This document shows, in pieces, positions 1-54,645 of a stretch of 54,645 nt of DNA (positions within the stretch are counted from its first letter, which is position 1; each line of letters starts with the position of its first letter). The stretch is from positions 1 through 54,645 of IMG/VR virus record IMGVR_UViG_3300035698_003486, one strand, 5' to 3'. The stretch comes from a virus. The notes under the pieces are model-generated. The model saw nothing but the letters and a program-made list of their open reading frames with translations. It was not told the DNA's origin and ran no database searches. Position numbers and translations under genes: made by a program.

Positions 1-2
1 AT

Positions 3-3000
3 GGTGCCCTCAAGGGTAAGCAGTATGCTGATGAAGTTATTGATAAGAATGCCAGACGTGCTGCCAAGAAAGATATCAAGGCGGTCTCTGTCGTAAATCT
101 GGGGGGCAAGCTCCTTACCAAGGATGGGTCAGCAGAAGCTACTCTAGCCAAGGATGGCCTCTATGACATCACCATTGAAGGCAAGCCTTATGGCAGGCGC
201 TTCCAGACTGAGAAGGCAGCCAATGACTTCCTAGAAGCTTACGCTTTCAGACAAGCAGAACTGGCTCGCAAGAGGCGCGGCAAGGCCAAGTACCTAGCTT
301 CAAAGAATGCAGTAGAAGAAGACTCTACGGAGATAGACCCGGCAATTGCTGCACAGATGTCCAATGAAGAGGCAGAAGGTACAGCCCAAGCAGATGTTGA
401 TGATGCCTTCCTAGAGTCAGTAATTGACAGTGAGCGTGACGAAGTGGAAGAGGGCAATACTGACAATCTTGCAGAAGGCTGGACCTCTGTAGAAGGGGGC
501 GCTCTACATAATAGCTATGCGTATCAGGATGGGCAAGTTCGCGTTCCTATTCAGAATCAGGAGAAGTGGGCCAAGGTTGTTGGGGAGATGCGCGCCTTAG
601 CTGAGAAGATTCTGGGAAGCTCCATTAATAGGATGTTTTTCACTGAAGCTCCCTACATCATTTGGGGAACCCACTCTGCTAGAGGTGTAACAACTGCCTT
701 ACCTAATGCAGGCCATATCGCCATTGCCTCTATAAGTAAGGATGGCCGTGTTGTAGTGCATGAAGCTTTGCATCTTGCAGAACGCCTAGGCCTTGTCTCT
801 TCCGAAGACATTAACATTCTCAATTCAAGTAAGCATCAGCTTATTGCTGTTGTAGAAGAGGCAAAGAAGCTAGGTGCAATCTTCCCAGGTACAGATGTTA
901 CCCAGAAGAGCATGGCGGAGATTCGCGCTTACGGTCTCGAAGCCTACTACCTCATGAAGAGTAGGGGGAAAAATCCCAAGACCCTCTATGGTAAGGCAAA
1001 GGAAATCTTTAGCCGCATCTGGAACTTCTTCAAGAATATGCGGAACCTCTTAGCCCAGAACGACATCAGAACCTACCAAGATATCTATGATGACTTCCTT
1101 AGTGGCAAGATGGCCGCCACCCCTAATACAGAAGCTACCCTAGAATACTTCAAGAAGCTACGCCTAGATGCGGCTCTACTTCCTCACGAGGTAGATGCCA
1201 TTGGTAATACAGTGGTACGTACTGCGGATGGTCAGCCTATTGTCTTCTTCAGGCGCAAGGCAGATGAAGGCGAAATTGTGGCAGTCTCGCAGGCCTCCGC
1301 TATGAATGAGTCAATGCCCACGTCAGACCTGCACCTCATTGATTCCAGCATTGCCCCGGCCTTTATGAATATGAAGAATCCCCTCATGATTAATATTTCT
1401 GAGTGGAATCCAAGTCCCCTTACGATCATGGAAGCCCTTATAGAGCAGCATATGGGCAAGGAAGCTACATATAATATACTCCTTGGTGTAGAACAAGACA
1501 TGATTAAGAATCCTGCTAAGGCATGGAAAATTCTTACTGATGTACTCAAGAGTGCGGGCTTTGATGGCCTTCAAATTAATCCTGTAGATTTTCTGCCTCA
1601 TTGGATCAGCTTTGATGAGAACCAGTTCGTCTACACTAGGGTCCCAGAATTTATTGATGTGCCCGCAGGCTTTGATACTAACTTTGCAGAAGTAATTCCC
1701 ACTGAGGCGGTACCCTTCACAGAAGAGAATATTGCCAGTCAGGATTACGGTGAAGGCACGGGCTTTAAGGTGGCGCGCAAGATTGCTGATCCCGCATGGA
1801 TCGCGGACCACTATCCGGCCTTTGCGCCTATCTTCAGAGTTGCCAAGGAGATGGGCAACAAGGCTAGTGAAATTCAGAACAAGATGCTACCCAAGTTGCG
1901 CACCTTCAAGGAGAACTACGCATCTAATCCGTGGCGCTTCTCTGTCGTAGGCACCAATAAGAAGCTGCAACTCCGCATTAACAAGACAAAGAATCTGACG
2001 CGGGCCGTTGCTGCTATGGATCACTTCGGCCTGACTGTCGAGATGCTGGAAGACAAGATTAGTCCTACCGCTCTTAGTGAAGATATGCAGCAGTCTCTTA
2101 ATGAGGATGGTGTAAGCACTGAGAATTTCCTCTATAGGGTCAGCGTCAAGGAGATGCAGCGTCTCTACGGGGACTTCTACGGCGAAGAGCTAGATATTCC
2201 TGTCAATGATGTCTTCCATGCTGAGAGTACCTTCTACTTGGATTACACGGATTGGCAGACGGTAAAGAACATCTACGAGATTTCCCAGATGACCCTTGAT
2301 GAACTGGGCAAGGCGCGTATCGCTGAAGCCGGTAAGATCATGGGCGCGATCCTTGATCCCAATACTCCCCTTGCAGTCCTCTATGGCCTTCTTCCCGACG
2401 CAGGTAAGATTGATAGTGAGAAGCTGGACGCCCTCATCAAGGACCTTGAGCAGATCAATAAGCTTAAGGGTAAATTCTATATTCCCCACATGCGCCATGG
2501 CGATTACGCTATTGCCGTTCACGACAAGATTGTTGAGGCAGATGGCACTATTAAGCAGGGAGAAATTCGCTACCTAGAATACTTTGATATTCCTATACTA
2601 AAGCGTGACGGCAAGAAGCTCCTTAGCAAGAAGCGGCGCATTCGGCAGACCACTGCAGAGCACATGAATGCCATGCCTGATGAGTACAAGAATGAGGACA
2701 AGTACATCATTAGTCCTATGTCCCCTAATAGAGACTACTTCAAGAGTACTCCCCTCTACAAGAATGCCCTAGGTGAACTTGTAGATATTCAATCTCTTGC
2801 CCATAAATTTGGTATTGCGCTGCCCGGTGCAGAGAATACTGCAGAATGGGACACCTTCAATATGGAGATGAAGCACGCCACCTTTACCTCTCAAGTCAAG
2901 TACCAGTTCGTGCGCCGTAAGAATACTCCCGGCTACATTAATGCGAGCAATCTTGACTCCTATCTTGATAGCTCCCTTCTCAAGGGGACCATCCGCAACG

Positions 3001-4751
3001 CTTACTTCATTGCTCGTGCTTCTACTTTCTCCAAGGCATCCGAGGCTCTAGAGAATGTGCAGAACAACAAAGATGTGGGCGACTATGCTCTGAAGTATTT
3101 CCAGTATGCTTTTACGCCACAAGAAGAATTCGCTGCCATTAGACAGGCCGCATTCTTCTGGGCCATCGGCTTCAACTTTGCCTCTGCCGCCGTCAATGCC
3201 ACGCAGCTTGCAGTGGCCTCCGCTCCCTTCTTATCACACTTTGGGGGTGTGCGTCAAACCATAAAGCATATGACCAAGGCCCTTGGGGTATTTCGCAAGA
3301 TGGTGAATTGGCAAGCCCTAAAGAGTGGGCAGTTCTTTGCCTTCTCTGAAGACATCATTGACTGGGAGAAGAAGCCCAAGAGTATTGATCCTGCTCTCTG
3401 GAAGGCGATGCATGCTGCTGCCCAGAGGGGCCTGCTATTCCCCATCTCTACAGATTCGCAGCGGTCTTCACGGCGTATCGGCGGTGACGCTTTTGCTGCC
3501 TCAAATCGAACGCGTGAACTTTGGGCGGAAGTCCAGAACTTTGCAGCCACAGGCTTCAACTTCGTAGAGATTATGAACCGCGTCGTTACCTTCGTTGCCG
3601 CCTATGAGATGGCACGAACCAATCCCAGCTTCCGTGCCAAGATGCAGGACTATATGAAGAATACGCATCATGCCTCAGACATTGCAGAAGCTAAAGGGTC
3701 TGCGGAAATGCTTGCAAGTATTGCCGTAGAGAAGACGCAGTTCCTTGTTGACAAGATCAATAGGCCGGAACTCATGCGAGGTGTCATGGCTATTCCCACG
3801 CAGTTCCTCTCCTTCACTACGAAGATGACCCAACTCCAACTTGAAGGACTGGGCGAAGCCTATAAGGGCCTTAAGGAAAAGAACTTTTCAAAGACCAAGA
3901 TGGCGACGATGATGGCTATGACCATGTGGGCACTGGGTGGCGTGTTCGTCTATCCGGGCATTAGAGACCTCTTTACACTCCTTGGCCTTATGAGTGATGC
4001 TCCCCCTGAGGAAGAGGTGCGCCTATGGGCTAATGAACTCTTCGGTGAAGACCTAGCCAAGCTTACTCTCTATGGTATTCCGACCGCCCTAGGTATGGAT
4101 ATCAGTCAGCGCATCGGTATGCAGGTCCTGCCCTCCGGCCTTATTGAGGGGCATACTGCAGAGATTGGCCCAGCAGCCGGTCTTGTCTCAGGGGCCATTA
4201 CAGAATTCCTGCGCAGACGTGGGCAAGGTTACGATATGGCCTATTCAGCTTCGGCCCTCCTACCTATCGCCATGAAGAATATAGCCAATGCTGTCGATGA
4301 GTCACAAGGTGGTGCCCGCTCTGGCTCTGGTGCCCTCCTAGGCTACGAGCCTAATGCCCTTGAGACCTTTATCAAATTTATGGGCTTCACACCTACTCAG
4401 CAGTCAGAGAGGCGGCGTACCGTCTATCAGGAGCAGGCCTTCGATCAGAAGACACGTAGCGCCACTGAACGTGTTCACGATCAATTGACTAACCTTTATT
4501 GGGACCGCCTCAAGGCTAAGAGGGGAGGGGACACAGAAGAAGTTCAGAGCATTACAGCAAATATTCGTGAGATGATTGCAGATGTTCGTGAGCATAATCA
4601 GAGTGTGGAGCCTGAACACCGCATCAACTTGAATCTAGAGACTGTGCAGGAGCGCCTGCGTAGAGACCTCTTGCGCAGTAATGGCGACCCCTACTTAAGT
4701 GGCATCAGGTCAGACCTGAGACGCCGCTTCCGTCAGCAATACTATTCTTGA
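3..4751 (+). CDS. Large polyvalent virion protein, 5'-truncated by window edge
   Basis: The frame is open from base 3, so the start lies outside the window; about 1,582 codons are present. An HExxH zinc-metallopeptidase motif (HEALH) sits at bases 759-773, followed by helix-rich sequence. Around bases 1,320-1,650 there is a region resembling the ADP-ribosyltransferase-like domain of phage polyvalent proteins, with AGFDG and a later ISFDENQ. The C-terminal half (about 2,600-4,700) is long and mostly helical, with hydrophobic stretches near 3,130-3,230 and 3,900-3,970, like the large polyvalent protein-associated regions. Proteins of this type are packaged in the capsid and ejected with the DNA to act early in the cell. 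Domain assignments are by eye; that it is a large ejected or internal protein is inferred from size, composition and its place before late genes. Confidence 0.75.
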   Translation, partial: GALKGKQYADEVIDKNARRAAKKDIKAVSVVNLGGKLLTKDGSAEATLAKDGLYDITIEGKPYGRRFQTEKAANDFLEAYAFRQAELARKRRGKAKYLASKNAVEEDSTEIDPAIAAQMSNEEAEGTAQADVDDAFLESVIDSERDEVEEGNTDNLAEGWTSVEGGALHNSYAYQDGQVRVPIQNQEKWAKVVGEMRALAEKILGSSINRMFFTEAPYIIWGTHSARGVTTALPNAGHIAIASISKDGRVVVHEALHLAERLGLVSSEDINILNSSKHQLIAVVEEAKKLGAIFPGTDVTQKSMAEIRAYGLEAYYLMKSRGKNPKTLYGKAKEIFSRIWNFFKNMRNLLAQNDIRTYQDIYDDFLSGKMAATPNTEATLEYFKKLRLDAALLPHEVDAIGNTVVRTADGQPIVFFRRKADEGEIVAVSQASAMNESMPTSDLHLIDSSIAPAFMNMKNPLMINISEWNPSPLTIMEALIEQHMGKEATYNILLGVEQDMIKNPAKAWKILTDVLKSAGFDGLQINPVDFLPHWISFDENQFVYTRVPEFIDVPAGFDTNFAEVIPTEAVPFTEENIASQDYGEGTGFKVARKIADPAWIADHYPAFAPIFRVAKEMGNKASEIQNKMLPKLRTFKENYASNPWRFSVVGTNKKLQLRINKTKNLTRAVAAMDHFGLTVEMLEDKISPTALSEDMQQSLNEDGVSTENFLYRVSVKEMQRLYGDFYGEELDIPVNDVFHAESTFYLDYTDWQTVKNIYEISQMTLDELGKARIAEAGKIMGAILDPNTPLAVLYGLLPDAGKIDSEKLDALIKDLEQINKLKGKFYIPHMRHGDYAIAVHDKIVEADGTIKQGEIRYLEYFDIPILKRDGKKLLSKKRRIRQTTAEHMNAMPDEYKNEDKYIISPMSPNRDYFKSTPLYKNALGELVDIQSLAHKFGIALPGAENTAEWDTFNMEMKHATFTSQVKYQFVRRKNTPGYINASNLDSYLDSSLLKGTIRNAYFIARASTFSKASEALENVQNNKDVGDYALKYFQYAFTPQEEFAAIRQAAFFWAIGFNFASAAVNATQLAVASAPFLSHFGGVRQTIKHMTKALGVFRKMVNWQALKSGQFFAFSEDIIDWEKKPKSIDPALWKAMHAAAQRGLLFPISTDSQRSSRRIGGDAFAASNRTRELWAEVQNFAATGFNFVEIMNRVVTFVAAYEMARTNPSFRAKMQDYMKNTHHASDIAEAKGSAEMLASIAVEKTQFLVDKINRPELMRGVMAIPTQFLSFTTKMTQLQLEGLGEAYKGLKEKNFSKTKMATMMAMTMWALGGVFVYPGIRDLFTLLGLMSDAPPEEEVRLWANELFGEDLAKLTLYGIPTALGMDISQRIGMQVLPSGLIEGHTAEIGPAAGLVSGAITEFLRRRGQGYDMAYSASALLPIAMKNIANAVDESQGGARSGSGALLGYEPNALETFIKFMGFTPTQQSERRRTVYQEQAFDQKTRSATERVHDQLTNLYWDRLKAKRGGDTEEVQSITANIREMIADVREHNQSVEPEHRINLNLETVQERLRRDLLRSNGDPYLSGIRSDLRRRFRQQYYS

Positions 4752-4775
4752 CAAGCTTGATATAAGGAGTATAAT
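4748..4775 (+). promoter_or_regulatory. Sigma70-type promoter
   Basis: TTGACA (4748-4753), 16-bp spacer, TATAAT (4770-4775). The -35 overlaps the stop of the polyvalent gene. The -10 ends only 6 bp before the ATG of the protease gene, so a transcript from here would start at or next to that ATG. An AGGAG lies about 12 bp before the ATG and could serve longer transcripts. Confidence 0.6.
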
Positions 4776-4781
4776 TAAGGT

Positions 4782-5504
4782 ATGAAACGGTTACTAATTG
4801 GACTTGTTGCACTATTTCTATTGACAGCTTCTGCCCCCTCTAATACTTATGAGGCGATTACTCAGATGCTGGCACCTGTGGTCCAACTTAATACGGCAGA
4901 CAGGCCTGTAGGTTCTGGCACTTCCATCTACTATGATGGCACCTACTCCTACATTATTACTGCCAAGCATGTGACAGACTACATTGTTGATGCCCGTAAT
5001 ATTGCTTATACTACTTATGATAATTACGGCGCACCTCTTGAGATTACACACCTACCCTATGAAGAAGTGTATACCTCCCCAACCGTAGACCTCTCCCTTA
5101 TCAGAGTAGAGGCGAAGTTGCCTGTAGCATCCTTAGGCTTTACATCTGGGGTATCCACAGAATCTTATACAGTAGGCGGGGGCTTTGGGATGCCCATCTT
5201 TATGACCAAGGGAATTATCTCTGCCCTCTTCGAGGATAAGATTCAGCATTCGTCTGAGGCCGCGCCCGGTAATAGTGGTGGAGGTCTCTTCATATGGGAC
5301 AAGACGGACAAGAGGTATGAACTTGTAGGCGTAGTAGACATGGTGTACACTAAAGCACTCTCCAGTGTACTCTCTAAGTATGTGCGAACTGAAGTCCATT
5401 ACATTGCCCTTTCATTACAATATAAGGATTTTCTAGATGAAGCAGGCTTTGCCAATATTTATCGGCTACGATCCTCGCGAGTCAATAGCGTACCAGATCG
5501 CTAA
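4782..5504 (+). CDS. Secreted trypsin-like serine protease
   Basis: 240 aa. Residues 1-18 form a cleavable signal peptide (KR, then a hydrophobic core ending ASA). The rest looks like a chymotrypsin-fold (S1/V8 type) protease: the catalytic triad is visible as H63 in TAKHV, D103 in TVDLSLI and S165 in APGNSGGG. It would act in the periplasm or outside the cell, possibly on envelope or surface proteins or on virion proteins; the substrate cannot be told. The 3' end overlaps the glycosyltransferase gene by 68 bp. A signal-peptide serine protease is uncommon in phages. Confidence 0.8.
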   Translation: MKRLLIGLVALFLLTASAPSNTYEAITQMLAPVVQLNTADRPVGSGTSIYYDGTYSYIITAKHVTDYIVDARNIAYTTYDNYGAPLEITHLPYEEVYTSPTVDLSLIRVEAKLPVASLGFTSGVSTESYTVGGGFGMPIFMTKGIISALFEDKIQHSSEAAPGNSGGGLFIWDKTDKRYELVGVVDMVYTKALSSVLSKYVRTEVHYIALSLQYKDFLDEAGFANIYRLRSSRVNSVPDR

Positions 5505-6192
5505 ATTCTCTATTGAGAGACGGGCAACCATTCCAGTTGACATCCGCCCCCTAGAGATTAATACTCTCAGGGCACAGGGCCTCTATACTCGGCCCTCTTT
5601 CATTGAAGGCCTTTCGGGTCAGACCATTGACGCTATTGATGGGCGACCCTACTCTTCGGAGTTCACCTTTACTCGCTTCTTGGTGCCCGAGTTAGCCCGC
5701 CTTGAAGGCTATTCTGACTGGGTAATGTTCGTTGATCCCGACTTCCTATTCTTGGAGGACATCGCCAATATGATGATCCACACCAAGAAAGGAGACTACG
5801 ACATCATGTGTGTCAAGCACAAGTTCAATGGCACTACTTCAACTAAACTTGACAACAAGGTCCAAAGCGGGTATCCTCGTAAGCTATGGTCTTCCATGTT
5901 TCTCTTTAATCTTAAGGGGGAATACAGATTTCCTAATGTAAACTCTACTCCGGGCCGGGACCTCCACGCTTTCAAGGGATGCCCCGATCACCTTATTGGT
6001 AGTATCCCTGAGGACTGGAACCATATTCCGGGACACTCCAAGTGCCGTAGTCCCGCAGCCATTCACTACACGGAGTTCTCACCGTGGTTCCCCAGCCAAG
6101 AGAATTGTGCTATGGGCGACTTGTGGTGGAAGGAAATGGAAGCCTATCAGAAGACAATCACCCTTAAAAAGAAGAAGGAGATTTGGTGGTAA
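5437..6192 (+). CDS. Glycosyltransferase (GT8-like)
   Basis: 251 aa. The N-terminus has the IFIGYDPRES pattern common to phage GT-A glycosyltransferases, and a DxD-type metal/nucleotide-sugar site appears as FVDPDFLFLED near residues 98-108. IHYTEFSPWF near the C-terminus matches the H-x-T/G region of the same group. The start is the ATG after AAGGA at about 9 bp spacing; it lies inside the end of the protease gene. The stop overlaps the ATG of the next gene (TAATG), so the two are coupled. Likely role: adding sugar to a virion protein or to the host surface; the acceptor is unknown. Confidence 0.75.
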   Translation: MKQALPIFIGYDPRESIAYQIAKFSIERRATIPVDIRPLEINTLRAQGLYTRPSFIEGLSGQTIDAIDGRPYSSEFTFTRFLVPELARLEGYSDWVMFVDPDFLFLEDIANMMIHTKKGDYDIMCVKHKFNGTTSTKLDNKVQSGYPRKLWSSMFLFNLKGEYRFPNVNSTPGRDLHAFKGCPDHLIGSIPEDWNHIPGHSKCRSPAAIHYTEFSPWFPSQENCAMGDLWWKEMEAYQKTITLKKKKEIWW

Positions 6193-8405
6193 TGTATACA
6201 GTAGTAACATCGTTCAATAAGGAAGGCTACGATAAGTATGCCAAGACATTCCTAGAAGCATACAAAGACAAGTGGCCTTCTGACGTATATCTTATGGCAT
6301 ACTACCATGATATGGAAGTTCCAGAAGATGCACCCAAGGCAGATAATATTGGCTACTTTAATTTGCACGAGACATCCGACCACGATAACTGGTTCAAGTC
6401 CTTTGGATCATTGAATGGTGTTAGCCCTGAAGGCAACTACAACTACAGGGTAGATGCCCAGAAGTTTGCACACAAGGTCTTCGCTATCGTGGATGCAGCC
6501 CGCCTTCTCAAGAAGGACTCCACTCTCATCTGGCTAGACGCCGACACAGAGACCCTTAAGGAAGTTACTATTGAGGACCTGCAGGAGTGGGCACCCGATG
6601 ACGTAGTAATTTCCCACTTGGGGCGCACCTCCATCGACTACAGTGAAACTTCTTTCCTGAGCATCAAGCTCAATACCTTGGGCGTATACTTCATTGGGGA
6701 CCTCAAGGGCACCTATCTCAGTGGCGAGATGTTCCGCTATCAGGAGTGGCACGATGGCTACATCTTCACGCGCCTCCTTAACTATCACGCGGCGCACGGC
6801 CTCTCAGTCAAGAACTTGAGTGAGGGTGTCGAGGGTCTTGAGGCTTTCCAGTTCTCTCCCCTAGGGCGCAAGATGGAGCACTACAAGGGGGCGCGCAAAG
6901 ACAAGGTGCAGAACACCGCCAATAGGTATGAAATGCTTATGGGCCTAGTGCGCCACTACCGTCCCTCTGTAATTTGCGAGACAGGCACTTGGCGCGGAGA
7001 GCGTGCTGTGCAGATAGGCTTCCATGCCTTACAGTACACAGATCACGTCCACTACATTGGCTTTGACCTCTTTGAAGAGGGAACGGAGGAACTGGATGTT
7101 ACAGAACTTAACGCCAAGAGTCGGCAGACTGTTGAAGGAGTTTCTGCAGAACTCGAAAGATTTGCTAAGACCGCTGAAGAGCACGGCAAGAAGTTCACTT
7201 ATGAATTGCATAAAGGCAACACCAACATTACAATGGCGGGCGTTGACCTCTCAGGTGTGGACTTTGCTTTCATTGATGGGGGCCACTCTGTTGGCACTAC
7301 CCATAATGATTATGAGTATCTTAAGCATGTTCCTGTTATCGTTCTTGACGATTACTTTACTCCTGATAGTCGTGGGGGTATCCCTGCCCCAGAGTATTGT
7401 GGCACGAACCACCTCTGGGATAACACGCTTGCGGACGCGCCTCGCAAATTCATCTTGCCTTCTAAGGATGGAGTACGCGAAGGGGGCATTACCCATCTGG
7501 CCGTACTTCTAACTACTGACGAGAGCTTTGATCCTCCCCAGTTCGGCATTGCTCCGAAAGGTGATGGCGGGGGCTTCAAGATTCAGCCTAAGGATTCCCG
7601 CCCCAAGGAGTACATTGCCGAAAATATCAAGTACGCTCTCTCAAAGATCAAGAAGTGGGTGCCACAGTGCGAAGTGGCGGGCCGGGAAGTACTCATCTGC
7701 AGTGCAGGCCCATCCCTGAAGAATCACCTTGAGGAACTTAAGAGGAAGCAGAAGGAGGGCGCGCTCATCCTTTGTGTCAAGCATTCCCTGCCCATCCTTG
7801 TGGGCGCGGGCATCAAGCCTTGGGGCTGTGTCATTCTTGATCCACGGCCTTTCAATGAAGAGTCTACTCATGGCAAGGTCCGTAGCTCCTTAGTGGACAG
7901 GGCACCCAAGAGCACAAAGTTCTTCGTGGCCTCTATGACCGACAAGGCTATGGTCGATTTCCTCGTAGACAATCACTACGACGTATGGGGTTGGCACGCT
8001 TGGAACTCTGCCGTGAAGCTGGTCCCGGAACTTGAGGGTACTGACCACTTCTTTGTACAGGGCGGCACTTGCAGTGCAATGCGCTCAGTAGGTCTTATGT
8101 ACACTATGGGCTTCAGGCGCTTCATCCTCTATGGCTTTGATTCTTGCATGGATGGCAAGCCCGATGACGTGGATGCTCAGGATGATAAGGGTAATCCCAA
8201 GTACTTCGTTGCGGAAGTTAATGGCAAGAAGTTCTACACCACAGGTGAACTTGTGGCGCAGGCCCAAGACGCTGAACAACTCTTTGATAAGCAGGGTGTA
8301 GACGTATACATTGAGGTCAAGCCTTCTGGTATTATCTACGAGATGTGGAAGGGAAAGGTCTTGCCGACGATCAAGCAGGAGTTTGCTGATACCGTTGGAG
8401 CGTGA
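6192..8405 (+). CDS. Glycosyltransferase - SAM methyltransferase - DUF115 fusion
   Basis: 737 aa in three parts. Residues 1 to about 225: GT-A-like glycosyltransferase with WLDADTET as the DxD site. About 240-430: class I SAM-dependent methyltransferase, with ETGTWRGERA as the glycine-rich SAM loop, then IGFDLFEEG, DFAFIDGGHS and VLDDYF. About 490-737: DUF115/MptE-like domain with LICSAGPSL, CVKHSLPILVGAGIKPWG and FILYGFDSCM. DUF115 proteins are associated with surface or flagellar sugar (nonulosonate) transfer. The ATG at 6192 (TAATG with the previous stop) is preferred over an upstream TTG. Together with the preceding gene it looks like a glycan-modification module, inferred to decorate virion or host-surface structures. 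Confidence 0.75.
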   Translation: MYTVVTSFNKEGYDKYAKTFLEAYKDKWPSDVYLMAYYHDMEVPEDAPKADNIGYFNLHETSDHDNWFKSFGSLNGVSPEGNYNYRVDAQKFAHKVFAIVDAARLLKKDSTLIWLDADTETLKEVTIEDLQEWAPDDVVISHLGRTSIDYSETSFLSIKLNTLGVYFIGDLKGTYLSGEMFRYQEWHDGYIFTRLLNYHAAHGLSVKNLSEGVEGLEAFQFSPLGRKMEHYKGARKDKVQNTANRYEMLMGLVRHYRPSVICETGTWRGERAVQIGFHALQYTDHVHYIGFDLFEEGTEELDVTELNAKSRQTVEGVSAELERFAKTAEEHGKKFTYELHKGNTNITMAGVDLSGVDFAFIDGGHSVGTTHNDYEYLKHVPVIVLDDYFTPDSRGGIPAPEYCGTNHLWDNTLADAPRKFILPSKDGVREGGITHLAVLLTTDESFDPPQFGIAPKGDGGGFKIQPKDSRPKEYIAENIKYALSKIKKWVPQCEVAGREVLICSAGPSLKNHLEELKRKQKEGALILCVKHSLPILVGAGIKPWGCVILDPRPFNEESTHGKVRSSLVDRAPKSTKFFVASMTDKAMVDFLVDNHYDVWGWHAWNSAVKLVPELEGTDHFFVQGGTCSAMRSVGLMYTMGFRRFILYGFDSCMDGKPDDVDAQDDKGNPKYFVAEVNGKKFYTTGELVAQAQDAEQLFDKQGVDVYIEVKPSGIIYEMWKGKVLPTIKQEFADTVGA

Positions 8406-8438
8406 TATAATAAGAGCTTCACCATTTCAAGGAAACAC

Positions 8439-8576
8439 ATGAAAGATAATACAGGTAAGCCTTGCAAAGATTGTAAAAAAGGGCACTACAGAGAAACCTC
8501 CATCCATGACGATTGGGACGGGCGGCTTCATTGCTCTGAATGTGGTGCTGAAATTCGGAGATGGGAACATGAGTAA
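8439..8576 (+). CDS. Small zinc-ribbon protein
   Basis: 45 aa, starts ATG after AAGGAAAC. Two CxxC pairs (CKDC near residue 9 and CSEC near residue 33) predict a zinc ribbon. The stop overlaps the start of the metallophosphoesterase gene by 8 bp, the usual coupling in this operon. Function unknown. Confidence 0.6.
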   Translation: MKDNTGKPCKDCKKGHYRETSIHDDWDGRLHCSECGAEIRRWEHE

Positions 8577-9309
8577 CATTCTCGTAATCCCTGACAGCCA
8601 CTGCAAGCCCGAGGCGTCTAACAGGCGCTTCGACTGGCTTGGCAATCTGATTGCTGACAAGAGGCCTGATGTCGTTGTGCACTTGGGCGACTTCTATGAT
8701 ATGGGTTCCCTGTGCTCTTACGATAAGGGCAAGGCGGGCTTCGTCTCCAAGAATTACAAGGGAGACATTGATGCAGGCCACGATGCCGCAGACCGAATGT
8801 TTGCGCGCCTACGAGCCAGTAAGAAGAAGGTGCCCCGCCGTGTCTTTTGTGAGGGGAACCACGAGTACAGATACCACCGCCTTCTAGATTATGAGCCGCA
8901 GCTTAAGGGAGAGCTTCGTGCCCCCGCGCCTCCGGGCTGGGAGTATAATGGCTTTCTGGTGCCCGTCGATATTGATGGCGTGACGTTCCAGCACTACTTT
9001 GTGTCAGGCGTTATGGCCCGCGCTATCAGCGGCGAGCACCCTGCGGCCTCTATTGTCAAGCAGCATATGATTAGTGCTGTCAGTGGGCACAGCCACCTCG
9101 TTGACTACGCAGAGCGTACGCGCTCTAATGGCGAGAAGGTGCAGAGCCTTGTGGCCGGATGCTTCCTTGATGAAGATCAAGTTGAAGAGTATGCAAAGCC
9201 GGTCCAGCATATGTGGCGCAACTGCGTTAGCTACTTGCACGATGTGCGGGCGGGCACTTACGACTTAGAATTAATCTCATATGAACGGCTCAAGAAGGAG
9301 TACTCCTGA
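8569..9309 (+). CDS. Calcineurin-like metallophosphoesterase
   Basis: 246 aa from the ATG at 8569 (sequence MSNILVIPDSH). The five metallophosphoesterase motifs are visible: PDSHC (D-x-H), HLGDFYD (GD), EGNHEYR (GNH[DE]), a later H (KQHM) and GHSH. The family hydrolyses phosphodiesters or phosphomonoesters with two metal ions. An upstream in-frame start at 8506 is rejected because it would overlap the zinc-ribbon gene. A second, unrelated-looking phosphoesterase is at 26,912-27,538. Substrate unknown; the neighbours are glycan-modification and lysis genes. Confidence 0.8.
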   Translation: MSNILVIPDSHCKPEASNRRFDWLGNLIADKRPDVVVHLGDFYDMGSLCSYDKGKAGFVSKNYKGDIDAGHDAADRMFARLRASKKKVPRRVFCEGNHEYRYHRLLDYEPQLKGELRAPAPPGWEYNGFLVPVDIDGVTFQHYFVSGVMARAISGEHPAASIVKQHMISAVSGHSHLVDYAERTRSNGEKVQSLVAGCFLDEDQVEEYAKPVQHMWRNCVSYLHDVRAGTYDLELISYERLKKEYS

Positions 9310-9494
9310 TGAGAGCATGGACATTACACCATCCATGGGAAGAGCATGAACTTCCAATTGAAGGTGAACTAGAGATGGAACAGCTTATACGATATAGGTA
9401 CAAGGAGGCCTTCTATGCAATACCTCAGTACTTTGCTACTACAATTGACAGGGATTCATTATGGACTGGAAAAATCTTGGCGAAAAACTATTAG
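9309..9494 (+). CDS. Small hypothetical protein
   Basis: 61 aa. The ATG overlaps the preceding TGA (TGATG), suggesting translational coupling. The 3' end overlaps the holin gene by 34 bp. No family recognised; sequence is acidic then basic with several aromatic residues, no membrane segment. Confidence 0.45.
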   Translation: MRAWTLHHPWEEHELPIEGELEMEQLIRYRYKEAFYAIPQYFATTIDRDSLWTGKILAKNY

Positions 9495-10027
9495 GCGGCG
9501 GGCTGCCGTTGCTGGGTTCCCTTATTGGGGGTCCAGCCGGTGCCGCAGTTGGTACTCTTATTGCGAGTGCTTTAGGGGTAAAGGATACTCCTGAGGCTGT
9601 CGCGCAAGCTCTAAATGATCCACAGGCAATGATTAAGCTGCGAGAACTGGAACTTAATCACGAGAAAGACTTGCAGCAGATGTACCTTGTGGCCGAGAGC
9701 ACTAACCTTCTGGCCGTCAATGAAACTTATAGGAGTGAGATTGCTTCTAGTGACTGGTACGTACGGAGGATGCGCCCCACCTTCGGCTATCTGGTCGCAC
9801 TCACTCTAACCTTGCAGGTCTCTATGGGCTGCTACGTTGTGGGCTGGGAGCCTATTGCCATGCCCGCCTACGCCACCTTCATTACAGCACTGAATGTTCC
9901 TATGGGCGCAGCACTTGCCGTCCTAGGTGTATACGTCAATGGCCGCACTAAGGAAAAGGCTATGGACGCGGGCGTTGTGCCCTCCGAGGGACTTGTCTCT
10001 CGCATCATGAACCGAATGGGAGTCTAA
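9461..10027 (+). CDS. Holin, GTA 3TM type
   Basis: 188 aa. The N-terminus has a Gly/Ala-rich hydrophobic segment (residues about 10-45, GSLIGGPAGAAVGTLIASALG), then a charged helix with LRELELNHEKDL, then DWYVRRMRPTFGYL followed by two closely spaced membrane segments (about 108-130 and 135-163). This arrangement, including the W-x-R-R-x-R-P motif, is that of the 3TM holin of gene transfer agents (PF11351), common in alphaproteobacterial phages. It would form inner-membrane holes at lysis. The probable endolysin is far away at 42,070-42,480. Followed by a bidirectional terminator. Confidence 0.85.
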   Translation: MDWKNLGEKLLGGGLPLLGSLIGGPAGAAVGTLIASALGVKDTPEAVAQALNDPQAMIKLRELELNHEKDLQQMYLVAESTNLLAVNETYRSEIASSDWYVRRMRPTFGYLVALTLTLQVSMGCYVVGWEPIAMPAYATFITALNVPMGAALAVLGVYVNGRTKEKAMDAGVVPSEGLVSRIMNRMGV

Positions 10028-10048
10028 GCCTGACTAAGTACGAATGAA

Positions 10049-10080
10049 AAAAGCCCTCGGGATTTCTCCTAAGGGCTTTT
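10049..10080. terminator. Bidirectional intrinsic terminator
   Basis: Perfect 9-bp stem AAAAGCCCT / AGGGCTTTT with a 14-nt loop, flanked by A-run and T-run, so it works in both directions. It sits between the convergent plus-strand late genes and the long minus-strand array. Confidence 0.85.
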
Positions 10081-10127
10081 CTCTTTGGCGGTGAGAGCAG
10101 GTTACTCCCAATCTATTGAGAAGCCAG

Positions 10128-10337
10128 TCACTCTACTTCTCTACGGATGCGGTATTCCCATAGCCAGCCATACATGTGACTATAGACTCCTCGCTTACAT
10201 TCTATCCACTGAAGCCATGCGTACTGGCGTCTGCCATTAATGTGTTCGACTTTTGTAGGCCACCATGCATAATAGGGATGCCAATTAACTACACGGTCCA
10301 AGTACGCTTCGTAAGTCTCTCCGCATGAGAAGATCAT
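10128..10337 (-). CDS. Small hypothetical protein
   Basis: 69 aa, the last gene of the minus-strand array. Unusually rich in W and Y (WHPYYAWWP, YAWLQWIECK). Start overlaps the previous stop (ATGA), supporting the frame. No family recognised. Confidence 0.6.
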   Translation of the reverse strand: MIFSCGETYEAYLDRVVNWHPYYAWWPTKVEHINGRRQYAWLQWIECKRGVYSHMYGWLWEYRIRREVE

Positions 10338-10732
10338 AGATACTCCTTTACCTTTGGGACCATACCGTAAGTCCCCTGTTCATAGATGATAGGCTTGAGT
10401 GCCTGCTCGAAGTATTCAATCTCGGCGCATACGCCTGCACTTTCTTTCCAGCCTTTCATATTAGATACGATAAGGCCATAAGCGTTGTACATCATTGGGG
10501 CCTGTTGGGCAACCCAATATGCGCTATCAAGAGCATCAATGCTCCCCTGCATGGCAATAGAATGACAATGCACAATTGGGCTGTAGACAGGGATACCTTC
10601 TAAGATGTATCTTTCAGCAATAATTGCAGCCCCTACGGCAGCGTATTCAATTCCATCTTCGTACTTAGTGTAGGGGGTAGCCAGATACCAGTAATGTTCT
10701 AGTGGATTAAATCGTATTGGATGTGTTGCCAT
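10334..10732 (-). CDS. DUF1937-like, nucleoside deoxyribosyltransferase-related
   Basis: 132 aa. YLATPYTKYEDG near the N-terminus, PIVHCHSIA in the middle and ESAGVCAEIEYFEQ near the C-terminus match the DUF1937 family, a relative of nucleoside 2-deoxyribosyltransferases; the E in CAEIEYF would be the nucleophile-type glutamate. A role in nucleotide salvage or modification is inferred from the fold. Overlaps the next gene by ATGA. Confidence 0.6.
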   Translation of the reverse strand: MATHPIRFNPLEHYWYLATPYTKYEDGIEYAAVGAAIIAERYILEGIPVYSPIVHCHSIAMQGSIDALDSAYWVAQQAPMMYNAYGLIVSNMKGWKESAGVCAEIEYFEQALKPIIYEQGTYGMVPKVKEYL

Positions 10733-10733
10733 A

Positions 10734-10865
10734 TTAGTATCCTCTTATAAGGGCGGTGTTACATAGGGCAATGAAAGTTCCTAGGGCCATAGCTCCCAAG
10801 ATGTAAGGGACGGCCTTCAAGATTTGCGTATTGATTTCCCGCAAGAGGGGCTTCCACTTATGCAT
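10734..10865 (-). CDS. Small single-pass membrane protein
   Basis: 43 aa from the ATG at 10865, which overlaps the upstream stop by 8 bp; a longer frame to 10919 would overlap the neighbour by 62 bp. Basic N-terminus then a hydrophobic segment (AVPYILGAMALGTFIALC). Function unknown. Confidence 0.5.
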   Translation of the reverse strand: MHKWKPLLREINTQILKAVPYILGAMALGTFIALCNTALIRGY

Positions 10866-11028
10866 GATAAGGGGCGCTTTGGACCCACGCTTCCATGGCA
10901 AAGGGATTGTTCTTTTCATTGTAGCTTTCGGCAGTGGAGATAGCTACCTTTTGGGTAGCGTATACTCCTTCAACTCGATAGTCTAGTGCTTCCTGCTGGC
11001 CAATCATTACGAGCCATACCTGCTTCAT
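10858..11028 (-). CDS. Small hypothetical protein
   Basis: 56 aa. The ATG at 11028 forms an ATGA overlap with the stop of the next gene upstream, so it is preferred over 11046. Sequence begins KQVWLVMIG and has YRVEGVYATQKVA, a small alpha-beta pattern seen in many phage orphan proteins. Function unknown. Confidence 0.55.
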   Translation of the reverse strand: MKQVWLVMIGQQEALDYRVEGVYATQKVAISTAESYNEKNNPFAMEAWVQSAPYHA

Positions 11029-11207
11029 GGCAGGTTCCGAATCCACTCAGCGCGCTCTGGACTTACTGCGGAGCTTGTCTTCATAAATTCTTTAGCAATA
11101 TTGCGCGCACTAGTTAGAAGCTGGTAACTATTACATACATCAGTCATACCGGGGTTTGAAAGGAGGGCGCAGAGTAATTCCTTAGTGATGAAGTCTTCTT
11201 CTGTCAT
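11025..11207 (-). CDS. Small hypothetical protein
   Basis: 60 aa, helical, no recognised motif. ATGA-type 4-bp overlaps on both sides (11025-11028 and 11204-11207) place it firmly in the operon. Confidence 0.55.
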   Translation of the reverse strand: MTEEDFITKELLCALLSNPGMTDVCNSYQLLTSARNIAKEFMKTSSAVSPERAEWIRNLP

Positions 11208-11683
11208 AGTAGCTCCATGATGTTTTGATGTGTGAAGTCTGTATCGTATATGTCTTTGAGGCGGCTGTCAAGTTCGAGAGTAGTGCCCTTGGGTACAGAG
11301 CGGAACACCTGAATGGTCTTGATCTTATAAGAGGGCCAGCAAAATTCTACTAGTGGCTTATAGAGGCGGGCCAATTTCTTATTGGCTTCGGGCCGGTAGC
11401 ATAGCTTGCATTCTATAAGGTGCAGGGGCTTTGAGGTGTCAGAGGGGACTACGAGAATGTCAGGCTGGGCAATAGAGCCATACTCATCTGTGAGTTCGTC
11501 AAAGTATCGGAGCCACTGGCCATGGATAATAGTGTCCTGCGCCAGTAGCTCCTTGAGGTAACGGGCAACTCTCTTCTCGTAGGCGATACCTGCCGCCTGA
11601 TTCTTGTTCTTATAGGTAGCGGGAAAGATAGGAGCTTCTATTAGCTCACATCGTTCGAGACCTGTGGTGGATTTTCTATCCAT
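11204..11683 (-). CDS. PD-(D/E)XK-type nuclease-like protein
   Basis: 159 aa. QPDILVV (D near residue 75) followed by LHLIECKLCY (E-x-K near residue 91) gives the D-x(n)-E-x-K core of PD-(D/E)XK nucleases, with an upstream helix carrying AYEKRVARYL (conserved E). These act on DNA in repair, recombination or restriction. The start overlaps the next gene by 43 bp, and no later Met fits. Family identity beyond the fold is not clear; T7 endonuclease I-like and VRR-type nucleases are alternatives. Confidence 0.55.
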   Translation of the reverse strand: MDRKSTTGLERCELIEAPIFPATYKNKNQAAGIAYEKRVARYLKELLAQDTIIHGQWLRYFDELTDEYGSIAQPDILVVPSDTSKPLHLIECKLCYRPEANKKLARLYKPLVEFCWPSYKIKTIQVFRSVPKGTTLELDSRLKDIYDTDFTHQNIMELL

Positions 11684-11826
11684 TTCTTTACATCTTCTAT
11701 CATATCAAAGAATTGATCTGCTGTCAATGTAAAGTGCTGGCCCGCAGCGTGTGTACTAAAGTCAAGGAAGGGAGGGCGCACCCTCACCTTCAAGTATCCT
11801 TGGGGCGTACTATACTCGTAGTTCAT
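11641..11826 (-). CDS. Small hypothetical protein
   Basis: 61 aa; overlaps thyX by 17 bp upstream and the nuclease gene by 43 bp downstream. Sequence LTADQFFDMIEDVKKWIENPP suggests a C-terminal amphipathic helix. Function unknown. Confidence 0.5.
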   Translation of the reverse strand: MNYEYSTPQGYLKVRVRPPFLDFSTHAAGQHFTLTADQFFDMIEDVKKWIENPPQVSNDVS

Positions 11827-12499
11827 TCCATGCCTTTAGGGTGATGGGAACAAAATCTTTGAGTAGCTCTAGGATTTGTTCAGCGTATACTCTAATTTCG
11901 TATTGAGTGTGATCGTGTAGACGTAACTCTAGGAAGTGCAGCAAGTTATGGAGGTCTACAGTGGCGTACATCTCCGAGTAGGTGGAGACAGGTAGGACGC
12001 CCCTTGCCAGTTCACGGGGCCACCCCTCCTTAAGGAGAGTGTCATAGACATCAAAGGCTGCGCTGCAAGTCCTGTAGTATAGTTCAGTATCTCGGGCCTC
12101 CCCTAGGGCGCGCATCTGCTTATTGCTAGAATGCTGGGAACCTACGTGGCCCTCTTCTGGGGTGTAGAAGTCATTGGGTAGTTTAGTGTAGCGGGCGCTC
12201 ACCTCATTAAAGGACCATGTGCGGTGCCGTTGCCACTGGCGCAGCACAAAGAGAGGGGCCTTGACTTTGAAGGTGAAGACAACGTGCTCGAAGGGTGAGG
12301 TATGCCTATTCTTCAAGAGGTACTTGATAAGCTTGGCATCTTCCTCGGGAGTACCATTAGAGTTGTATGAGACACGGGCCGCATTAACGATTGAGCGGTC
12401 GTCTCCCATACAATCTATAAAGGTAACTTCTCCGTGGTCTAGCACTTCACGTAGGTAAGCGTGTGGGTCATCGGACAGGGCAAACACCTCCAACTTCAT
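11810..12499 (-). CDS. thyX: Flavin-dependent thymidylate synthase ThyX
   Basis: 229 aa, normal family length. The ThyX signature RHR-x2-S-x-NE-x-S-x-RY is complete at residues 91-104 (RHRTWSFNEVSARY). The enzyme makes dTMP from dUMP using FAD and methylenetetrahydrofolate, in the cytoplasm. It is adjacent to ribonucleotide reductase, separated only by an HNH endonuclease gene whose end overlaps the first 32 bp of thyX in another frame. With the dCMP deaminase at 44,763 it completes a phage route to dTTP. Confidence 0.97.
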   Translation of the reverse strand: MKLEVFALSDDPHAYLREVLDHGEVTFIDCMGDDRSIVNAARVSYNSNGTPEEDAKLIKYLLKNRHTSPFEHVVFTFKVKAPLFVLRQWQRHRTWSFNEVSARYTKLPNDFYTPEEGHVGSQHSSNKQMRALGEARDTELYYRTCSAAFDVYDTLLKEGWPRELARGVLPVSTYSEMYATVDLHNLLHFLELRLHDHTQYEIRVYAEQILELLKDFVPITLKAWNELRV

Positions 12500-12986
12500 T
12501 TTGAAATGCTTGTAAATATTTGACTGCGTTAATCATAATTTCTGGATCATCATTAAATTGTCCTAATCCTCTGTTGTGTTTTTGGCATAAAATTCCTCTT
12601 ATGATTCCTGTTGTGTGGCAGTGGTCTACCGCAAGGTCTTCGAATGTTCCACATATATTACACCCATTAATACTTAACGCTTTAAGTACTTCTGCATTAA
12701 TTCCATATGTTCTTCTTAAGTGGTAATCAGCCCGTTGATCTTTTACTTCTTTCTGCTTTCGTCTAGTATTTTCTAATTGCCGAGCCTTTTCTTTATTATC
12801 TCTTTTCCACTTACGTCTTTGTTCATACGCTTTATCAGGATTGGAATAGTACCATTTAGTTGTGCGTTTTCTGTGGCATTCTATACATTTATTTCCCTTA
12901 GTATACCTCCCCAATGTGTGTCCTAAAGGGCACGGCTTTCCTTGATAGTATTTGGAATTTGTTTTTCGTGCTTCTTCAAGGTTCAT
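12468..12986 (-). CDS. HNH homing-type endonuclease (endonuclease VII-like)
   Basis: 172 aa from ATG 12986, which overlaps the RNR stop (ATGA). N-terminal zinc-binding pair CPLGH...CIECHRKR, a basic linker with many K/R, then C-NICG-x5-LAVDHCHTTG-x4-GILCQKHNRGLG, the endonuclease VII/HNH core (metal-binding cysteines and DHCH). The gene is clearly more AT-rich than its neighbours, and it interrupts the RNR-ThyX pair, both signs of a mobile free-standing endonuclease. Its last eight residues (VGGVCPVR) repeat the last eight of RNR (VGGTCPVR) with mostly synonymous codons; see findings. Confidence 0.9.
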   Translation of the reverse strand: MNLEEARKTNSKYYQGKPCPLGHTLGRYTKGNKCIECHRKRTTKWYYSNPDKAYEQRRKWKRDNKEKARQLENTRRKQKEVKDQRADYHLRRTYGINAEVLKALSINGCNICGTFEDLAVDHCHTTGIIRGILCQKHNRGLGQFNDDPEIMINAVKYLQAFQNEVGGVCPVR

Positions 12987-14911
12987 CTTACGGGGCAAGT
13001 GCCGCCGACACACCCATCATCGTCTACTTCGTTGCTCATTGATTCAATGTTCTCCACTTCGCTAAGGGATTGAGTGTATTCGTACCATCTCTTGGTATCA
13101 ACTACTTCTTGGGGTAGATAGGGGTGGCCTAGGTCTTCGGGCGACATAGTGGGGTCTGTCCTAAAGAGGAAGGAGACGCCTACGTAAGAGTCCCAATTAG
13201 CTAGGAGCCAGTCAATCATCTCGGGGATTTCATCCTTGGAGTACGAGATGGTGTTAGAGGCATTGTGTTCTACGTAGGTATTCATAATCATCTTGTAGCG
13301 ATTGAGTTGGGTCAGGGCGCTCTCGGTATTGATCCATAGTCCTTCGCCTGTATGAGTGAAGGGCACGGTCTCCCAAGAGATTGGGAAGCTAACGACTACG
13401 CCATCGGGCTGATTGGGATTGTCAATGATGCGGTAGCCTGCATCTCGAAGGGCGTCTACTAGGGGATCATACTTGGAGAAGGTGATATTGTTGAAGATGT
13501 AGCGGCCAAGGGGCTTGTGAATACCTTCAGTACAATTAAGGACCTTGGAGACGGTGCCACTAGGCTTAACGGTGGTAGTGTTCTTGGGGTAAGGCGTGCC
13601 CAACTCTTGGGCCATGGAGTACGATCCGTGGACTGCCCAATTCTTGAGGACCTTGAAGTCGTGGGGCGTGAGGTCGGGGCGCATTACGATGCCCGTCAGG
13701 GAAGTACCGCAGAGGCGGAGGAAGGAATTGTTCTCATGCCAACTGCGCTGTAGGATGCCATCATCTAGGTCTACTAGGGTCTGCCTATAGTTTGCACGGG
13801 CAATAAGGTAGATGGCGCGGAGCATTTCATTCATGTCATCAAAGGCCGCTACATTAAGTTCGACTAGGTTGCAGAGGCCTGCATCACTCAAGAGGATTTC
13901 CGCACAAGGGTTAAGGCCCTTGGCATAAGGAGCGCGCCGCTTCAACTCCTTGTAGTTAATGAAGCCCGGCTCTGAGCCACCACTGGCCACCATCATATCA
14001 AAGATGTGCTCAAGTTCGTGGCGCTCTGGCTTGTTGTGGAACAGGATAGAGTTATTTGACTGGGCACGGTGGGGGTTCTTCTCCCAGTAACCCGCCTTGG
14101 CTGTAGCAAAGTCTTCCCACTGTTGATTGCCGTAGTCATAGAGGGCAAGCTCTGCACCTCTGCGCCCAGTCTGAATGACGCCTAGGTGATTAAGCAGGTC
14201 TAGAATGTCAATGTGAGTTAGGAGGCGACCCGCCCTCTTATTTAGGAGTTTAACGATCTTAGGATACTCCATAGAAATAACAGTATCCCCAGCACTAATC
14301 CAACCGTACCCATTAAGTAGAGCGCCGGGTCCCCTAATCTCAGAAAAATCAAGGACAAGAGTATCGGTAGCGAACTTACCAACCAGAAGCTTGCCAATAG
14401 ATTTAGCCCATGCCTCTCCTGAGTCACCCACCTTAATGGTCCACACGCCATCTTCAAAAGTTTCGACATTGTAGGGGCATCCTTTCTCATAAGGGTCACG
14501 CTGCGACCGTATTACACGGACGTTCTTAATGGGCTTCTGGAAACCATTCAGTGATCCGGGACTAGGCGTGAAGCCAACACCGCTCCCATTGAGAAGAAGC
14601 CAGAAGGCATCGACTACATCGTAGACTGTATTCATTTTCTTGAAGCTGCAATTGAAGTTGGAGACTTCACGCTCTTTAACTTTGTCAGTGCCTCCCATCC
14701 ATAAGGTGCGGCCTGCAGGCACAGCCTTGAAGTCGAGAATAAGTTGACCAAGCTCTCTCAGTTCTTCCTTGTCGGGCTTACCATATCGGGACCACAGCCA
14801 CTCCTGATGTTGAATAACACGGCCCACTGTCTGGGGCCATGTCTCCTTGAGTCCTTCGTCATTGGTACGGGCATATGTCCGCTGGTGTACAATCTTACTT
14901 CGCAGGTTCAT
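12983..14911 (-). CDS. nrdJ: Class II (B12-dependent) ribonucleoside-triphosphate reductase
   Basis: 642 aa, monomeric RTPR type. Active-site cysteines: C88 in NFNCSF, C336 with E338 in GLNPCAEILL, and the KPSGTVS substrate-phosphate loop. The C-terminal redox pair is C634-x4-C639 (CVGGTC), needed for re-reduction. No small-subunit gene is present, as expected for class II. It reduces NTPs to dNTPs with adenosylcobalamin, so the host must supply or import B12. Starts with an ATGA overlap with the 74-aa gene upstream and ends in ATGA overlap with the HNH gene. Confidence 0.95.
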   Translation of the reverse strand: MNLRSKIVHQRTYARTNDEGLKETWPQTVGRVIQHQEWLWSRYGKPDKEELRELGQLILDFKAVPAGRTLWMGGTDKVKEREVSNFNCSFKKMNTVYDVVDAFWLLLNGSGVGFTPSPGSLNGFQKPIKNVRVIRSQRDPYEKGCPYNVETFEDGVWTIKVGDSGEAWAKSIGKLLVGKFATDTLVLDFSEIRGPGALLNGYGWISAGDTVISMEYPKIVKLLNKRAGRLLTHIDILDLLNHLGVIQTGRRGAELALYDYGNQQWEDFATAKAGYWEKNPHRAQSNNSILFHNKPERHELEHIFDMMVASGGSEPGFINYKELKRRAPYAKGLNPCAEILLSDAGLCNLVELNVAAFDDMNEMLRAIYLIARANYRQTLVDLDDGILQRSWHENNSFLRLCGTSLTGIVMRPDLTPHDFKVLKNWAVHGSYSMAQELGTPYPKNTTTVKPSGTVSKVLNCTEGIHKPLGRYIFNNITFSKYDPLVDALRDAGYRIIDNPNQPDGVVVSFPISWETVPFTHTGEGLWINTESALTQLNRYKMIMNTYVEHNASNTISYSKDEIPEMIDWLLANWDSYVGVSFLFRTDPTMSPEDLGHPYLPQEVVDTKRWYEYTQSLSEVENIESMSNEVDDDGCVGGTCPVR

Positions 14912-15132
14912 TTAACCTCATGAGGTGCATGACAGTGGTAAACAAGGCACAGCTTGTTGTAGATTTCATTAAGGTCTCCACGAAGTTCCATGGCAAAGCC
15001 TTTACGGTCTTTCCACGCATCAGTAGTGTATCCAATGTCCGCAATAATCCTGTCAATTTCGCGCTGATACTTCACGATCTTTTCACGGGGCATTGTATTC
15101 TTCGCCATTACGCTATCTTTAATGTCAATCAT
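14908..15132 (-). CDS. Small hypothetical protein
   Basis: 74 aa, charged and helical, lying between the polymerase and RNR genes and overlapping RNR by 4 bp. No motif recognised. Confidence 0.55.
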   Translation of the reverse strand: MIDIKDSVMAKNTMPREKIVKYQREIDRIIADIGYTTDAWKDRKGFAMELRGDLNEIYNKLCLVYHCHAPHEVK

Positions 15133-15133
15133 T

Positions 15134-16555
15134 TTAATTTCCTTTCCATTTCTTTAGTCCTTCGAGGTTGAGGGGGCCGCGCTCAGGGTTGGCATTGAAT
15201 TTGCCCCAGTTCATGCCGACTTCAGCATCACATTCGATGGTCATATCAAGGCCATTAACTTCTACTGTGGCAGTCATATATTGTACCATTAAGGGGAGCA
15301 GTTCGGCAACCTTATTGGTGGGAATTTGTGCTACCACGGAGTCGTGGCACTGGGCCAGCACTTGAAGGCCCTTGGGTTCGAGGTAGTGCCACACCTTGTA
15401 GAGGCCCATATTGGTAATGTCTGCAATCAGAGATTGGGGTACGTAGGCAATAGCTTCTCTAAGGGTGGTGTCGTCACGGAGGCGTCCCCAGAATTGGCGG
15501 CGTCTACCTAGGGGCGTTGTCAGTTGCCCCGTCTTCTGCAGTTCGATGGCAGTGCTACGGTGCCCCTCTCTAATGTCAGGGAACTTATTGAAGTACTTGG
15601 TCTGGAAATCCTCCATCACCACTTGAGGCACCTTGAGGTGGCGCGCCATGGTATAGGGGGTGCCGTAGTAGTTGGAGCCGTGCTGGCCCCTCTTGGACAT
15701 ATCACGGTAGGAGTAGTCACGATAGTAGTGGGCGTCTGCACTTTCACGGTCTTGTACCTTGTCTGGCCATACATCTTTGGCGACCATAGTGTGCACATCT
15801 TCGGAGTTGCAGGCGGCAATGTAGTTCTCGTCAAGGGCCAAGTAGGCCACGCCCTTGCTTTCAGCGCACTTGAGGTCTACAGATACGAGAGTGTAGCCTT
15901 CGTCGGGAATGAAGATCACTCGCATCTTATTGGTGAGGTTCTGAATGTTAGAGCCTAGGCCAACAGGACTCTTTGAGGATGAGAAGCGGCCTGTCTCAGT
16001 GCCCCCAATGTTGATGGAGAAAGTCCAGCGGCCATCGTCAAGGCCCTTAGTCAGGACTGAGTAGATTTTCTCGGCATCACGTAGCGTGAGTAGCAGGGCA
16101 ATGAGGGGGCGGCACCTTGAGTACAGCTTGTAAAGGCGTTCAAGTGCGTCACGATCTGTAGTGACCACTCTCTCTCCTTTCTTGTAGGCGAACTGCTCAG
16201 GGTACATCAAGTCCTCATACAAGAGTTGCTGCATCTGCTTATAGGAGTTGGGATTGAAGTCCTCATTACTTGTGAGGTTCCCAACTGTACTTTTAATTCG
16301 CGCAAGAATACTTTCAATTTTATTTTTATACTCGATGGCGAGATATTCACGCTGCACCAAGTCAATCTTGAAGCCGCGCCGCATCATGGCAAGACATGGC
16401 CCCATAAGTTTCTTCTCGAATTCATAGAGGTCCCATGTCTGCGGGTACAAGATGTCGTGCAGTTCACGGGTTACGGCACTGTCAAGCCCATTGTATGTGA
16501 AGTACTGATAGTTCTCATCGAGTCCTCCAATATCTTTTGCATTAATTAACCGCAT
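15134..16555 (-). CDS. DNA polymerase I (family A), C-terminal polymerase half of a split gene
   Basis: 473 aa. It starts inside what is normally the exonuclease domain: Y21-x3-D25 (YNGLD) is the exo III motif. Then follow the thumb, motif A (VSVDLKCAES), motif B (R-x2-SKRGQHGSNYYG) and motif C (CHDSVVAQIP). The Exo I and Exo II motifs are missing here but are encoded at 22,742-23,770, fused to a uracil-DNA-glycosylase-like domain. SD GGAGAAAC precedes the ATG. The two products together would make one complete replicative polymerase with proofreading. The two genes are about 6 kb apart on the same strand in the order exonuclease then polymerase. Confidence 0.93.
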   Translation of the reverse strand: MRLINAKDIGGLDENYQYFTYNGLDSAVTRELHDILYPQTWDLYEFEKKLMGPCLAMMRRGFKIDLVQREYLAIEYKNKIESILARIKSTVGNLTSNEDFNPNSYKQMQQLLYEDLMYPEQFAYKKGERVVTTDRDALERLYKLYSRCRPLIALLLTLRDAEKIYSVLTKGLDDGRWTFSINIGGTETGRFSSSKSPVGLGSNIQNLTNKMRVIFIPDEGYTLVSVDLKCAESKGVAYLALDENYIAACNSEDVHTMVAKDVWPDKVQDRESADAHYYRDYSYRDMSKRGQHGSNYYGTPYTMARHLKVPQVVMEDFQTKYFNKFPDIREGHRSTAIELQKTGQLTTPLGRRRQFWGRLRDDTTLREAIAYVPQSLIADITNMGLYKVWHYLEPKGLQVLAQCHDSVVAQIPTNKVAELLPLMVQYMTATVEVNGLDMTIECDAEVGMNWGKFNANPERGPLNLEGLKKWKGN

Positions 16556-16743
16556 GTTTCTCCTTCCAACATTGCTTTAATTTCTTGAAGAATTTCTTGT
16601 CTCCCGTCATCCACGCCCACATCATACGCATCATCATAATTTCCTCCTGAAACTTCATAAATATTTGTATCTTTTTCATGCAAAAATTTCCAAGGGGCAT
16701 AGATGCGCGCTGCAATGTACGCTCTAAGCTTTTCTTCAGTCAT
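16546..16743 (-). CDS. Small hypothetical protein
   Basis: 65 aa, acidic, overlapping the polymerase start by 10 bp and the next gene by 4 bp. No motif recognised. Confidence 0.5.
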   Translation of the reverse strand: MTEEKLRAYIAARIYAPWKFLHEKDTNIYEVSGGNYDDAYDVGVDDGRQEILQEIKAMLEGETCG

Positions 16744-16970
16744 TTCATAATCCTTTCACAGAGTTCTAGGTAAGGAGTAAGTTCTTGTGGCATATTTTCA
16801 GGGGCCATCTGTATCACAGCAAAGTGGCCTCCCGCATCTGCCCAGCCTTGTCGTTCTGTATCTACTCTGTACTTTGCCTCTTCGTAGCTATCATACTTGG
16901 AGACGTGGGCTATATCTGTTATAATGTCATCATAGGTCAAGTACATATAGACGTGGAATTTGTTATCCAT
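16740..16970 (-). CDS. Small hypothetical protein
   Basis: 76 aa from the ATG at 16970, which shares its A with the stop of the RNA ligase gene (TAATG); the longer frame to 16982 is not needed. Alternating beta and helix, rich in Y and D. Function unknown. Confidence 0.55.
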   Translation of the reverse strand: MDNKFHVYMYLTYDDIITDIAHVSKYDSYEEAKYRVDTERQGWADAGGHFAVIQMAPENMPQELTPYLELCERIMK

Positions 16971-18001
16971 TAGGTGTTCCAATTCTTTATAGTCAGTTCT
17001 ACAACAGTGGAGTGGATATCTTTGCCGTCCAGTCCAGCAAAGGCAGCAGCTTTCAAGTAAGGGGGCTGCAACTTCAGGGCATGTTCTCTGGCAAATACGC
17101 CTCTATCTAGGTGCCCATATGCCTGCAAGATTTCCTCTACCAGTAAGGTGTTATCGTGTACTAGGTGCCAGAAGTTCTGCTCAAGAGTTTCCACTTCTGC
17201 GAGAACAGGAGGTGCAAGTAAGGGTTTAATGTCATCAATGTTACCATGGGCAATAAGGTCTAGACGTTTGCGAATATTGCTGATGTCATCTAAAGCACGG
17301 TGCCTTGTGACATACTCATCGGCCTTGAGCTTGATGAAGTCCCCATCATGGAACTGAATGACGTATCCCTCCAAGTCAGTGAGTTCCTTGGCGTGCTTCA
17401 AGAAGATATTAAGGTCCTCCACTGAGTCATGGTGCTCAACGTGGTCAAGGCCCAAGTCACGGGCACGGGCGGCTACAGCACGGGGATTAAAGTATCGGCC
17501 CGACTCTGTGCTACGCATAGCTAGAAGGTGCAGAGAGGGGGTATCATATGTGAGGACAACCCTATTCTGAGGGCTTGTAAATTCATAGATGGGCGTCCAC
17601 CCACTCTTGAGGGATCGTACCATGAAGTCCTTGAGGGCACCAGTAAGACAGACCTCGGCCATCTTGGCTACATCTGTGTGTCCTTTGCGTGTCATTAGCA
17701 GGAGTTCTCCACCCACTATGGCAGGGTGAATCATAGACCCATCCCTCTTGGTTGTCAAGGTATGGGGCCTAGTAATGTCAAAGGTGGTGCCCTTCTCGCC
17801 TAGGTTGAAGAACTTGTGGAAGGGTCGCGCAAGTACGGTGCCATCAGTCTTGAACTTTAGTCCTCGACAATCGAGGCAGAGCGGATTATCAAAGCTATGA
17901 TTATCAATATAAATATAGTCGATAACACTATAGTCTCCCTTGTCTATGTGTACAAATTCAGGCTTGTCTTTAATGGCTGCAAGATAGTCTTCAAGTTTCA
18001 T
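16970..18001 (-). CDS. ATP-dependent RNA ligase (T4 Rnl1-like)
   Basis: 343 aa. Nucleotidyltransferase motif I is K85-RDG (TKRDGSMIHP), with K85 the AMP-accepting lysine. CRGLKF, then RPFHKFFNLGE upstream, is characteristic of the T4 Rnl1 family; motif IV appears as EGYVIQF and motif V as IKLKADEY. Rnl1 enzymes reseal tRNA cut in the anticodon loop by host anticodon nucleases. The PNKP gene lies 1.5 kb upstream in the same operon and phage tRNAs follow further upstream, supporting a tRNA-repair role. Overlaps the upstream small gene by ATGA. Confidence 0.9.
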   Translation of the reverse strand: MKLEDYLAAIKDKPEFVHIDKGDYSVIDYIYIDNHSFDNPLCLDCRGLKFKTDGTVLARPFHKFFNLGEKGTTFDITRPHTLTTKRDGSMIHPAIVGGELLLMTRKGHTDVAKMAEVCLTGALKDFMVRSLKSGWTPIYEFTSPQNRVVLTYDTPSLHLLAMRSTESGRYFNPRAVAARARDLGLDHVEHHDSVEDLNIFLKHAKELTDLEGYVIQFHDGDFIKLKADEYVTRHRALDDISNIRKRLDLIAHGNIDDIKPLLAPPVLAEVETLEQNFWHLVHDNTLLVEEILQAYGHLDRGVFAREHALKLQPPYLKAAAFAGLDGKDIHSTVVELTIKNWNT

Positions 18002-18255
18002 TCTGTTCTCCTTAGGTGATTGAGGATAGCGTCCACGGCGGCGGTCGCGTAGTCCCTATGGCTCACGTCCATGTCATGCACGTTGTCGATGCCATAGAGC
18101 GCGGCTGCGATCAGCGCCTCACGGTCCACGGGAGGGGCGGCGGCGATCATGGCGACATAGACAGCCTCAAAGTCTCTGCCGTATTCACGTTCGGTCGATC
18201 CGGCATTCCACATCGCCTCTGTCGCCTCGCGCGGCACCAGCACTAGGTCAGACAT
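17998..18255 (-). CDS. Small hypothetical protein of the GC-rich island
   Basis: 85 aa from ATG 18255 (sequence MSDLVLVPRE). It resembles short phage/prophage proteins with LVPREATEAMW and YVAMIAAAPP. GC content is much higher than in the surrounding operon. The longer frame to 18366 overlaps the neighbour and is rejected. Function unknown. Confidence 0.65.
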   Translation of the reverse strand: MSDLVLVPREATEAMWNAGSTEREYGRDFEAVYVAMIAAAPPVDREALIAAALYGIDNVHDMDVSHRDYATAAVDAILNHLRRTE

Positions 18256-18466
18256 CAGTGGTCTCCTTATGCAGGGTTTTAGCTCGCATCTTGGGTGCGG
18301 TGTCAGTGACACCGCCAGTCCCGCCGCAATTGTCGCACGTCTCGCCGACAACACCGGGCGTGTCATCCGGTACCGGGCCGGGGCCTACGAACGTCATTGG
18401 GTACGCGGCGCGGCGCACGATTTCGCCGGAACCGTTGCATCGGTAACAATCGCCAACCCACTCCAT
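18248..18466 (-). CDS. Small zinc-finger protein (DnaJ-type CxxCxGxG repeats)
   Basis: 72 aa. Two CxxC pairs with glycine pattern, CYRCNGSGE and CDNCGGTGG, as in the DnaJ cysteine-rich domain, giving a single zinc site. GC-rich, in the island. Probably a small accessory protein; target unknown. Confidence 0.65.
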   Translation of the reverse strand: MEWVGDCYRCNGSGEIVRRAAYPMTFVGPGPVPDDTPGVVGETCDNCGGTGGVTDTAPKMRAKTLHKETTDV

Positions 18467-18506
18467 GATTCACACCTTTCGTTCTGCGTTAATGGTCAGG
18501 CGACCG

Positions 18507-19217
18507 TCACTCACGGCAGTTCGCCAGTGTCGAGCAGGCGCACAAGAACGTGGGTCTGCGCGTCCCGTGCAGCGGCCCATGCTGCGTCCGTGCAGCCCAT
18601 GCGGCCCATGCTACGTCCCCTGCGGCAGCCCGTGCAGCGGCCCATGCTGCGTCCCGTGCAGCCCATGCGGCCCATGCTACGTCCCCTGCGGCAGCCCATG
18701 CGGCCCATGCTACGACCCCTGCGGCAGCCCGTGCAGCGGTTGTGGGGGACCGTGCGGCCCATGCGGCGGACCGTGCGGTGGCCATGTCGCTGGCGGGGCG
18801 ATCACCGTTGGCCACAGCGCGGGCGACCTCGATACAGTCGCGAGGCCGCGTGTCGTGCGGGTGCAGCACCTCGAACAGCGGGAGCACCTGTTCGGCACAC
18901 CAGCAGGCGAACAAGCGCGCATTTCGCTCGTTCCAGTGTTCGCAGCGCCGGATCAAGCGGGCGTCGCTTACGACGACCTTATCGGCACATTCGATCACGA
19001 CGCCATTGACCTCGGACAGCCAGATTACCGGGCCGAGCCAGTGAATCAGATCGCCCCCTCGGCAGAGGTGATAGCCGTTTTCACATGGCTCAATCGGCCC
19101 CTTGATGGGCGGCATCCATTCGCCAGGCTGGTCGCCGGTGGGCAGGTTCCACTGCGCATCACCGCCGTTGCAGGAACGGCCATTGGCGTCGAGGATTTTG
19201 AAATATCGTGTGGTCAT
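18507..19217 (-). CDS. DUF7666-like protein with Ala/Trp repeat tail, apparent frameshift
   Basis: 236 aa from ATG 19217 (ATGA overlap upstream). N-terminal about 120 aa (MTTRYFKILD ... ENGYHLCRGGDLIHWLGPVIWLSEVNG ... LIRRCEHWNERNARLFACWCAEQVL) match a widespread phage/actinobacterial family, followed by an Ala-Trp-Ala repeat tail. About 70% GC, foreign to this genome. Near 18,588 a repeat copy reads CGTCCGTG where other copies read CGTCCCGTG: one base is missing. After it the frame leaves the ARDAAWAAA repeat and ends RTQHGPLHG...; the restored frame would end DAQTHVLVRLLDTGELP with a stop at 18,511. Confidence 0.6.
   Translation of the reverse strand: MTTRYFKILDANGRSCNGGDAQWNLPTGDQPGEWMPPIKGPIEPCENGYHLCRGGDLIHWLGPVIWLSEVNGVVIECADKVVVSDARLIRRCEHWNERNARLFACWCAEQVLPLFEVLHPHDTRPRDCIEVARAVANGDRPASDMATARSAAWAARSPTTAARAAAGVVAWAAWAAAGDVAWAAWAARDAAWAAARAAAGDVAWAAWAARTQHGPLHGTRRPTFLCACSTLANCRE
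18570..18745. repeat. GC-rich imperfect tandem repeats
   Basis: Several imperfect copies of units such as GCGGCCCATGCTACGTCCCC and GTGCAGCGGCCCATGCTGCG, encoding the Ala/Trp-rich tail of the minus-strand gene. Typical of slippage-prone coding repeats. Confidence 0.8.
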
Positions 19218-19501
19218 CGCCATTCCTCCCAAGTCGTCGTAGAAGATTTCATGATGTCGTTGTGCGCTTCCTCTGCCGGGTCCTTGGGTGCCCATGGGCA
19301 TTCGCTGTTCCCGCAATCCCCGAACGCGGGGATTGGCGGACGGTCATTGCAGACTGAGCAGACGTTGGGGCGGCGGTTTTTGAAGATGTCACCGCGCTGG
19401 GCTGCAATTAGGGCCTGCTCGATACCCGGTTCCAGTTCTGCAATTCCACCTAGGCGTTCAGCTAGGGTGCGAGGGTCTAAGTGTCTTGCTCTACGAGCCA
19501 T
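19214..19501 (-). CDS. Hypothetical zinc-binding protein
   Basis: 95 aa from the ATG at 19501, chosen because a GGAGG sits 5 nt upstream of it; the ATG at 19513 would put that SD inside the gene. Cysteines in VCSVCNDRPP and GDCGNSECPW form a likely zinc site. High GC at the 3' end; border of the GC-rich island. Confidence 0.6.
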   Translation of the reverse strand: MARRARHLDPRTLAERLGGIAELEPGIEQALIAAQRGDIFKNRRPNVCSVCNDRPPIPAFGDCGNSECPWAPKDPAEEAHNDIMKSSTTTWEEWR

Positions 19502-19557
19502 TTGAGCCTCCATATGTGAAAATTAGTAATGCAACGATAATGATAAGCATGATAACT

Positions 19558-20526
19558 TCAGGAGAGATAGGCATTTCGCTTGTCCAGTACAGTTACACGG
19601 GGATCATCATCGCCCCGAAGGATATGGGGAAGGGCCGACTGAAAGGAATTGTGGTGGCGTACTACAAGAGGTTCGCCCTTGATGAGTACGTCAGCGCGCC
19701 ATCCTGCATCTCTGATCTTCTCCTTAAGGGGCCTGTCAATTACGTGATAGTAGATGGGGCAATTCTGAGGTACTTGGTCCCTGATGGAGCGCCGGTCCCT
19801 TGCGTGTAGATTTGTGGCATCCACTACTACATTCATACCTAGTGCAATGTTGGCCTTCACATTAGCGTGTAGGAGTGCAAAGACTTGGGCGTTCTTGCTC
19901 TGATCCTTGAAGTCGATGCAGAGTTGTCCACGAATCATATCAGAAGAAAGATACAGACAATCAGTGAAGTCGTTTTCAAATGCGTAATAGGATTTGCCTG
20001 CGCCGCTGGGACCAATGAGCATGTGGAGGTCGCCCGGCTTATAGGTGGGGCCGTCTGTCCACTCGGAGTGGTCTGCCTGCAGGACTTCGATGCCTTCTGC
20101 TCGCCACATATCTACCACAGAGGGGCGGTCATCAATTACAAGGATAGGCTCATAGCCCAAGGCCCTGATCTTGTCAAGCATTTCCCTCTTGACTACAGTG
20201 TCAGGCCGGTAGTCACCAGAGGGGCGCATCAGTATGTCCTTAGCGCTTCTGAGATTTCCTGTGTGTTCTTCCAGCCAATCTTCTGTGATACTGCGGTATT
20301 CTTCAGGTCGGCCTGTACATACAAAAACAGGAACACCTAAGTCTGCGTGACTCACAAGGGAGGCAAGAAAGCATACGCCTTTGTTGGGGGCATCATCGCC
20401 CATCTTGTCGAAGAACTGTTTCCATTCCTTCTTACCGCCTGTGACGTGTTCACGACGGTGAGTAGGATCACTAAGGGTGCCATCAATATCTATACAAATA
20501 CAGGGCTTTAGAGTTGTGTCAGGCAT
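19558..20526 (-). CDS. Polynucleotide phosphatase-kinase (HAD-kinase fusion)
   Basis: 322 aa. N-terminal HAD phosphatase: DIDGT with D13 and D15, CTGRP near 70-73 and IDDRP near 131-135. C-terminal P-loop kinase: GPSGAGKS at 172-179 and DATN at 236-239. This is the domain set of T4 PseT/Pnkp, which remodels 2',3'-cyclic phosphate and 5'-OH ends before RNA ligation, but in T4 the kinase comes first; here the phosphatase is first, as in animal PNKP. It is in the same operon as two RNA ligases. Confidence 0.88.
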   Translation of the reverse strand: MPDTTLKPCICIDIDGTLSDPTHRREHVTGGKKEWKQFFDKMGDDAPNKGVCFLASLVSHADLGVPVFVCTGRPEEYRSITEDWLEEHTGNLRSAKDILMRPSGDYRPDTVVKREMLDKIRALGYEPILVIDDRPSVVDMWRAEGIEVLQADHSEWTDGPTYKPGDLHMLIGPSGAGKSYYAFENDFTDCLYLSSDMIRGQLCIDFKDQSKNAQVFALLHANVKANIALGMNVVVDATNLHARDRRSIRDQVPQNCPIYYHVIDRPLKEKIRDAGWRADVLIKGEPLVVRHHNSFQSALPHILRGDDDPRVTVLDKRNAYLS

Positions 20527-20660
20527 TCTGCTACCTCTATAAGGTTGGAGTTGACCATGCTAAAGTAGTATATGAGGCCGTAGTCAGTAAGGAAATCCTT
20601 GAGCCATAGTCGAAGGGCCATGGCTGCTACAGGGTGGAGGTCGTATGGGATAAGGCACAC
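20508..20660 (-). CDS. Possible small protein, GTG start
   Basis: 50 aa, begins with GTG right after the stop of the lipoprotein gene and overlaps PNKP by 19 bp. An alternative start is the ATG at about 20,621. Hydrophobic-aromatic sequence (LKDFLTDYGLIYYFSMV). It fills an otherwise unused gap in a dense operon; no family recognised. Confidence 0.4.
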   Translation of the reverse strand: MCLIPYDLHPVAAMALRLWLKDFLTDYGLIYYFSMVNSNLIEVAECLTQL

Positions 20661-20661
20661 C

Positions 20662-21051
20662 TTACCGAATGTCTACATTGGGGATGATGACAGAAGGCTT
20701 GAAGACAACACGGTAGAAGTTATCGCTTACATTTGCGTCATCAATCTGTTCAGCAAAGAAGGTTACGTTGTCGGAGAGGCCGAGGAAGTGCTTCTTGTAC
20801 TGGCCGGGGCCGGTCTTGCAAGTGACAGTGAGTTCCCCTGCGGCGTCGGAGTTTCCTAGGGAGCAGTAGCCTGTCAGTTCGAGAATGTAGTCGCCATTAA
20901 TGCCGTTGTAGAATACGACACGACGCAGAATCTCGAAGTTGTCGGCGGCTACTGACAGATTTCGTGAGGCCACGTCTGCATCACGACCACAAGCAGTAAC
21001 ACCAAGAGCGATAGCGACGAGCATGAAGAAGGGAATAAGGCGCTTAAACAT
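20662..21051 (-). CDS. Phage beta-sandwich lipoprotein
   Basis: 129 aa. Basic N-terminus, hydrophobic core and lipobox (VTAC, Cys21) predict lipoprotein processing. The mature part (DADVASRNLSVAADNFEILRR, then VFYNGINGDYILELTGYCS, VTCKTGPGQYKKHFLGLSDNVTFF) matches a family found in many phages of varied hosts, often annotated as beta-sandwich lipoprotein. Possibly involved in superinfection exclusion, but no function is proven to my knowledge. Confidence 0.75.
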   Translation of the reverse strand: MFKRLIPFFMLVAIALGVTACGRDADVASRNLSVAADNFEILRRVVFYNGINGDYILELTGYCSLGNSDAAGELTVTCKTGPGQYKKHFLGLSDNVTFFAEQIDDANVSDNFYRVVFKPSVIIPNVDIR

Positions 21052-21376
21052 GGGGATTATCCTTGTAGGGTGTATAGGGGACGGCCTTGATGATAGAAGT
21101 TAATTCTTCCATAAGGGCTGCCGTAATAGGTACATTATTGTCGTGAAGAAGATCAACTAGTTTGTATTGGAGGTTGCGCCGGTCCATCCGGTACTTCTCG
21201 ATGTACTGAATGGCGTCTAGGAGTTCCTCCTGCAAGTCAATGAGCCACTGGTCCGGGTCTGTGAAGTGGCGTGGATTATCTCCTAGAGTGGTAAGGTACT
21301 TGCGTTGGCCTTCCTCTTGGCGCTGGACCATACGCGCAATGACTGAGTTGGTAACAGTGTCCTTAGTTAGGTTCAT
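21044..21376 (-). CDS. MazG-like/DUF-type small phage protein
   Basis: 110 aa from ATG 21376 (SD GGAAAAG), not 21418. RQEEGQRKYLTTLGDN and LIDLQEELLDAIQYIEKY resemble the EExxD-type helix of MazG-like nucleotide pyrophosphohydrolases or the related DUF5664 group. A nucleotide-pool role is possible but not shown. Overlaps the lipoprotein gene by 8 bp. Confidence 0.5.
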   Translation of the reverse strand: MNLTKDTVTNSVIARMVQRQEEGQRKYLTTLGDNPRHFTDPDQWLIDLQEELLDAIQYIEKYRMDRRNLQYKLVDLLHDNNVPITAALMEELTSIIKAVPYTPYKDNPHV

Positions 21377-21683
21377 ATTTCTTTTCCAATACTGCCCAGA
21401 TTTGTTCCTTGGGACCAATGGTTACTCCTGACTTGAGGATTTGCAGGGCCTTGGTGCGGAAGAAGTCTGGATCAATCTCCGCAAAGTCACAGATAGTCTC
21501 TAGGTCCGCAAGGTTCTCCGCCTCTAGGAAGAAGTTGAGGGCGTCTTGGCGCACCTCTGCAATCTCTTCTGACTCCTTAGGACTGAAGGGCCTTGTCGCA
21601 TCTGCTAGTGCCATCACTAAGCATGATTGCCACAAGAGATTAAGGCGGTCAGTGGTGCTCGATACTGTTACTACTGTTGGCAT
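21363..21683 (-). CDS. Hypothetical protein
   Basis: 106 aa, acidic and helical (EEIAEVRQDALNFFLEAENLADLETICDFAEIDPDFFR). The last stretch resembles a domain seen next to phage regulators, but I cannot name it. Confidence 0.55.
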   Translation of the reverse strand: MPTVVTVSSTTDRLNLLWQSCLVMALADATRPFSPKESEEIAEVRQDALNFFLEAENLADLETICDFAEIDPDFFRTKALQILKSGVTIGPKEQIWAVLEKKYEPN

Positions 21684-21980
21684 TTATGCTCCTTTCATTT
21701 CTAGTTTGTCAGCGATCTGTGCAAAGGTCAAGCGGTACTTGTCATTCCATCTGATAATGTCGTCGTATACTCCATCACCCCATATCTCTTCAAGAGTGTG
21801 TATCACAGCCGAGATGGAGGGATGGGGATTACCGTTCTTTGCGTATGCTAGGGTGATACAGCCAATAGCACAGGTGGGTACATCAGGTATTGACCAATGC
21901 CCTACCCAATATTCCTTAGTGGCTTGGGGGCGCTTGGAAGTACGTAGAGTATCTAGAATGAATTCTTTATTCAGGGCCAT
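21684..21980 (-). CDS. DUF6197-like protein (CAIG motif)
   Basis: 98 aa. CAIGCITLAYA followed by a C-terminal IRWNDKYRLTFAQIADKLE matches the pattern of DUF6197, small phage proteins of unknown function with C-A-I-G and WND. Two other genes here carry a similar C-A-[IV]-G core (30,247 and 38,222). Confidence 0.5.
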   Translation of the reverse strand: MALNKEFILDTLRTSKRPQATKEYWVGHWSIPDVPTCAIGCITLAYAKNGNPHPSISAVIHTLEEIWGDGVYDDIIRWNDKYRLTFAQIADKLEMKGA

Positions 21981-22749
21981 TTTGATTTTCCTCTAAAGCA
22001 TTGGCATACGCACTGACAGTTGCGCCTTCAAGGCCGGGTGCAGTATTGACTTCAAGGGCATAGATTTTTTCGTAAGGGGTAGAGATAAGGTCTACTGCCC
22101 CAAAGTCTAGGCCCAAGAAATTGACTACGTTTTCAGCCGTCTCTTGTAGGCGATTAATGAAGGTGGGGGAGAAGTTCTGAAGATCACCTCGAATATATAC
22201 AAAGCCGTTGTCATGGTTTCGTACCTGCCAATTAACATCTTCGTCAGGTACTGACATACGCCGAGCCTTGCGCTGAATACTTACAGAATGCATACCTACA
22301 ACATGCACTCGCCACTCATACTCTTTGTTAATGTATTTGGTGTACAGTGGGGCATCCACAATTTCACAAGGTGCACATGCAATAGTAATGCCCGCACCGC
22401 TGTGTCCATTCAGAATAGTTCTGCATACTACTTTGTAATCTCGGGACCACTCTTCAGCTACAGATTTAACTGTAGTCCAATCAGGGGTAAGAACGCCTTC
22501 CCTATCCGCTAACTGCTGAAAGAAAGAGAGCTTGTTAGACGCCAGTGCCACCTTGGCAGGGGCATTCAGGATGCGGCAGCGCAGAACTTCGGGGTTAGTG
22601 ATGTGAGAGTTGCCCCAATTGATTACTGTCTTGGAGGGGCTACCTCGGAAGCGGGAGTTACGTGTACGGATACGTGGGGCATTAAGTGCTTCGGAGAGGG
22701 CCTTGGCACTCTTGCTTCCAGCCTTATAGGGAAGAATGTATTTAGTCAT
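21967..22749 (-). CDS. ATP-grasp ligase (RimK-like)
   Basis: 260 aa. Phosphate-loop-like segment RTILNGHSGAGI, nucleotide-binding YTKYINKEYEWRVHVVG and C-terminal DFGAVDLIS...YALEVNTAPGLEG, the metal-binding E/N motif of ATP-grasp enzymes. They form amide bonds by adding amino acids or amines to a carboxylate. In this operon it can be grouped with an amidoligase, a class II amidotransferase and a cyclotransferase. Its ATG overlaps the end of the UDG-exonuclease gene by 8 bp. Confidence 0.8.
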   Translation of the reverse strand: MTKYILPYKAGSKSAKALSEALNAPRIRTRNSRFRGSPSKTVINWGNSHITNPEVLRCRILNAPAKVALASNKLSFFQQLADREGVLTPDWTTVKSVAEEWSRDYKVVCRTILNGHSGAGITIACAPCEIVDAPLYTKYINKEYEWRVHVVGMHSVSIQRKARRMSVPDEDVNWQVRNHDNGFVYIRGDLQNFSPTFINRLQETAENVVNFLGLDFGAVDLISTPYEKIYALEVNTAPGLEGATVSAYANALEENQNGPE

Positions 22750-23770
22750 CTGCTTTGTTAATGTCCTTTTGCACGGTCTTGCGGAACATCTTCCATGCAG
22801 GAAAGTTGCAGTAGATGGACGCTAGGTAGCCAAGACCTTTGGGAAGTTCGGGCTGCAGGGTGTGGTGCATAAGCATGGTATCTTCGACAGGGCCGAGAGG
22901 GAAGATGCCGTAGTCGGTCAGGTAGAATAGATCGTAGAGGGCATTCTGTGCAATCTTTTTCTTAGACGCATCTCGAAATAATTTATAGAGCCATAGGAGG
23001 CAGGCCACTTCGTCATCTTCGTTGGTCCAGTAGGAGGTTCCATCCTTAAGAGCGAAGGGAATTACAAGAGAGACATTAGGTGTAGGGGCAATAGAGATAC
23101 AGGTGATTTCCCTACGATGGAAGTTGGTCTCTATGTCGAAGGCGAAGGCGTCCGACTTCTTGATGAAGAGATTGTAGAAGAGGTCCAAGTCCTTGACCTG
23201 CTCTGCAATCCAAATCTTCTTCTCCTTGACCTTGATTTCCGGGAAGGCTGCCTCCTTATTGGCCTTGGCTAGGTCTGCGAATACAGCCGCTCGTAGGGAA
23301 AAGTCGCGTAGAACTGCTCCCGGGTGATAAGTGGGTATAGTCTTGTGTCCTGTGTATGACTTGAGGATAGTGCCTCGATAAGACGCAATTCCATGTTCGC
23401 CAGTGAGTGCCCAGAGAGCAGTTGATCCAAGGGCGATAATAAGGTTGGGCTTTGCCTCCTTGATTGTCTTGTAGAGGGCATCGACGTGGTGCTCAAGTTC
23501 GGGCTGACAGAAACCGTAGGCTCCGTAGGCAGGAAAGGGAGAGGGCTTCCCCAACTTCTTGAAGGCGGGTCTCTTAAGGAAGAAATTCTTGATGTCTCCC
23601 TTATAGGGTCGGGCAAGGAAGACATTTGTGATAAGACAGTCTTCTTTGGAAAGTCCAACTGCCGTAAGCAATTCATCCAGAAGATGCCCCGCTGCACCAA
23701 GGAAAGGCTTGCCAGCCAACTCGTCTTCTTCTCCATAGGCGTCTCCTACAATTACAATCTTATGGGTCAT
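22742..23770 (-). CDS. Uracil-DNA glycosylase-like domain fused to 3'-5' exonuclease (N-terminal half of split DNA polymerase I)
   Basis: 342 aa. Residues 1 to about 190: UDG superfamily (family 4-like), with IVGDAYGEEDELAGKPFLGAAG and TYHPGAVLR. Residues about 200-342: DnaQ-like exonuclease with Exo I (FDIETN) and Exo II (AQNALYDLF), then EDTMLMHHTLQPELP-KGLGYLA. It stops at WKMFRKTVQKDINKADD, just before where the Exo III motif should come; Exo III (YNGLD) is found near the start of the polymerase gene at 15,134-16,555. SPO1 DNA polymerase has the same UDG-exo-pol order in one chain. Whether the UDG domain is catalytic is unclear. Confidence 0.85.
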   Translation of the reverse strand: MTHKIVIVGDAYGEEDELAGKPFLGAAGHLLDELLTAVGLSKEDCLITNVFLARPYKGDIKNFFLKRPAFKKLGKPSPFPAYGAYGFCQPELEHHVDALYKTIKEAKPNLIIALGSTALWALTGEHGIASYRGTILKSYTGHKTIPTYHPGAVLRDFSLRAAVFADLAKANKEAAFPEIKVKEKKIWIAEQVKDLDLFYNLFIKKSDAFAFDIETNFHRREITCISIAPTPNVSLVIPFALKDGTSYWTNEDDEVACLLWLYKLFRDASKKKIAQNALYDLFYLTDYGIFPLGPVEDTMLMHHTLQPELPKGLGYLASIYCNFPAWKMFRKTVQKDINKADD

Positions 23771-24009
23771 ACGTTCTTCCGCATCTGCTCAAACATCTTG
23801 TCATCATACGTCTTGTTAATTACTTTAGTTAGTTGGTAGACCAGAGCGGGTAACCATGTCTTATGTAATGCACCTGCATAATGATAGCAATCATCATCAG
23901 TACTTAAAGCGTTTTTAATGTACATGATTACATAGGGGCCGTCTACAATGACACCTGTGCATCCCCCATGAAAGGTCATATCCTCAATTGACTTGCTTTC
24001 GTAAGGCAT
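23767..24009 (-). CDS. Hypothetical protein
   Basis: 80 aa; ATGA overlap with the UDG-exonuclease gene. GGCTGVIVDGPYVIMYI suggests a small beta domain. First gene after the tRNA pair. Function unknown. Confidence 0.55.
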   Translation of the reverse strand: MPYESKSIEDMTFHGGCTGVIVDGPYVIMYIKNALSTDDDCYHYAGALHKTWLPALVYQLTKVINKTYDDKMFEQMRKNV

Positions 24010-24029
24010 CTTTCTACTCCTTATGTTAA

Positions 24030-24105
24030 TGGTCTGGGCGGCTGGACTCGAACCAACAACCTCCTGCTTCCAAAGCAGGCACTCTACCTATTGAACTACG
24101 CCCAG
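24030..24105 (-). tRNA. tRNA-Pro(TGG)
   Basis: 76 nt including an encoded CCA. Acceptor CTGGGCG/CGCCCAG (7 bp), anticodon stem CCTGC/GCAGG with loop TTTGGAA (anticodon TGG), T-arm GTTGG-TTCGAGT-CCAGC, discriminator A. D-stem is weak (one or two wobble pairs) but present. Confidence 0.9.
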
Positions 24106-24109
24106 TAAT

Positions 24110-24186
24110 TGGTAGCGGGGGTAGGATTTGAACCTACGACCTGATGCTTATGAGGCACCTGAGCTACCGGACTGCTCCACCCCGCT
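24110..24186 (-). tRNA. tRNA-Met(CAT)
   Basis: 77 nt including an encoded CCA. Acceptor AGCGGGG/CCCCGCT, D-arm GAGC/GCTC, anticodon stem GGTGC/GCATC with loop CTCATAA (anticodon CAT), T-arm GTAGG-TTCAAAT-CCTAC. The 1-72 pair is intact, so it is not a typical bacterial initiator; a tRNA-Ile with lysidine cannot be excluded. 4 nt from the tRNA-Pro. Confidence 0.92.
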
Positions 24187-24199
24187 TTTAGGTACAGCA

Positions 24200-24256
24200 A
24201 AGGGGCCGAAGCCCCTTCACTCTGCCTAACTGAAGATCAGTGAGACGATTAGGCAG
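24200..24256 (-). terminator. Two hairpins between SSB-like gene and tRNAs
   Basis: On the minus strand, CTGCCTAA...TTAGGCAG (8-bp stem, 24222-24256) is followed by AAGGGGC-TTCG-GCCCCTT (24200-24217) with a UUCG tetraloop but only a weak T-run. A partial terminator or a processing/stability element before the tRNAs. Confidence 0.6.
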
Positions 24257-24262
24257 AAAGTA

Positions 24263-24688
24263 CTACTTATAGCCAAGGGTTTCGTAGCGGAGGATAACCT
24301 TGCGGCGATCACTCGTGCTGCTCTTGTCCGGGCCTACGTTCACGATAACCTGTGAACCAACTACATAGTTCTCAACAGCGTCGCCAATACTCTCGGCATT
24401 TTCCGAGTCAGGATTGATCTGCTTGAGGTTCTGCATCACATAGAAGGCCGACTTGTCAGTAAGCCACATACGGTCAGTCAGATTGTAGGCCGTCAGATCA
24501 AAGTCTGAGAGGTCCTGCCCGTCCAGTGCCTCATTGACCCGGAAGGTAAGGTCGCAGTAGGGGGTATCCTTCTTGCCTGCGGTGCCGACTTCATGCTTGG
24601 CGCAGGTAACGATGTACTTACCATCGGGGAAGATGGCTGGCTCCTTGATGTCGCCAATTGCGGTATTGAAGATTGATAGGTCTGTCAT
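24263..24688 (-). CDS. Single-stranded DNA-binding-like protein (DUF669-like)
   Basis: 141 aa, beta-rich with acidic patches: DGKYIVTCAKHEVGTAGKKDTPYCDLTFRV, then ESIGDAVENYVVGSQVIVNVG. It resembles the DUF669/SSB-type proteins that are coded next to Sak4-like recombinases, as it is here (adjacent to the gene at 24,689). Expected to coat ssDNA. Assignment rests on pattern and context. Confidence 0.6.
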   Translation of the reverse strand: MTDLSIFNTAIGDIKEPAIFPDGKYIVTCAKHEVGTAGKKDTPYCDLTFRVNEALDGQDLSDFDLTAYNLTDRMWLTDKSAFYVMQNLKQINPDSENAESIGDAVENYVVGSQVIVNVGPDKSSTSDRRKVILRYETLGYK

Positions 24689-25438
24689 TTAGTTTCCTTT
24701 TAGGATGTGGTTAAAGATTGTGCCGAGGTCCAGTGCTTCTTCTGACTTTACCCGGCTAGGGGTTGAGGTCTTAAGGGGCAGGTAGTTGTCCCCTTGGGTC
24801 TTTAGGACGATAGTACCGTCCCTCTTCTTATCGGTGCCCCACACATTATTGAAGAGCTTGCCGATATCACGAGACAGGGCTTTACCAACAGTCTTGGGAT
24901 ACCCTTTCAGGATGCCTGAGCTATTCTCAATCTCCTGAATGTGCGTATTGATGATAACATTACACGGAACTAGGGGGCCTGTCAAGTACACTAGAGGTTC
25001 AAGCATTACTCTCTGCATTTCACCCCAGTATTCTCTTGAGAATGCTACTGTCTTTGGGTCAATGCCTTTGGAGCGTAGAGTGAAAACCCTAATGAGTTCT
25101 GCTAAAGAGCCTAGTGTGTCTACTACGATGACGTAAGAGGCATCTAGGTCCTTCGTTTCGGGGATATCATCTTCCCCCCACTTCTTGATACGGCGTCCAA
25201 ACTCTGCCGCATCCTTCTGTGAACCAAGGTCATAGGTATGGAAGAAAACACGTTCTCTTCCTTCAGGTGTAAGGTATTCTCCTAGGATATCTAGGCCGTT
25301 ATCAAGGTCGTGGATCAGGAGCTTGTAACCAGCATTGGCTAGGGACGCCAACATGCCTGTCTTACCTGTTCCTGAATCTCCCATGACAAGGGCCTTGATG
25401 ATATCCTTGGAGGTGTGGTCGTTAAATGAGGTCATCAA
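24689..25438 (-). CDS. Sak4-like RecA-fold ATPase (phage recombinase)
   Basis: 249 aa. Walker A GDSGTGKT at 20-27, Walker B VIVVDTLGSL near 104-113, and a RecA-like core (AAA_24 group) including a conserved NVIINTHIQE. Sak4 proteins anneal or pair ssDNA with an SSB partner. Own promoter about 25 bp upstream. Start by ATG 25438 (or the next codon, also ATG). Confidence 0.8.
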   Translation of the reverse strand: MMTSFNDHTSKDIIKALVMGDSGTGKTGMLASLANAGYKLLIHDLDNGLDILGEYLTPEGRERVFFHTYDLGSQKDAAEFGRRIKKWGEDDIPETKDLDASYVIVVDTLGSLAELIRVFTLRSKGIDPKTVAFSREYWGEMQRVMLEPLVYLTGPLVPCNVIINTHIQEIENSSGILKGYPKTVGKALSRDIGKLFNNVWGTDKKRDGTIVLKTQGDNYLPLKTSTPSRVKSEEALDLGTIFNHILKGN

Positions 25439-25461
25439 TTACCTTTTCCGTTATAGCTTCC

Positions 25462-25490
25462 TTTATACCAGATGTGAACGAGCTTGTCAA
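25462..25490 (-). promoter_or_regulatory. Sigma70-type promoter
   Basis: Minus strand TTGACA (25490-25485), 17-bp spacer, TATAAA (25467-25462). Points to the recombinase gene starting at 25438. Confidence 0.7.
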
Positions 25491-25582
25491 CTAAGGACCA
25501 GTACCATAAGGAACACAGCCACGGCGGTCAGTACCGCAAGAAGAATCAAAGCAATTTTAATGTGACGGGCATCCACATACAT
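25487..25582 (-). CDS. 31-aa membrane peptide
   Basis: Starts ATG 25582 sharing its A with the preceding stop (TAATG), SD AGGAGG 9 nt upstream. A short polar N-terminus then one long hydrophobic segment (ALILLAVLTAVAVFLMVLVL). Second of a tandem pair of tiny membrane proteins. Confidence 0.55.
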   Translation of the reverse strand: MYVDARHIKIALILLAVLTAVAVFLMVLVLS

Positions 25583-25674
25583 TAGAAGGCACCTCCTACA
25601 TGAAAGACGAATGCCAGTACAACTAGGCCAACTAGGCCAATAGTAGCCCAAAGGGTGATTGTTACGGGGTTCAT
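25582..25674 (-). CDS. 30-aa membrane peptide
   Basis: ATG 25674 overlaps the previous stop (ATGA), ends in TAATG with the next. One membrane segment (LWATIGLVGLVVLAFVF). Function unknown. Confidence 0.55.
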   Translation of the reverse strand: MNPVTITLWATIGLVGLVVLAFVFHVGGAF

Positions 25675-26522
25675 CGGCCAACCTCTCCCAATAGGCGAAG
25701 GGCAGTCCGGGCAGTCAGTCGATCAGCATTCTCTCGGGCAATGTTGGTCTTAGCCATAAACTTCTGTGCCCACTTGGGAGCGATATGCAGATCATCGTTA
25801 TGATCAAAGACCGCATTGGGAGGCATTACTTCAAAGTGCTGGCCGGTAACTCGGGCATACCGATTGAGAGGTTCCCAAGTTACTGAGGTGTCAGGGTGTA
25901 GTCCCTGAAGATAAGACTGAAAGCGGGTACGATTTAGGGGATAAGCAAAGCTCATGATTTTCTTCTTTCCAAATAGTAGGTTGTTGAGTTCAGTGGAGAT
26001 TGGTGCAAGAGTCGGGGCTGACCCCGGATAGGCTTCGGCTAACTTAGGTTCTACAAGGGCGCGGTATTCAGGCCATGCCTCATAGAGGTGCTTTGTGGTA
26101 GTACAGCGTTGCACTACGCTGTGGATTTGATCGCAAACTGCACACCATTCATTAATTCTCTTATTTCTTTCCTCCTTGATTGCATAGTATTCGAGAGTAA
26201 AGGGATCATCGTCTGGGAGAGCAAAGACAGCCCTCTTGTGGTCCTTATAGATGAAGGGAAGTTCCTCACCTAAAGGAAGTTCAACAAAGCTATATCCTCG
26301 TGTGCCCAACTGCACTCTAATGGCAGAGAGGGTCTTGAGCCACCCATCTGGAAGGCCCTTGATCTTTCGGAGCACATCAGCAGGATACAGTTTCTTGTAT
26401 AGCTTGTGAGCTAGTGCGTTCTGCTTCTTGTCTAAGTCCTTGAAGTCATAGCCGGGCACCTGTTCGTAGAGGATTCGGGCAATAAAGTCCTTCATACTGT
26501 TACTAAGGCGAGTCATCTTCAT
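25671..26522 (-). CDS. Hypothetical phage protein
   Basis: 283 aa, no family named with certainty. Soluble, helical N-terminal half, a CAVCDQIHSVVQRC segment in the middle (possible metal or disulfide site), C-terminal helix with TARTALRLLGE. Overlaps neighbours by 4 bp on both sides. Confidence 0.65.
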   Translation of the reverse strand: MKMTRLSNSMKDFIARILYEQVPGYDFKDLDKKQNALAHKLYKKLYPADVLRKIKGLPDGWLKTLSAIRVQLGTRGYSFVELPLGEELPFIYKDHKRAVFALPDDDPFTLEYYAIKEERNKRINEWCAVCDQIHSVVQRCTTTKHLYEAWPEYRALVEPKLAEAYPGSAPTLAPISTELNNLLFGKKKIMSFAYPLNRTRFQSYLQGLHPDTSVTWEPLNRYARVTGQHFEVMPPNAVFDHNDDLHIAPKWAQKFMAKTNIARENADRLTARTALRLLGEVGR

Positions 26523-26758
26523 TCCTTTTCGTAGTAAAAGATAACATCTTTATCAACAGAATCGTATCCGTAGTTAACCTCAAACTCAATGCTAAAATTG
26601 CGCAAGTTTGCTGCCTGCATTTTTGCATTGAACTCAGTAATTTCCGAGAGTTGTACTTCACCGTAGAGTAGTGCAATCCTCATTTTCTCAAGTTCACAAG
26701 GCACGTCTTTTGGAATATGCTTCCAAAACTCCCCTTGATTTGAATTATATTTAGGCAC
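26519..26758 (-). CDS. Hypothetical protein, GTG start
   Basis: 79 aa. The GTG at 26758 follows GGAGG by 5 nt and fits the overlap with the zinc-finger gene; a longer frame to 26884 runs through that gene and is rejected. Acidic and beta-rich at the end (EFEVNYGYDSVDKDVIFYYE). Confidence 0.6.
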   Translation of the reverse strand: MPKYNSNQGEFWKHIPKDVPCELEKMRIALLYGEVQLSEITEFNAKMQAANLRNFSIEFEVNYGYDSVDKDVIFYYEKE

Positions 26759-26915
26759 TATTACCTCCGTGCATACTTGCTGCGAAGTGTTCAGGTTCGG
26801 CACTCTTGAGGCACCCAATGGAGCAGTATGCCTTGGGTAAGTTGGACAAGAGGCGAGGCCGGAACCTCTTGTGGCAGTTGGCACACTTAGGCATGTGGAA
26901 GGGTAGGATATTCAT
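26751..26915 (-). CDS. Small zinc-finger protein
   Basis: 54 aa; ATGA overlap with the phosphoesterase gene upstream. CANCHKRFRPR...YCSIGCLKS gives a four-cysteine zinc site (CxxC and CxxxC). Basic, may bind nucleic acid. Confidence 0.6.
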   Translation of the reverse strand: MNILPFHMPKCANCHKRFRPRLLSNLPKAYCSIGCLKSAEPEHFAASMHGGNSA

Positions 26916-27538
26916 TCTGTGTTCCTAAGGTCAAAGTCAAGGTATTCAAGTTCATCAAGGCAGATGAAGCGGGTCCCCAAGATGGTCTTGTCGGCGGAGT
27001 AGTGCCAGTGTCCGAAAATCCAGAAGTCAGGCTTGTGTGCTTCCCACATTCCTTGCAAGGCTTGCTGTGTCCTACTAGGGATGATACTCTTGTAAGAGAT
27101 GGGAAATAGTGAAGTAATTACTACTTCAGGACAAGTATGTGTGACCATAATGCGAGGCTTTACTTCAAGATACTTGTCTGTCAGTAGTTGAAGTTCTCCA
27201 TAAGAGAGTTCTTCTTCAGGCCACCAAGTATATCCTTCTGTCCGCCACTCTCGATCAATAGAGAAGGCACCACCTATGTACATGATATCGTCTTCTACAG
27301 TGCCATCTGCGATCCATCGAGAGTGCCTAGTACACGATGTAGGATTGTCGTGATTGCCCCTAATGAAGCGGTGATCCCCTTTAGTCATGGCGTCGAAGGG
27401 AGGGTTAGCAGAATACTCTTGCGTCATCGGGTCGATGAAGCCTACGCCAAAGTCTCCCACTTGAATAGAAGCAGGACAATCAGCAATGATCGTTCGGTAT
27501 CTCCGCCACTTACCGTGTACGTCTCCAATAAATCGCAT
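26912..27538 (-). CDS. Metallophosphoesterase
   Basis: 208 aa. Motifs: GDVHG (residues 5-9), QVGDFG (GD), IRGNHDN, VTHTCPE and FGHWHY, the full calcineurin-like set. Small soluble enzyme; the substrate is not evident. It lies next to a tRNA-like gene and RNA-repair genes, so an RNA-end or nucleotide role (for example 2',3'-cyclic phosphate) is one possibility. Confidence 0.85.
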   Translation of the reverse strand: MRFIGDVHGKWRRYRTIIADCPASIQVGDFGVGFIDPMTQEYSANPPFDAMTKGDHRFIRGNHDNPTSCTRHSRWIADGTVEDDIMYIGGAFSIDREWRTEGYTWWPEEELSYGELQLLTDKYLEVKPRIMVTHTCPEVVITSLFPISYKSIIPSRTQQALQGMWEAHKPDFWIFGHWHYSADKTILGTRFICLDELEYLDFDLRNTE

Positions 27539-27553
27539 ATGGTTTCCTTATGT

Positions 27554-27636
27554 TGGTGAACTAGGCAGGACTCGAACCTGCATTTTCAACTCCAATTACG
27601 GTTAAGTGTTTAGAAGACACCTCCGGTTACTAGTCC
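27554..27636 (-). tRNA. tRNA-Arg(TCT)-like gene lacking a D-arm
   Basis: 83 nt with encoded CCA. Acceptor GGACTAG/CTAGTTC with one G-T pair, discriminator A, T-arm GCAGG-TTCGAGT-CCTGC, anticodon stem GGTGT/ACACT with loop CTTCTAA (anticodon TCT, as in normal tRNA-Arg). Between acceptor and anticodon stem only 8 nt (TAACCGGA) remain, so no D-arm can form, while the variable region is 23 nt. It may be a degraded tRNA, or a functional tRNA mimic. The upstream small gene's stop ends on its first base. Confidence 0.6.
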
Positions 27637-27812
27637 TAAATTATCTCCTGTAGAGGGCACCACTTGGGTGTTTCTGCTTCGGGATCGAAAGTATTTCTGT
27701 CTTCTCGTGATGCGTCCATTGCCTCTGAGCACGTTTCATCGTGCCAACTAGAGATGTAGTGAGGGCAAAAGACGCAAGCCTCAATTACTTGGGCTGGAAG
27801 TAGTCGTGCCAT
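27636..27812 (-). CDS. Small cysteine-rich protein
   Basis: 58 aa. EACVFCPHY...C...PKWCPL matches small phage proteins that end in a WCPL motif and have four cysteines for zinc. Overlaps the end of the RNA ligase gene by 32 bp and touches the tRNA-like gene. Confidence 0.6.
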   Translation of the reverse strand: MARLLPAQVIEACVFCPHYISSWHDETCSEAMDASREDRNTFDPEAETPKWCPLQEII

Positions 27813-28806
27813 CAGTATCTCCTTCTCGACAGCGAGTGATGAACCAGTTAGCGGCCTTGGTACTGATGTACTTTAGGAGGGGGTTCTTCCACTCCAACTT
27901 TGCCTCGGCAAGTTCAGCCTGACACTCCTTGTGAATGTCCTTGCTTACCCATCCTACGAAAGTACCCGTCTGCTTAATGTCGAAAGTCCCCTTGCAAGCT
28001 TCTTCCACACCTTGCCGAAGACGCCTCTCAGTAGTAACCATATCAGTAAAGGCTGTAAGGTTCTTGTGGACTTCAGGTGGTAGTTCTGTCGCAGCGGGAC
28101 TCTTGGCTGCTGTAGTCTGGAAGGCCACGCTCTTGGCCTTGAAGGAGTAGGTGCCGAGGGTATCAAGAGACATATTGTGCATGAGAGGGTAGTATACCAG
28201 ACCCTCTGCCGGACCGTCAACCCCAAATTCCTCATGAATGAAGAGGTCCATCTTGGATAGGAACTTGACTTGCAAATTGATCGTGGTCTGCGCCATCTTG
28301 ATAGAGACGGGATCAAGGTAGTCGATAGTCAGTACATCAAATTCTTCCCTGATAGGGCGTACAGAGTCGAGTACATCGTCACCAAAGCAAGAGGCGAGTT
28401 CTTCATCCCGGAAGATCAAGTTCTTGCCGTCTACAATTACAAGGAAGGGGAAGAAATACTTATCATCCAGCTTTTGAGTGGCCGTCTTCTCCTTGTGCAT
28501 CTTGGGGTCCACCCATTCACCAAAGACAGTAAGGTGATTGCCCTTGGAGAGAGATGCCCAATAGTCCTCTGTGTCGCCCACAAAGGCACAGAAGCCATGA
28601 TTATCTTCCTCTCTACTAAGGATACGATTGCGGCTCTGGGCCACTACCTTACCATCAGGGAAGATTTGAATAGCTGCATTGGTGCCGTGCAGCTTCACCT
28701 TGGGAACATAAGCAATTACTGTCTCAAGGTATTCCTTCTTGGAATTGATGTGCCAATGGACATTCTTAAAATTGTCGATGGAAGGCCACTTGACGTGCTC
28801 TGTCAT
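27781..28806 (-). CDS. Second ATP-dependent RNA ligase (PF09414-type)
   Basis: 341 aa. Motif I is K38-LHGTN (KVKLHGTNAAI), distinct from the Rnl1-type ligase at 16,970. VFGEWVD is motif III-like, EGLVYYP motif IV and FKAKSVAF motif V. This KxHGxN pattern belongs to the Rnl2-related RNA_ligase family. A C-terminal helical extension of about 100 aa follows. Two dissimilar RNA ligases in one phage suggest separate substrates, such as tRNA halves and nicked duplex RNA. Confidence 0.85.
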   Translation of the reverse strand: MTEHVKWPSIDNFKNVHWHINSKKEYLETVIAYVPKVKLHGTNAAIQIFPDGKVVAQSRNRILSREEDNHGFCAFVGDTEDYWASLSKGNHLTVFGEWVDPKMHKEKTATQKLDDKYFFPFLVIVDGKNLIFRDEELASCFGDDVLDSVRPIREEFDVLTIDYLDPVSIKMAQTTINLQVKFLSKMDLFIHEEFGVDGPAEGLVYYPLMHNMSLDTLGTYSFKAKSVAFQTTAAKSPAATELPPEVHKNLTAFTDMVTTERRLRQGVEEACKGTFDIKQTGTFVGWVSKDIHKECQAELAEAKLEWKNPLLKYISTKAANWFITRCREGDTDGTTTSSPSN

Positions 28807-29228
28807 AGTTTGACAACTCCTGTATTTGTGCTATAGTAGATGCGGGAAAGTCCGTGCTCTGCAAAGAGCGCTTGACACATACGGCAAGGCTTCGAGTGCC
28901 CTACGTTGCCGCTCTTATTGAGGCGGATTACGTAGGCAGTTGCCCCAGACACATTTTGAAGACCCGCTCTAAATAAGGCATGGGCTTCTGCGTGAATGAA
29001 CGGGTACTTCGTGTACTTGAGAAGATGGGGATGGGTCTTGTAGGCATTAAATCCTGCTCCTATCGGGGTCTTACGGATGATAACGCAGCCGTGTCTGAAG
29101 GCACGTACCCCCTCACTCAAGAGGGCGGCAGTATAGGCTGCAAGAAAGGGTCTCTTGTGCTTAGGAGGTACGCCCTCTAGCCACCTGTCAAAGGGTATCA
29201 GAAGGGAAATCTTGCATGTATGCTTCAT
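28803..29228 (-). CDS. Cytidine/deoxycytidylate deaminase-fold protein
   Basis: 141 aa from ATG 29228 (SD GGGAAG). Zinc signature: HAEAHAL and SKPCRMCQALF (H-A-E ... P-C-x2-C). GFNAYKTHP is the substrate-side loop common to dCMP deaminase-like proteins. It differs from the more typical dCMP deaminase at 44,763, so its substrate may be another cytidine or a nucleic acid. Overlaps the RNA ligase by ATGA. Confidence 0.75.
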   Translation of the reverse strand: MKHTCKISLLIPFDRWLEGVPPKHKRPFLAAYTAALLSEGVRAFRHGCVIIRKTPIGAGFNAYKTHPHLLKYTKYPFIHAEAHALFRAGLQNVSGATAYVIRLNKSGNVGHSKPCRMCQALFAEHGLSRIYYSTNTGVVKL

Positions 29229-29481
29229 ATTCTTCCCACTGGTCAGAGTTGTACTCACCATCACAAGAAGTCAGGACAGGACTAGTCATCAATTCAACAA
29301 CTTCAGCGGGCGTCATGCCTAACTCTGTCAGAAATTCTTCTGCCTGCTTGAAGGTCAGATCATAATTGTTGTATGCTGCACGAATGTCATAGTCACTTAG
29401 CGGCATTTTGTACTTCTCCACTTGCTTCATGGTGCGGAAATAATTGGCTCCAAGACGTAAGGCGGGACGCTTCAAGGCCAT
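29188..29481 (-). CDS. Hypothetical protein
   Basis: 97 aa, acidic C-terminus (WEEYEAYMQDFPSD). Contains a helix pair around DLTFKQAEEFLTELGMTPAEVVELM. Overlaps both neighbours by 10-41 bp. Confidence 0.5.
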   Translation of the reverse strand: MALKRPALRLGANYFRTMKQVEKYKMPLSDYDIRAAYNNYDLTFKQAEEFLTELGMTPAEVVELMTSPVLTSCDGEYNSDQWEEYEAYMQDFPSDTL

Positions 29482-29840
29482 GTGAGAGTGGGCTTTACTG
29501 CTTGAGGATGATTCTCAATATCAACTTCATAGGCCATTTCGTATGTCCACGCCTCCAAAGGAGTAGAAAGGGGGCGTGTATGGAAGGGGCGCAAGTGCCT
29601 CTGGTACATGGTAGGGTGGTTCTCAAGGCGATCAAGGCGGGCAAGAGTGGCATTATCCACCTCATAAAGTTCCCCCCTTACAGGGTATCCGCCCACATGG
29701 GGCATGAGGATGGGAACACCCACATCAAGCATGACATATTTGTGCTGTGTGGTGGCCTTGCAGATAAATTCTGCCTCTGCAAGGTAGAGGTGATTCCAAC
29801 TGCTACTCTTGAGGGTGCCGTAGACGAATACGTTGTGCAT
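29472..29840 (-). CDS. Gamma-glutamylcyclotransferase-like (GGCT/AIG2)
   Basis: 122 aa from the ATG giving MHNVFVYGTLKSS, the hallmark start of the family (YGTLK loop). GGYPVRGELYEVDNATLARLDRLENHP contains the GELY-E pattern and a catalytic glutamate. These enzymes cleave gamma-glutamyl amides to release pyroglutamate. With the amidoligase and ATP-grasp in the same array it could reverse or trim gamma-glutamyl-type tags. Confidence 0.85.
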   Translation of the reverse strand: MHNVFVYGTLKSSSWNHLYLAEAEFICKATTQHKYVMLDVGVPILMPHVGGYPVRGELYEVDNATLARLDRLENHPTMYQRHLRPFHTRPLSTPLEAWTYEMAYEVDIENHPQAVKPTLTWP

Positions 29841-29952
29841 TTCTTGTCCATTTCTTGAGGGCTTCACGTTTCTTGTTAAGGATAACTTTCTTGCGGTATT
29901 GACGCAAAGCTAATACTCGCCCTATCCTAGCAGCAGCATCCCTTGTTCTCAT
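29803..29952 (-). CDS. Small very basic protein
   Basis: 49 aa with about 17 Arg/Lys (ALRQYRKKVILNKKREALKKW). ATG 29952 follows GAGG by 4 nt and overlaps the previous gene by 26 bp; its end overlaps the cyclotransferase gene. Could bind nucleic acid. Supported only by the open frame, SD and fit in a gap. Confidence 0.45.
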   Translation of the reverse strand: MRTRDAAARIGRVLALRQYRKKVILNKKREALKKWTRNAQRIRLRHPQE

Positions 29953-30235
29953 TGGACCTCACATCTAGAAAGACATACTTACCGGCACGGGTGTCACTCA
30001 CGTACTTAGCGTTAAGGCACTTGATCCCATTTTCAAGGCCCACCTCATTGCGTAGCATGATGAAGCGGCCAAACTGTGCTTCCGTGCAGATAATACGCAG
30101 GTCAGGGAAGCCATTCTGAAAGATATTGTACTGCTTATCGGAAGGGACACCGAATACCCGCTCAACAAGATTGCGGTGCATGGCCTTGTGCCCCTTGATG
30201 GCGTGAATCTCGAAGGTGATTGTACGATCAGTCAT
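29927..30235 (-). CDS. Hypothetical protein
   Basis: 102 aa; ends GCCC-x: three consecutive cysteines at the very C-terminus (KGCCC). Otherwise alpha-beta without known motif. Confidence 0.55.
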   Translation of the reverse strand: MTDRTITFEIHAIKGHKAMHRNLVERVFGVPSDKQYNIFQNGFPDLRIICTEAQFGRFIMLRNEVGLENGIKCLNAKYVSDTRAGKYVFLDVRSNENKGCCC

Positions 30236-30246
30236 GCGTTTATTCC

Positions 30247-30612
30247 TTAGTCTGGAGTGAAGGGATTGAGTTCAGCATGTGCCTGCTTCAAGAGGCGCTC
30301 AAACTTGTCGATGCATTCGTCCCGCTGTATGCTCATAGTAGTGGTGCAGCATACGTCATGGGCCTTTTGCAGAGTTGCTGCAAATCCTGCGTTCTCGAAG
30401 ATAACGTACTCATCATTAACTAATTCGTAGACAGTATCATCTTCGATATCGCCGTGGATTTTGGGGTCCATTGCTGCGCCGATAGCACAGCGGGCACCAT
30501 CTTTGTAAAAGAGTTCACAAAAGGAGTAGCTCTTCTGGTAGCCGAGCTTTTTGGCCTTCCAGTATTTGTAGCAGGCATTTACTAAAGTTGCATGAGAGAT
30601 GTAGGTGTGCAT
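30247..30612 (-). CDS. CAIG-family protein (single module)
   Basis: 121 aa from ATG 30612. FCELFYKDGARCAIGAAMDPKI and later LQKAHDVC define a module also found twice in the plus-strand gene at 38,222-38,998 (C-x-Y, R/H-C-A-[IV]-G, LQ-x2-HD). Function unknown; one module here versus a tandem pair there. Confidence 0.6.
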   Translation of the reverse strand: MHTYISHATLVNACYKYWKAKKLGYQKSYSFCELFYKDGARCAIGAAMDPKIHGDIEDDTVYELVNDEYVIFENAGFAATLQKAHDVCCTTTMSIQRDECIDKFERLLKQAHAELNPFTPD

Positions 30613-30613
30613 G

Positions 30614-30907
30614 TTATTCCTCGTAGGTGAAGTCATTGGGGTCTACTGCATTTTCGATTGCCGTCATAATGTCTCCCCAGATGTGGAAGATATGCAGAAG
30701 ACGGTTAACCGGGTCTTCAGGGTCGAGGAAGTCGAAGGGCGTCAGAATGCCATTCCAGTAGAAGGCGAAGTCGGAGAAGGCGAAGGTGGGCATTTCTGCC
30801 TCACCTGTTCGCACTTCAGAGTGTCCTGTATAGGTGGCAAGGAAATCAATGGTGAGTGTGATAGGCTCACCTTCGATTTCTACCTCAATGTCTACAGAGT
30901 AATTCAT
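30614..30907 (-). CDS. Hypothetical protein
   Basis: 97 aa, acidic, beta-rich N-terminus (SVDIEVEIEGEPITLTIDF), aromatic middle. Starts in ATGA overlap with the preceding 53-aa gene. Confidence 0.55.
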   Translation of the reverse strand: MNYSVDIEVEIEGEPITLTIDFLATYTGHSEVRTGEAEMPTFAFSDFAFYWNGILTPFDFLDPEDPVNRLLHIFHIWGDIMTAIENAVDPNDFTYEE

Positions 30908-31065
30908 TCCTCACTTGCCTTTGACATGGTGACAATAATTTTCACTTCTTCACAGCCTTCAAATTCCTCTGGCAAGTCCACAGTATCCATAAGGTCAGAG
31001 AGGTCAACAAAAGGAGTATCATCCTCAGTTTCTACAGGCAAAATAAAGGCAGCGATGACTTTCAT
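30904..31065 (-). CDS. Small acidic protein
   Basis: 53 aa; SD GGAG 5 nt before ATG 31065, ATGA overlap at its end. Acidic beta pattern (MKVIAAFILPV...VKIIVTMSK). Function unknown. Confidence 0.55.
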   Translation of the reverse strand: MKVIAAFILPVETEDDTPFVDLSDLMDTVDLPEEFEGCEEVKIIVTMSKASEE

Positions 31066-31067
31066 AA

Positions 31068-32039
31068 TTACTCCATGATTGAGAAGGATGAAGAACGGGC
31101 AGCCACGTCATTAAGGGGGATCAAGATGGGGCCTGTATCTTCTTCGCTCTTGAGGGTAGCCCACTGAGAGCAGAACTGAGATACTGGACAGTAGTGACGA
31201 CAACGGCGAGAAGTGGAAGGACGCCTCTCTAAGAAGAGTTGGGACTTATCGGTCTGGTAAGAGTACCATTCCTTAGCTTCCTCTGCTGTCTTGAAGAGCT
31301 TTACTGCCCTGTCACGCCCCTGCTTCTTCATTGCAAAGGTGTATGGGGAAGCCCAACGATCTTCGTCAGAACAGAGGGGCAGGTCTTCCATTGCTGCCAA
31401 GTGGGAGCGCACTCTGGTGGTCATCCAAGTACGAATTTCCTCGGGAGGCATTAACTTGAGGTGCACTTCTGGCCATGGATTGAAGGGATAATCTTCGTAG
31501 CGGTCCCGTTCAATAGGTGACCAATCCTTGAGAAAGGCATTGACTGCAAGGCCCTCAACTTCGACGCCGTGTTCCCGCAGGATTTCAGCGTAACAATTAA
31601 GCTGGAGGACCCAATCATAAAAGTCGTCATTGGCTTTCGCCTTAAAGGAACTAACCTTGACTGATTTGTAGTCCTTAATGATGCCATCCTCTAGGCGGTC
31701 AAATTGGCCCTTGATCTTTACGCCCTCAATGGTGGTGTAAAGAATCTCTTCTGCGATGCCCTCTTGGTCATTGTCCTCCATGATGTTATGGATGGCGCGC
31801 CCCATGAGAGAATCAATCATTGAGAAGGGTGTACGGGTCTGCTCCCCGTGTTCGTGGTTTAGGGCGACAACCCTAGATGGTACAATGAGTTCAGTGACGG
31901 AGAACTTGGCGTTCCCCTTGGTGTAGGTGTCATTGGCAATCGCCTTCATAAAAGGTTCAGGGGGATTCTCATTATAGATGATCTGATTGTGGATGGGGCT
32001 GCTAGTAATGCCCGAGTAGCCGTCATTAATCTGTGTCAT
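31068..32039 (-). CDS. Cas4/RecB-like PD-(D/E)XK exonuclease
   Basis: 323 aa. Nuclease core KGQFDRLEDGIIKDYKS (D-x-n-D-x-K) and QLNCYAEI (QxxxY motif), as in RecB/Cas4-family nucleases. The C-terminal CRHYCPVSQFC resembles the iron-sulfur-cluster cysteines of Cas4/AddB-type enzymes. In phages with Sak4-like recombinase this type of exonuclease can generate ssDNA. No CRISPR array is present. Confidence 0.8.
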   Translation of the reverse strand: MTQINDGYSGITSSPIHNQIIYNENPPEPFMKAIANDTYTKGNAKFSVTELIVPSRVVALNHEHGEQTRTPFSMIDSLMGRAIHNIMEDNDQEGIAEEILYTTIEGVKIKGQFDRLEDGIIKDYKSVKVSSFKAKANDDFYDWVLQLNCYAEILREHGVEVEGLAVNAFLKDWSPIERDRYEDYPFNPWPEVHLKLMPPEEIRTWMTTRVRSHLAAMEDLPLCSDEDRWASPYTFAMKKQGRDRAVKLFKTAEEAKEWYSYQTDKSQLFLERRPSTSRRCRHYCPVSQFCSQWATLKSEEDTGPILIPLNDVAARSSSFSIME

Positions 32040-32265
32040 GTGGTACTTCCGGTACTGTGTCTGGGGTTGCTTCCATGATTTCCTTCAATTGTGACCAGTT
32101 ACGCCATACCATTGCTGTAGGGCTAACGTCATAGGTGCATTTTCGGATATAAGCCTCAAGCCATAAGTACTTGGCTTCTGAAAAATCAGAAGTATAGTTG
32201 CCAGAAGGCAGCAAGTACCTTTCAGTATTAATCGTTACTTGGGTTGTCTTCTTCTGTAGGGGCAT
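32026..32265 (-). CDS. Hypothetical protein
   Basis: 79 aa; overlaps the exonuclease gene by 14 bp and the next gene by 38 bp. No motif recognised. Confidence 0.5.
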   Translation of the reverse strand: MPLQKKTTQVTINTERYLLPSGNYTSDFSEAKYLWLEAYIRKCTYDVSPTAMVWRNWSQLKEIMEATPDTVPEVPHDTD

Positions 32266-32413
32266 TGCGTCCTCGTGCTTTCCGTTGACGTTGTACTAGT
32301 GCTTTCATGCGGGCTTCAACTTTTGCCCATTGTTCGTCAGAGAGTTCAGCTAATTCCTCACCGGGAAGTTCGAATAGTTCCTTGGTGGGTAGTGATGCAA
32401 AATTGTCAGCCAT
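32228..32413 (-). CDS. Hypothetical protein
   Basis: 61 aa, acidic helix followed by a basic segment (RQRKARGRN). No motif recognised. Confidence 0.5.
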   Translation of the reverse strand: MADNFASLPTKELFELPGEELAELSDEQWAKVEARMKALVQRQRKARGRNAPTEEDNPSND

Positions 32414-32489
32414 GTGCTTTACCTATTGTTACGATTAATAGTCCCAGTATTAAGATGAATGTGATTAGAACAATTCTGTCTATAGGCAT
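32406..32489 (-). CDS. Possible 27-aa membrane peptide
   Basis: ATG 32489 directly after the previous stop, 8-bp overlap with the next ATG. Sequence is a single hydrophobic segment (IVLITFILILGLLIVTIG). No clear SD. Confidence 0.4.
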   Translation of the reverse strand: MPIDRIVLITFILILGLLIVTIGKAHG

Positions 32490-32921
32490 TTATTCATATT
32501 CTGAAATCTCCATAATTTTCAAAAATGCGTGTGTTTCTGCGTGCCCCTTTAGTAAGTAAGGGGCAAGATTAATGTTATGGCCCATATTCAAGTAGACATC
32601 GTATAGTTTACATGGTGTACTGTACTGGACAGGCTTAATTGCGGCATGTAGCCCAAATTTGAAGGTATCGGTATCATAGAGAATGTACCCATCCCCTGCC
32701 GCTTCCACACCACTCTTAAATTGTGATGGGTTACTTGCGCCAACATCCCCCCTAGCGTTTGGGTATTTCTGTTCTAGAAGACTGTACTCGTGATCAAGTG
32801 CCCTATACTTCAATGAAGCACTGAACCTATTAGTAATTGCACGGAACAGATTAAATAGGGCATTGGCGTGCAGAAGTGTGTAGGGCACCGCTTTGTTACG
32901 AGGAACAAAGATCAAGGGCAT
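32490..32921 (-). CDS. Hypothetical protein
   Basis: 143 aa, YILYDTDTFKFGLHAAIKPV and KGHAETHAFLKIM; the HAE near the end is reminiscent of a deaminase site but there is no PCxxC partner. Overlaps the next gene by 1 bp. Confidence 0.55.
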   Translation of the reverse strand: MPLIFVPRNKAVPYTLLHANALFNLFRAITNRFSASLKYRALDHEYSLLEQKYPNARGDVGASNPSQFKSGVEAAGDGYILYDTDTFKFGLHAAIKPVQYSTPCKLYDVYLNMGHNINLAPYLLKGHAETHAFLKIMEISEYE

Positions 32922-33430
32922 TAGAAGTTCTCCTTAAAAAATTGGAGGAAGGCCCTCGGAGAATCAATGATTAGTGCGTCAGTTTCTGGCTCTTTTTCCT
33001 CAACCTTAGGAAGACGGGATACCCTTTCTACGATTTCCGCATACATAACGGCACTTATGACATGATCCTCTACCATACGTTCAAAGATCGGGAGTACATA
33101 TAGGAGAGTTTCATTTGCCATCACTTTAATGTACGGATTTAATGCTTCTGTTGAGTGATTGTGGGGAGGCAGGCAGATATTCTTACCGTTATACTTGGTA
33201 CGTATCGCGTAATCCCGGTGCATTGACCAGAAAGTATTGACCAGAATCCGGTCTGGAAGAATGTCTATTGCAGGGCTTTTATCCCTGTTCCGAGACATTG
33301 CCTCACTACTCCTCTTCAAGTGATCGTAAAAGTGTTTGGCCCCACTAGGGGTAGCAAGGGGTAAAGTGAGGGCCTTACCTGCTGAACTCAGGATGACTTT
33401 CTTACCTTCCCGGGTGTACTTAAGAAACAT
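32921..33430 (-). CDS. Hypothetical protein
   Basis: 169 aa from ATG 33430 (MFLKYTREGKK). No family recognised. Local AT content is a little above the neighbours. Confidence 0.55.
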   Translation of the reverse strand: MFLKYTREGKKVILSSAGKALTLPLATPSGAKHFYDHLKRSSEAMSRNRDKSPAIDILPDRILVNTFWSMHRDYAIRTKYNGKNICLPPHNHSTEALNPYIKVMANETLLYVLPIFERMVEDHVISAVMYAEIVERVSRLPKVEEKEPETDALIIDSPRAFLQFFKENF

Positions 33431-33662
33431 TGGCTTTTCTCCAAAGCTCGATGAGGGGAACCATGTGGGTACGCCAGTACTTCTGTTCTTTTTTTCTGTA
33501 GAATTGTAGCTCCTGCGTTTCAAAGCGGGCTACTGATAGTACACGAGGTTTCTGCTTTCCGTCAACATCCACTATAATGATGGGTTCAGGGTCCCCCTTC
33601 TTGAATACCAAGCGGTCTACTGCACACAGGTCGTAAGCAGCCATATAGACTTCAGGCTCCAT
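33420..33662 (-). CDS. Hypothetical protein
   Basis: 80 aa from ATG 33662. Beta-rich (PEPIIIVDVDGKQKPRVLSV). Overlaps both neighbours by 11 bp. Confidence 0.55.
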   Translation of the reverse strand: MEPEVYMAAYDLCAVDRLVFKKGDPEPIIIVDVDGKQKPRVLSVARFETQELQFYRKKEQKYWRTHMVPLIELWRKANVS

Positions 33663-34533
33663 GAATAAGGTCCCACAAGGCTTCAACTGCATAGTCGGGA
33701 TTTTCATAGACAAGGCATTCTAGCTGGGCCATCGACAGTGCCGCAAGAGCATTGAAATCCACGGTTGCAGTAACATCAATGAGAACAGTGGCATCCTCTT
33801 TGGTATCTTCCGAAGTCGGCTCCTTCATATTGTCATTCTTGTAATCGTCCGCATCGTAGCCCCAATCATCCTGTCCGTAGTAGCTACCCCGGCCATCGGC
33901 TCGATAAGAGTATCCACCCAGATGCCTAGTGGTGTATGCAGACTTGTCAGAGGGGTCAGTGAAGGCATAGGTGTTTGAGAGCCAGCAGCCCCCATACTTT
34001 TCTGCGGAAGTGCCGGAAGTCCTGTTAATAATGATGGGTTCTTTGGTGTCCCCACGCATAATCAGGAACTTATTGTTGGTGCCGATCATGTCACCAAGAA
34101 TGTTCTGGAACTTCTCGTCGTAAACGAGGTCGGGGTCTTTCGCTAGAAGGGGTCGCAAGAAGGCTTCGATGAAGTGCCAAGTATCCGACTTGGAAGAGTC
34201 TACCTCATTGACGCAACTCAGGACGCCGTTGTGCATCATGTACATATCGAGGCCGTGCTCATCCTTACTCAGGATTTGGTAAGGGTGCACATTCTCCAAG
34301 TCGATGTGTCCGTGGGTCTTCATACGCCAATGGAAGGCCGCATTGCGGTCCTTGAAAGCCGGTAGCATCTTCTCAATCTCGGAGGATGAGGTAGGCTGTA
34401 CCTTATTGAGATAGATTGTGTCATCCTCATTGGACAGCATGATGCCGAAGCCGTCCCTGTTCCGGGCAAAGGTGGAGAGAAGGAGGCGACTTGGGAACTC
34501 GATACCTGCGGGTTTATAGGCAATGAGACACAT
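33652..34533 (-). CDS. Class II glutamine amidotransferase-like protein
   Basis: 293 aa. Cys2 right after the initiator Met is the N-terminal nucleophile (MCLIAYKPAG); RNRDGFGI, HWRMKTHGHIDLENVHPY and MMHNGVL match the substrate-binding loops of class II (Ntn) glutamine amidotransferases of the YafJ type. It would release ammonia from glutamine. The tail (residues about 215-293) is acidic and unlike the family. It is 3 bp from an amidoligase gene, a pairing seen in predicted phage peptide-modification operons. Confidence 0.85.
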   Translation of the reverse strand: MCLIAYKPAGIEFPSRLLLSTFARNRDGFGIMLSNEDDTIYLNKVQPTSSSEIEKMLPAFKDRNAAFHWRMKTHGHIDLENVHPYQILSKDEHGLDMYMMHNGVLSCVNEVDSSKSDTWHFIEAFLRPLLAKDPDLVYDEKFQNILGDMIGTNNKFLIMRGDTKEPIIINRTSGTSAEKYGGCWLSNTYAFTDPSDKSAYTTRHLGGYSYRADGRGSYYGQDDWGYDADDYKNDNMKEPTSEDTKEDATVLIDVTATVDFNALAALSMAQLECLVYENPDYAVEALWDLIHGA

Positions 34534-34536
34534 ATG

Positions 34537-35565
34537 TTAGTCCTCTAGGCTTAAGTCAGTTTCTGCAATGAAACGCTTGACTGCGGTGGGGTACTTGGCG
34601 TAATTCTTCTGATTGAGGAAGTAACACAAGTAGTAATACTTGTTCTCATGCTTGTGCAGCCACTTCAAGAATTCCGTGTAAGAGAGGCTGTTGTGCGAAA
34701 TGCCCACTTCCCGACTGAATTCCAGAGAGGCATAGATGAACTCCAAGTTCTTCATGAAGCCTAGAGTGGCAATGTTGCCCCGGAAGATGCGACATTCAAG
34801 GGTGGGGCCTTTGTCGAAGTTGATTGCCGAGTATTTCCCGTTCTCTCCTACAGGGTTTGCAAAGTTGTACCTGTCTTGGGCCGAACACCAACGAGCACCC
34901 CGGATGTTACGACCTGCAATAGTTGCAATGAAGTCGTTATTCTCTGGGGTATTGATGAAGGTTGCCCACTTGTACTCGTGCGCCTTTACGGAAGGACCGA
35001 AGAAGGCTTTGCGATCTACGTGAATGTGAATACCACACTGTTGATTGGGGGCATTCCATGATCGTACAGAGGCACGCAACTTGGGGAGTACTTTCTTCCA
35101 CGCTACTTTATGGAAGGCCATTGAAGCAGGCGCAGTCACAATCTCGAAGCCGTCATCAAGAGAGCCATCATGCTTGAAGATACAGTAGCCCAGTTCCTTA
35201 TAGAGGTCATCAAGGATGGGCTGCCGCTGCCGTTCCGAGGGAAGAGCTTTCCAAGCAAGCTCAAGTTCGATACCTGTATAGACAGGATTATTCTCTTTGG
35301 GGAGCTTGTAGAAATCAGGGAAATATTGGCGAACATCAGCATTATAGCGCATGATGCTGCTGTGTCCCCTTCTGGGATGTTCACATCCTGAAGAGCCACA
35401 GGGGGCAGGATTTCCGCAACCGCAGATAGCGGTGGTCGGTTGTGGGATAGTCAGGCTTAAGTTGTTGTAGCAGTCGTGGCAGTAGGTGCTACCCTCGTGG
35501 AAGATAAGGTATTCAGAGGCATCCTCTTCTTCGTAGAAATCTTCGCAGTTGTCGCATTCGGGCAT
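34537..35565 (-). CDS. Amidoligase (GCS2-like) with N-terminal zinc ribbon
   Basis: 342 aa. N-terminal cysteines C4, C7, C29, C32 form a zinc ribbon, followed by a second cluster (C48, C50, C56, C61). The catalytic region has GIELELAW, HDGSLDDGFEIVTAP, CGIHIHVDR and TLECRIFRG, the pattern of amidoligase_2/glutamine-synthetase-fold ligases that link amino groups to carboxylates. With the adjacent amidotransferase it may amidate or add amino acids to a peptide or protein. The upstream frame overlaps its 5' end by 109 bp. Confidence 0.8.
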   Translation of the reverse strand: MPECDNCEDFYEEEDASEYLIFHEGSTYCHDCYNNLSLTIPQPTTAICGCGNPAPCGSSGCEHPRRGHSSIMRYNADVRQYFPDFYKLPKENNPVYTGIELELAWKALPSERQRQPILDDLYKELGYCIFKHDGSLDDGFEIVTAPASMAFHKVAWKKVLPKLRASVRSWNAPNQQCGIHIHVDRKAFFGPSVKAHEYKWATFINTPENNDFIATIAGRNIRGARWCSAQDRYNFANPVGENGKYSAINFDKGPTLECRIFRGNIATLGFMKNLEFIYASLEFSREVGISHNSLSYTEFLKWLHKHENKYYYLCYFLNQKNYAKYPTAVKRFIAETDLSLED

Positions 35566-35945
35566 TTGGGGAGTTCCTCGGAGTTGTTCCAGTTGATTAT
35601 CAGGAGTTTAGGATTGGGCGTGTCTAATAGCATACCGCTGTATTTTATTGCACTTTCCCATTCTTCAATTTCATCCTTGTAGTCCTGCATCCTAATTATA
35701 CGTGTAATTAGACACTGAAAAGAAGACAGTCCATCGTATAAAGGATAAGAGCCAGAGGGACAAGGAAGGGTAGTGAAATTTGCTTCCTTCAGGAGGGTGT
35801 GCATCCATCGTGAGTTAACTTCTTTGCAGGCCCTGTAGCCGACTTCGCCAGGAGTTACAAATGGCGGATAGAGTATCCGATGCACGCTCCATGCGTCTTT
35901 AGAGGCCATCCATAGAGGTTCAGATACACAAAGATATAAGGTCAT
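35457..35945 (-). CDS. Hypothetical protein
   Basis: 162 aa from ATG 35945 (TAATG with previous stop). No family recognised. The last 36 codons lie inside the amidoligase gene in another frame and look like shadow sequence (ending VAPTATTATTT), so the functional part may end near residue 126, with a lost stop or frameshift. Confidence 0.55.
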   Translation of the reverse strand: MTLYLCVSEPLWMASKDAWSVHRILYPPFVTPGEVGYRACKEVNSRWMHTLLKEANFTTLPCPSGSYPLYDGLSSFQCLITRIIRMQDYKDEIEEWESAIKYSGMLLDTPNPKLLIINWNNSEELPKCPNATTAKISTKKRMPLNTLSSTRVAPTATTATTT

Positions 35946-36301
35946 TAGATTCGCATCCCCCAAGGATTCAGGAGTAGGACTTTATTTTCTAAGGAACTGG
36001 GAGCACGTATTCCATAATGTGTGTAAATTCTGTACATTATGTCTGGAAGAGTATTAAGCGGCATACTATTCTTGAATTCCAGATTTGTATAAGGGTCTTG
36101 GCTTAACTCATAATAATTCTGGATATCTGTATTGGTAACTAATCTTGCTGAGGTACACGCACGAGATATAACGTCTCGTGCTAGATTGTTGTAAGCGAAT
36201 ACACCTCTGTATTTGAAAGGGTAAGCTAAGGCGTATATGAGGAAGGGATGTAGAGGTGGGGTACGTAGGGCACGAGGGTGAATGAAGTATGCTGAAATCA
36301 T
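35945..36301 (-). CDS. Hypothetical protein, first gene of minus-strand array
   Basis: 118 aa; ATG 36301, directly downstream of the minus-strand promoter. No family recognised; ends NKVLLLNPWG. Confidence 0.55.
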   Translation of the reverse strand: MISAYFIHPRALRTPPLHPFLIYALAYPFKYRGVFAYNNLARDVISRACTSARLVTNTDIQNYYELSQDPYTNLEFKNSMPLNTLPDIMYRIYTHYGIRAPSSLENKVLLLNPWGMRI

Positions 36302-36343
36302 GGGGACCTTCAGGTGAATTAGGGTCGGGATCGGGCTGCCAGC

Positions 36344-36372
36344 ATCCTACACCGCCGGGCCGAGCCTGTCAA
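36344..36372 (-). promoter_or_regulatory. Promoter of long minus-strand operon
   Basis: Minus strand TTGACA (36372-36367), 17-bp GC-rich spacer, TAGGAT (36349-36344). Lies about 43 bp before the first ATG at 36301. The surrounding 36,300-36,510 region is non-coding, GC-rich and separates divergent operons. Confidence 0.65.
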
Positions 36373-36510
36373 GTCGGCGGCTAAACCGTTGTTTTTGCTG
36401 GGTTTTTCGTGTTCGGTTGCAAAACTGGTCGGGCCGCTCGCCTCGCCGGGAGAAGAAAACCGCGCGAACCTTGGGGCATTAGGTCTTTACAGATCACGCG
36501 ACTATTGTGG

Positions 36511-36640
36511 CGTACGCTCTCTCTCTCCCTCGTGGGAAATTAAGGTGTGGTACATTAGGTAATGTGGCCCCGGTGGCGGCGCGGCAGGCCAAACCCCATT
36601 TGTGTGAGGCAGGGCAAGCCCGCCCCGCTATTAGGGAGTA
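36511..36640 (+). promoter_or_regulatory. Repeated leader element, copy 1
   Basis: CTCTCTCTCT (about 36,517), then CCCCGGTGGC (36568-36577), exactly 17 nt, then CCCAT (36595) and a later GGGC. The same order occurs at 39,018 and 39,533. TGGCC...GGCCA and GGGC-AA-GCCC can form hairpins. Followed by an SD and ATG 36645. Confidence 0.6.
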
Positions 36641-36644
36641 CGTA

Positions 36645-36890
36645 ATGATGTTTGATAAGAGCTTCACCTACCCAAAGTACAGCCTATTCAGCGAAATGCG
36701 AAAAGAGATTCGCAAGATGCAGAAGATGGGCGAGTATTTTGTGGTGCCTGCTTGGCAAGTTATGGCCTATGCAGGTGTCCGTTCTTCGGCGTACATTGCT
36801 GCTGTGTACGAATGCAAGAAAGTTTCCACAAGGAAGCAGCCTGATGGCACGCTTCGTGTCTATTTCCGGGAGGAAAGAAAATGCAAGTAG
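36645..36890 (+). CDS. Hypothetical protein
   Basis: 81 aa from ATG 36645 (AGGGAG at 7 nt). Longer frame to 36507 runs through the leader element and is rejected. Basic, helix-rich: MRKEIRKMQKMGEYFVVPAWQVMAYAGVRSSAYIAAVYECKK, resembling a small winged-helix or ribbon DNA-binding protein, but unproven. Confidence 0.6.
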   Translation: MMFDKSFTYPKYSLFSEMRKEIRKMQKMGEYFVVPAWQVMAYAGVRSSAYIAAVYECKKVSTRKQPDGTLRVYFREERKCK

Positions 36891-37153
36891 TCGGTACGGC
36901 TGGCAAGTTCAAGTATGTCAGGCCCGGTGGTTCCCTGTCGATCAGTTCCTTCCAGACGAGGGAGGAAGCTGAGGAAATTGGGGCCAAGATGGAGGCTTTG
37001 ATGGATGAGGAGTACTTGACGAAGATTCTGGGATTGCGTAAGGATGATCCCAGAAATGCTGCGGTCTTCGCCAAGTATCCCTTGAAGAAGGTTGAGAAGG
37101 TGAAGGCCAAGGTGAAGTACCGCTTTGGCTGGTTTGTAGTGGGAGAGGGTTAA
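36881..37153 (+). CDS. Hypothetical protein
   Basis: 90 aa, basic C-terminus (KKVEKVKAKVKYRFGWFVV). Ends in TAATG with the next gene. No motif recognised. Confidence 0.55.
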   Translation: MQVVGTAGKFKYVRPGGSLSISSFQTREEAEEIGAKMEALMDEEYLTKILGLRKDDPRNAAVFAKYPLKKVEKVKAKVKYRFGWFVVGEG

Positions 37154-37332
37154 TGCAGATCACGACAAGTGAGTCGGTAACGACCACAGTGACGGTTACG
37201 CTGCCGCCGTCTGTGGTGGAGTTGATTCGGAAGCAGCACACTTTGACTGATGCCATGGAGGTGCTGAGGATGCGGTATCCTGATGGCGGCTTTCGGAGCC
37301 TATACGAGACGGTTAAGGCCCTGAGGGGCTGA
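37153..37332 (+). CDS. Small hypothetical protein
   Basis: 59 aa; starts in TAATG. Thr-rich beta N-terminus (TTTVTVTLPPSVVELIRK) then helices, with VVELIRKQHTLTDAMEVLRMR; the layout recalls ribbon-helix-helix proteins. Too short for confident assignment. Confidence 0.5.
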   Translation: MQITTSESVTTTVTVTLPPSVVELIRKQHTLTDAMEVLRMRYPDGGFRSLYETVKALRG

Positions 37333-37396
37333 GTGGTGGTCCTGAGCACGACTTGAAAAGGCTCGCATTTCAACACTAGTGTCAAGGAGACACAAA

Positions 37397-37615
37397 ATGC
37401 CTGTCATTCAGAATAAGAATATCCGCAACGGCCTCGATGCCATCGGATTTGGGCATAAGGCCCATGAGATGAGTGAAGATGAGGGCTTTGCCCGTCTGGG
37501 AAGTGCTTTCCAGTTGGCCAGTAAGGGAAATGCACGTGTTGTGCAGACTCCTGCTGAGTACAAGAAGGGCAAGATGGTGCCCAAGGGCATGAAGATCATC
37601 TATCGGGTGAAATGA
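37397..37615 (+). CDS. Small hypothetical protein
   Basis: 72 aa from ATG 37397 with AAGGAG at 7 nt. Basic (pI high by eye), KKGKMVPKGMKIIYRVK at the end. Function unknown. Confidence 0.55.
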   Translation: MPVIQNKNIRNGLDAIGFGHKAHEMSEDEGFARLGSAFQLASKGNARVVQTPAEYKKGKMVPKGMKIIYRVK

Positions 37616-37620
37616 AATAA

Positions 37621-37695
37621 ATGAGCGATCACACACTTCTCTGGATCATTGTTATGGGGGTCGCCTTTATTGTCGGCTTTCTCGTATCCAGATGA
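37621..37695 (+). CDS. 24-aa membrane peptide
   Basis: Short polar N-terminus then LLWIIVMGVAFIVGFLV, one membrane segment. Overlaps the next ATG (ATGA). Confidence 0.45.
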   Translation: MSDHTLLWIIVMGVAFIVGFLVSR

Positions 37696-37796
37696 CACGC
37701 CGCAGAAGGCTTGAAGATTTGGAGCTTAGGTGGTACGAGTGGGCACTTCTAGTGTTCGCTTGTGCTGCCTTCGGCTTCATACTTAATTTCATCTAA
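37692..37796 (+). CDS. 34-aa membrane peptide
   Basis: Basic N-terminus (TRRRRLEDLELRW) then one membrane segment (ALLVFACAAFGFILNFI). ATGA overlap with the preceding peptide gene; the pair mirrors that at 25,487-25,674. Confidence 0.45.
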   Translation: MTRRRRLEDLELRWYEWALLVFACAAFGFILNFI

Positions 37797-37807
37797 AGGG
37801 GATGTAA

Positions 37808-37996
37808 ATGCACAAGTACCATGTTGGTCAAGTAGTTGTTGATGGGATGGGGGACCGTATGAGAATTACGGGGCTGTTCCAGAAGGATGAAGTGTATATT
37901 GCTGCATGTGTTGAGAAGGTGTGGTGCAGTGACAAGAAGAAGGGCTTGCTGTACCCCATGAATGATGCAAGGAAACTGGCCAATGTTAAGGGCTAG
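37808..37996 (+). CDS. Small hypothetical protein
   Basis: 62 aa, SD AAGGGG. Small beta-barrel-like pattern (YHVGQVVVDGMGDRMRITGLFQKDEVYIAACVE). Function unknown. Confidence 0.55.
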   Translation: MHKYHVGQVVVDGMGDRMRITGLFQKDEVYIAACVEKVWCSDKKKGLLYPMNDARKLANVKG

Positions 37997-38225
37997 TTAC
38001 AAGGTGCCCGGCTTTACTGGGTACATGGGCCAGACCTTCACACAGGAATTGCGGCATATCAATGAGAATGGCGCACCTGAGGCCTTGAGGGATAGTCTGC
38101 ACAGTGTCTCCAACACCATCTTCGAGATGGCTGGATGCGACAAGGTGAAGTTCTGGAATCACAATGATGTACTTGTGGCTGTTGCCACGAGGCAAATCAC
38201 AGTCAAAATGGAGATGGTACAATGA
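37983..38225 (+). CDS. Small hypothetical protein
   Basis: 80 aa from ATG 37983, overlapping the previous gene by 14 bp; longer frame from 37962 possible. Ends in ATGA overlap with the next gene. Function unknown. Confidence 0.5.
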   Translation: MLRASYKVPGFTGYMGQTFTQELRHINENGAPEALRDSLHSVSNTIFEMAGCDKVKFWNHNDVLVAVATRQITVKMEMVQ

Positions 38226-38998
38226 CGCAAGTTCTGAAGTTTGAGACGGTGGCCCGCAATGCCATGGCGGCTCTCTTTGAAGGCAAGTTGGGTATTCAGT
38301 TGGGGGTTGATGAGTGCCTCTATGAGTACACCAAAGAGGGCAAGGTAGTGGGCCACTGTGCTATTGGTAGCTCATTGAATGAGGCGACAATGAATGCTAT
38401 GCGCTCGCCCTTTGTTGGTGAGGGTCCCGATATGATGGAACAGCCATTGTCGTATCTTTGGATCAATACGATTTCTGCGAGTGACGAGGACAAGCCGAAG
38501 TTGGCGAAGTTGCAGTCCTACCACGACTGTCTTGTCACGAGTGATACGCCCGTTGAGGTGAAGGTGGAGAAGATGCGGGATTACTTGAGGGGAGTGTTGG
38601 GTACTCAGGTGATTACTTGGGAGGAATTTTTGAAGGCCAACAAAGAGGCATTGTTTGATGGCCGCTTGGCACTCATGCATGAAGAGTACGAAGAGTGCAG
38701 TTACACTTATGAAGGTAGTAAGGCACGGTGCGCTGTCGGTACTGTCTTGACTGACGATACCATCATGAAGATGGATAGTTCAGCGGCAGATGAGGACAAC
38801 ATGAAGAATTGCCCTATTACTGGAGATGTGGTTGCAATGCTTGAGAAGAGAGGCTTTGTGGCCTTCGAGAATGACAGGGTGAGGGACAGGATTATACTGT
38901 TGCAGAAGATGCATGACACTCTGTTGCAGAATAGTGTGCTGTCAACCTCTGACAAGAGGATGATGTTCGAGAGCCTCTTGCAGGAAGTGGAGTACTAA
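38222..38998 (+). CDS. CAIG-family protein, tandem two-module
   Basis: 258 aa made of two diverged halves. Module 1: C-LYEYTKEGKVVGHCAIGSSL ... KLQSYHDCL. Module 2: C-SYTYEGSKARCAVGTVL ... LQKMHDTLL. Each has C-x-Y, [RH]CA[IV]G and LQ-x2-HD at similar spacing; the single module at 30,247-30,612 (minus strand) has the same. Function unknown; the invariant C and HD could form a metal or catalytic site. Confidence 0.65.
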   Translation: MTQVLKFETVARNAMAALFEGKLGIQLGVDECLYEYTKEGKVVGHCAIGSSLNEATMNAMRSPFVGEGPDMMEQPLSYLWINTISASDEDKPKLAKLQSYHDCLVTSDTPVEVKVEKMRDYLRGVLGTQVITWEEFLKANKEALFDGRLALMHEEYEECSYTYEGSKARCAVGTVLTDDTIMKMDSSAADEDNMKNCPITGDVVAMLEKRGFVAFENDRVRDRIILLQKMHDTLLQNSVLSTSDKRMMFESLLQEVEY

Positions 38999-39017
38999 CG
39001 CTTAACTTATCGAAGCC

Positions 39018-39111
39018 CGTTCTCTCTCTGGTAATGTGGGTGTGAGGGTGCCCCGGTGGCAATTTAGCCGGGGTATCCCCATATCTTGTGGGACGGCGAC
39101 TAAACCCTAAC
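39018..39111 (+). promoter_or_regulatory. Repeated leader element, copy 2
   Basis: TCTCTCTCTGG (39021-39031), CCCCGGTGGC (39051-39060), 17 nt, CCCAT (39078). CCCCGG pairs with CCGGGG (hairpin at 39051-39075), and CCC...GGG forms a second stem. Starts 20 bp after the stop of the CAIG gene and precedes ATG 39124. Confidence 0.65.
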
Positions 39112-39123
39112 AACAGAGTTATC

Positions 39124-39450
39124 ATGAAAAACGCAACATGCTACATTACTGATGGTTTTGGCTTTCGGGCTGTTACTGACTATGAGTTGTTTTCGGGAAT
39201 TGACAAGAGGAAAGATGGCCTGCTTGTCAGTGTTGTGGCCTTGAAAGAGCCTAATGGACAGGTGATGGTGCTGACAAGTGGGATTCATGCCAGTAAGATT
39301 GCGGCAGTCAAGTGGGCTGCATTGACTTGCCAGAAGATTCGCAAGGAGGGTTTCCGGGATGATGGGACTTTTATTGACGTGCCTGATTATTATAGTCAGG
39401 TGATGTCCGTTAGTCCACATCTTGGGGCTATCTATGGATGGAAGGACTAA
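39124..39450 (+). CDS. Hypothetical protein
   Basis: 108 aa from ATG 39124. Beta-alpha layout (CYITDGFGFRAVTDY...IHASKIAAVKWAALTCQKI). Between leader-element copies 2 and 3. Function unknown. Confidence 0.55.
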   Translation: MKNATCYITDGFGFRAVTDYELFSGIDKRKDGLLVSVVALKEPNGQVMVLTSGIHASKIAAVKWAALTCQKIRKEGFRDDGTFIDVPDYYSQVMSVSPHLGAIYGWKD

Positions 39451-39532
39451 ATATAGAGGACTTAGGGAGAGATAAAGTAAGTAATTGCTTGCTTTACTGT
39501 GGAGTGTGGCACTATGTCGAAGGGCTAGTGCT

Positions 39533-39620
39533 CATTCTCTCTCTGGAAAGGGGACCATGGGACTGCCCCGGTGGCAATCTGCCGCCAAGATGCCCATATC
39601 TGTTGAGAGCCGGGCAATCA
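39533..39620 (+). promoter_or_regulatory. Repeated leader element, copy 3
   Basis: TTCTCTCTCTGG (39535-39546), CCCCGGTGGC (39566-39575), 17 nt, CCCAT (39593), with GGTGGC/GCCGCC and GCCC/GGGC stems. Precedes ATG 39661. The 82 bp before it (39451-39532) hold no gene. Confidence 0.65.
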
Positions 39621-39660
39621 TGTTCGGCTTGAATGGCCATTGGCCAGAGGAACTGTCGTT

Positions 39661-39969
39661 ATGACAAAGTATCGTATGGTTATCGAAGGCGAGATGTCCG
39701 ATCTTCGGGTCGCCCATTTTAGCAAGATGCGTGACGGCAACAACAAGTGGATTGACGACAAGAGCAAGCCGCTTGACCCGCCGATGATCAACCTGCCCTA
39801 TCAGGCTCAAGGCGTCCTCACCTTCAGTGATGGGACCGAGCGTCCGGTCTTCAAAAAGGGCAACAATCTGGTCATCCCCTTGACTGACAATCCGGACAGG
39901 GGCACTAAGGCGCAGACCGGCACGGTTGATCCCAGCCTTGCCGCCTTCGCCGTTGCCAAGCGCAAGTAA
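39661..39969 (+). CDS. Hypothetical protein
   Basis: 102 aa from ATG 39661 (SD GAGGAA). Higher GC than neighbours. YRMVIEGEMSDLRVAHFSK and VLTFSDGTERPVFKKGNNLVIPL suggest a small beta protein. Function unknown. Confidence 0.6.
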   Translation: MTKYRMVIEGEMSDLRVAHFSKMRDGNNKWIDDKSKPLDPPMINLPYQAQGVLTFSDGTERPVFKKGNNLVIPLTDNPDRGTKAQTGTVDPSLAAFAVAKRK

Positions 39970-39984
39970 GGGGCATTTAGTGGA

Positions 39985-40068
39985 GCGCCATCTAGCAGCA
40001 ATGTTAGGTGGCGTTCTGCTAAGTGCCTGATATTAAAGGCATTTATTCCCCACCTTGAGAGGGGTGGG
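39985..40068 (+). terminator. Cluster of three terminator-like hairpins
   Basis: GCGCCATCT/AGGTGGCGT (39985-40014); TGCCT/AGGCA followed by TTTATT (40024-40046); CCCACC/GGTGGG (40049-40068) followed by a short purine-A run. They end the plus-strand operon. The second hairpin is also one copy of the 21-bp repeat family. Confidence 0.6.
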
Positions 40069-40149
40069 TGGAAAAATAGATGCGCTCTTAACTCCTAAAA
40101 GTAGGTGTCCAGCGATACTACCTTCTTCCCATATAAGTTAAGCACTTTC

Positions 40150-40179
40150 TTGACAACCTGCCAAATTCCATGATACAAT
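40150..40179 (+). promoter_or_regulatory. Sigma70-type promoter
   Basis: TTGACA (40150-40155), 18-bp spacer, TACAAT (40174-40179), 35 bp before ATG 40214. Confidence 0.7.
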
Positions 40180-40213
40180 ATAAGTGAAGCGTTGCAATTG
40201 AAAGGAAAACACA

Positions 40214-40621
40214 ATGCCCACAGCTATAAGTGAAGCGCCCCAATTACCCCTATCTGAAATCTTTGAGAAGTACGGACGCATCTACGTCTACAACTTTAAC
40301 AGGGACGTGCCCCACATCTCCATTGAAATCTCCCACCTAGACCCCCGCCTCCTAGAGTACAGTGGCACCATCAATCGCCACCGTTGGGTCTGCCGCACCA
40401 TCCGCCCCATGCGCACCTTCCTACAGAAGTACGGACGTGGCCACCCTCGCACCTCTGTGGCCCTAGCCTTCCTCAAGAAGAAGGACATGCCCTACACCAT
40501 CTGTCACCGCCTCAAGTACACCCCTGAGCAGCGAGCCGAACTCGTAGCCCTAGCCCACGCCGTTGATGACGCTCCCCTCCGCCCCAGTCTTGCGCTAAGT
40601 AGCGCACAGCTAACCCCTTGA
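40214..40621 (+). CDS. Hypothetical basic protein next to repeat region
   Basis: 135 aa, SD AAAGGA. Strong C in third codon position, unlike the neighbours. Arg/His-rich (NRHRWVCRTIRPMRTFLQKYGRGHPRTSVALAFLKKK), with a C-terminal helix (TPEQRAELVALAHAV). Its own promoter, basic nature and place beside direct repeats fit a DNA-binding or replication-initiation role, but no known fold is recognised. Confidence 0.6.
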   Translation: MPTAISEAPQLPLSEIFEKYGRIYVYNFNRDVPHISIEISHLDPRLLEYSGTINRHRWVCRTIRPMRTFLQKYGRGHPRTSVALAFLKKKDMPYTICHRLKYTPEQRAELVALAHAVDDAPLRPSLALSSAQLTP

Positions 40622-40641
40622 AACTAAAGGCTAATTAGGCG

Positions 40642-40909
40642 CTCCCTCACTAAAGTCACTAAAAACTCTTACAAACAGCACTGAAGAAACCCGCGTAACC
40701 CCTTGATAACATTGAACAATAAAAAAGTTAGTGAGTTTAGTGAGTTTAGTGACGATGCTTTTGTTTCTCTCTAGTATACTCTTACCTTCTTTTTACTAAG
40801 AACATAGCAAAAGTTCCCTCACTACCCACACTAAGCGCACGGTATTCAACAATATCAAGCACTTAGCTACCAATTCCTCAGTGTAGATGCAGTGAGTTTA
40901 GTGAGGGAG
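40642..40909. repeat. TTTAGTGAG repeats (iteron-like) with 19-bp inverted repeat
   Basis: AGTGAGTTTAGTGAGGGAG at 40891-40909 recurs inverted at 40642-40660 with one mismatch. Between them GTTAGTGAGTTTAGTGAG plus TTTAGTGACG (40727-40754) and weaker copies at 40815-40835. No gene overlaps. Candidate replication origin or regulator array. Confidence 0.65.
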
Positions 40910-41091
40910 TGTCTAATAACCCTTATACATCAAGAACTTAGCAAGCGGGGGAAACATCCCAATGCCGGAGGTTAAAGCCCGTCCCCTAAGCCCTTGATAT
41001 TAAAGGAAAAAGCACTGCTAACCTAAAGCCCCTCCTTAAGAGTCACTCATTTATTTTCCATAGGGGGATGGCGGCGGAAGCTCTATTTCTT

Positions 41092-41411
41092 AAAAAAAAG
41101 TATCAAAGTCACCTTTGACACAATTTAATAGAGGTTCTCCACTTCGGGCTTGGGGCCTCCCATGCCGGGCCGTACCGTCTCTAGACGTGGAAAGCGGGTT
41201 GATCCTGAGGTGCCGGGGTCGTGGGTCGTCCGGTCTCTATCGCAGCAGTCGCTATCTATTCCACCTATGGCTCCCAGGGTCGCTGGGCCAGAGAGTAGCT
41301 CCTGGGATTCACATGAACGTTGGTGTTGCCGCCTTTACATTTGCCGCGCCCCTTAAGCCGGGGTGCATCTGGGTTCCTAGGATCGCTAGGGGCAAATGCT
41401 GCATTCCCATC
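41092..41411 (-). ncRNA. Candidate structured non-coding RNA with own promoter and terminator
   Basis: About 320 nt on the minus strand with no credible ORF. A TTGCGC-N17-TATAAT promoter lies immediately upstream (41418-41446). It ends in an intrinsic terminator: stem TCAAAG-GTGA-CTTTGA (41103-41118 region) then eight T (41092-41099). Internal stems: CATTTGCC/GGCAAATG (41338-41345 with 41391-41398), TCCCAGG/CCTGGGA (41272-41278 with 41301-41307), CCTAG/CTAGG and CGTCT/AGACG. It does not show tmRNA, 6S or RNase P signature sequences that I can see. Confidence 0.6.
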
Positions 41412-41417
41412 GCAACT

Positions 41418-41446
41418 ATTATAGCACTAAGGCGGGGGCTGCGCAA
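41418..41446 (-). promoter_or_regulatory. Promoter of candidate ncRNA
   Basis: Minus strand TTGCGC (41446-41441), 17-bp spacer, TATAAT (41423-41418). The -35 is within a GGGGG...CCCCC hairpin downstream of the proteasome-like gene. Confidence 0.6.
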
Positions 41447-41461
41447 CCCCCTGACGAGCAT

Positions 41462-41878
41462 TTATCTCAAGCTCTCAACGTCCACGTCACCGGCGCAACC
41501 ATCTATATGCTTAATGGCGGCCTGTACCGCCTCTTCAGCAGAGGCCCCCATATACATAGCCCCCATTGCACATTGCGCTCCCGCGCCAATAGCAAAGTAC
41601 TCGGCCTTTACAAGGTCAAAGCCTCCTAAGGTAGTGGCTAATTTGAGGCCCTTCTTCGCCGCTATAAGCATGACAAAGTTCATCTCGGGCCAAGGGGGCA
41701 TCCCCTCCTTGTACCACTTGAGCGCCGCCGCATCAGAGGGACAGCCAATTCCCGCACAGGCTATAAGCTTCTTGCCCGCCCTCATAATCTTGTGGCAGCC
41801 CATATCCTTCAAGTCGCCAAACCATACGGCGCAGGTGTCCGCTGCCATTACACCATCTCTAAAGGCAATTACTGTCAT
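41462..41878 (-). CDS. Proteasome beta/HslV-like Ntn hydrolase
   Basis: 138 aa. After Met removal Thr2 would be the N-terminal nucleophile (MTVIAFRDGVMAADT); GADT-like AADT, a KI-x-R segment, AGI, and the C-terminal FAIGAGAQCAMGAMYMGASAEEAVQAAIK follow the 20S proteasome/HslV pattern. It could be a peptidase for capsid maturation or for host proteins. It lies in the lysis/late block. Chain is shorter than HslV by about 35 aa. Confidence 0.75.
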   Translation of the reverse strand: MTVIAFRDGVMAADTCAVWFGDLKDMGCHKIMRAGKKLIACAGIGCPSDAAALKWYKEGMPPWPEMNFVMLIAAKKGLKLATTLGGFDLVKAEYFAIGAGAQCAMGAMYMGASAEEAVQAAIKHIDGCAGDVDVESLR

Positions 41879-42057
41879 TCAAACCACCCGTAAATTGTTT
41901 CTGATAAAGTCTTAGTCGGTGGCCCATTGTCAATGCTGGGGGAATTCCAGTCTGTAACACCCGTTCCCCTTGTTGAACCGGGGCGGGGCCTTACCCTTGG
42001 CACATGGACCTGTGCCCTATCATAGCGCATCTGTGTAACGCCGCCCGCCTTATCCAT
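41875..42057 (-). CDS. Small hypothetical protein
   Basis: 60 aa; ATGA overlap with the proteasome-like gene. Pro/Arg-rich, no fold obvious. Confidence 0.5.
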   Translation of the reverse strand: MDKAGGVTQMRYDRAQVHVPRVRPRPGSTRGTGVTDWNSPSIDNGPPTKTLSETIYGWFE

Positions 42058-42069
42058 GGCTTTCTGCCA

Positions 42070-42480
42070 TTACAGCTTGAAGAAGAGGTGGCGACCAATC
42101 TTGGCGCTAGGCGTCTTGCCCTTGGACCAATAGGCCTGAATACTATCTGTATGATAATGATTAGCCCCCTCTGTCATATCGGGACCACTGGCATAGGCAG
42201 TAGCTAGGGCCGCAAGGCAATCGAGTATCACCTCATCCAGATCACGATACTCCTTGATACGATTGACCACACCCACAACCTTAGCTTTATTGGGATCATT
42301 GTCATTCCAGCAGGAGAATTGCATCCGCTGAGTAGCCACCTCCTTAAGGGTCTTAGGCCACCGCTGGTCCGCAACCCTATTAAATAGGACCTTGGCCACC
42401 GCAACCTTACCTTCAAAGCTTTCACCTCGGGCTTCACCCCAAACCGTGGCAGCCCCATACGCTACGTCATCTCTTGTCAT
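42070..42480 (-). CDS. SleB-type cell wall hydrolase (endolysin)
   Basis: 136 aa covering the whole Hydrolase_2 domain: VWGEARGES with catalytic Glu16, AVAKVLFNRVADQRWPKTLKEVATQRMQFSCW, and a later ANHYHTDSIQAYWSKGKTPSAKIGRHLFF. It cleaves peptidoglycan glycan strands. No signal peptide, so it needs the holin (9,461) to reach the wall. Overlaps the upstream disordered-protein gene by 4 bp. Confidence 0.9.
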   Translation of the reverse strand: MTRDDVAYGAATVWGEARGESFEGKVAVAKVLFNRVADQRWPKTLKEVATQRMQFSCWNDNDPNKAKVVGVVNRIKEYRDLDEVILDCLAALATAYASGPDMTEGANHYHTDSIQAYWSKGKTPSAKIGRHLFFKL

Positions 42481-44075
42481 GATCCGCTCCGTGCTAGGTA
42501 TTCCCAGATGCTTTCACCAGGCACCGTATTACCGTAGCCTGTTGGCGCGCCCTGAGGAAGCTGGCCACCTTGCCCTACTGGGAAAGTTGGCGCTCCTTGG
42601 GGAACCCGTGTGCGCTGCCGATCCGTAAGACTCTCAGGCGAAACAGGAGCACTCTGCCCCCTACTTAGAAGGCGACTAAGGATGGCATCGAAATCGACGC
42701 TGCCGTAGCCCGGAAGCGCAATAGGCGCAGGCGCAGGCGCAGCAGGTTGCCCATACTGGTCACCGCCATAAGCGGCACCCCCAGGAGCATTATTAGCTAG
42801 GCCACCGGGATAGTCATTACGCATATCTCGCCCACCATGATCCGGACTATTATCTCGACCAATACCTTTCGCATGATTATGTGGATCACCGGCGCGGCCG
42901 AAAACACCTAGCCCTCGCAGACCCCTAAGGCCCATACCTAAAATTCCGGGCGCATGGTCAATTACCGCACCACCCACTCCTGAATAGCCCTGATCCTGCG
43001 CGTACCCTGGAGCACCAATGCCACCTCTGGCAGTATAATCATGGGATACTGATGAGCTTCTTGCCGAGGGAGCACCCTGACCACCTCGGGCAGTACTTCC
43101 TGGACTTCCGCCAGAACGTACACCGCCGCCAGCTTTGAAGCCGCGAACACGGCCCCCTCTGGCAAAACTATTGGCGCTCTTCGCCTCAAGGTACTGATTG
43201 TAGTAGCCCGTGGCTTCCTGAATATTCTTGGCAGCCAAGATAGCATCAATGTACGCCTGACCACCGGGAGGAACACCCTCAGGGCCTCCGAAGTCACGGA
43301 CAATCCGCTCAACCATATTGGCGTGCAGTGGGGGTAAGCTGGGGCTATCTGCAAAGGAGGGCATCGGATTAGCTCCGGGCCTGTCACTCTGCCTCTGCAT
43401 AGGATCACCCGGACCACCAAAAGATGGAGGCGCACTTGGGCCACTTGGGCCACTTAGGCCAGAAATAAGGTCTGTAAGACTGGGAGTATTCCCCCGCATA
43501 GATTCTCTCAGATTAGGTGGGGTACTCTGATTCCGCCCACTCGTAAGATAGTCAATTACATCCTGAGGCATAGGGGTTGGGCCACTGGGCCTACGTCCCT
43601 GAATCGTGTCCCTGCTAGAGTCCGCTACAGGACCAAAGGCATGTGAAGCAGGCGCTTCCCCTCGTGGGGCCATAAGGTCTGCAATAGCTGGGCTACCCCA
43701 CCCTCGGGAATCTGAAGAAGGGGACATTTGAGGCATAGGCTCCTGCCGCCGCCCACTAGTAAGATAATCAATTACATCTTGGGGAGTTCCTGAGCCATCC
43801 CTATAAGTAGTGCGCTCTGGACGTACTCCGGGGACTGGGGGCATATCCGCCCGCATACTCGTAGGCACATCCTCCGTAGGTGGTGTAAGCCCGTAGCCGG
43901 GGGCAGGCAATTCCCCAACCTCAACGTCTCTATCTCGGCTACTCAAGATATTGTCTGCAGAAGGATAGTAGCCCCCACTGCCTGTTACTGACAAGATAAG
44001 GTCGCCTAGTTCAGATGAACTTCTGCGCCGCTTGTACCTATTCTCCCAAAGATCAGAACCTCTACCGCCAGCCAT
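42477..44075 (-). CDS. Large disordered Gly/Pro/Ser-rich protein
   Basis: 532 aa of low complexity, rich in G, P, S, R. A 12-residue unit PQDVIDYLTSGR occurs twice (about residues 97 and 169), and RGG/ARGG segments cluster around 310-350. A small ordered stretch (VERIVRDFGG...AYIDAILAAKNIQEATGYYNQYL) lies in the middle. No enzymatic domain. Next to the endolysin; may be a structural or ejected virion protein. Confidence 0.65.
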   Translation of the reverse strand: MAGGRGSDLWENRYKRRRSSSELGDLILSVTGSGGYYPSADNILSSRDRDVEVGELPAPGYGLTPPTEDVPTSMRADMPPVPGVRPERTTYRDGSGTPQDVIDYLTSGRRQEPMPQMSPSSDSRGWGSPAIADLMAPRGEAPASHAFGPVADSSRDTIQGRRPSGPTPMPQDVIDYLTSGRNQSTPPNLRESMRGNTPSLTDLISGLSGPSGPSAPPSFGGPGDPMQRQSDRPGANPMPSFADSPSLPPLHANMVERIVRDFGGPEGVPPGGQAYIDAILAAKNIQEATGYYNQYLEAKSANSFARGGRVRGFKAGGGVRSGGSPGSTARGGQGAPSARSSSVSHDYTARGGIGAPGYAQDQGYSGVGGAVIDHAPGILGMGLRGLRGLGVFGRAGDPHNHAKGIGRDNSPDHGGRDMRNDYPGGLANNAPGGAAYGGDQYGQPAAPAPAPIALPGYGSVDFDAILSRLLSRGQSAPVSPESLTDRQRTRVPQGAPTFPVGQGGQLPQGAPTGYGNTVPGESIWEYLARSGS

Positions 44076-44081
44076 ATATGA

Positions 44082-44243
44082 TTATCCTTCAATGAATTTC
44101 TTTAGCAATGGAACAATGAATTCAATAAGACCCAAGAGGGACCCGAAGGCCAGCCAGACATGCTTGCGTAACGTTTTCATCTCGTCCCTAGCCTGTGTCC
44201 ACCTCTCCCCACAATGTACTTCGTGGTTCGAGATTTGCTGCAT
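44082..44243 (-). CDS. Small membrane protein, XhlA/holin-accessory-like
   Basis: At least 53 aa (from ATG 44243); in-frame GTG/TTG codons further upstream could lengthen it. A frame to 44351 would start inside a terminator, before the promoter's start site, so its N-terminal hydrophobic stretch is probably not real. ISNHEVHCGERWTQARDEMKTLRK then one membrane segment (VWLAFGSLLGLIEFIVPLL), like small phage XhlA-type proteins that work with holins. Confidence 0.55.
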   Translation of the reverse strand: MQQISNHEVHCGERWTQARDEMKTLRKHVWLAFGSLLGLIEFIVPLLKKFIEG

Positions 44244-44322
44244 GGCTAGGGCTGCGACTTGCCGGGCTTCGTAATCTATAGAGGGATCAGGCAAACTCAC
44301 TATCCACTGTGCTAAGACCACT

Positions 44323-44365
44323 ATTATAGCATAAAAAAAGGAGGTAAGCAAATATACTTACCCCC
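44323..44365 (-). promoter_or_regulatory. Terminator with an embedded promoter
   Basis: Minus strand: GGGGGTAAG-TATATTTG-CTTACCTCC hairpin (44340-44365) plus seven T (44333-44339) end transcription of the upstream genes. TTGCTT (44351-44346, within the hairpin), 17-bp spacer and TATAAT (44328-44323) form a promoter for the lysis block. Confidence 0.65.
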
Positions 44366-44394
44366 TCTTCTTAGAAGAATTACTTGACTAGTTC

Positions 44395-44613
44395 TTAGTC
44401 GTCCCAAGTCTGCCAAGGTGCAAGCTTCTGTCTACCTACAAAGTAGTCATACCACTTCTCACCAATGAGACCCCGCCTGAAAGCTACATCAGCAGCCTCC
44501 ACAAGATAGCTATCCTTGATAGGCTGGGCAGCAAACTCCTTCAGATACTTGAGCCAATAAAGGATGTGATCGTCGCGCATTGATGCATACTGAATTCCAT
44601 CAGCCTTTGGCAT
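44395..44613 (-). CDS. Hypothetical protein
   Basis: 72 aa, aromatic-rich (ILYWLKYLKEF...KWYDYFVGRQK...PWQTWDD). Last gene before the terminator at 44,333-44,365. Function unknown. Confidence 0.6.
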   Translation of the reverse strand: MPKADGIQYASMRDDHILYWLKYLKEFAAQPIKDSYLVEAADVAFRRGLIGEKWYDYFVGRQKLAPWQTWDD

Positions 44614-44773
44614 TGATCTTCTCCATTACCAGTGCGTCCATTACTTGGTACATGCGGTCCACTAGGACACCCATGGCTTCTGTGTGGCCCCTCTTGCTAG
44701 AGGCCTTGACGACCTCCTGATAGGCTTCCCACATGGCGTTATTGTATGTAGCGTACTCTGCTTTAGTTGTCAT
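44600..44773 (-). CDS. Hypothetical protein
   Basis: 57 aa from ATG 44773, overlapping the dCMP deaminase end by 11 bp. Entirely helical. Function unknown. Confidence 0.55.
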   Translation of the reverse strand: MTTKAEYATYNNAMWEAYQEVVKASSKRGHTEAMGVLVDRMYQVMDALVMEKINAKG

Positions 44774-45197
44774 CTTGAATCCATTCAAATTGTGTAAGGG
44801 TTTCTCTAAAAAGTTCTGCACTTAAGGCATTATCTTCTGCCCACCTTTCCTTATGGGGGGCGTCAGTGACTACTCGGGCAATCCCTGCCCTGATAATCTT
44901 GGAGGCGCACGGTGTACAAGGCGCGATACCTGATACATAAAGGGTACCTCCGTATGCTGCAGGTCCTGCAAAAGCAAGTGCATTGTCTTCAGCATGTAGT
45001 ACAATCTTATACTTAATTTCTCTAGTTGTCAACCTCTCTTCAGTATCTTCTACTTCGGGAGGAAAGCCATTATACCCTACAGAAATCAACTTATTTCCCT
45101 GTGTAATTACCGCCCCACACTTGGTGCTGGGGTCCTTACTCCACTGGGCAACATGCTTGGCTAACTCCAAGAAGCGGGCATCCCACTTAGAAACCAT
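44763..45197 (-). CDS. dCMP deaminase
   Basis: 144 aa from ATG 45197. Zinc site HAEDNAL and PCTPC, and the STKCGAVI and GYNGFP segments are typical of dCMP deaminase. It converts dCMP to dUMP, the substrate of ThyX. TTG 45200 is an alternative start, but AGAGG spacing fits the ATG. Confidence 0.9.
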   Translation of the reverse strand: MVSKWDARFLELAKHVAQWSKDPSTKCGAVITQGNKLISVGYNGFPPEVEDTEERLTTREIKYKIVLHAEDNALAFAGPAAYGGTLYVSGIAPCTPCASKIIRAGIARVVTDAPHKERWAEDNALSAELFRETLTQFEWIQDDN

Positions 45198-45300
45198 CAA
45201 AGTACCTCTCTGCTAGACGTACACCAATATAAAGTAAAAGTATACACAGTGCTATATTAAAAGATACAAGGAATAGGCCAGCTATTAAGCTAAGAGTCAT
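45187..45300 (-). CDS. 37-aa membrane protein
   Basis: ATG 45300 overlaps the end of the ATPase gene by 11 bp and its stop overlaps the deaminase start. One long hydrophobic segment (LIAGLFLVSFNIALCILLLYIGV) with a charged C-terminus. Function unknown. Confidence 0.5.
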   Translation of the reverse strand: MTLSLIAGLFLVSFNIALCILLLYIGVRLAERYFDGF

Positions 45301-46732
45301 GTCGTAATTCCAGTATATACTTTTGTCCGCCTGAGGTGCGGGCACTTTGGGTGAAGCGAATGCCACTCTTCTTCAGTTCATTCTCCAACTTTCTCAATTC
45401 ATTGCCCAGCTTCTTGCCTGTCTTGGGCCAAGCTGGATTTTTGAGTGGCGCTTTAATTGTGAGGGCACTGAGCAAGTCTGTCATGGTGCCCTCGAAGTTC
45501 TTGACTTCAGTGATGTATTCAAGGACCACTGCAGCCACGGGGTTATTGGCTAGGATTTCTCCGAACTGATCTTCCGCGTTATCTGTAGCGGCCTTGATCC
45601 AAGTGCCCTCTTCCCAACCTAGAGCCTCTTCGGCAGCGGTCATGAAGTAGGCGATCTTCAGGAGACGGGGAGCCTTCTTAATTTGGACAGTGGGTTCTTT
45701 GGCGATAGCTGCTGACAGCACATTAAAGAGGCCTCCCAGCAACTTGGGATATTCTGCGGCGTATCGCTCTAGGATGTAGCGCCCCTGCACGGCCAGCTTC
45801 TCATCGTTCCTGTCAAGGACGGGCAGCGTAATATGCAGAGTTCTACTCAGGAGGTCGGGGGCTTCTGCGAATTGCTCGATACCATTAAGGATAACGGGCT
45901 TGGAAACTTGGATGCCATCAACATCGTGTTGGCTATAAAGCTTGCGGGAACTAAGGGAAATGCCTGTACTGATCTGGCAAAGGGTATTGCTAAGCCACTG
46001 GGGCATATAGGACATATTATCAATAGCAATGACGTGGCTATTCATAACTTGGCTTACAAAGTCTCTCTTATTGTCTGGGGGACTCTCCAAGATACGGGTA
46101 TTAGGATCAATAAGGCCCCTTACAAACTTGCTCAGGGTGCTCTTGGCTGAACCATACGGCCCATTAACTTGTAAGATGGGGTACTGATCCTTACAGAGAT
46201 AGGAGCCTACAAGCCAGCCCACTACCATGATGAAGTCTTTCTCATCTGTGATAGTAAGAAACTCTTTCAACTTGTTGATATCACCTGTAGGATCAGGATC
46301 GGGGAGGGTACGGGCACCGGGAATGGGGAGGAACTTATAGGATGTGCTAGTCAATATTTGCCACCCATCTGCATTGATAAGAGCGAAACGGCCTTCCCCC
46401 ATGTCAACCCATAGGTCCCTTCTTTCTTCATTGAAGTGGACGCGAGTTGCGGGTGTGTACTCTACATTGCCTCTGAACGCCTTGGCACTGAGAGCCGTAA
46501 TAACCATCTCTAGGCAGCTTCGGGAAAGTACATCATTTCCTTGCGTCATCTCTTCATAGTACTCTACGAGTAGGGACGCTACAGCAGAAGAGGCAATGGA
46601 ATAACTTTCCTTTGTCTCCTTCACAGTGCAGAACGGTGCCCCATCTGGGGATTTCCATAAAGCTAACCTGTCTAAACTAAACTTTAGTAGTCGGGCGGCA
46701 GGGGAAGCGGTATCTTCTTTTTCCTCCGCCAA
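45290..46732 (-). CDS. Primase/helicase-type ATPase
   Basis: 480 aa, TTG start 5 nt after AGGAGG. Walker A NGPYGSAKST (near residue 190), Walker B VIAIDNMSYM and a downstream arginine region, as in the C-terminal helicase domain of P4/D5-type primases and related phage ATPases; no N-terminal primase motif is evident. Likely a DNA unwinding ATPase for replication. Divergently arranged from the terminase genes across a 45-bp gap. Confidence 0.75.
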   Translation of the reverse strand: MAEEKEDTASPAARLLKFSLDRLALWKSPDGAPFCTVKETKESYSIASSAVASLLVEYYEEMTQGNDVLSRSCLEMVITALSAKAFRGNVEYTPATRVHFNEERRDLWVDMGEGRFALINADGWQILTSTSYKFLPIPGARTLPDPDPTGDINKLKEFLTITDEKDFIMVVGWLVGSYLCKDQYPILQVNGPYGSAKSTLSKFVRGLIDPNTRILESPPDNKRDFVSQVMNSHVIAIDNMSYMPQWLSNTLCQISTGISLSSRKLYSQHDVDGIQVSKPVILNGIEQFAEAPDLLSRTLHITLPVLDRNDEKLAVQGRYILERYAAEYPKLLGGLFNVLSAAIAKEPTVQIKKAPRLLKIAYFMTAAEEALGWEEGTWIKAATDNAEDQFGEILANNPVAAVVLEYITEVKNFEGTMTDLLSALTIKAPLKNPAWPKTGKKLGNELRKLENELKKSGIRFTQSARTSGGQKYILELRHDS

Positions 46733-46742
46733 GTAATCCTCC

Positions 46743-46770
46743 TTGTCAATTCTTCAAAAATATGTTATCA
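46743..46770 (+). promoter_or_regulatory. Possible promoter for terminase genes
   Basis: TTGTCA (46743-46748), 16-bp spacer, TTATCA (46765-46770), then 7 bp to the ATG at 46778, with no SD. Weaker match than the others. Confidence 0.4.
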
Positions 46771-46777
46771 TGTTCAC

Positions 46778-47230
46778 ATGGTTAACGTACCAGATAAACC
46801 TTCGTATGTCAATCTCCCGCCCTACTTAATCAAGTTTGCGCGGGAATTCGTGGCAACCGGCCAGTGGCAAAAAGCTTACCACAAAACCGGGCTTAACGCA
46901 AAGTCACTGAAAGATCGACGTAACATCGTTTGGCGCTGGCTGCATCGACCAGACGTGTCACAGTATATAATGGAGCTTTACCAAATGGCAAGTGAAAAGG
47001 CTGCAATCTCAGCAGCAGACATTCTATCTAACTTTGAGAAGATTAGGGACGCAGCCTTTGACTGTGGTGATTATGGCAATGCCAATAAAGCTAACGAGCA
47101 TCTAGGCAAATCTCTAGGTCTCTTCATTGAGAAGTCCGAGCAGAAGATCGAGCATACTCATCGCAACTCAGATGAGCTTGATGAGGAAATCGCGCGCCTG
47201 CAGAACCTCCTTGGGGATGACACAGAATAA
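46778..47230 (+). CDS. terS: Terminase small subunit
   Basis: 150 aa. N-terminal helix-turn-helix-like region (YLIKFAREFVATGQWQKAYHKTGLNAKSLKDRRNIVWRWLHRPDVSQYI), then long helices for oligomerisation and a C-terminal acidic tail (DELDEEIARLQNLLGDD). Directly followed by, and overlapping, the large subunit gene. It recognises phage DNA for packaging. Confidence 0.85.
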   Translation: MVNVPDKPSYVNLPPYLIKFAREFVATGQWQKAYHKTGLNAKSLKDRRNIVWRWLHRPDVSQYIMELYQMASEKAAISAADILSNFEKIRDAAFDCGDYGNANKANEHLGKSLGLFIEKSEQKIEHTHRNSDELDEEIARLQNLLGDDTE

Positions 47231-48746
47231 GGGGGCCGAACAAGTCCAGCTTCTGAGTCTACTAAGACAGAAGCTTTATGTCAAGGCCCAAGAAGACCTC
47301 CACACCTTTGTAAAGGTGATGGCCCCCATGATCCTCCCCGAAGGCGACTTTGTGGACGGGAGGCACATCCGCCTCCTATGTAAGGAACTCATGGCCGTGG
47401 AGCGCGGCGATGTAACTCGCCTGATGATCTTCCTGTCCCCCGGCTCCACCAAGTCCAAGCTGTGTTCTGTCCTCTTCCCGGCGTGGTACTACGGGCGTCA
47501 CGCGTCGCGTTATATCTTAGGTGTGAGCCACAGCGTCGAGCTTGCTGAGAAATTTTCCGCCGAAATCCGGGACCTCGTGGACTCTCCTATATATAGGGAC
47601 ATCTTTCCCGAGACCAAAATCTCCAAGGAAAAGCGGGCCGTCAAAAGATGGCAGACCACAGAAAAAGGTGAGTACCTCGCGGCGGGCGCGGGCAAGCAGA
47701 TCGCGGGCTTCCGTGGGCACGTAGGCATTATTGATGATGCTGTCTCGGAGCAGACTGCCTACTCGAAGACTGAGCGCACCAAGATCAATGACTGGTACGC
47801 GCCGGGCTTTCGTACACGTATCCTACCGGGCGGGGCCGTCATCATTATTAATACGCGCTGGCATCTCAACGACTTGTCAGGCTTTCTACTATCCCTTGCA
47901 GACGAGAACGCTCGCGCAGATCAGTGGAAAGTCATACGTATCCCAGCTATCCTAGATCATGAATCCGCAGAACTCCTAGGCCTTGAAGAAGGCGGTTCTT
48001 ATTGGCCCGAGTACTGGCCCCTTGATACCCTCCTAGACACCAAGGAATCTACCCCTGCGCCTAAGTGGAACGCCCTCTATATGCAGACCCCTACCTCAGA
48101 AGAGGGGACCATCTTCAATCCCAAGTGGTTCTCGGACTGGGAGAAGGACAAGCCACCCAAGTGTGAATACATCCTCATGTCGGCAGATACGGCCTTCAAG
48201 GATAATCAGCGCAGCGATTACAGTGCCATTACAATCTGGGGAGTCTATCGCAAATCTTCGCACCTTACTGATGGGCGTGAAGTACTTATTCCCCAACTCG
48301 TTCTACTGTACGCTGTAAAGGGGCGGTGGCAATTCCCCGACCTATGCAAGATGGTACAGGGCCTTTACGACAAGTGGCAGCCAGATGGTGTTATGATTGA
48401 AGACAAGGCTTCAGGTCAATCTCTTATTCAAGAGATGAGGCGCAGGGGCTTTCCTATCCTAGTCTATTCATCCAAGGACTCCAAGGAGTTACGCGCCCAT
48501 GCCATCACCCCCCATGTCCAATCTGGCTACGTATGGGTGCCTAAGCGCAAGGCATGGTGTGATGAGTTCATTACAGAGGTGTGCTCTTTCCCCTATGCAG
48601 AGCATGATGACTATGTAGACACCATGACACAGGCCGTCCAATACTTACGTGACAATTGGGCTATCGAACATCCTGACGATCAGAAGGCGGAACCTCAACG
48701 GAAGAGTAGGAAGCGTAAATCCTATTGGTCTAACTTAGTTGCATAA
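47217..48746 (+). CDS. terL: Terminase large subunit
   Basis: 509 aa from ATG 47217 (overlaps terS by 14 bp). ATPase: P-loop-like LSPGSTKSKL and Walker B GIIDDAV. RNase H-like nuclease: ADTAFKDNQRSDYSAI with metal-binding Asp, MIEDKASG, and EHDDYVD near the C-terminus. It cuts and pumps DNA into proheads. The upstream in-frame start at 47127 is inside terS and rejected. Confidence 0.93.
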   Translation: MTQNKGAEQVQLLSLLRQKLYVKAQEDLHTFVKVMAPMILPEGDFVDGRHIRLLCKELMAVERGDVTRLMIFLSPGSTKSKLCSVLFPAWYYGRHASRYILGVSHSVELAEKFSAEIRDLVDSPIYRDIFPETKISKEKRAVKRWQTTEKGEYLAAGAGKQIAGFRGHVGIIDDAVSEQTAYSKTERTKINDWYAPGFRTRILPGGAVIIINTRWHLNDLSGFLLSLADENARADQWKVIRIPAILDHESAELLGLEEGGSYWPEYWPLDTLLDTKESTPAPKWNALYMQTPTSEEGTIFNPKWFSDWEKDKPPKCEYILMSADTAFKDNQRSDYSAITIWGVYRKSSHLTDGREVLIPQLVLLYAVKGRWQFPDLCKMVQGLYDKWQPDGVMIEDKASGQSLIQEMRRRGFPILVYSSKDSKELRAHAITPHVQSGYVWVPKRKAWCDEFITEVCSFPYAEHDDYVDTMTQAVQYLRDNWAIEHPDDQKAEPQRKSRKRKSYWSNLVA

Positions 48747-48767
48747 TACCCAAAATTAAGGTATAAT
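48739..48767 (+). promoter_or_regulatory. Promoter of portal gene
   Basis: TTGCAT (48739-48744), 17-bp spacer, TATAAT (48762-48767), 5 bp before the ATG at 48773. No SD near the ATG, so leaderless translation is likely. Confidence 0.6.
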
Positions 48768-48772
48768 ACAGA

Positions 48773-51088
48773 ATGGCATTAATTCCAAACTTACGCGAGC
48801 GTGTAATCTCTGAAGAGATTGACCAGAACTTTGAAGAGGTCAATGTTGAACTTGAGGGAGAAGAGCCGCTTGAAGACGAAATCATTGAAGAGCCTATTGA
48901 CTTCTTCGAGAATCTTGCTGAAGTTCTTGACGAGGACATTCTCAATGATATCGCAGAAGACGTAATTGAGAACTTTGACAATGATAAAGAGTCGCGCGCC
49001 AAATGGGAACGGACTATCCTCAAGGGAATGGACCTTCTAGGTCTGGACATTGAAGATAAGTCTCAACCCTTCGAGGGCGCATGTTCAGCGACACATCCCC
49101 TCATTATGGAGAATGCCGTCAAGTTTCAGGCTAAAGCCGCGCAGGAACTCTTACCCGCCAAAGGACCAGTGCGCGCAGAAGTTCTAGGAAAGAAGACCCC
49201 AGAGAAAGAAGCTCAGGCACTTCGAGTACAGACCTTCATGAATTACCAACTTACAGAAGAGATGGAAGAGTACTATGACGACTTTGAATCCATGCTCCTG
49301 TACACTTCTATCATTGGTAGCGCATTCCGCAAAATCCATTTTGATGACACCCTTACTAGGCCTGTCTCAGAATTCATTGGTATTGACCAGTTCGTAGTAT
49401 CCAACTATGCGCGTGACCTTAAGAGGGCACCTCGCTACACTCAAATTATGCACTTCTCGCCTAACGACTTGCGCAAGGACATCGCTTCGGGCTTCTACAA
49501 GGACATTGAACTTGGTGACCCTGAGAAGATTAATGAAGACAGTATTTCCTTCAAGATGTACGAGACCTTTGGCATCGGTACAGGCTACACCTTAAAGGAT
49601 GACATCTATGAAGTACTTGAGCAGCATGTAGACCTCTTCATTGAGGACGACGAATTCGGTCGTGAGGACGGCATTGCTGTCCCATACATTGTAACTCTTG
49701 ACAAGACGACGCGCCAAATCCTTTCCATTAGACGGAACTGGGATGAGGAAGACCCCTCCTATACCAAGAAGGAGTGGTTCATTCACTACAAGTTCGTTCC
49801 GGGCTTTGGCTTCTACGGCCTAGGCTTCATTCATCTAGTCGGTAACTTTCAGATGACCCTCACGGCCATCCTGCGCTCCCTCGTAGATGCAGGTCAGTTC
49901 GCTAACCTCCAAGGGGGCTTCAAGGCTAAGGGCCTTCGAGTTGTTGGCGGGGATGATCCACTTTCCCCCGGCGAATGGCGAGACGTTGAGGCCCAGAATA
50001 TGGACCTGTCCAAGGCCCTGATGCCTGTCCCTTATAAGGAGCCGTCAGCTACCCTTATGAACATGCTCTCCTTTATGGATGGGCGTGGTCAGAAATTTGC
50101 GGATGCTACAGAAGCAGTAATCTCCGATGCCTCCAACTACGGCCCCGTGGGCACTACTATGGCCCTCATTGAGCAGAGCACCAAGTTCTTCTCAGGTGTC
50201 CATAAGAGAATGCACGCGGCACAGCGCAAAGAGTTCAAGATTCTTGCGCGTATCAATAGTGAATTCCTCTCTGACAACTATCCCTACGAAGTAGTTAACG
50301 GCGACAATGTAATTGCCCGCGAAGACTTTACAGGCGTAAGTGTTATTCCTGTTGCGGACCCCAATATCACTTCAAAGGCAGAGCGCCTTGCGCAGGCCCA
50401 CATGAAGTTCACTATTGCACAGCAGATGCCGCAATACCATGATATGCCTGCAGTAATCCGCCGCATCTACGTGGCAATGGATGAAGATAACATTGAGGAA
50501 CTTATGGCCAAGAAGGCAGAACCCAAGCCACAGGACCCCATCTCTGACATTATGGCAGCTACCAAGGGGGCACCTATCCAAGCCTTCCAAGGACAGAACC
50601 ATGACGCGCACATCAAAGTAAAGAAGGCGTGGCTTGAAGACCCAATGGGGGGTTCCAATCCGGCAATGCAGACTGCAGGCCCAATCGTCGCAGCGAATAT
50701 CCAAGAACATCTTGTAATGCGTTGGCAGGAAATGATGGGTGGTCTCGTACAGACTGGAGGGGCAACTGATCCTCAGACTGCTGAAATGATTATGGGACAG
50801 GCCGCCGAAGAAGTTCTTGCCTTCAATAAGATGCACGCTAACGAAGAGCAGATGACCGATCAGCAACTCAAGAACCGCGAACTGGACATCAAGGAAGGCG
50901 AACTCCTGCGTAAGTGGCAGGAAATGCTGGGCAAGCAATCTGCTGAAGATCGTGCTCACTCCATCAAGGAATTTGAAGCTCTCCTTAAAGAGGATGCCAT
51001 GAACCTTGACGGCCTCAAGGCCACAGCGGACATCCTTTCTAGAGAGGAAGTGGCAAACATTTCCGCTAAAGCTAAGAGTTCCAAGTGA
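48773..51088 (+). CDS. Portal protein (P22-type)
   Basis: 771 aa. Acidic N-terminal tail (residues 1-75), ERTILKGMDLLG, QPFEGACSATHPLIMENAVKFQAKAAQELLPAKGPVRAEVLG, RRNWDEEDP and the downstream KDLVDAGQ-like stretch SLVDAGQFANLQGG are typical of P22-like portals of podoviruses. C-terminal coiled-coil region (about 690-771). Forms the dodecameric ring for DNA passage. The stop overlaps the next GTG start. Confidence 0.9.
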   Translation: MALIPNLRERVISEEIDQNFEEVNVELEGEEPLEDEIIEEPIDFFENLAEVLDEDILNDIAEDVIENFDNDKESRAKWERTILKGMDLLGLDIEDKSQPFEGACSATHPLIMENAVKFQAKAAQELLPAKGPVRAEVLGKKTPEKEAQALRVQTFMNYQLTEEMEEYYDDFESMLLYTSIIGSAFRKIHFDDTLTRPVSEFIGIDQFVVSNYARDLKRAPRYTQIMHFSPNDLRKDIASGFYKDIELGDPEKINEDSISFKMYETFGIGTGYTLKDDIYEVLEQHVDLFIEDDEFGREDGIAVPYIVTLDKTTRQILSIRRNWDEEDPSYTKKEWFIHYKFVPGFGFYGLGFIHLVGNFQMTLTAILRSLVDAGQFANLQGGFKAKGLRVVGGDDPLSPGEWRDVEAQNMDLSKALMPVPYKEPSATLMNMLSFMDGRGQKFADATEAVISDASNYGPVGTTMALIEQSTKFFSGVHKRMHAAQRKEFKILARINSEFLSDNYPYEVVNGDNVIAREDFTGVSVIPVADPNITSKAERLAQAHMKFTIAQQMPQYHDMPAVIRRIYVAMDEDNIEELMAKKAEPKPQDPISDIMAATKGAPIQAFQGQNHDAHIKVKKAWLEDPMGGSNPAMQTAGPIVAANIQEHLVMRWQEMMGGLVQTGGATDPQTAEMIMGQAAEEVLAFNKMHANEEQMTDQQLKNRELDIKEGELLRKWQEMLGKQSAEDRAHSIKEFEALLKEDAMNLDGLKATADILSREEVANISAKAKSSK

Positions 51089-51270
51089 GCTTTGTAAGAG
51101 AGTTCAAGAAAATTCTCAAGGAGAAGCTCGCAGACGTAGAAAATATCATTCTATCTGGGGTTGACACACAAGACAAATACCAGTATTATGTAGGTGAAAG
51201 GCAAGCTATTCTACAGCTTACCGAAGAGTACGATAACCTCATAAGGAGAATGCAAGAAGATGCGACCTGA
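51085..51270 (+). CDS. Small hypothetical head protein
   Basis: 61 aa, GTG start overlapping the portal stop. Two amphipathic helices (VREFKKILKEKLADVENII...AILQLTEEYDNLIRRMQE). Small helical proteins of this type often follow the portal gene; role unknown. Confidence 0.6.
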   Translation: MSFVREFKKILKEKLADVENIILSGVDTQDKYQYYVGERQAILQLTEEYDNLIRRMQEDAT

Positions 51271-51658
51271 TACCCTGCCTGCACTCGCTAAATGGACTTC
51301 TGAAGATGGCCCTGACCCTGATACCCTGCCTGTAGTAACGGGCTGGAAAATTCTTGTGCGGCCTATCTCCCTATCAGAAAAGACCAAGACCGGAATCTAT
51401 ATTCCAGATCAGGCTAAGGACGATGCGGAATTCCTCACTACTGTAGGCCGCGTCCTAGCTATGGGACCCCTCTGTTACACACGCAAGGATATGCTTGTCG
51501 ATGGGGCCATTATGCCATGGGCCGAAGTAGGTTCATACGTAGTCTACCCCAAGTATGGTGGCGCGAAGTTCATGTACGACAAGTGCAAGATGCTTGTAAT
51601 GAACGATGATGAAGTCCTCATGGTTGTAGACAATCCAGATAAATTAAAGGTCTGGTAA
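51260..51658 (+). CDS. GroES-like co-chaperonin
   Basis: 132 aa. GWKILVRPISLSEKTKTGIYIPDQ, VGRVLAMGP, WAEVGSYVVYPKYGG and MLVMNDDEVLMVV give the GroES/Hsp10 beta-barrel in order, with a mobile-loop region around residues 35-50. It resembles T4 gp31-type proteins that pair with host GroEL to fold the capsid protein. Located two genes before the scaffold, supporting this. Confidence 0.85.
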   Translation: MRPDTLPALAKWTSEDGPDPDTLPVVTGWKILVRPISLSEKTKTGIYIPDQAKDDAEFLTTVGRVLAMGPLCYTRKDMLVDGAIMPWAEVGSYVVYPKYGGAKFMYDKCKMLVMNDDEVLMVVDNPDKLKVW

Positions 51659-51665
51659 TTAAAAC

Positions 51666-51694
51666 TTGACAATACACAACTTATTGTGTATAAT
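51666..51694 (+). promoter_or_regulatory. Promoter with palindrome in spacer
   Basis: TTGACA (51666-51671), 17-bp spacer, TATAAT (51689-51694). The spacer and -10 contain ACACAA-CTTA-TTGTGT, a perfect 6-bp inverted repeat that could bind a repressor or activator. Drives scaffold and capsid genes. Confidence 0.75.
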
Positions 51695-51734
51695 ACTCAC
51701 ACGAACATAATAGTTCGGGAAATCGGAGAGAAAT

Positions 51735-52634
51735 TTGGCACGCGATGGCTGGAATGAACTCGACCTTGAAACTCTTGAAGTAGAGCTAGAGGACGAAGTT
51801 AGCGTAGAGACTTCTACGGATGCTGAAGAAATTGAGACATCTACCTCCACATTTGTGGACGATGGTGCAGAAAATACTAAGAAGCGAGGTAAGCCTTCAA
51901 GGGCGGAACTGCGCATTAAGCAGATTACTCGTGAGAAGCATGAGTGGCGGGAACTTGCAGAGTCCCTAGGCAAGACCGTCAATGAACTCAAAGGCGAAGT
52001 TGGTAATATCAAGAAGGGACAACGAGATTATGAGACGGCAACCGTCGCGGGTCTCAAGAGAACTGTTACTGAAGAGTTAGCCGCTGCCGAAGAGGCGTGG
52101 GCTTCAGCTACAGATGAAGGTGATTCAAAGGGTGCCCTTGCGCATATGCGTAAGATGCGTGACCTAGAAGACAAGAAGCGCCGCCTTGATTCCTATGTGC
52201 CGCCAGAGGAAGAGCGCCAGCAGCAGCAGCCCCAGAGGCAGCAGCCCCGTGCAAATCCCAAGGTGGCCCAGTGGTTACAGGCTCACCCGATTGTGATGCA
52301 GGATGCAAATGTTCGAGAAGCCACTGCGGAATACGCCGCAGAACTAGAGGCAGAAGGCTACTCACCAAATGATCCTGACTATTACACGGAAGTAGAAAAG
52401 AAATTAGCTGAAGAGTTCCCTGAGCACTTCAAGCAGAAGACAAGGCCTCGATCAACTGTGGCGGGCAAGACCCGGACAGGAGGTGGCGGAGGTAAGAATA
52501 CAGTCCGTCTCTCGAAAGAGGAACAGGAAATCGCCAGGAAATTTGGACTAAGCAACAAAGAGTATGCAGTCCAGAAGGCCAAGGCGGAAGCGAATAGCAC
52601 GAAGGAAAATAGTGGTTATGTCCTTATCAATTAA
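51735..52634 (+). CDS. Scaffolding protein
   Basis: 299 aa, TTG start after GGAGAG. Highly charged, low-complexity N-terminus (many D/E), coiled coil around residues 65-100, Gln-rich stretch (RQQQQPQRQQP), and basic Gly-rich C-terminus with a conserved-looking ANPKVAQWLQAHPIVM region. This composition and place before the capsid gene identify a scaffold. Expected to be lost or cleaved on maturation. Confidence 0.8.
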   Translation: MARDGWNELDLETLEVELEDEVSVETSTDAEEIETSTSTFVDDGAENTKKRGKPSRAELRIKQITREKHEWRELAESLGKTVNELKGEVGNIKKGQRDYETATVAGLKRTVTEELAAAEEAWASATDEGDSKGALAHMRKMRDLEDKKRRLDSYVPPEEERQQQQPQRQQPRANPKVAQWLQAHPIVMQDANVREATAEYAAELEAEGYSPNDPDYYTEVEKKLAEEFPEHFKQKTRPRSTVAGKTRTGGGGGKNTVRLSKEEQEIARKFGLSNKEYAVQKAKAEANSTKENSGYVLIN

Positions 52635-53124
52635 AGGCGTAGAATCTGCGGACGAAGAGACAGAAGTCTCAAAGACTAGGGCGCAGGCTAGTCGTGTGGT
52701 GAACTATACTCCCCCAGACCTACTGGACATTCCGGCAGAAGTAAGGGAGCGGCTTGCGAGTCAGGGTAACATTACCCGTTGGATTCGTATTGCAACAAGA
52801 AATGAAACGGATCACCGCAATATTAATCAGCGAAGGTCTGAAGGTTACGAATTCCTGACACTAGATCAGGCACCGGAATTTGAAGGACTTGTAGAGGTAT
52901 TAGATAACCCTCGCTGGGGAAAGCTAATTACCGTTGGAGACTTGGCACTAGCATTTATTCCAAAAGCTAAGGCTGAGGCACGACAGAGATATTATGAAGA
53001 GATGTCTTCACAGGCTGTAAAGTCTGCTGCAAGAGAAGCTCGTAAGCACTCCACTCGTGAGGCTCCGGTTTTTGACGACTCTACATCAGAAGTCACTCGT
53101 GGCCGAGATGTAGACTTTGGCTAA
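52618..53124 (+). CDS. Hypothetical head-region protein
   Basis: 168 aa from ATG 52618, overlapping the scaffold end by 17 bp (SD AAGGAAA). RWIRIATRNETDHRNINQRRSEGYEFLTLDQAPEF recurs in proteins between scaffold and capsid genes of other phages. Role unknown. Confidence 0.6.
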   Translation: MSLSIKGVESADEETEVSKTRAQASRVVNYTPPDLLDIPAEVRERLASQGNITRWIRIATRNETDHRNINQRRSEGYEFLTLDQAPEFEGLVEVLDNPRWGKLITVGDLALAFIPKAKAEARQRYYEEMSSQAVKSAAREARKHSTREAPVFDDSTSEVTRGRDVDFG

Positions 53125-53138
53125 AAAGGAGATAAAAA

Positions 53139-53741
53139 ATGGCTAAATCATTTGTACCACAGGGTCTCCGTCCGATTGCGAAATTAGGCCAGAACGTTAA
53201 CAACCTAGGATACTCAACCTTCAAGATTGCGAATTCCTACGCTGTTAACATCTTTAAGGACGATGCTGTTGTTCTCAACACATCTGCCGGAGATGCAAAT
53301 TTTGGCACTGTACAGGCTCTTGTTACTTCGACCAATGTACCCCTAGGCACCTTTATGGGCTGCAAGTATGTTGATCCCGTTACCAAGACCCCAGTATGGT
53401 CAAACTATTTTCCATCAGGCACGTCAAGTGCTGACGGAACCATCGAAGCTTACGTTGCAGATGACCCTAATCAGGTCTTTGTAATTCAGGCTGACGCTAC
53501 TGTCACCGCTGGTGATCGTGGCTATAACTTTAATGTTACAGTTAGTGCGGGCAACACCCTCACTGGCCAGAGTGGCATGGCTCTCAGTGCTGCAAGCCGC
53601 ACCGTTGGTGTGGGTCAGCTACGAATCATGGACGTATGGGGCGAAGCGGGCAACGCTTTCGGGGATGCATTCCCCCTAGTTGTTGCTAAGTGGAACCGCC
53701 ATATCTGGACTGTAACCAGCACTAACCAGAGCACTACCTAA
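53139..53741 (+). CDS. Candidate head decoration/structural protein
   Basis: 200 aa, SD AAGGAG. Beta-rich, Gly/Ala/Thr/Asn-rich (VTAGDRGYNFNVTVSAGNTLTGQSGMALS), lacks charged clusters. Placed immediately before the major capsid gene; decoration or capsid-stabilising proteins commonly sit here. Not matched to a known fold by eye. Confidence 0.65.
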   Translation: MAKSFVPQGLRPIAKLGQNVNNLGYSTFKIANSYAVNIFKDDAVVLNTSAGDANFGTVQALVTSTNVPLGTFMGCKYVDPVTKTPVWSNYFPSGTSSADGTIEAYVADDPNQVFVIQADATVTAGDRGYNFNVTVSAGNTLTGQSGMALSAASRTVGVGQLRIMDVWGEAGNAFGDAFPLVVAKWNRHIWTVTSTNQSTT

Positions 53742-53757
53742 GGAAAGGGGATAGGAA

Positions 53758-54645
53758 ATGACAATTAATCGCTCAGATATTGCAAAACAGCTTGTTCCCG
53801 GACTTAACGCAGTCTTTGGATCAGAATACAAGAGTATTGACAATGAACACACTGTTCTATTCGATACCGAAAGCTCCGACCGGGCTTTTGAAGAGCAGGT
53901 CCTGTTCAGCGGCCTAGGCGCGGCACCCGTTAAGAACGAGGGTGCGGCTGTCCAGTACGATGACATGACCGAACTGTGGACCGCACGTTGGACCCACGAG
54001 ACTATTGCTCTTGCTTTTGGCATCACCGAAGAGGCCATGGAGGACAACCTTTATGACACCTACTCCAAGATGCAGTCAAAGGCGCTAGGCCGGTCAATGG
54101 CCACTACGAAGCAGACCAAGGCTTCAGATGTATTCAATAACGGCTTTAACACCGCTACTGCATACAAGGGAGGTGATGGCGTTCCGCTGTTCTCAGCATC
54201 CCATCCCACTCGAAGCGCAGGCCTACAGAGTAATACCGTCTCTGCTGATCTTTCTGAGACGGCGCTTGAGAATGCACTAATTAACATCGGCCTTATGAAG
54301 GACGACCGTGACATTCTTATTGGTTCACAGGCTGTGTCCCTACACATTCCGCCCCAGCTTATCTTTACGGCAACCCGTATCCTTAAGTCTGATCTGCGGG
54401 TAGGCACTGCCGATAATGATACCAATGCTCTGAAGGAGATGGGCTACTTCAGCAAGGGCTACCACGTTAACCATCGCTTTACGGACAACAACGCTTGGTT
54501 CATTCGAACTGACGTTCCGTACGGCACCCAGATGTTCACTCGTGTACCTCTGCAGACTCGTATGGAAGGTGACTTCGATACTGGTAATATGCGGTACAAG
54601 GCTCGTGAACGCTACAGCTTCGGCTGGAGTAACTGGCGCAACTGG
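53758..54645 (+). CDS. Major capsid protein, gpT/HK97-like, 3'-truncated by window edge
   Basis: 296 codons present, no stop in the window. SD GGGG/AGG before ATG 53758. VPLFSASHPTRSAG, LENALINIGLMKDDRDILIGSQAVSLHIPPQLIFTATRILKS and the C-terminal RERYSFGWSNWRNW match the Mu gpT-like branch of HK97-fold capsid proteins. Preceded by scaffold and co-chaperonin genes. The last codon (Trp) probably lies near the true C-terminus. Confidence 0.85.
   Translation, partial: MTINRSDIAKQLVPGLNAVFGSEYKSIDNEHTVLFDTESSDRAFEEQVLFSGLGAAPVKNEGAAVQYDDMTELWTARWTHETIALAFGITEEAMEDNLYDTYSKMQSKALGRSMATTKQTKASDVFNNGFNTATAYKGGDGVPLFSASHPTRSAGLQSNTVSADLSETALENALINIGLMKDDRDILIGSQAVSLHIPPQLIFTATRILKSDLRVGTADNDTNALKEMGYFSKGYHVNHRFTDNNAWFIRTDVPYGTQMFTRVPLQTRMEGDFDTGNMRYKARERYSFGWSNWRNW

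Follow-up and report, generated by a model that had tools for sequence, protein, structure and literature searches.

A three-block motif repeated ahead of three small genes in a virus related to Pelagibacter phages, tentatively read as a phage-specific promoter or operator

The virus record IMGVR_UViG_3300035698_003486 is 54,645 bases long, and the whole of it makes up the stretch of DNA analyzed here, which we refer to as the window. Its terminase and portal genes show 37-41% identity to those of Pelagibacter phages HTVC023P and HTVC027P, phage DSL-LC04 and Roseobacter phages CRP-901 and CRP-902; identity between the window terminase and those of the CRP phages is 30-31%. A leftward block of genes runs from 36301 down to approximately 10128, and a rightward cluster of small genes extends from 36645 to 39969. 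None of the seven proteins scanned in this cluster matches a PHROG, and tblastn searches with four downstream cluster proteins find nothing among 50,697 phage records. The genes that concern us here are the following.

47328-48746, terminase gene
48773-51088, portal gene
36645-36890, plus strand, small gene of 81 amino acids, 3' of motif copy 1, no family found
39124-39450, plus strand, small gene of 108 amino acids, 3' of motif copy 2, no family and no phage relative found
39661-39969, plus strand, small gene of 102 amino acids, 3' of motif copy 3, no family and no phage relative found

Each of these three small genes is preceded by one copy of a motif that consists of three conserved blocks.

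36518-36526, plus strand, copy 1, block 1, TCTCTCTCT, within a pyrimidine tract at 36517-36531
36567-36577, plus strand, copy 1, block 2, GCCCCGGTGGC
36595-36603, plus strand, copy 1, block 3, CCCATTTGT (containing CCCATNTNT), with an exact CCCCATTT from 36594
39021-39029, plus strand, copy 2, block 1, TCTCTCTCT
39050-39060, plus strand, copy 2, block 2, GCCCCGGTGGC
39078-39086, plus strand, copy 2, block 3, CCCATATCT, with an exact CCCCATAT from 39077
39536-39544, plus strand, copy 3, block 1, TCTCTCTCT
39565-39575, plus strand, copy 3, block 2, GCCCCGGTGGC
39593-39601, plus strand, copy 3, block 3, CCCATATCT, with GCCCATAT from 39592

When both strands of the window are scanned, TCTCTCTCT is found three times (36518, 39021 and 39536), always on the plus strand; CCCCGGTGGC likewise has three exact occurrences, all on the plus strand (36568, 39051 and 39566), and the two co-occur in every copy. 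The G preceding CCCCGGTGGC is invariant, and the core present in all three copies reads GCCCCGGTGGC, followed by 17 variable nucleotides and then CCCATNTNT. The original prediction had placed three copies at 36,511, 39,018 and 39,533, which is correct as to their number and a few bases off as to their position. It had also noted that CCCAT lies exactly 17 nt past the conserved block, as it does in every copy, and had described the spacing as constant; this is true of blocks 2 and 3 but not of the TCTC tract of block 1, which lies 41, 21 and 21 nt from the CCCCGG core in copies 1, 2 and 3. Each copy does stand ahead of a separate small gene, although the interval from CCCAT to the downstream ATG is 45 nt (36645), 41 nt (39124) and 63 nt (39661), and not 29-45 nt as first proposed. 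The previous gene ends at most 25 nt from copy 2.

The three-block motif is real and exceeds what chance would produce. The alignment of copy 2 with copy 3 is gapless, at 76% over 49 nt, and outside the blocks the two diverge freely. Beyond the 10-mer found three times, the copies share 11 invariant columns, against no more than 7 in 20 shuffled windows. With a matrix built from the copies themselves, their scores are 43-51 bits, values that are high by construction; the next-best site in the window reaches 10.6 bits, and shuffled windows at most 8.5.

Constant spacing around variable bases had been taken to indicate selection on RNA structure, in the form of hairpins that can indeed be drawn in single copies, but that lie in different registers (TGGCC/GGCCA in copy 1, CCCCGG/CCGGGG in copy 2, GGTGGC/GCCGCC in copy 3) and do not stay intact outside the copy concerned. 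Such hairpins are expected by chance, because the conserved block is GC-rich: when the variable bases are shuffled and G-U pairs are allowed, helices of at least 5 pairs that use the conserved block arise in 99% of trials, and helices of at least 6 pairs in 78%, the 12-pair helix of copy 2 (G-U counted) being the sole one to stand out. Single leaders fold with ordinary energies (z from -1.1 to -2.1) and into shapes that differ among the three copies. Jointly folded with alifold, two or three copies yield z values between -0.64 and +0.96 relative to column shuffles, a range that varies with the placement of the 20-nt gap of copy 1. The helices of copies 1, 2 and 3 are retained in 73%, 58% and 62% of cells, respectively, levels that do not convincingly exceed those of slid or shuffled controls. 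In the copy-1 helix, two outer pairs change on both sides in all copies and three inner pairs are broken, a pattern equalled by 36 of 500 shuffles. The only pairing found in all three copies is a hairpin within block 2, GCC-CCGGU-GGC, with a 3-bp stem that extends to 4 bp in copies 2 and 3; this stem is invariant, and covariation hence speaks neither for nor against it. A search of the window against Rfam returns three tRNAs only, and under both gathering and relaxed E-value thresholds no family is matched at the three copies. The original prediction had also specified that missing covariation, combined with a promoter mapping exactly onto the conserved blocks, would count against it; the three copies display no convincing covariation, and no promoter has been mapped to the blocks. 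With tests this weak and three sequences, the claim of RNA structure is unsupported rather than disproved.

Could the blocks instead belong to coding sequence? Read in the frame CCC-CGG-TGG, blocks 2 and 3 contain no stop codon in any of the three copies, and the ORFs so defined, which would share a PRW[Q/R]-x5-PI signature, stop on the start of the next gene in copies 1 (TAATG) and 3 (ATGA). Between copies 2 and 3, however, 10 codons of this frame are identical, 1 differs synonymously and 18 differ non-synonymously. Degenerate codon positions inside the blocks are unchanged, with a single exception (GGT/GGA), and non-synonymous change is free elsewhere; the constraint therefore acts on nucleotides and not on a peptide. 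Copy 2 moreover has no in-frame ATG, and the ORFs lack a good Shine-Dalgarno sequence. We accordingly reject short leader peptides, which we consider a very unlikely explanation.

Does the motif match a known type of promoter? No sigma70 promoter (TTGACA- and TATAAT-like boxes separated by 16-18 nt) is present at or between the blocks, the best leader sites agreeing at 7-8 of 12 positions. Sites of this type do occur nearby, before a neighboring gene (TTGACA-18-TACAAT at 40150) and facing the leftward block (36372, minus strand). The sigma32 promoter consensus is CTTGAA-N13-17-CCCCATNT (PMC4263515), and block 3, taken together with its preceding base, reads CCCCATTT in copy 1, CCCCATAT in copy 2 and GCCCATAT in copy 3, which fits the -10 element CCCCATNT exactly in copies 1 and 2 and with one mismatch in copy 3. 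This sigma32-like -10 begins 16 nt after the end of block 2, inside the consensus range. The copies are thus similar to sigma32 (RpoH) promoters in the placement of CCCCATNT and in spacing, and different at the -35 position, which agrees with CTTGAA at 2-3 of 6 bases, the box GGTGGC itself at 2 of 6. The total of 9-10 out of 13 is a common level across the window, and CCCCATNT on its own occurs 16 times there, against 8.4 expected. A canonical sigma32 promoter is rejected, since the -10 element matches and the -35 element does not.

Relatives of the motif were sought in several collections. Three specific pattern scans of the IMG/VR viral contigs produced few matches, none of which we take to be the element; those inspected were chance-like, as they lay within coding sequence or a long open frame and had no second copy to accompany them. 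A pattern scan of GTDB genome contigs gave 15 matches, which is the chance level, and none resembles the element. A core sequence model that recovers all three window copies has no match in 34 related phage records, five named phage genomes included and most of the records being fragments, and BLAST of the motif region against the phage collection has no match either. HTVC023P and DSL-LC04, on the other hand, carry repeated leaders of other sequence ahead of small genes located between their terminase genes, being CAACTAACAAA..GGAG-like before four genes and ACATACAG..GAGAAA-like before four. Like the motif described here, these are phage-specific repeats preceding several small genes; unlike it, they are short, sit directly at the Shine-Dalgarno sequence (CAACTAACAAA..GGAG; ACATACAGGAGAAA) and are accompanied at some genes by sigma70-like promoters (for instance HTVC023P 13014 and 16083; DSL-LC04 6688, minus strand), the number of such sites in HTVC023P being just slightly over the AT-rich background. 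It is plausible that repeated, phage-private leaders are a habit of this group, with homology among them not proven. Comparing the intergenic regions of relatives with themselves returned mostly AT-rich noise, and a 20-nt repeat in one relative (G018).

Among characterized systems, the bipartite and activator-dependent (middle-type) promoters of phages come closest in layout, with same-strand copies ahead of separate genes and boxes held at a fixed distance by a spacer of free sequence. They differ in that none of the window proteins scanned here, many of which have no family, is recognizable as a phage sigma factor, polymerase or activator, and to our knowledge neither box fits a known consensus for such promoters. 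The stoperators of Cluster A mycobacteriophages, 13-bp sites of consensus GGTGG(C/A)TGTCAAG (PMC5712189), are likewise asymmetric, intergenic and in one orientation, and share GGTGGC; agreement stops after those six bases, there are 3 sites here and not dozens, and the bases 3' of GGTGGC differ both between copies and from the consensus, on which grounds we reject stoperator identity.

We suggest that each copy is a phage-specific bipartite promoter or operator, read as double-stranded DNA by a putative factor, and we put the probability of this at just under one half (about 0.48). Conserved blocks held exactly 17 nt apart by free sequence are the pattern expected of a bipartite protein-DNA site or promoter, and the single orientation and the position ahead of separate genes fit as well. 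Block 2 (GCCCCGGTGGC) would stand in place of a -35-type or activator box, and block 3 (CCCATNTNT), across the fixed 17-bp spacer, in place of a -10-type box. Block 1 (TCTCTCTCT) may be an accessory site farther upstream, displaced by a further 20 bp in copy 1, roughly two helical turns, which is suggestive but a single case. Each copy would then start transcription of the adjacent downstream small gene or genes, or place it under the control of a phage or host factor, from start sites that we infer would give transcripts with leaders of approximately 35-60 nt. Counted in favor of this DNA-level reading, besides the sigma32-like -10 in block 3 and the repeated private leaders in two relatives, are the lack of a common RNA fold, the failure of helices to be retained between copies, and a codon pattern that places the constraint on nucleotides. 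Counted against it are the weak -35 box, the high frequency of sigma32-like scores and of CCCCATNT in the window, the lack of a sigma factor or polymerase gene among the scanned proteins, and the limitation to three copies in one virus. GC-rich blocks are, in addition, atypical of a melting region.

The main rival to a DNA-level site, which we regard as doubtful, is a protein-bound RNA element of the nut or put kind, in which block 1 would act as a boxA-like strand and the block 2 hairpin as a boxB-like one, the pair recruiting a phage or Nus factor to effect antitermination or translation control. As in lambda nut and HK022 put, a pyrimidine-rich box lies 5' of a small hairpin at the start of gene clusters, and the stem with its CCGGU loop is kept in every copy. 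In copies 1 and 2 the two bases before block 1 are CG, which extends it to CGCTCTCT and CGTTCTCT, sequences that we take to be similar to boxA. The strong 12-pair helix of copy 2 would also be in keeping with such an element, and Gp17, the antiterminator of mEp021-type phages, provides a precedent for action on three nut sites (PMC11893012). Yet the distance from box to hairpin is variable (21-41 nt), nut and put sites make no use of a fixed 17-nt gap to an additional CCCATNTNT, the invariance of the stem leaves it without covariation either way, and neither a larger common fold nor an Rfam match was obtained. An antitermination gene is not recognizable in the window either, apart from a weak match (E=0.019) of a 72-aa protein (18248-18466) to Q-like proteins.

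Other explanations carry less weight. The copies may have arisen by recent duplication, or as a mobile regulatory cassette whose role today would be limited to bringing along a promoter or a recombination target, which we consider improbable. The gapless relationship between copies 2 and 3 speaks for such an origin, as does the precedent of T4-like phages, in which composite promoter-terminator (PeSL) cassettes are known to mediate gene shuffling (cited in PMC4503421) and, as here, a repeated regulatory module precedes small orphan genes. Passive recent duplication, however, would not leave invariant blocks beside near-random intervening bases, and a PeSL cassette proper is rejected, given that the copies have no sigma70 or other known promoter type and no terminator-like stem with a U run. 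A riboswitch, or another leader sensing a ligand or temperature, including one in which the TCTC tract sequesters the Shine-Dalgarno sequence, is very unlikely. The tract can pair with the Shine-Dalgarno region of each copy (AGGGAG, CAGAG and CCAGAGG), and the minimum-energy folds of copies 1 and 3 include such pairs; but the strength of this pairing ranks an unremarkable 4, 10 and 16 among 54 genes, the accessibility of the Shine-Dalgarno-start region ranks 5, 24 and 38 and hence is not consistently low, and a conserved aptamer-like fold is lacking, as is an Rfam match. Sequestration of the ribosome site by TCTC is rejected, the copies being nothing special among the 54 genes.

We therefore favor a promoter or operator recognized at the DNA level over an RNA element. 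The original prediction had offered three options, a riboswitch-like regulator, a put-like antiterminator and a phage-specific promoter or operator; its general idea, that separate small genes are each preceded by a copy of one cis-regulatory element, fits what is found. The motif is probably a regulatory cassette. It is less likely that it represents something altogether new, be it a class of phage transcription-control site with the core GCCCCGGTGGC-N17-CCCATNTNT, recognized by a putative phage or host factor, or a new kind of RNA element read by a phage RNA-binding protein. With three copies in one virus and no relatives in the searches made, its general importance is limited. If the motif is a promoter, the phage would possess a second promoter class besides its host-like sigma70 sites, which would point to its orphan genes as including a transcription factor. 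As an RNA site, the motif would constitute a new regulator. In either case, the motif would offer an exact sequence handle with which to find the factor that reads it.

Repeated sequence also precedes small genes in related phages. Phage-specific leaders, repeated close to the Shine-Dalgarno sequence, are carried by small-gene modules in HTVC023P (L372:13000-16161) and DSL-LC04 (L373:4080-6620). The related phage G018 (L353/L354), similar in GC content, holds an exact 20-nt repeat, CGTATCAGATAAATCCCATA, at record positions 29932 and 33292, 40-60 nt upstream of two minus-strand open frames; CCCATA lies within this repeat, and CCCAT begins the third conserved block of the window's leader motif.

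A near-perfect palindrome, TAAAGTAAGTAATTGCTTGCTTTA (39473-39496), is flanked by the end of a small gene at 39450 and the third leader copy. Immediately 3' of the rightward small-gene cluster's final gene, an imperfect long hairpin (39971-40028) is likely a 3' end structure; its match to mir-876 is a chance one. In the region of the leftward gene block, a tandem array of 33/66-nt units (18564-18739) overlaps a plus-strand 346-aa open frame, with minus-strand genes opposite.

A 21-nt repeat, CTAAGTGCTTGATATTAAAGG, occurs five times within 40019-41006, together with a tandem array:

40019, 40610 and 40986, plus strand: CTAAGTGCTTGATATTAAAGG copies
40846 and 40921, minus strand: CTAAGTGCTTGATATTAAAGG copies
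40728: TTAGTGAGT tandem array, among the CTAAGTGCTTGATATTAAAGG repeats

Part of this region is non-coding, and its repeats look like iterons or operators.
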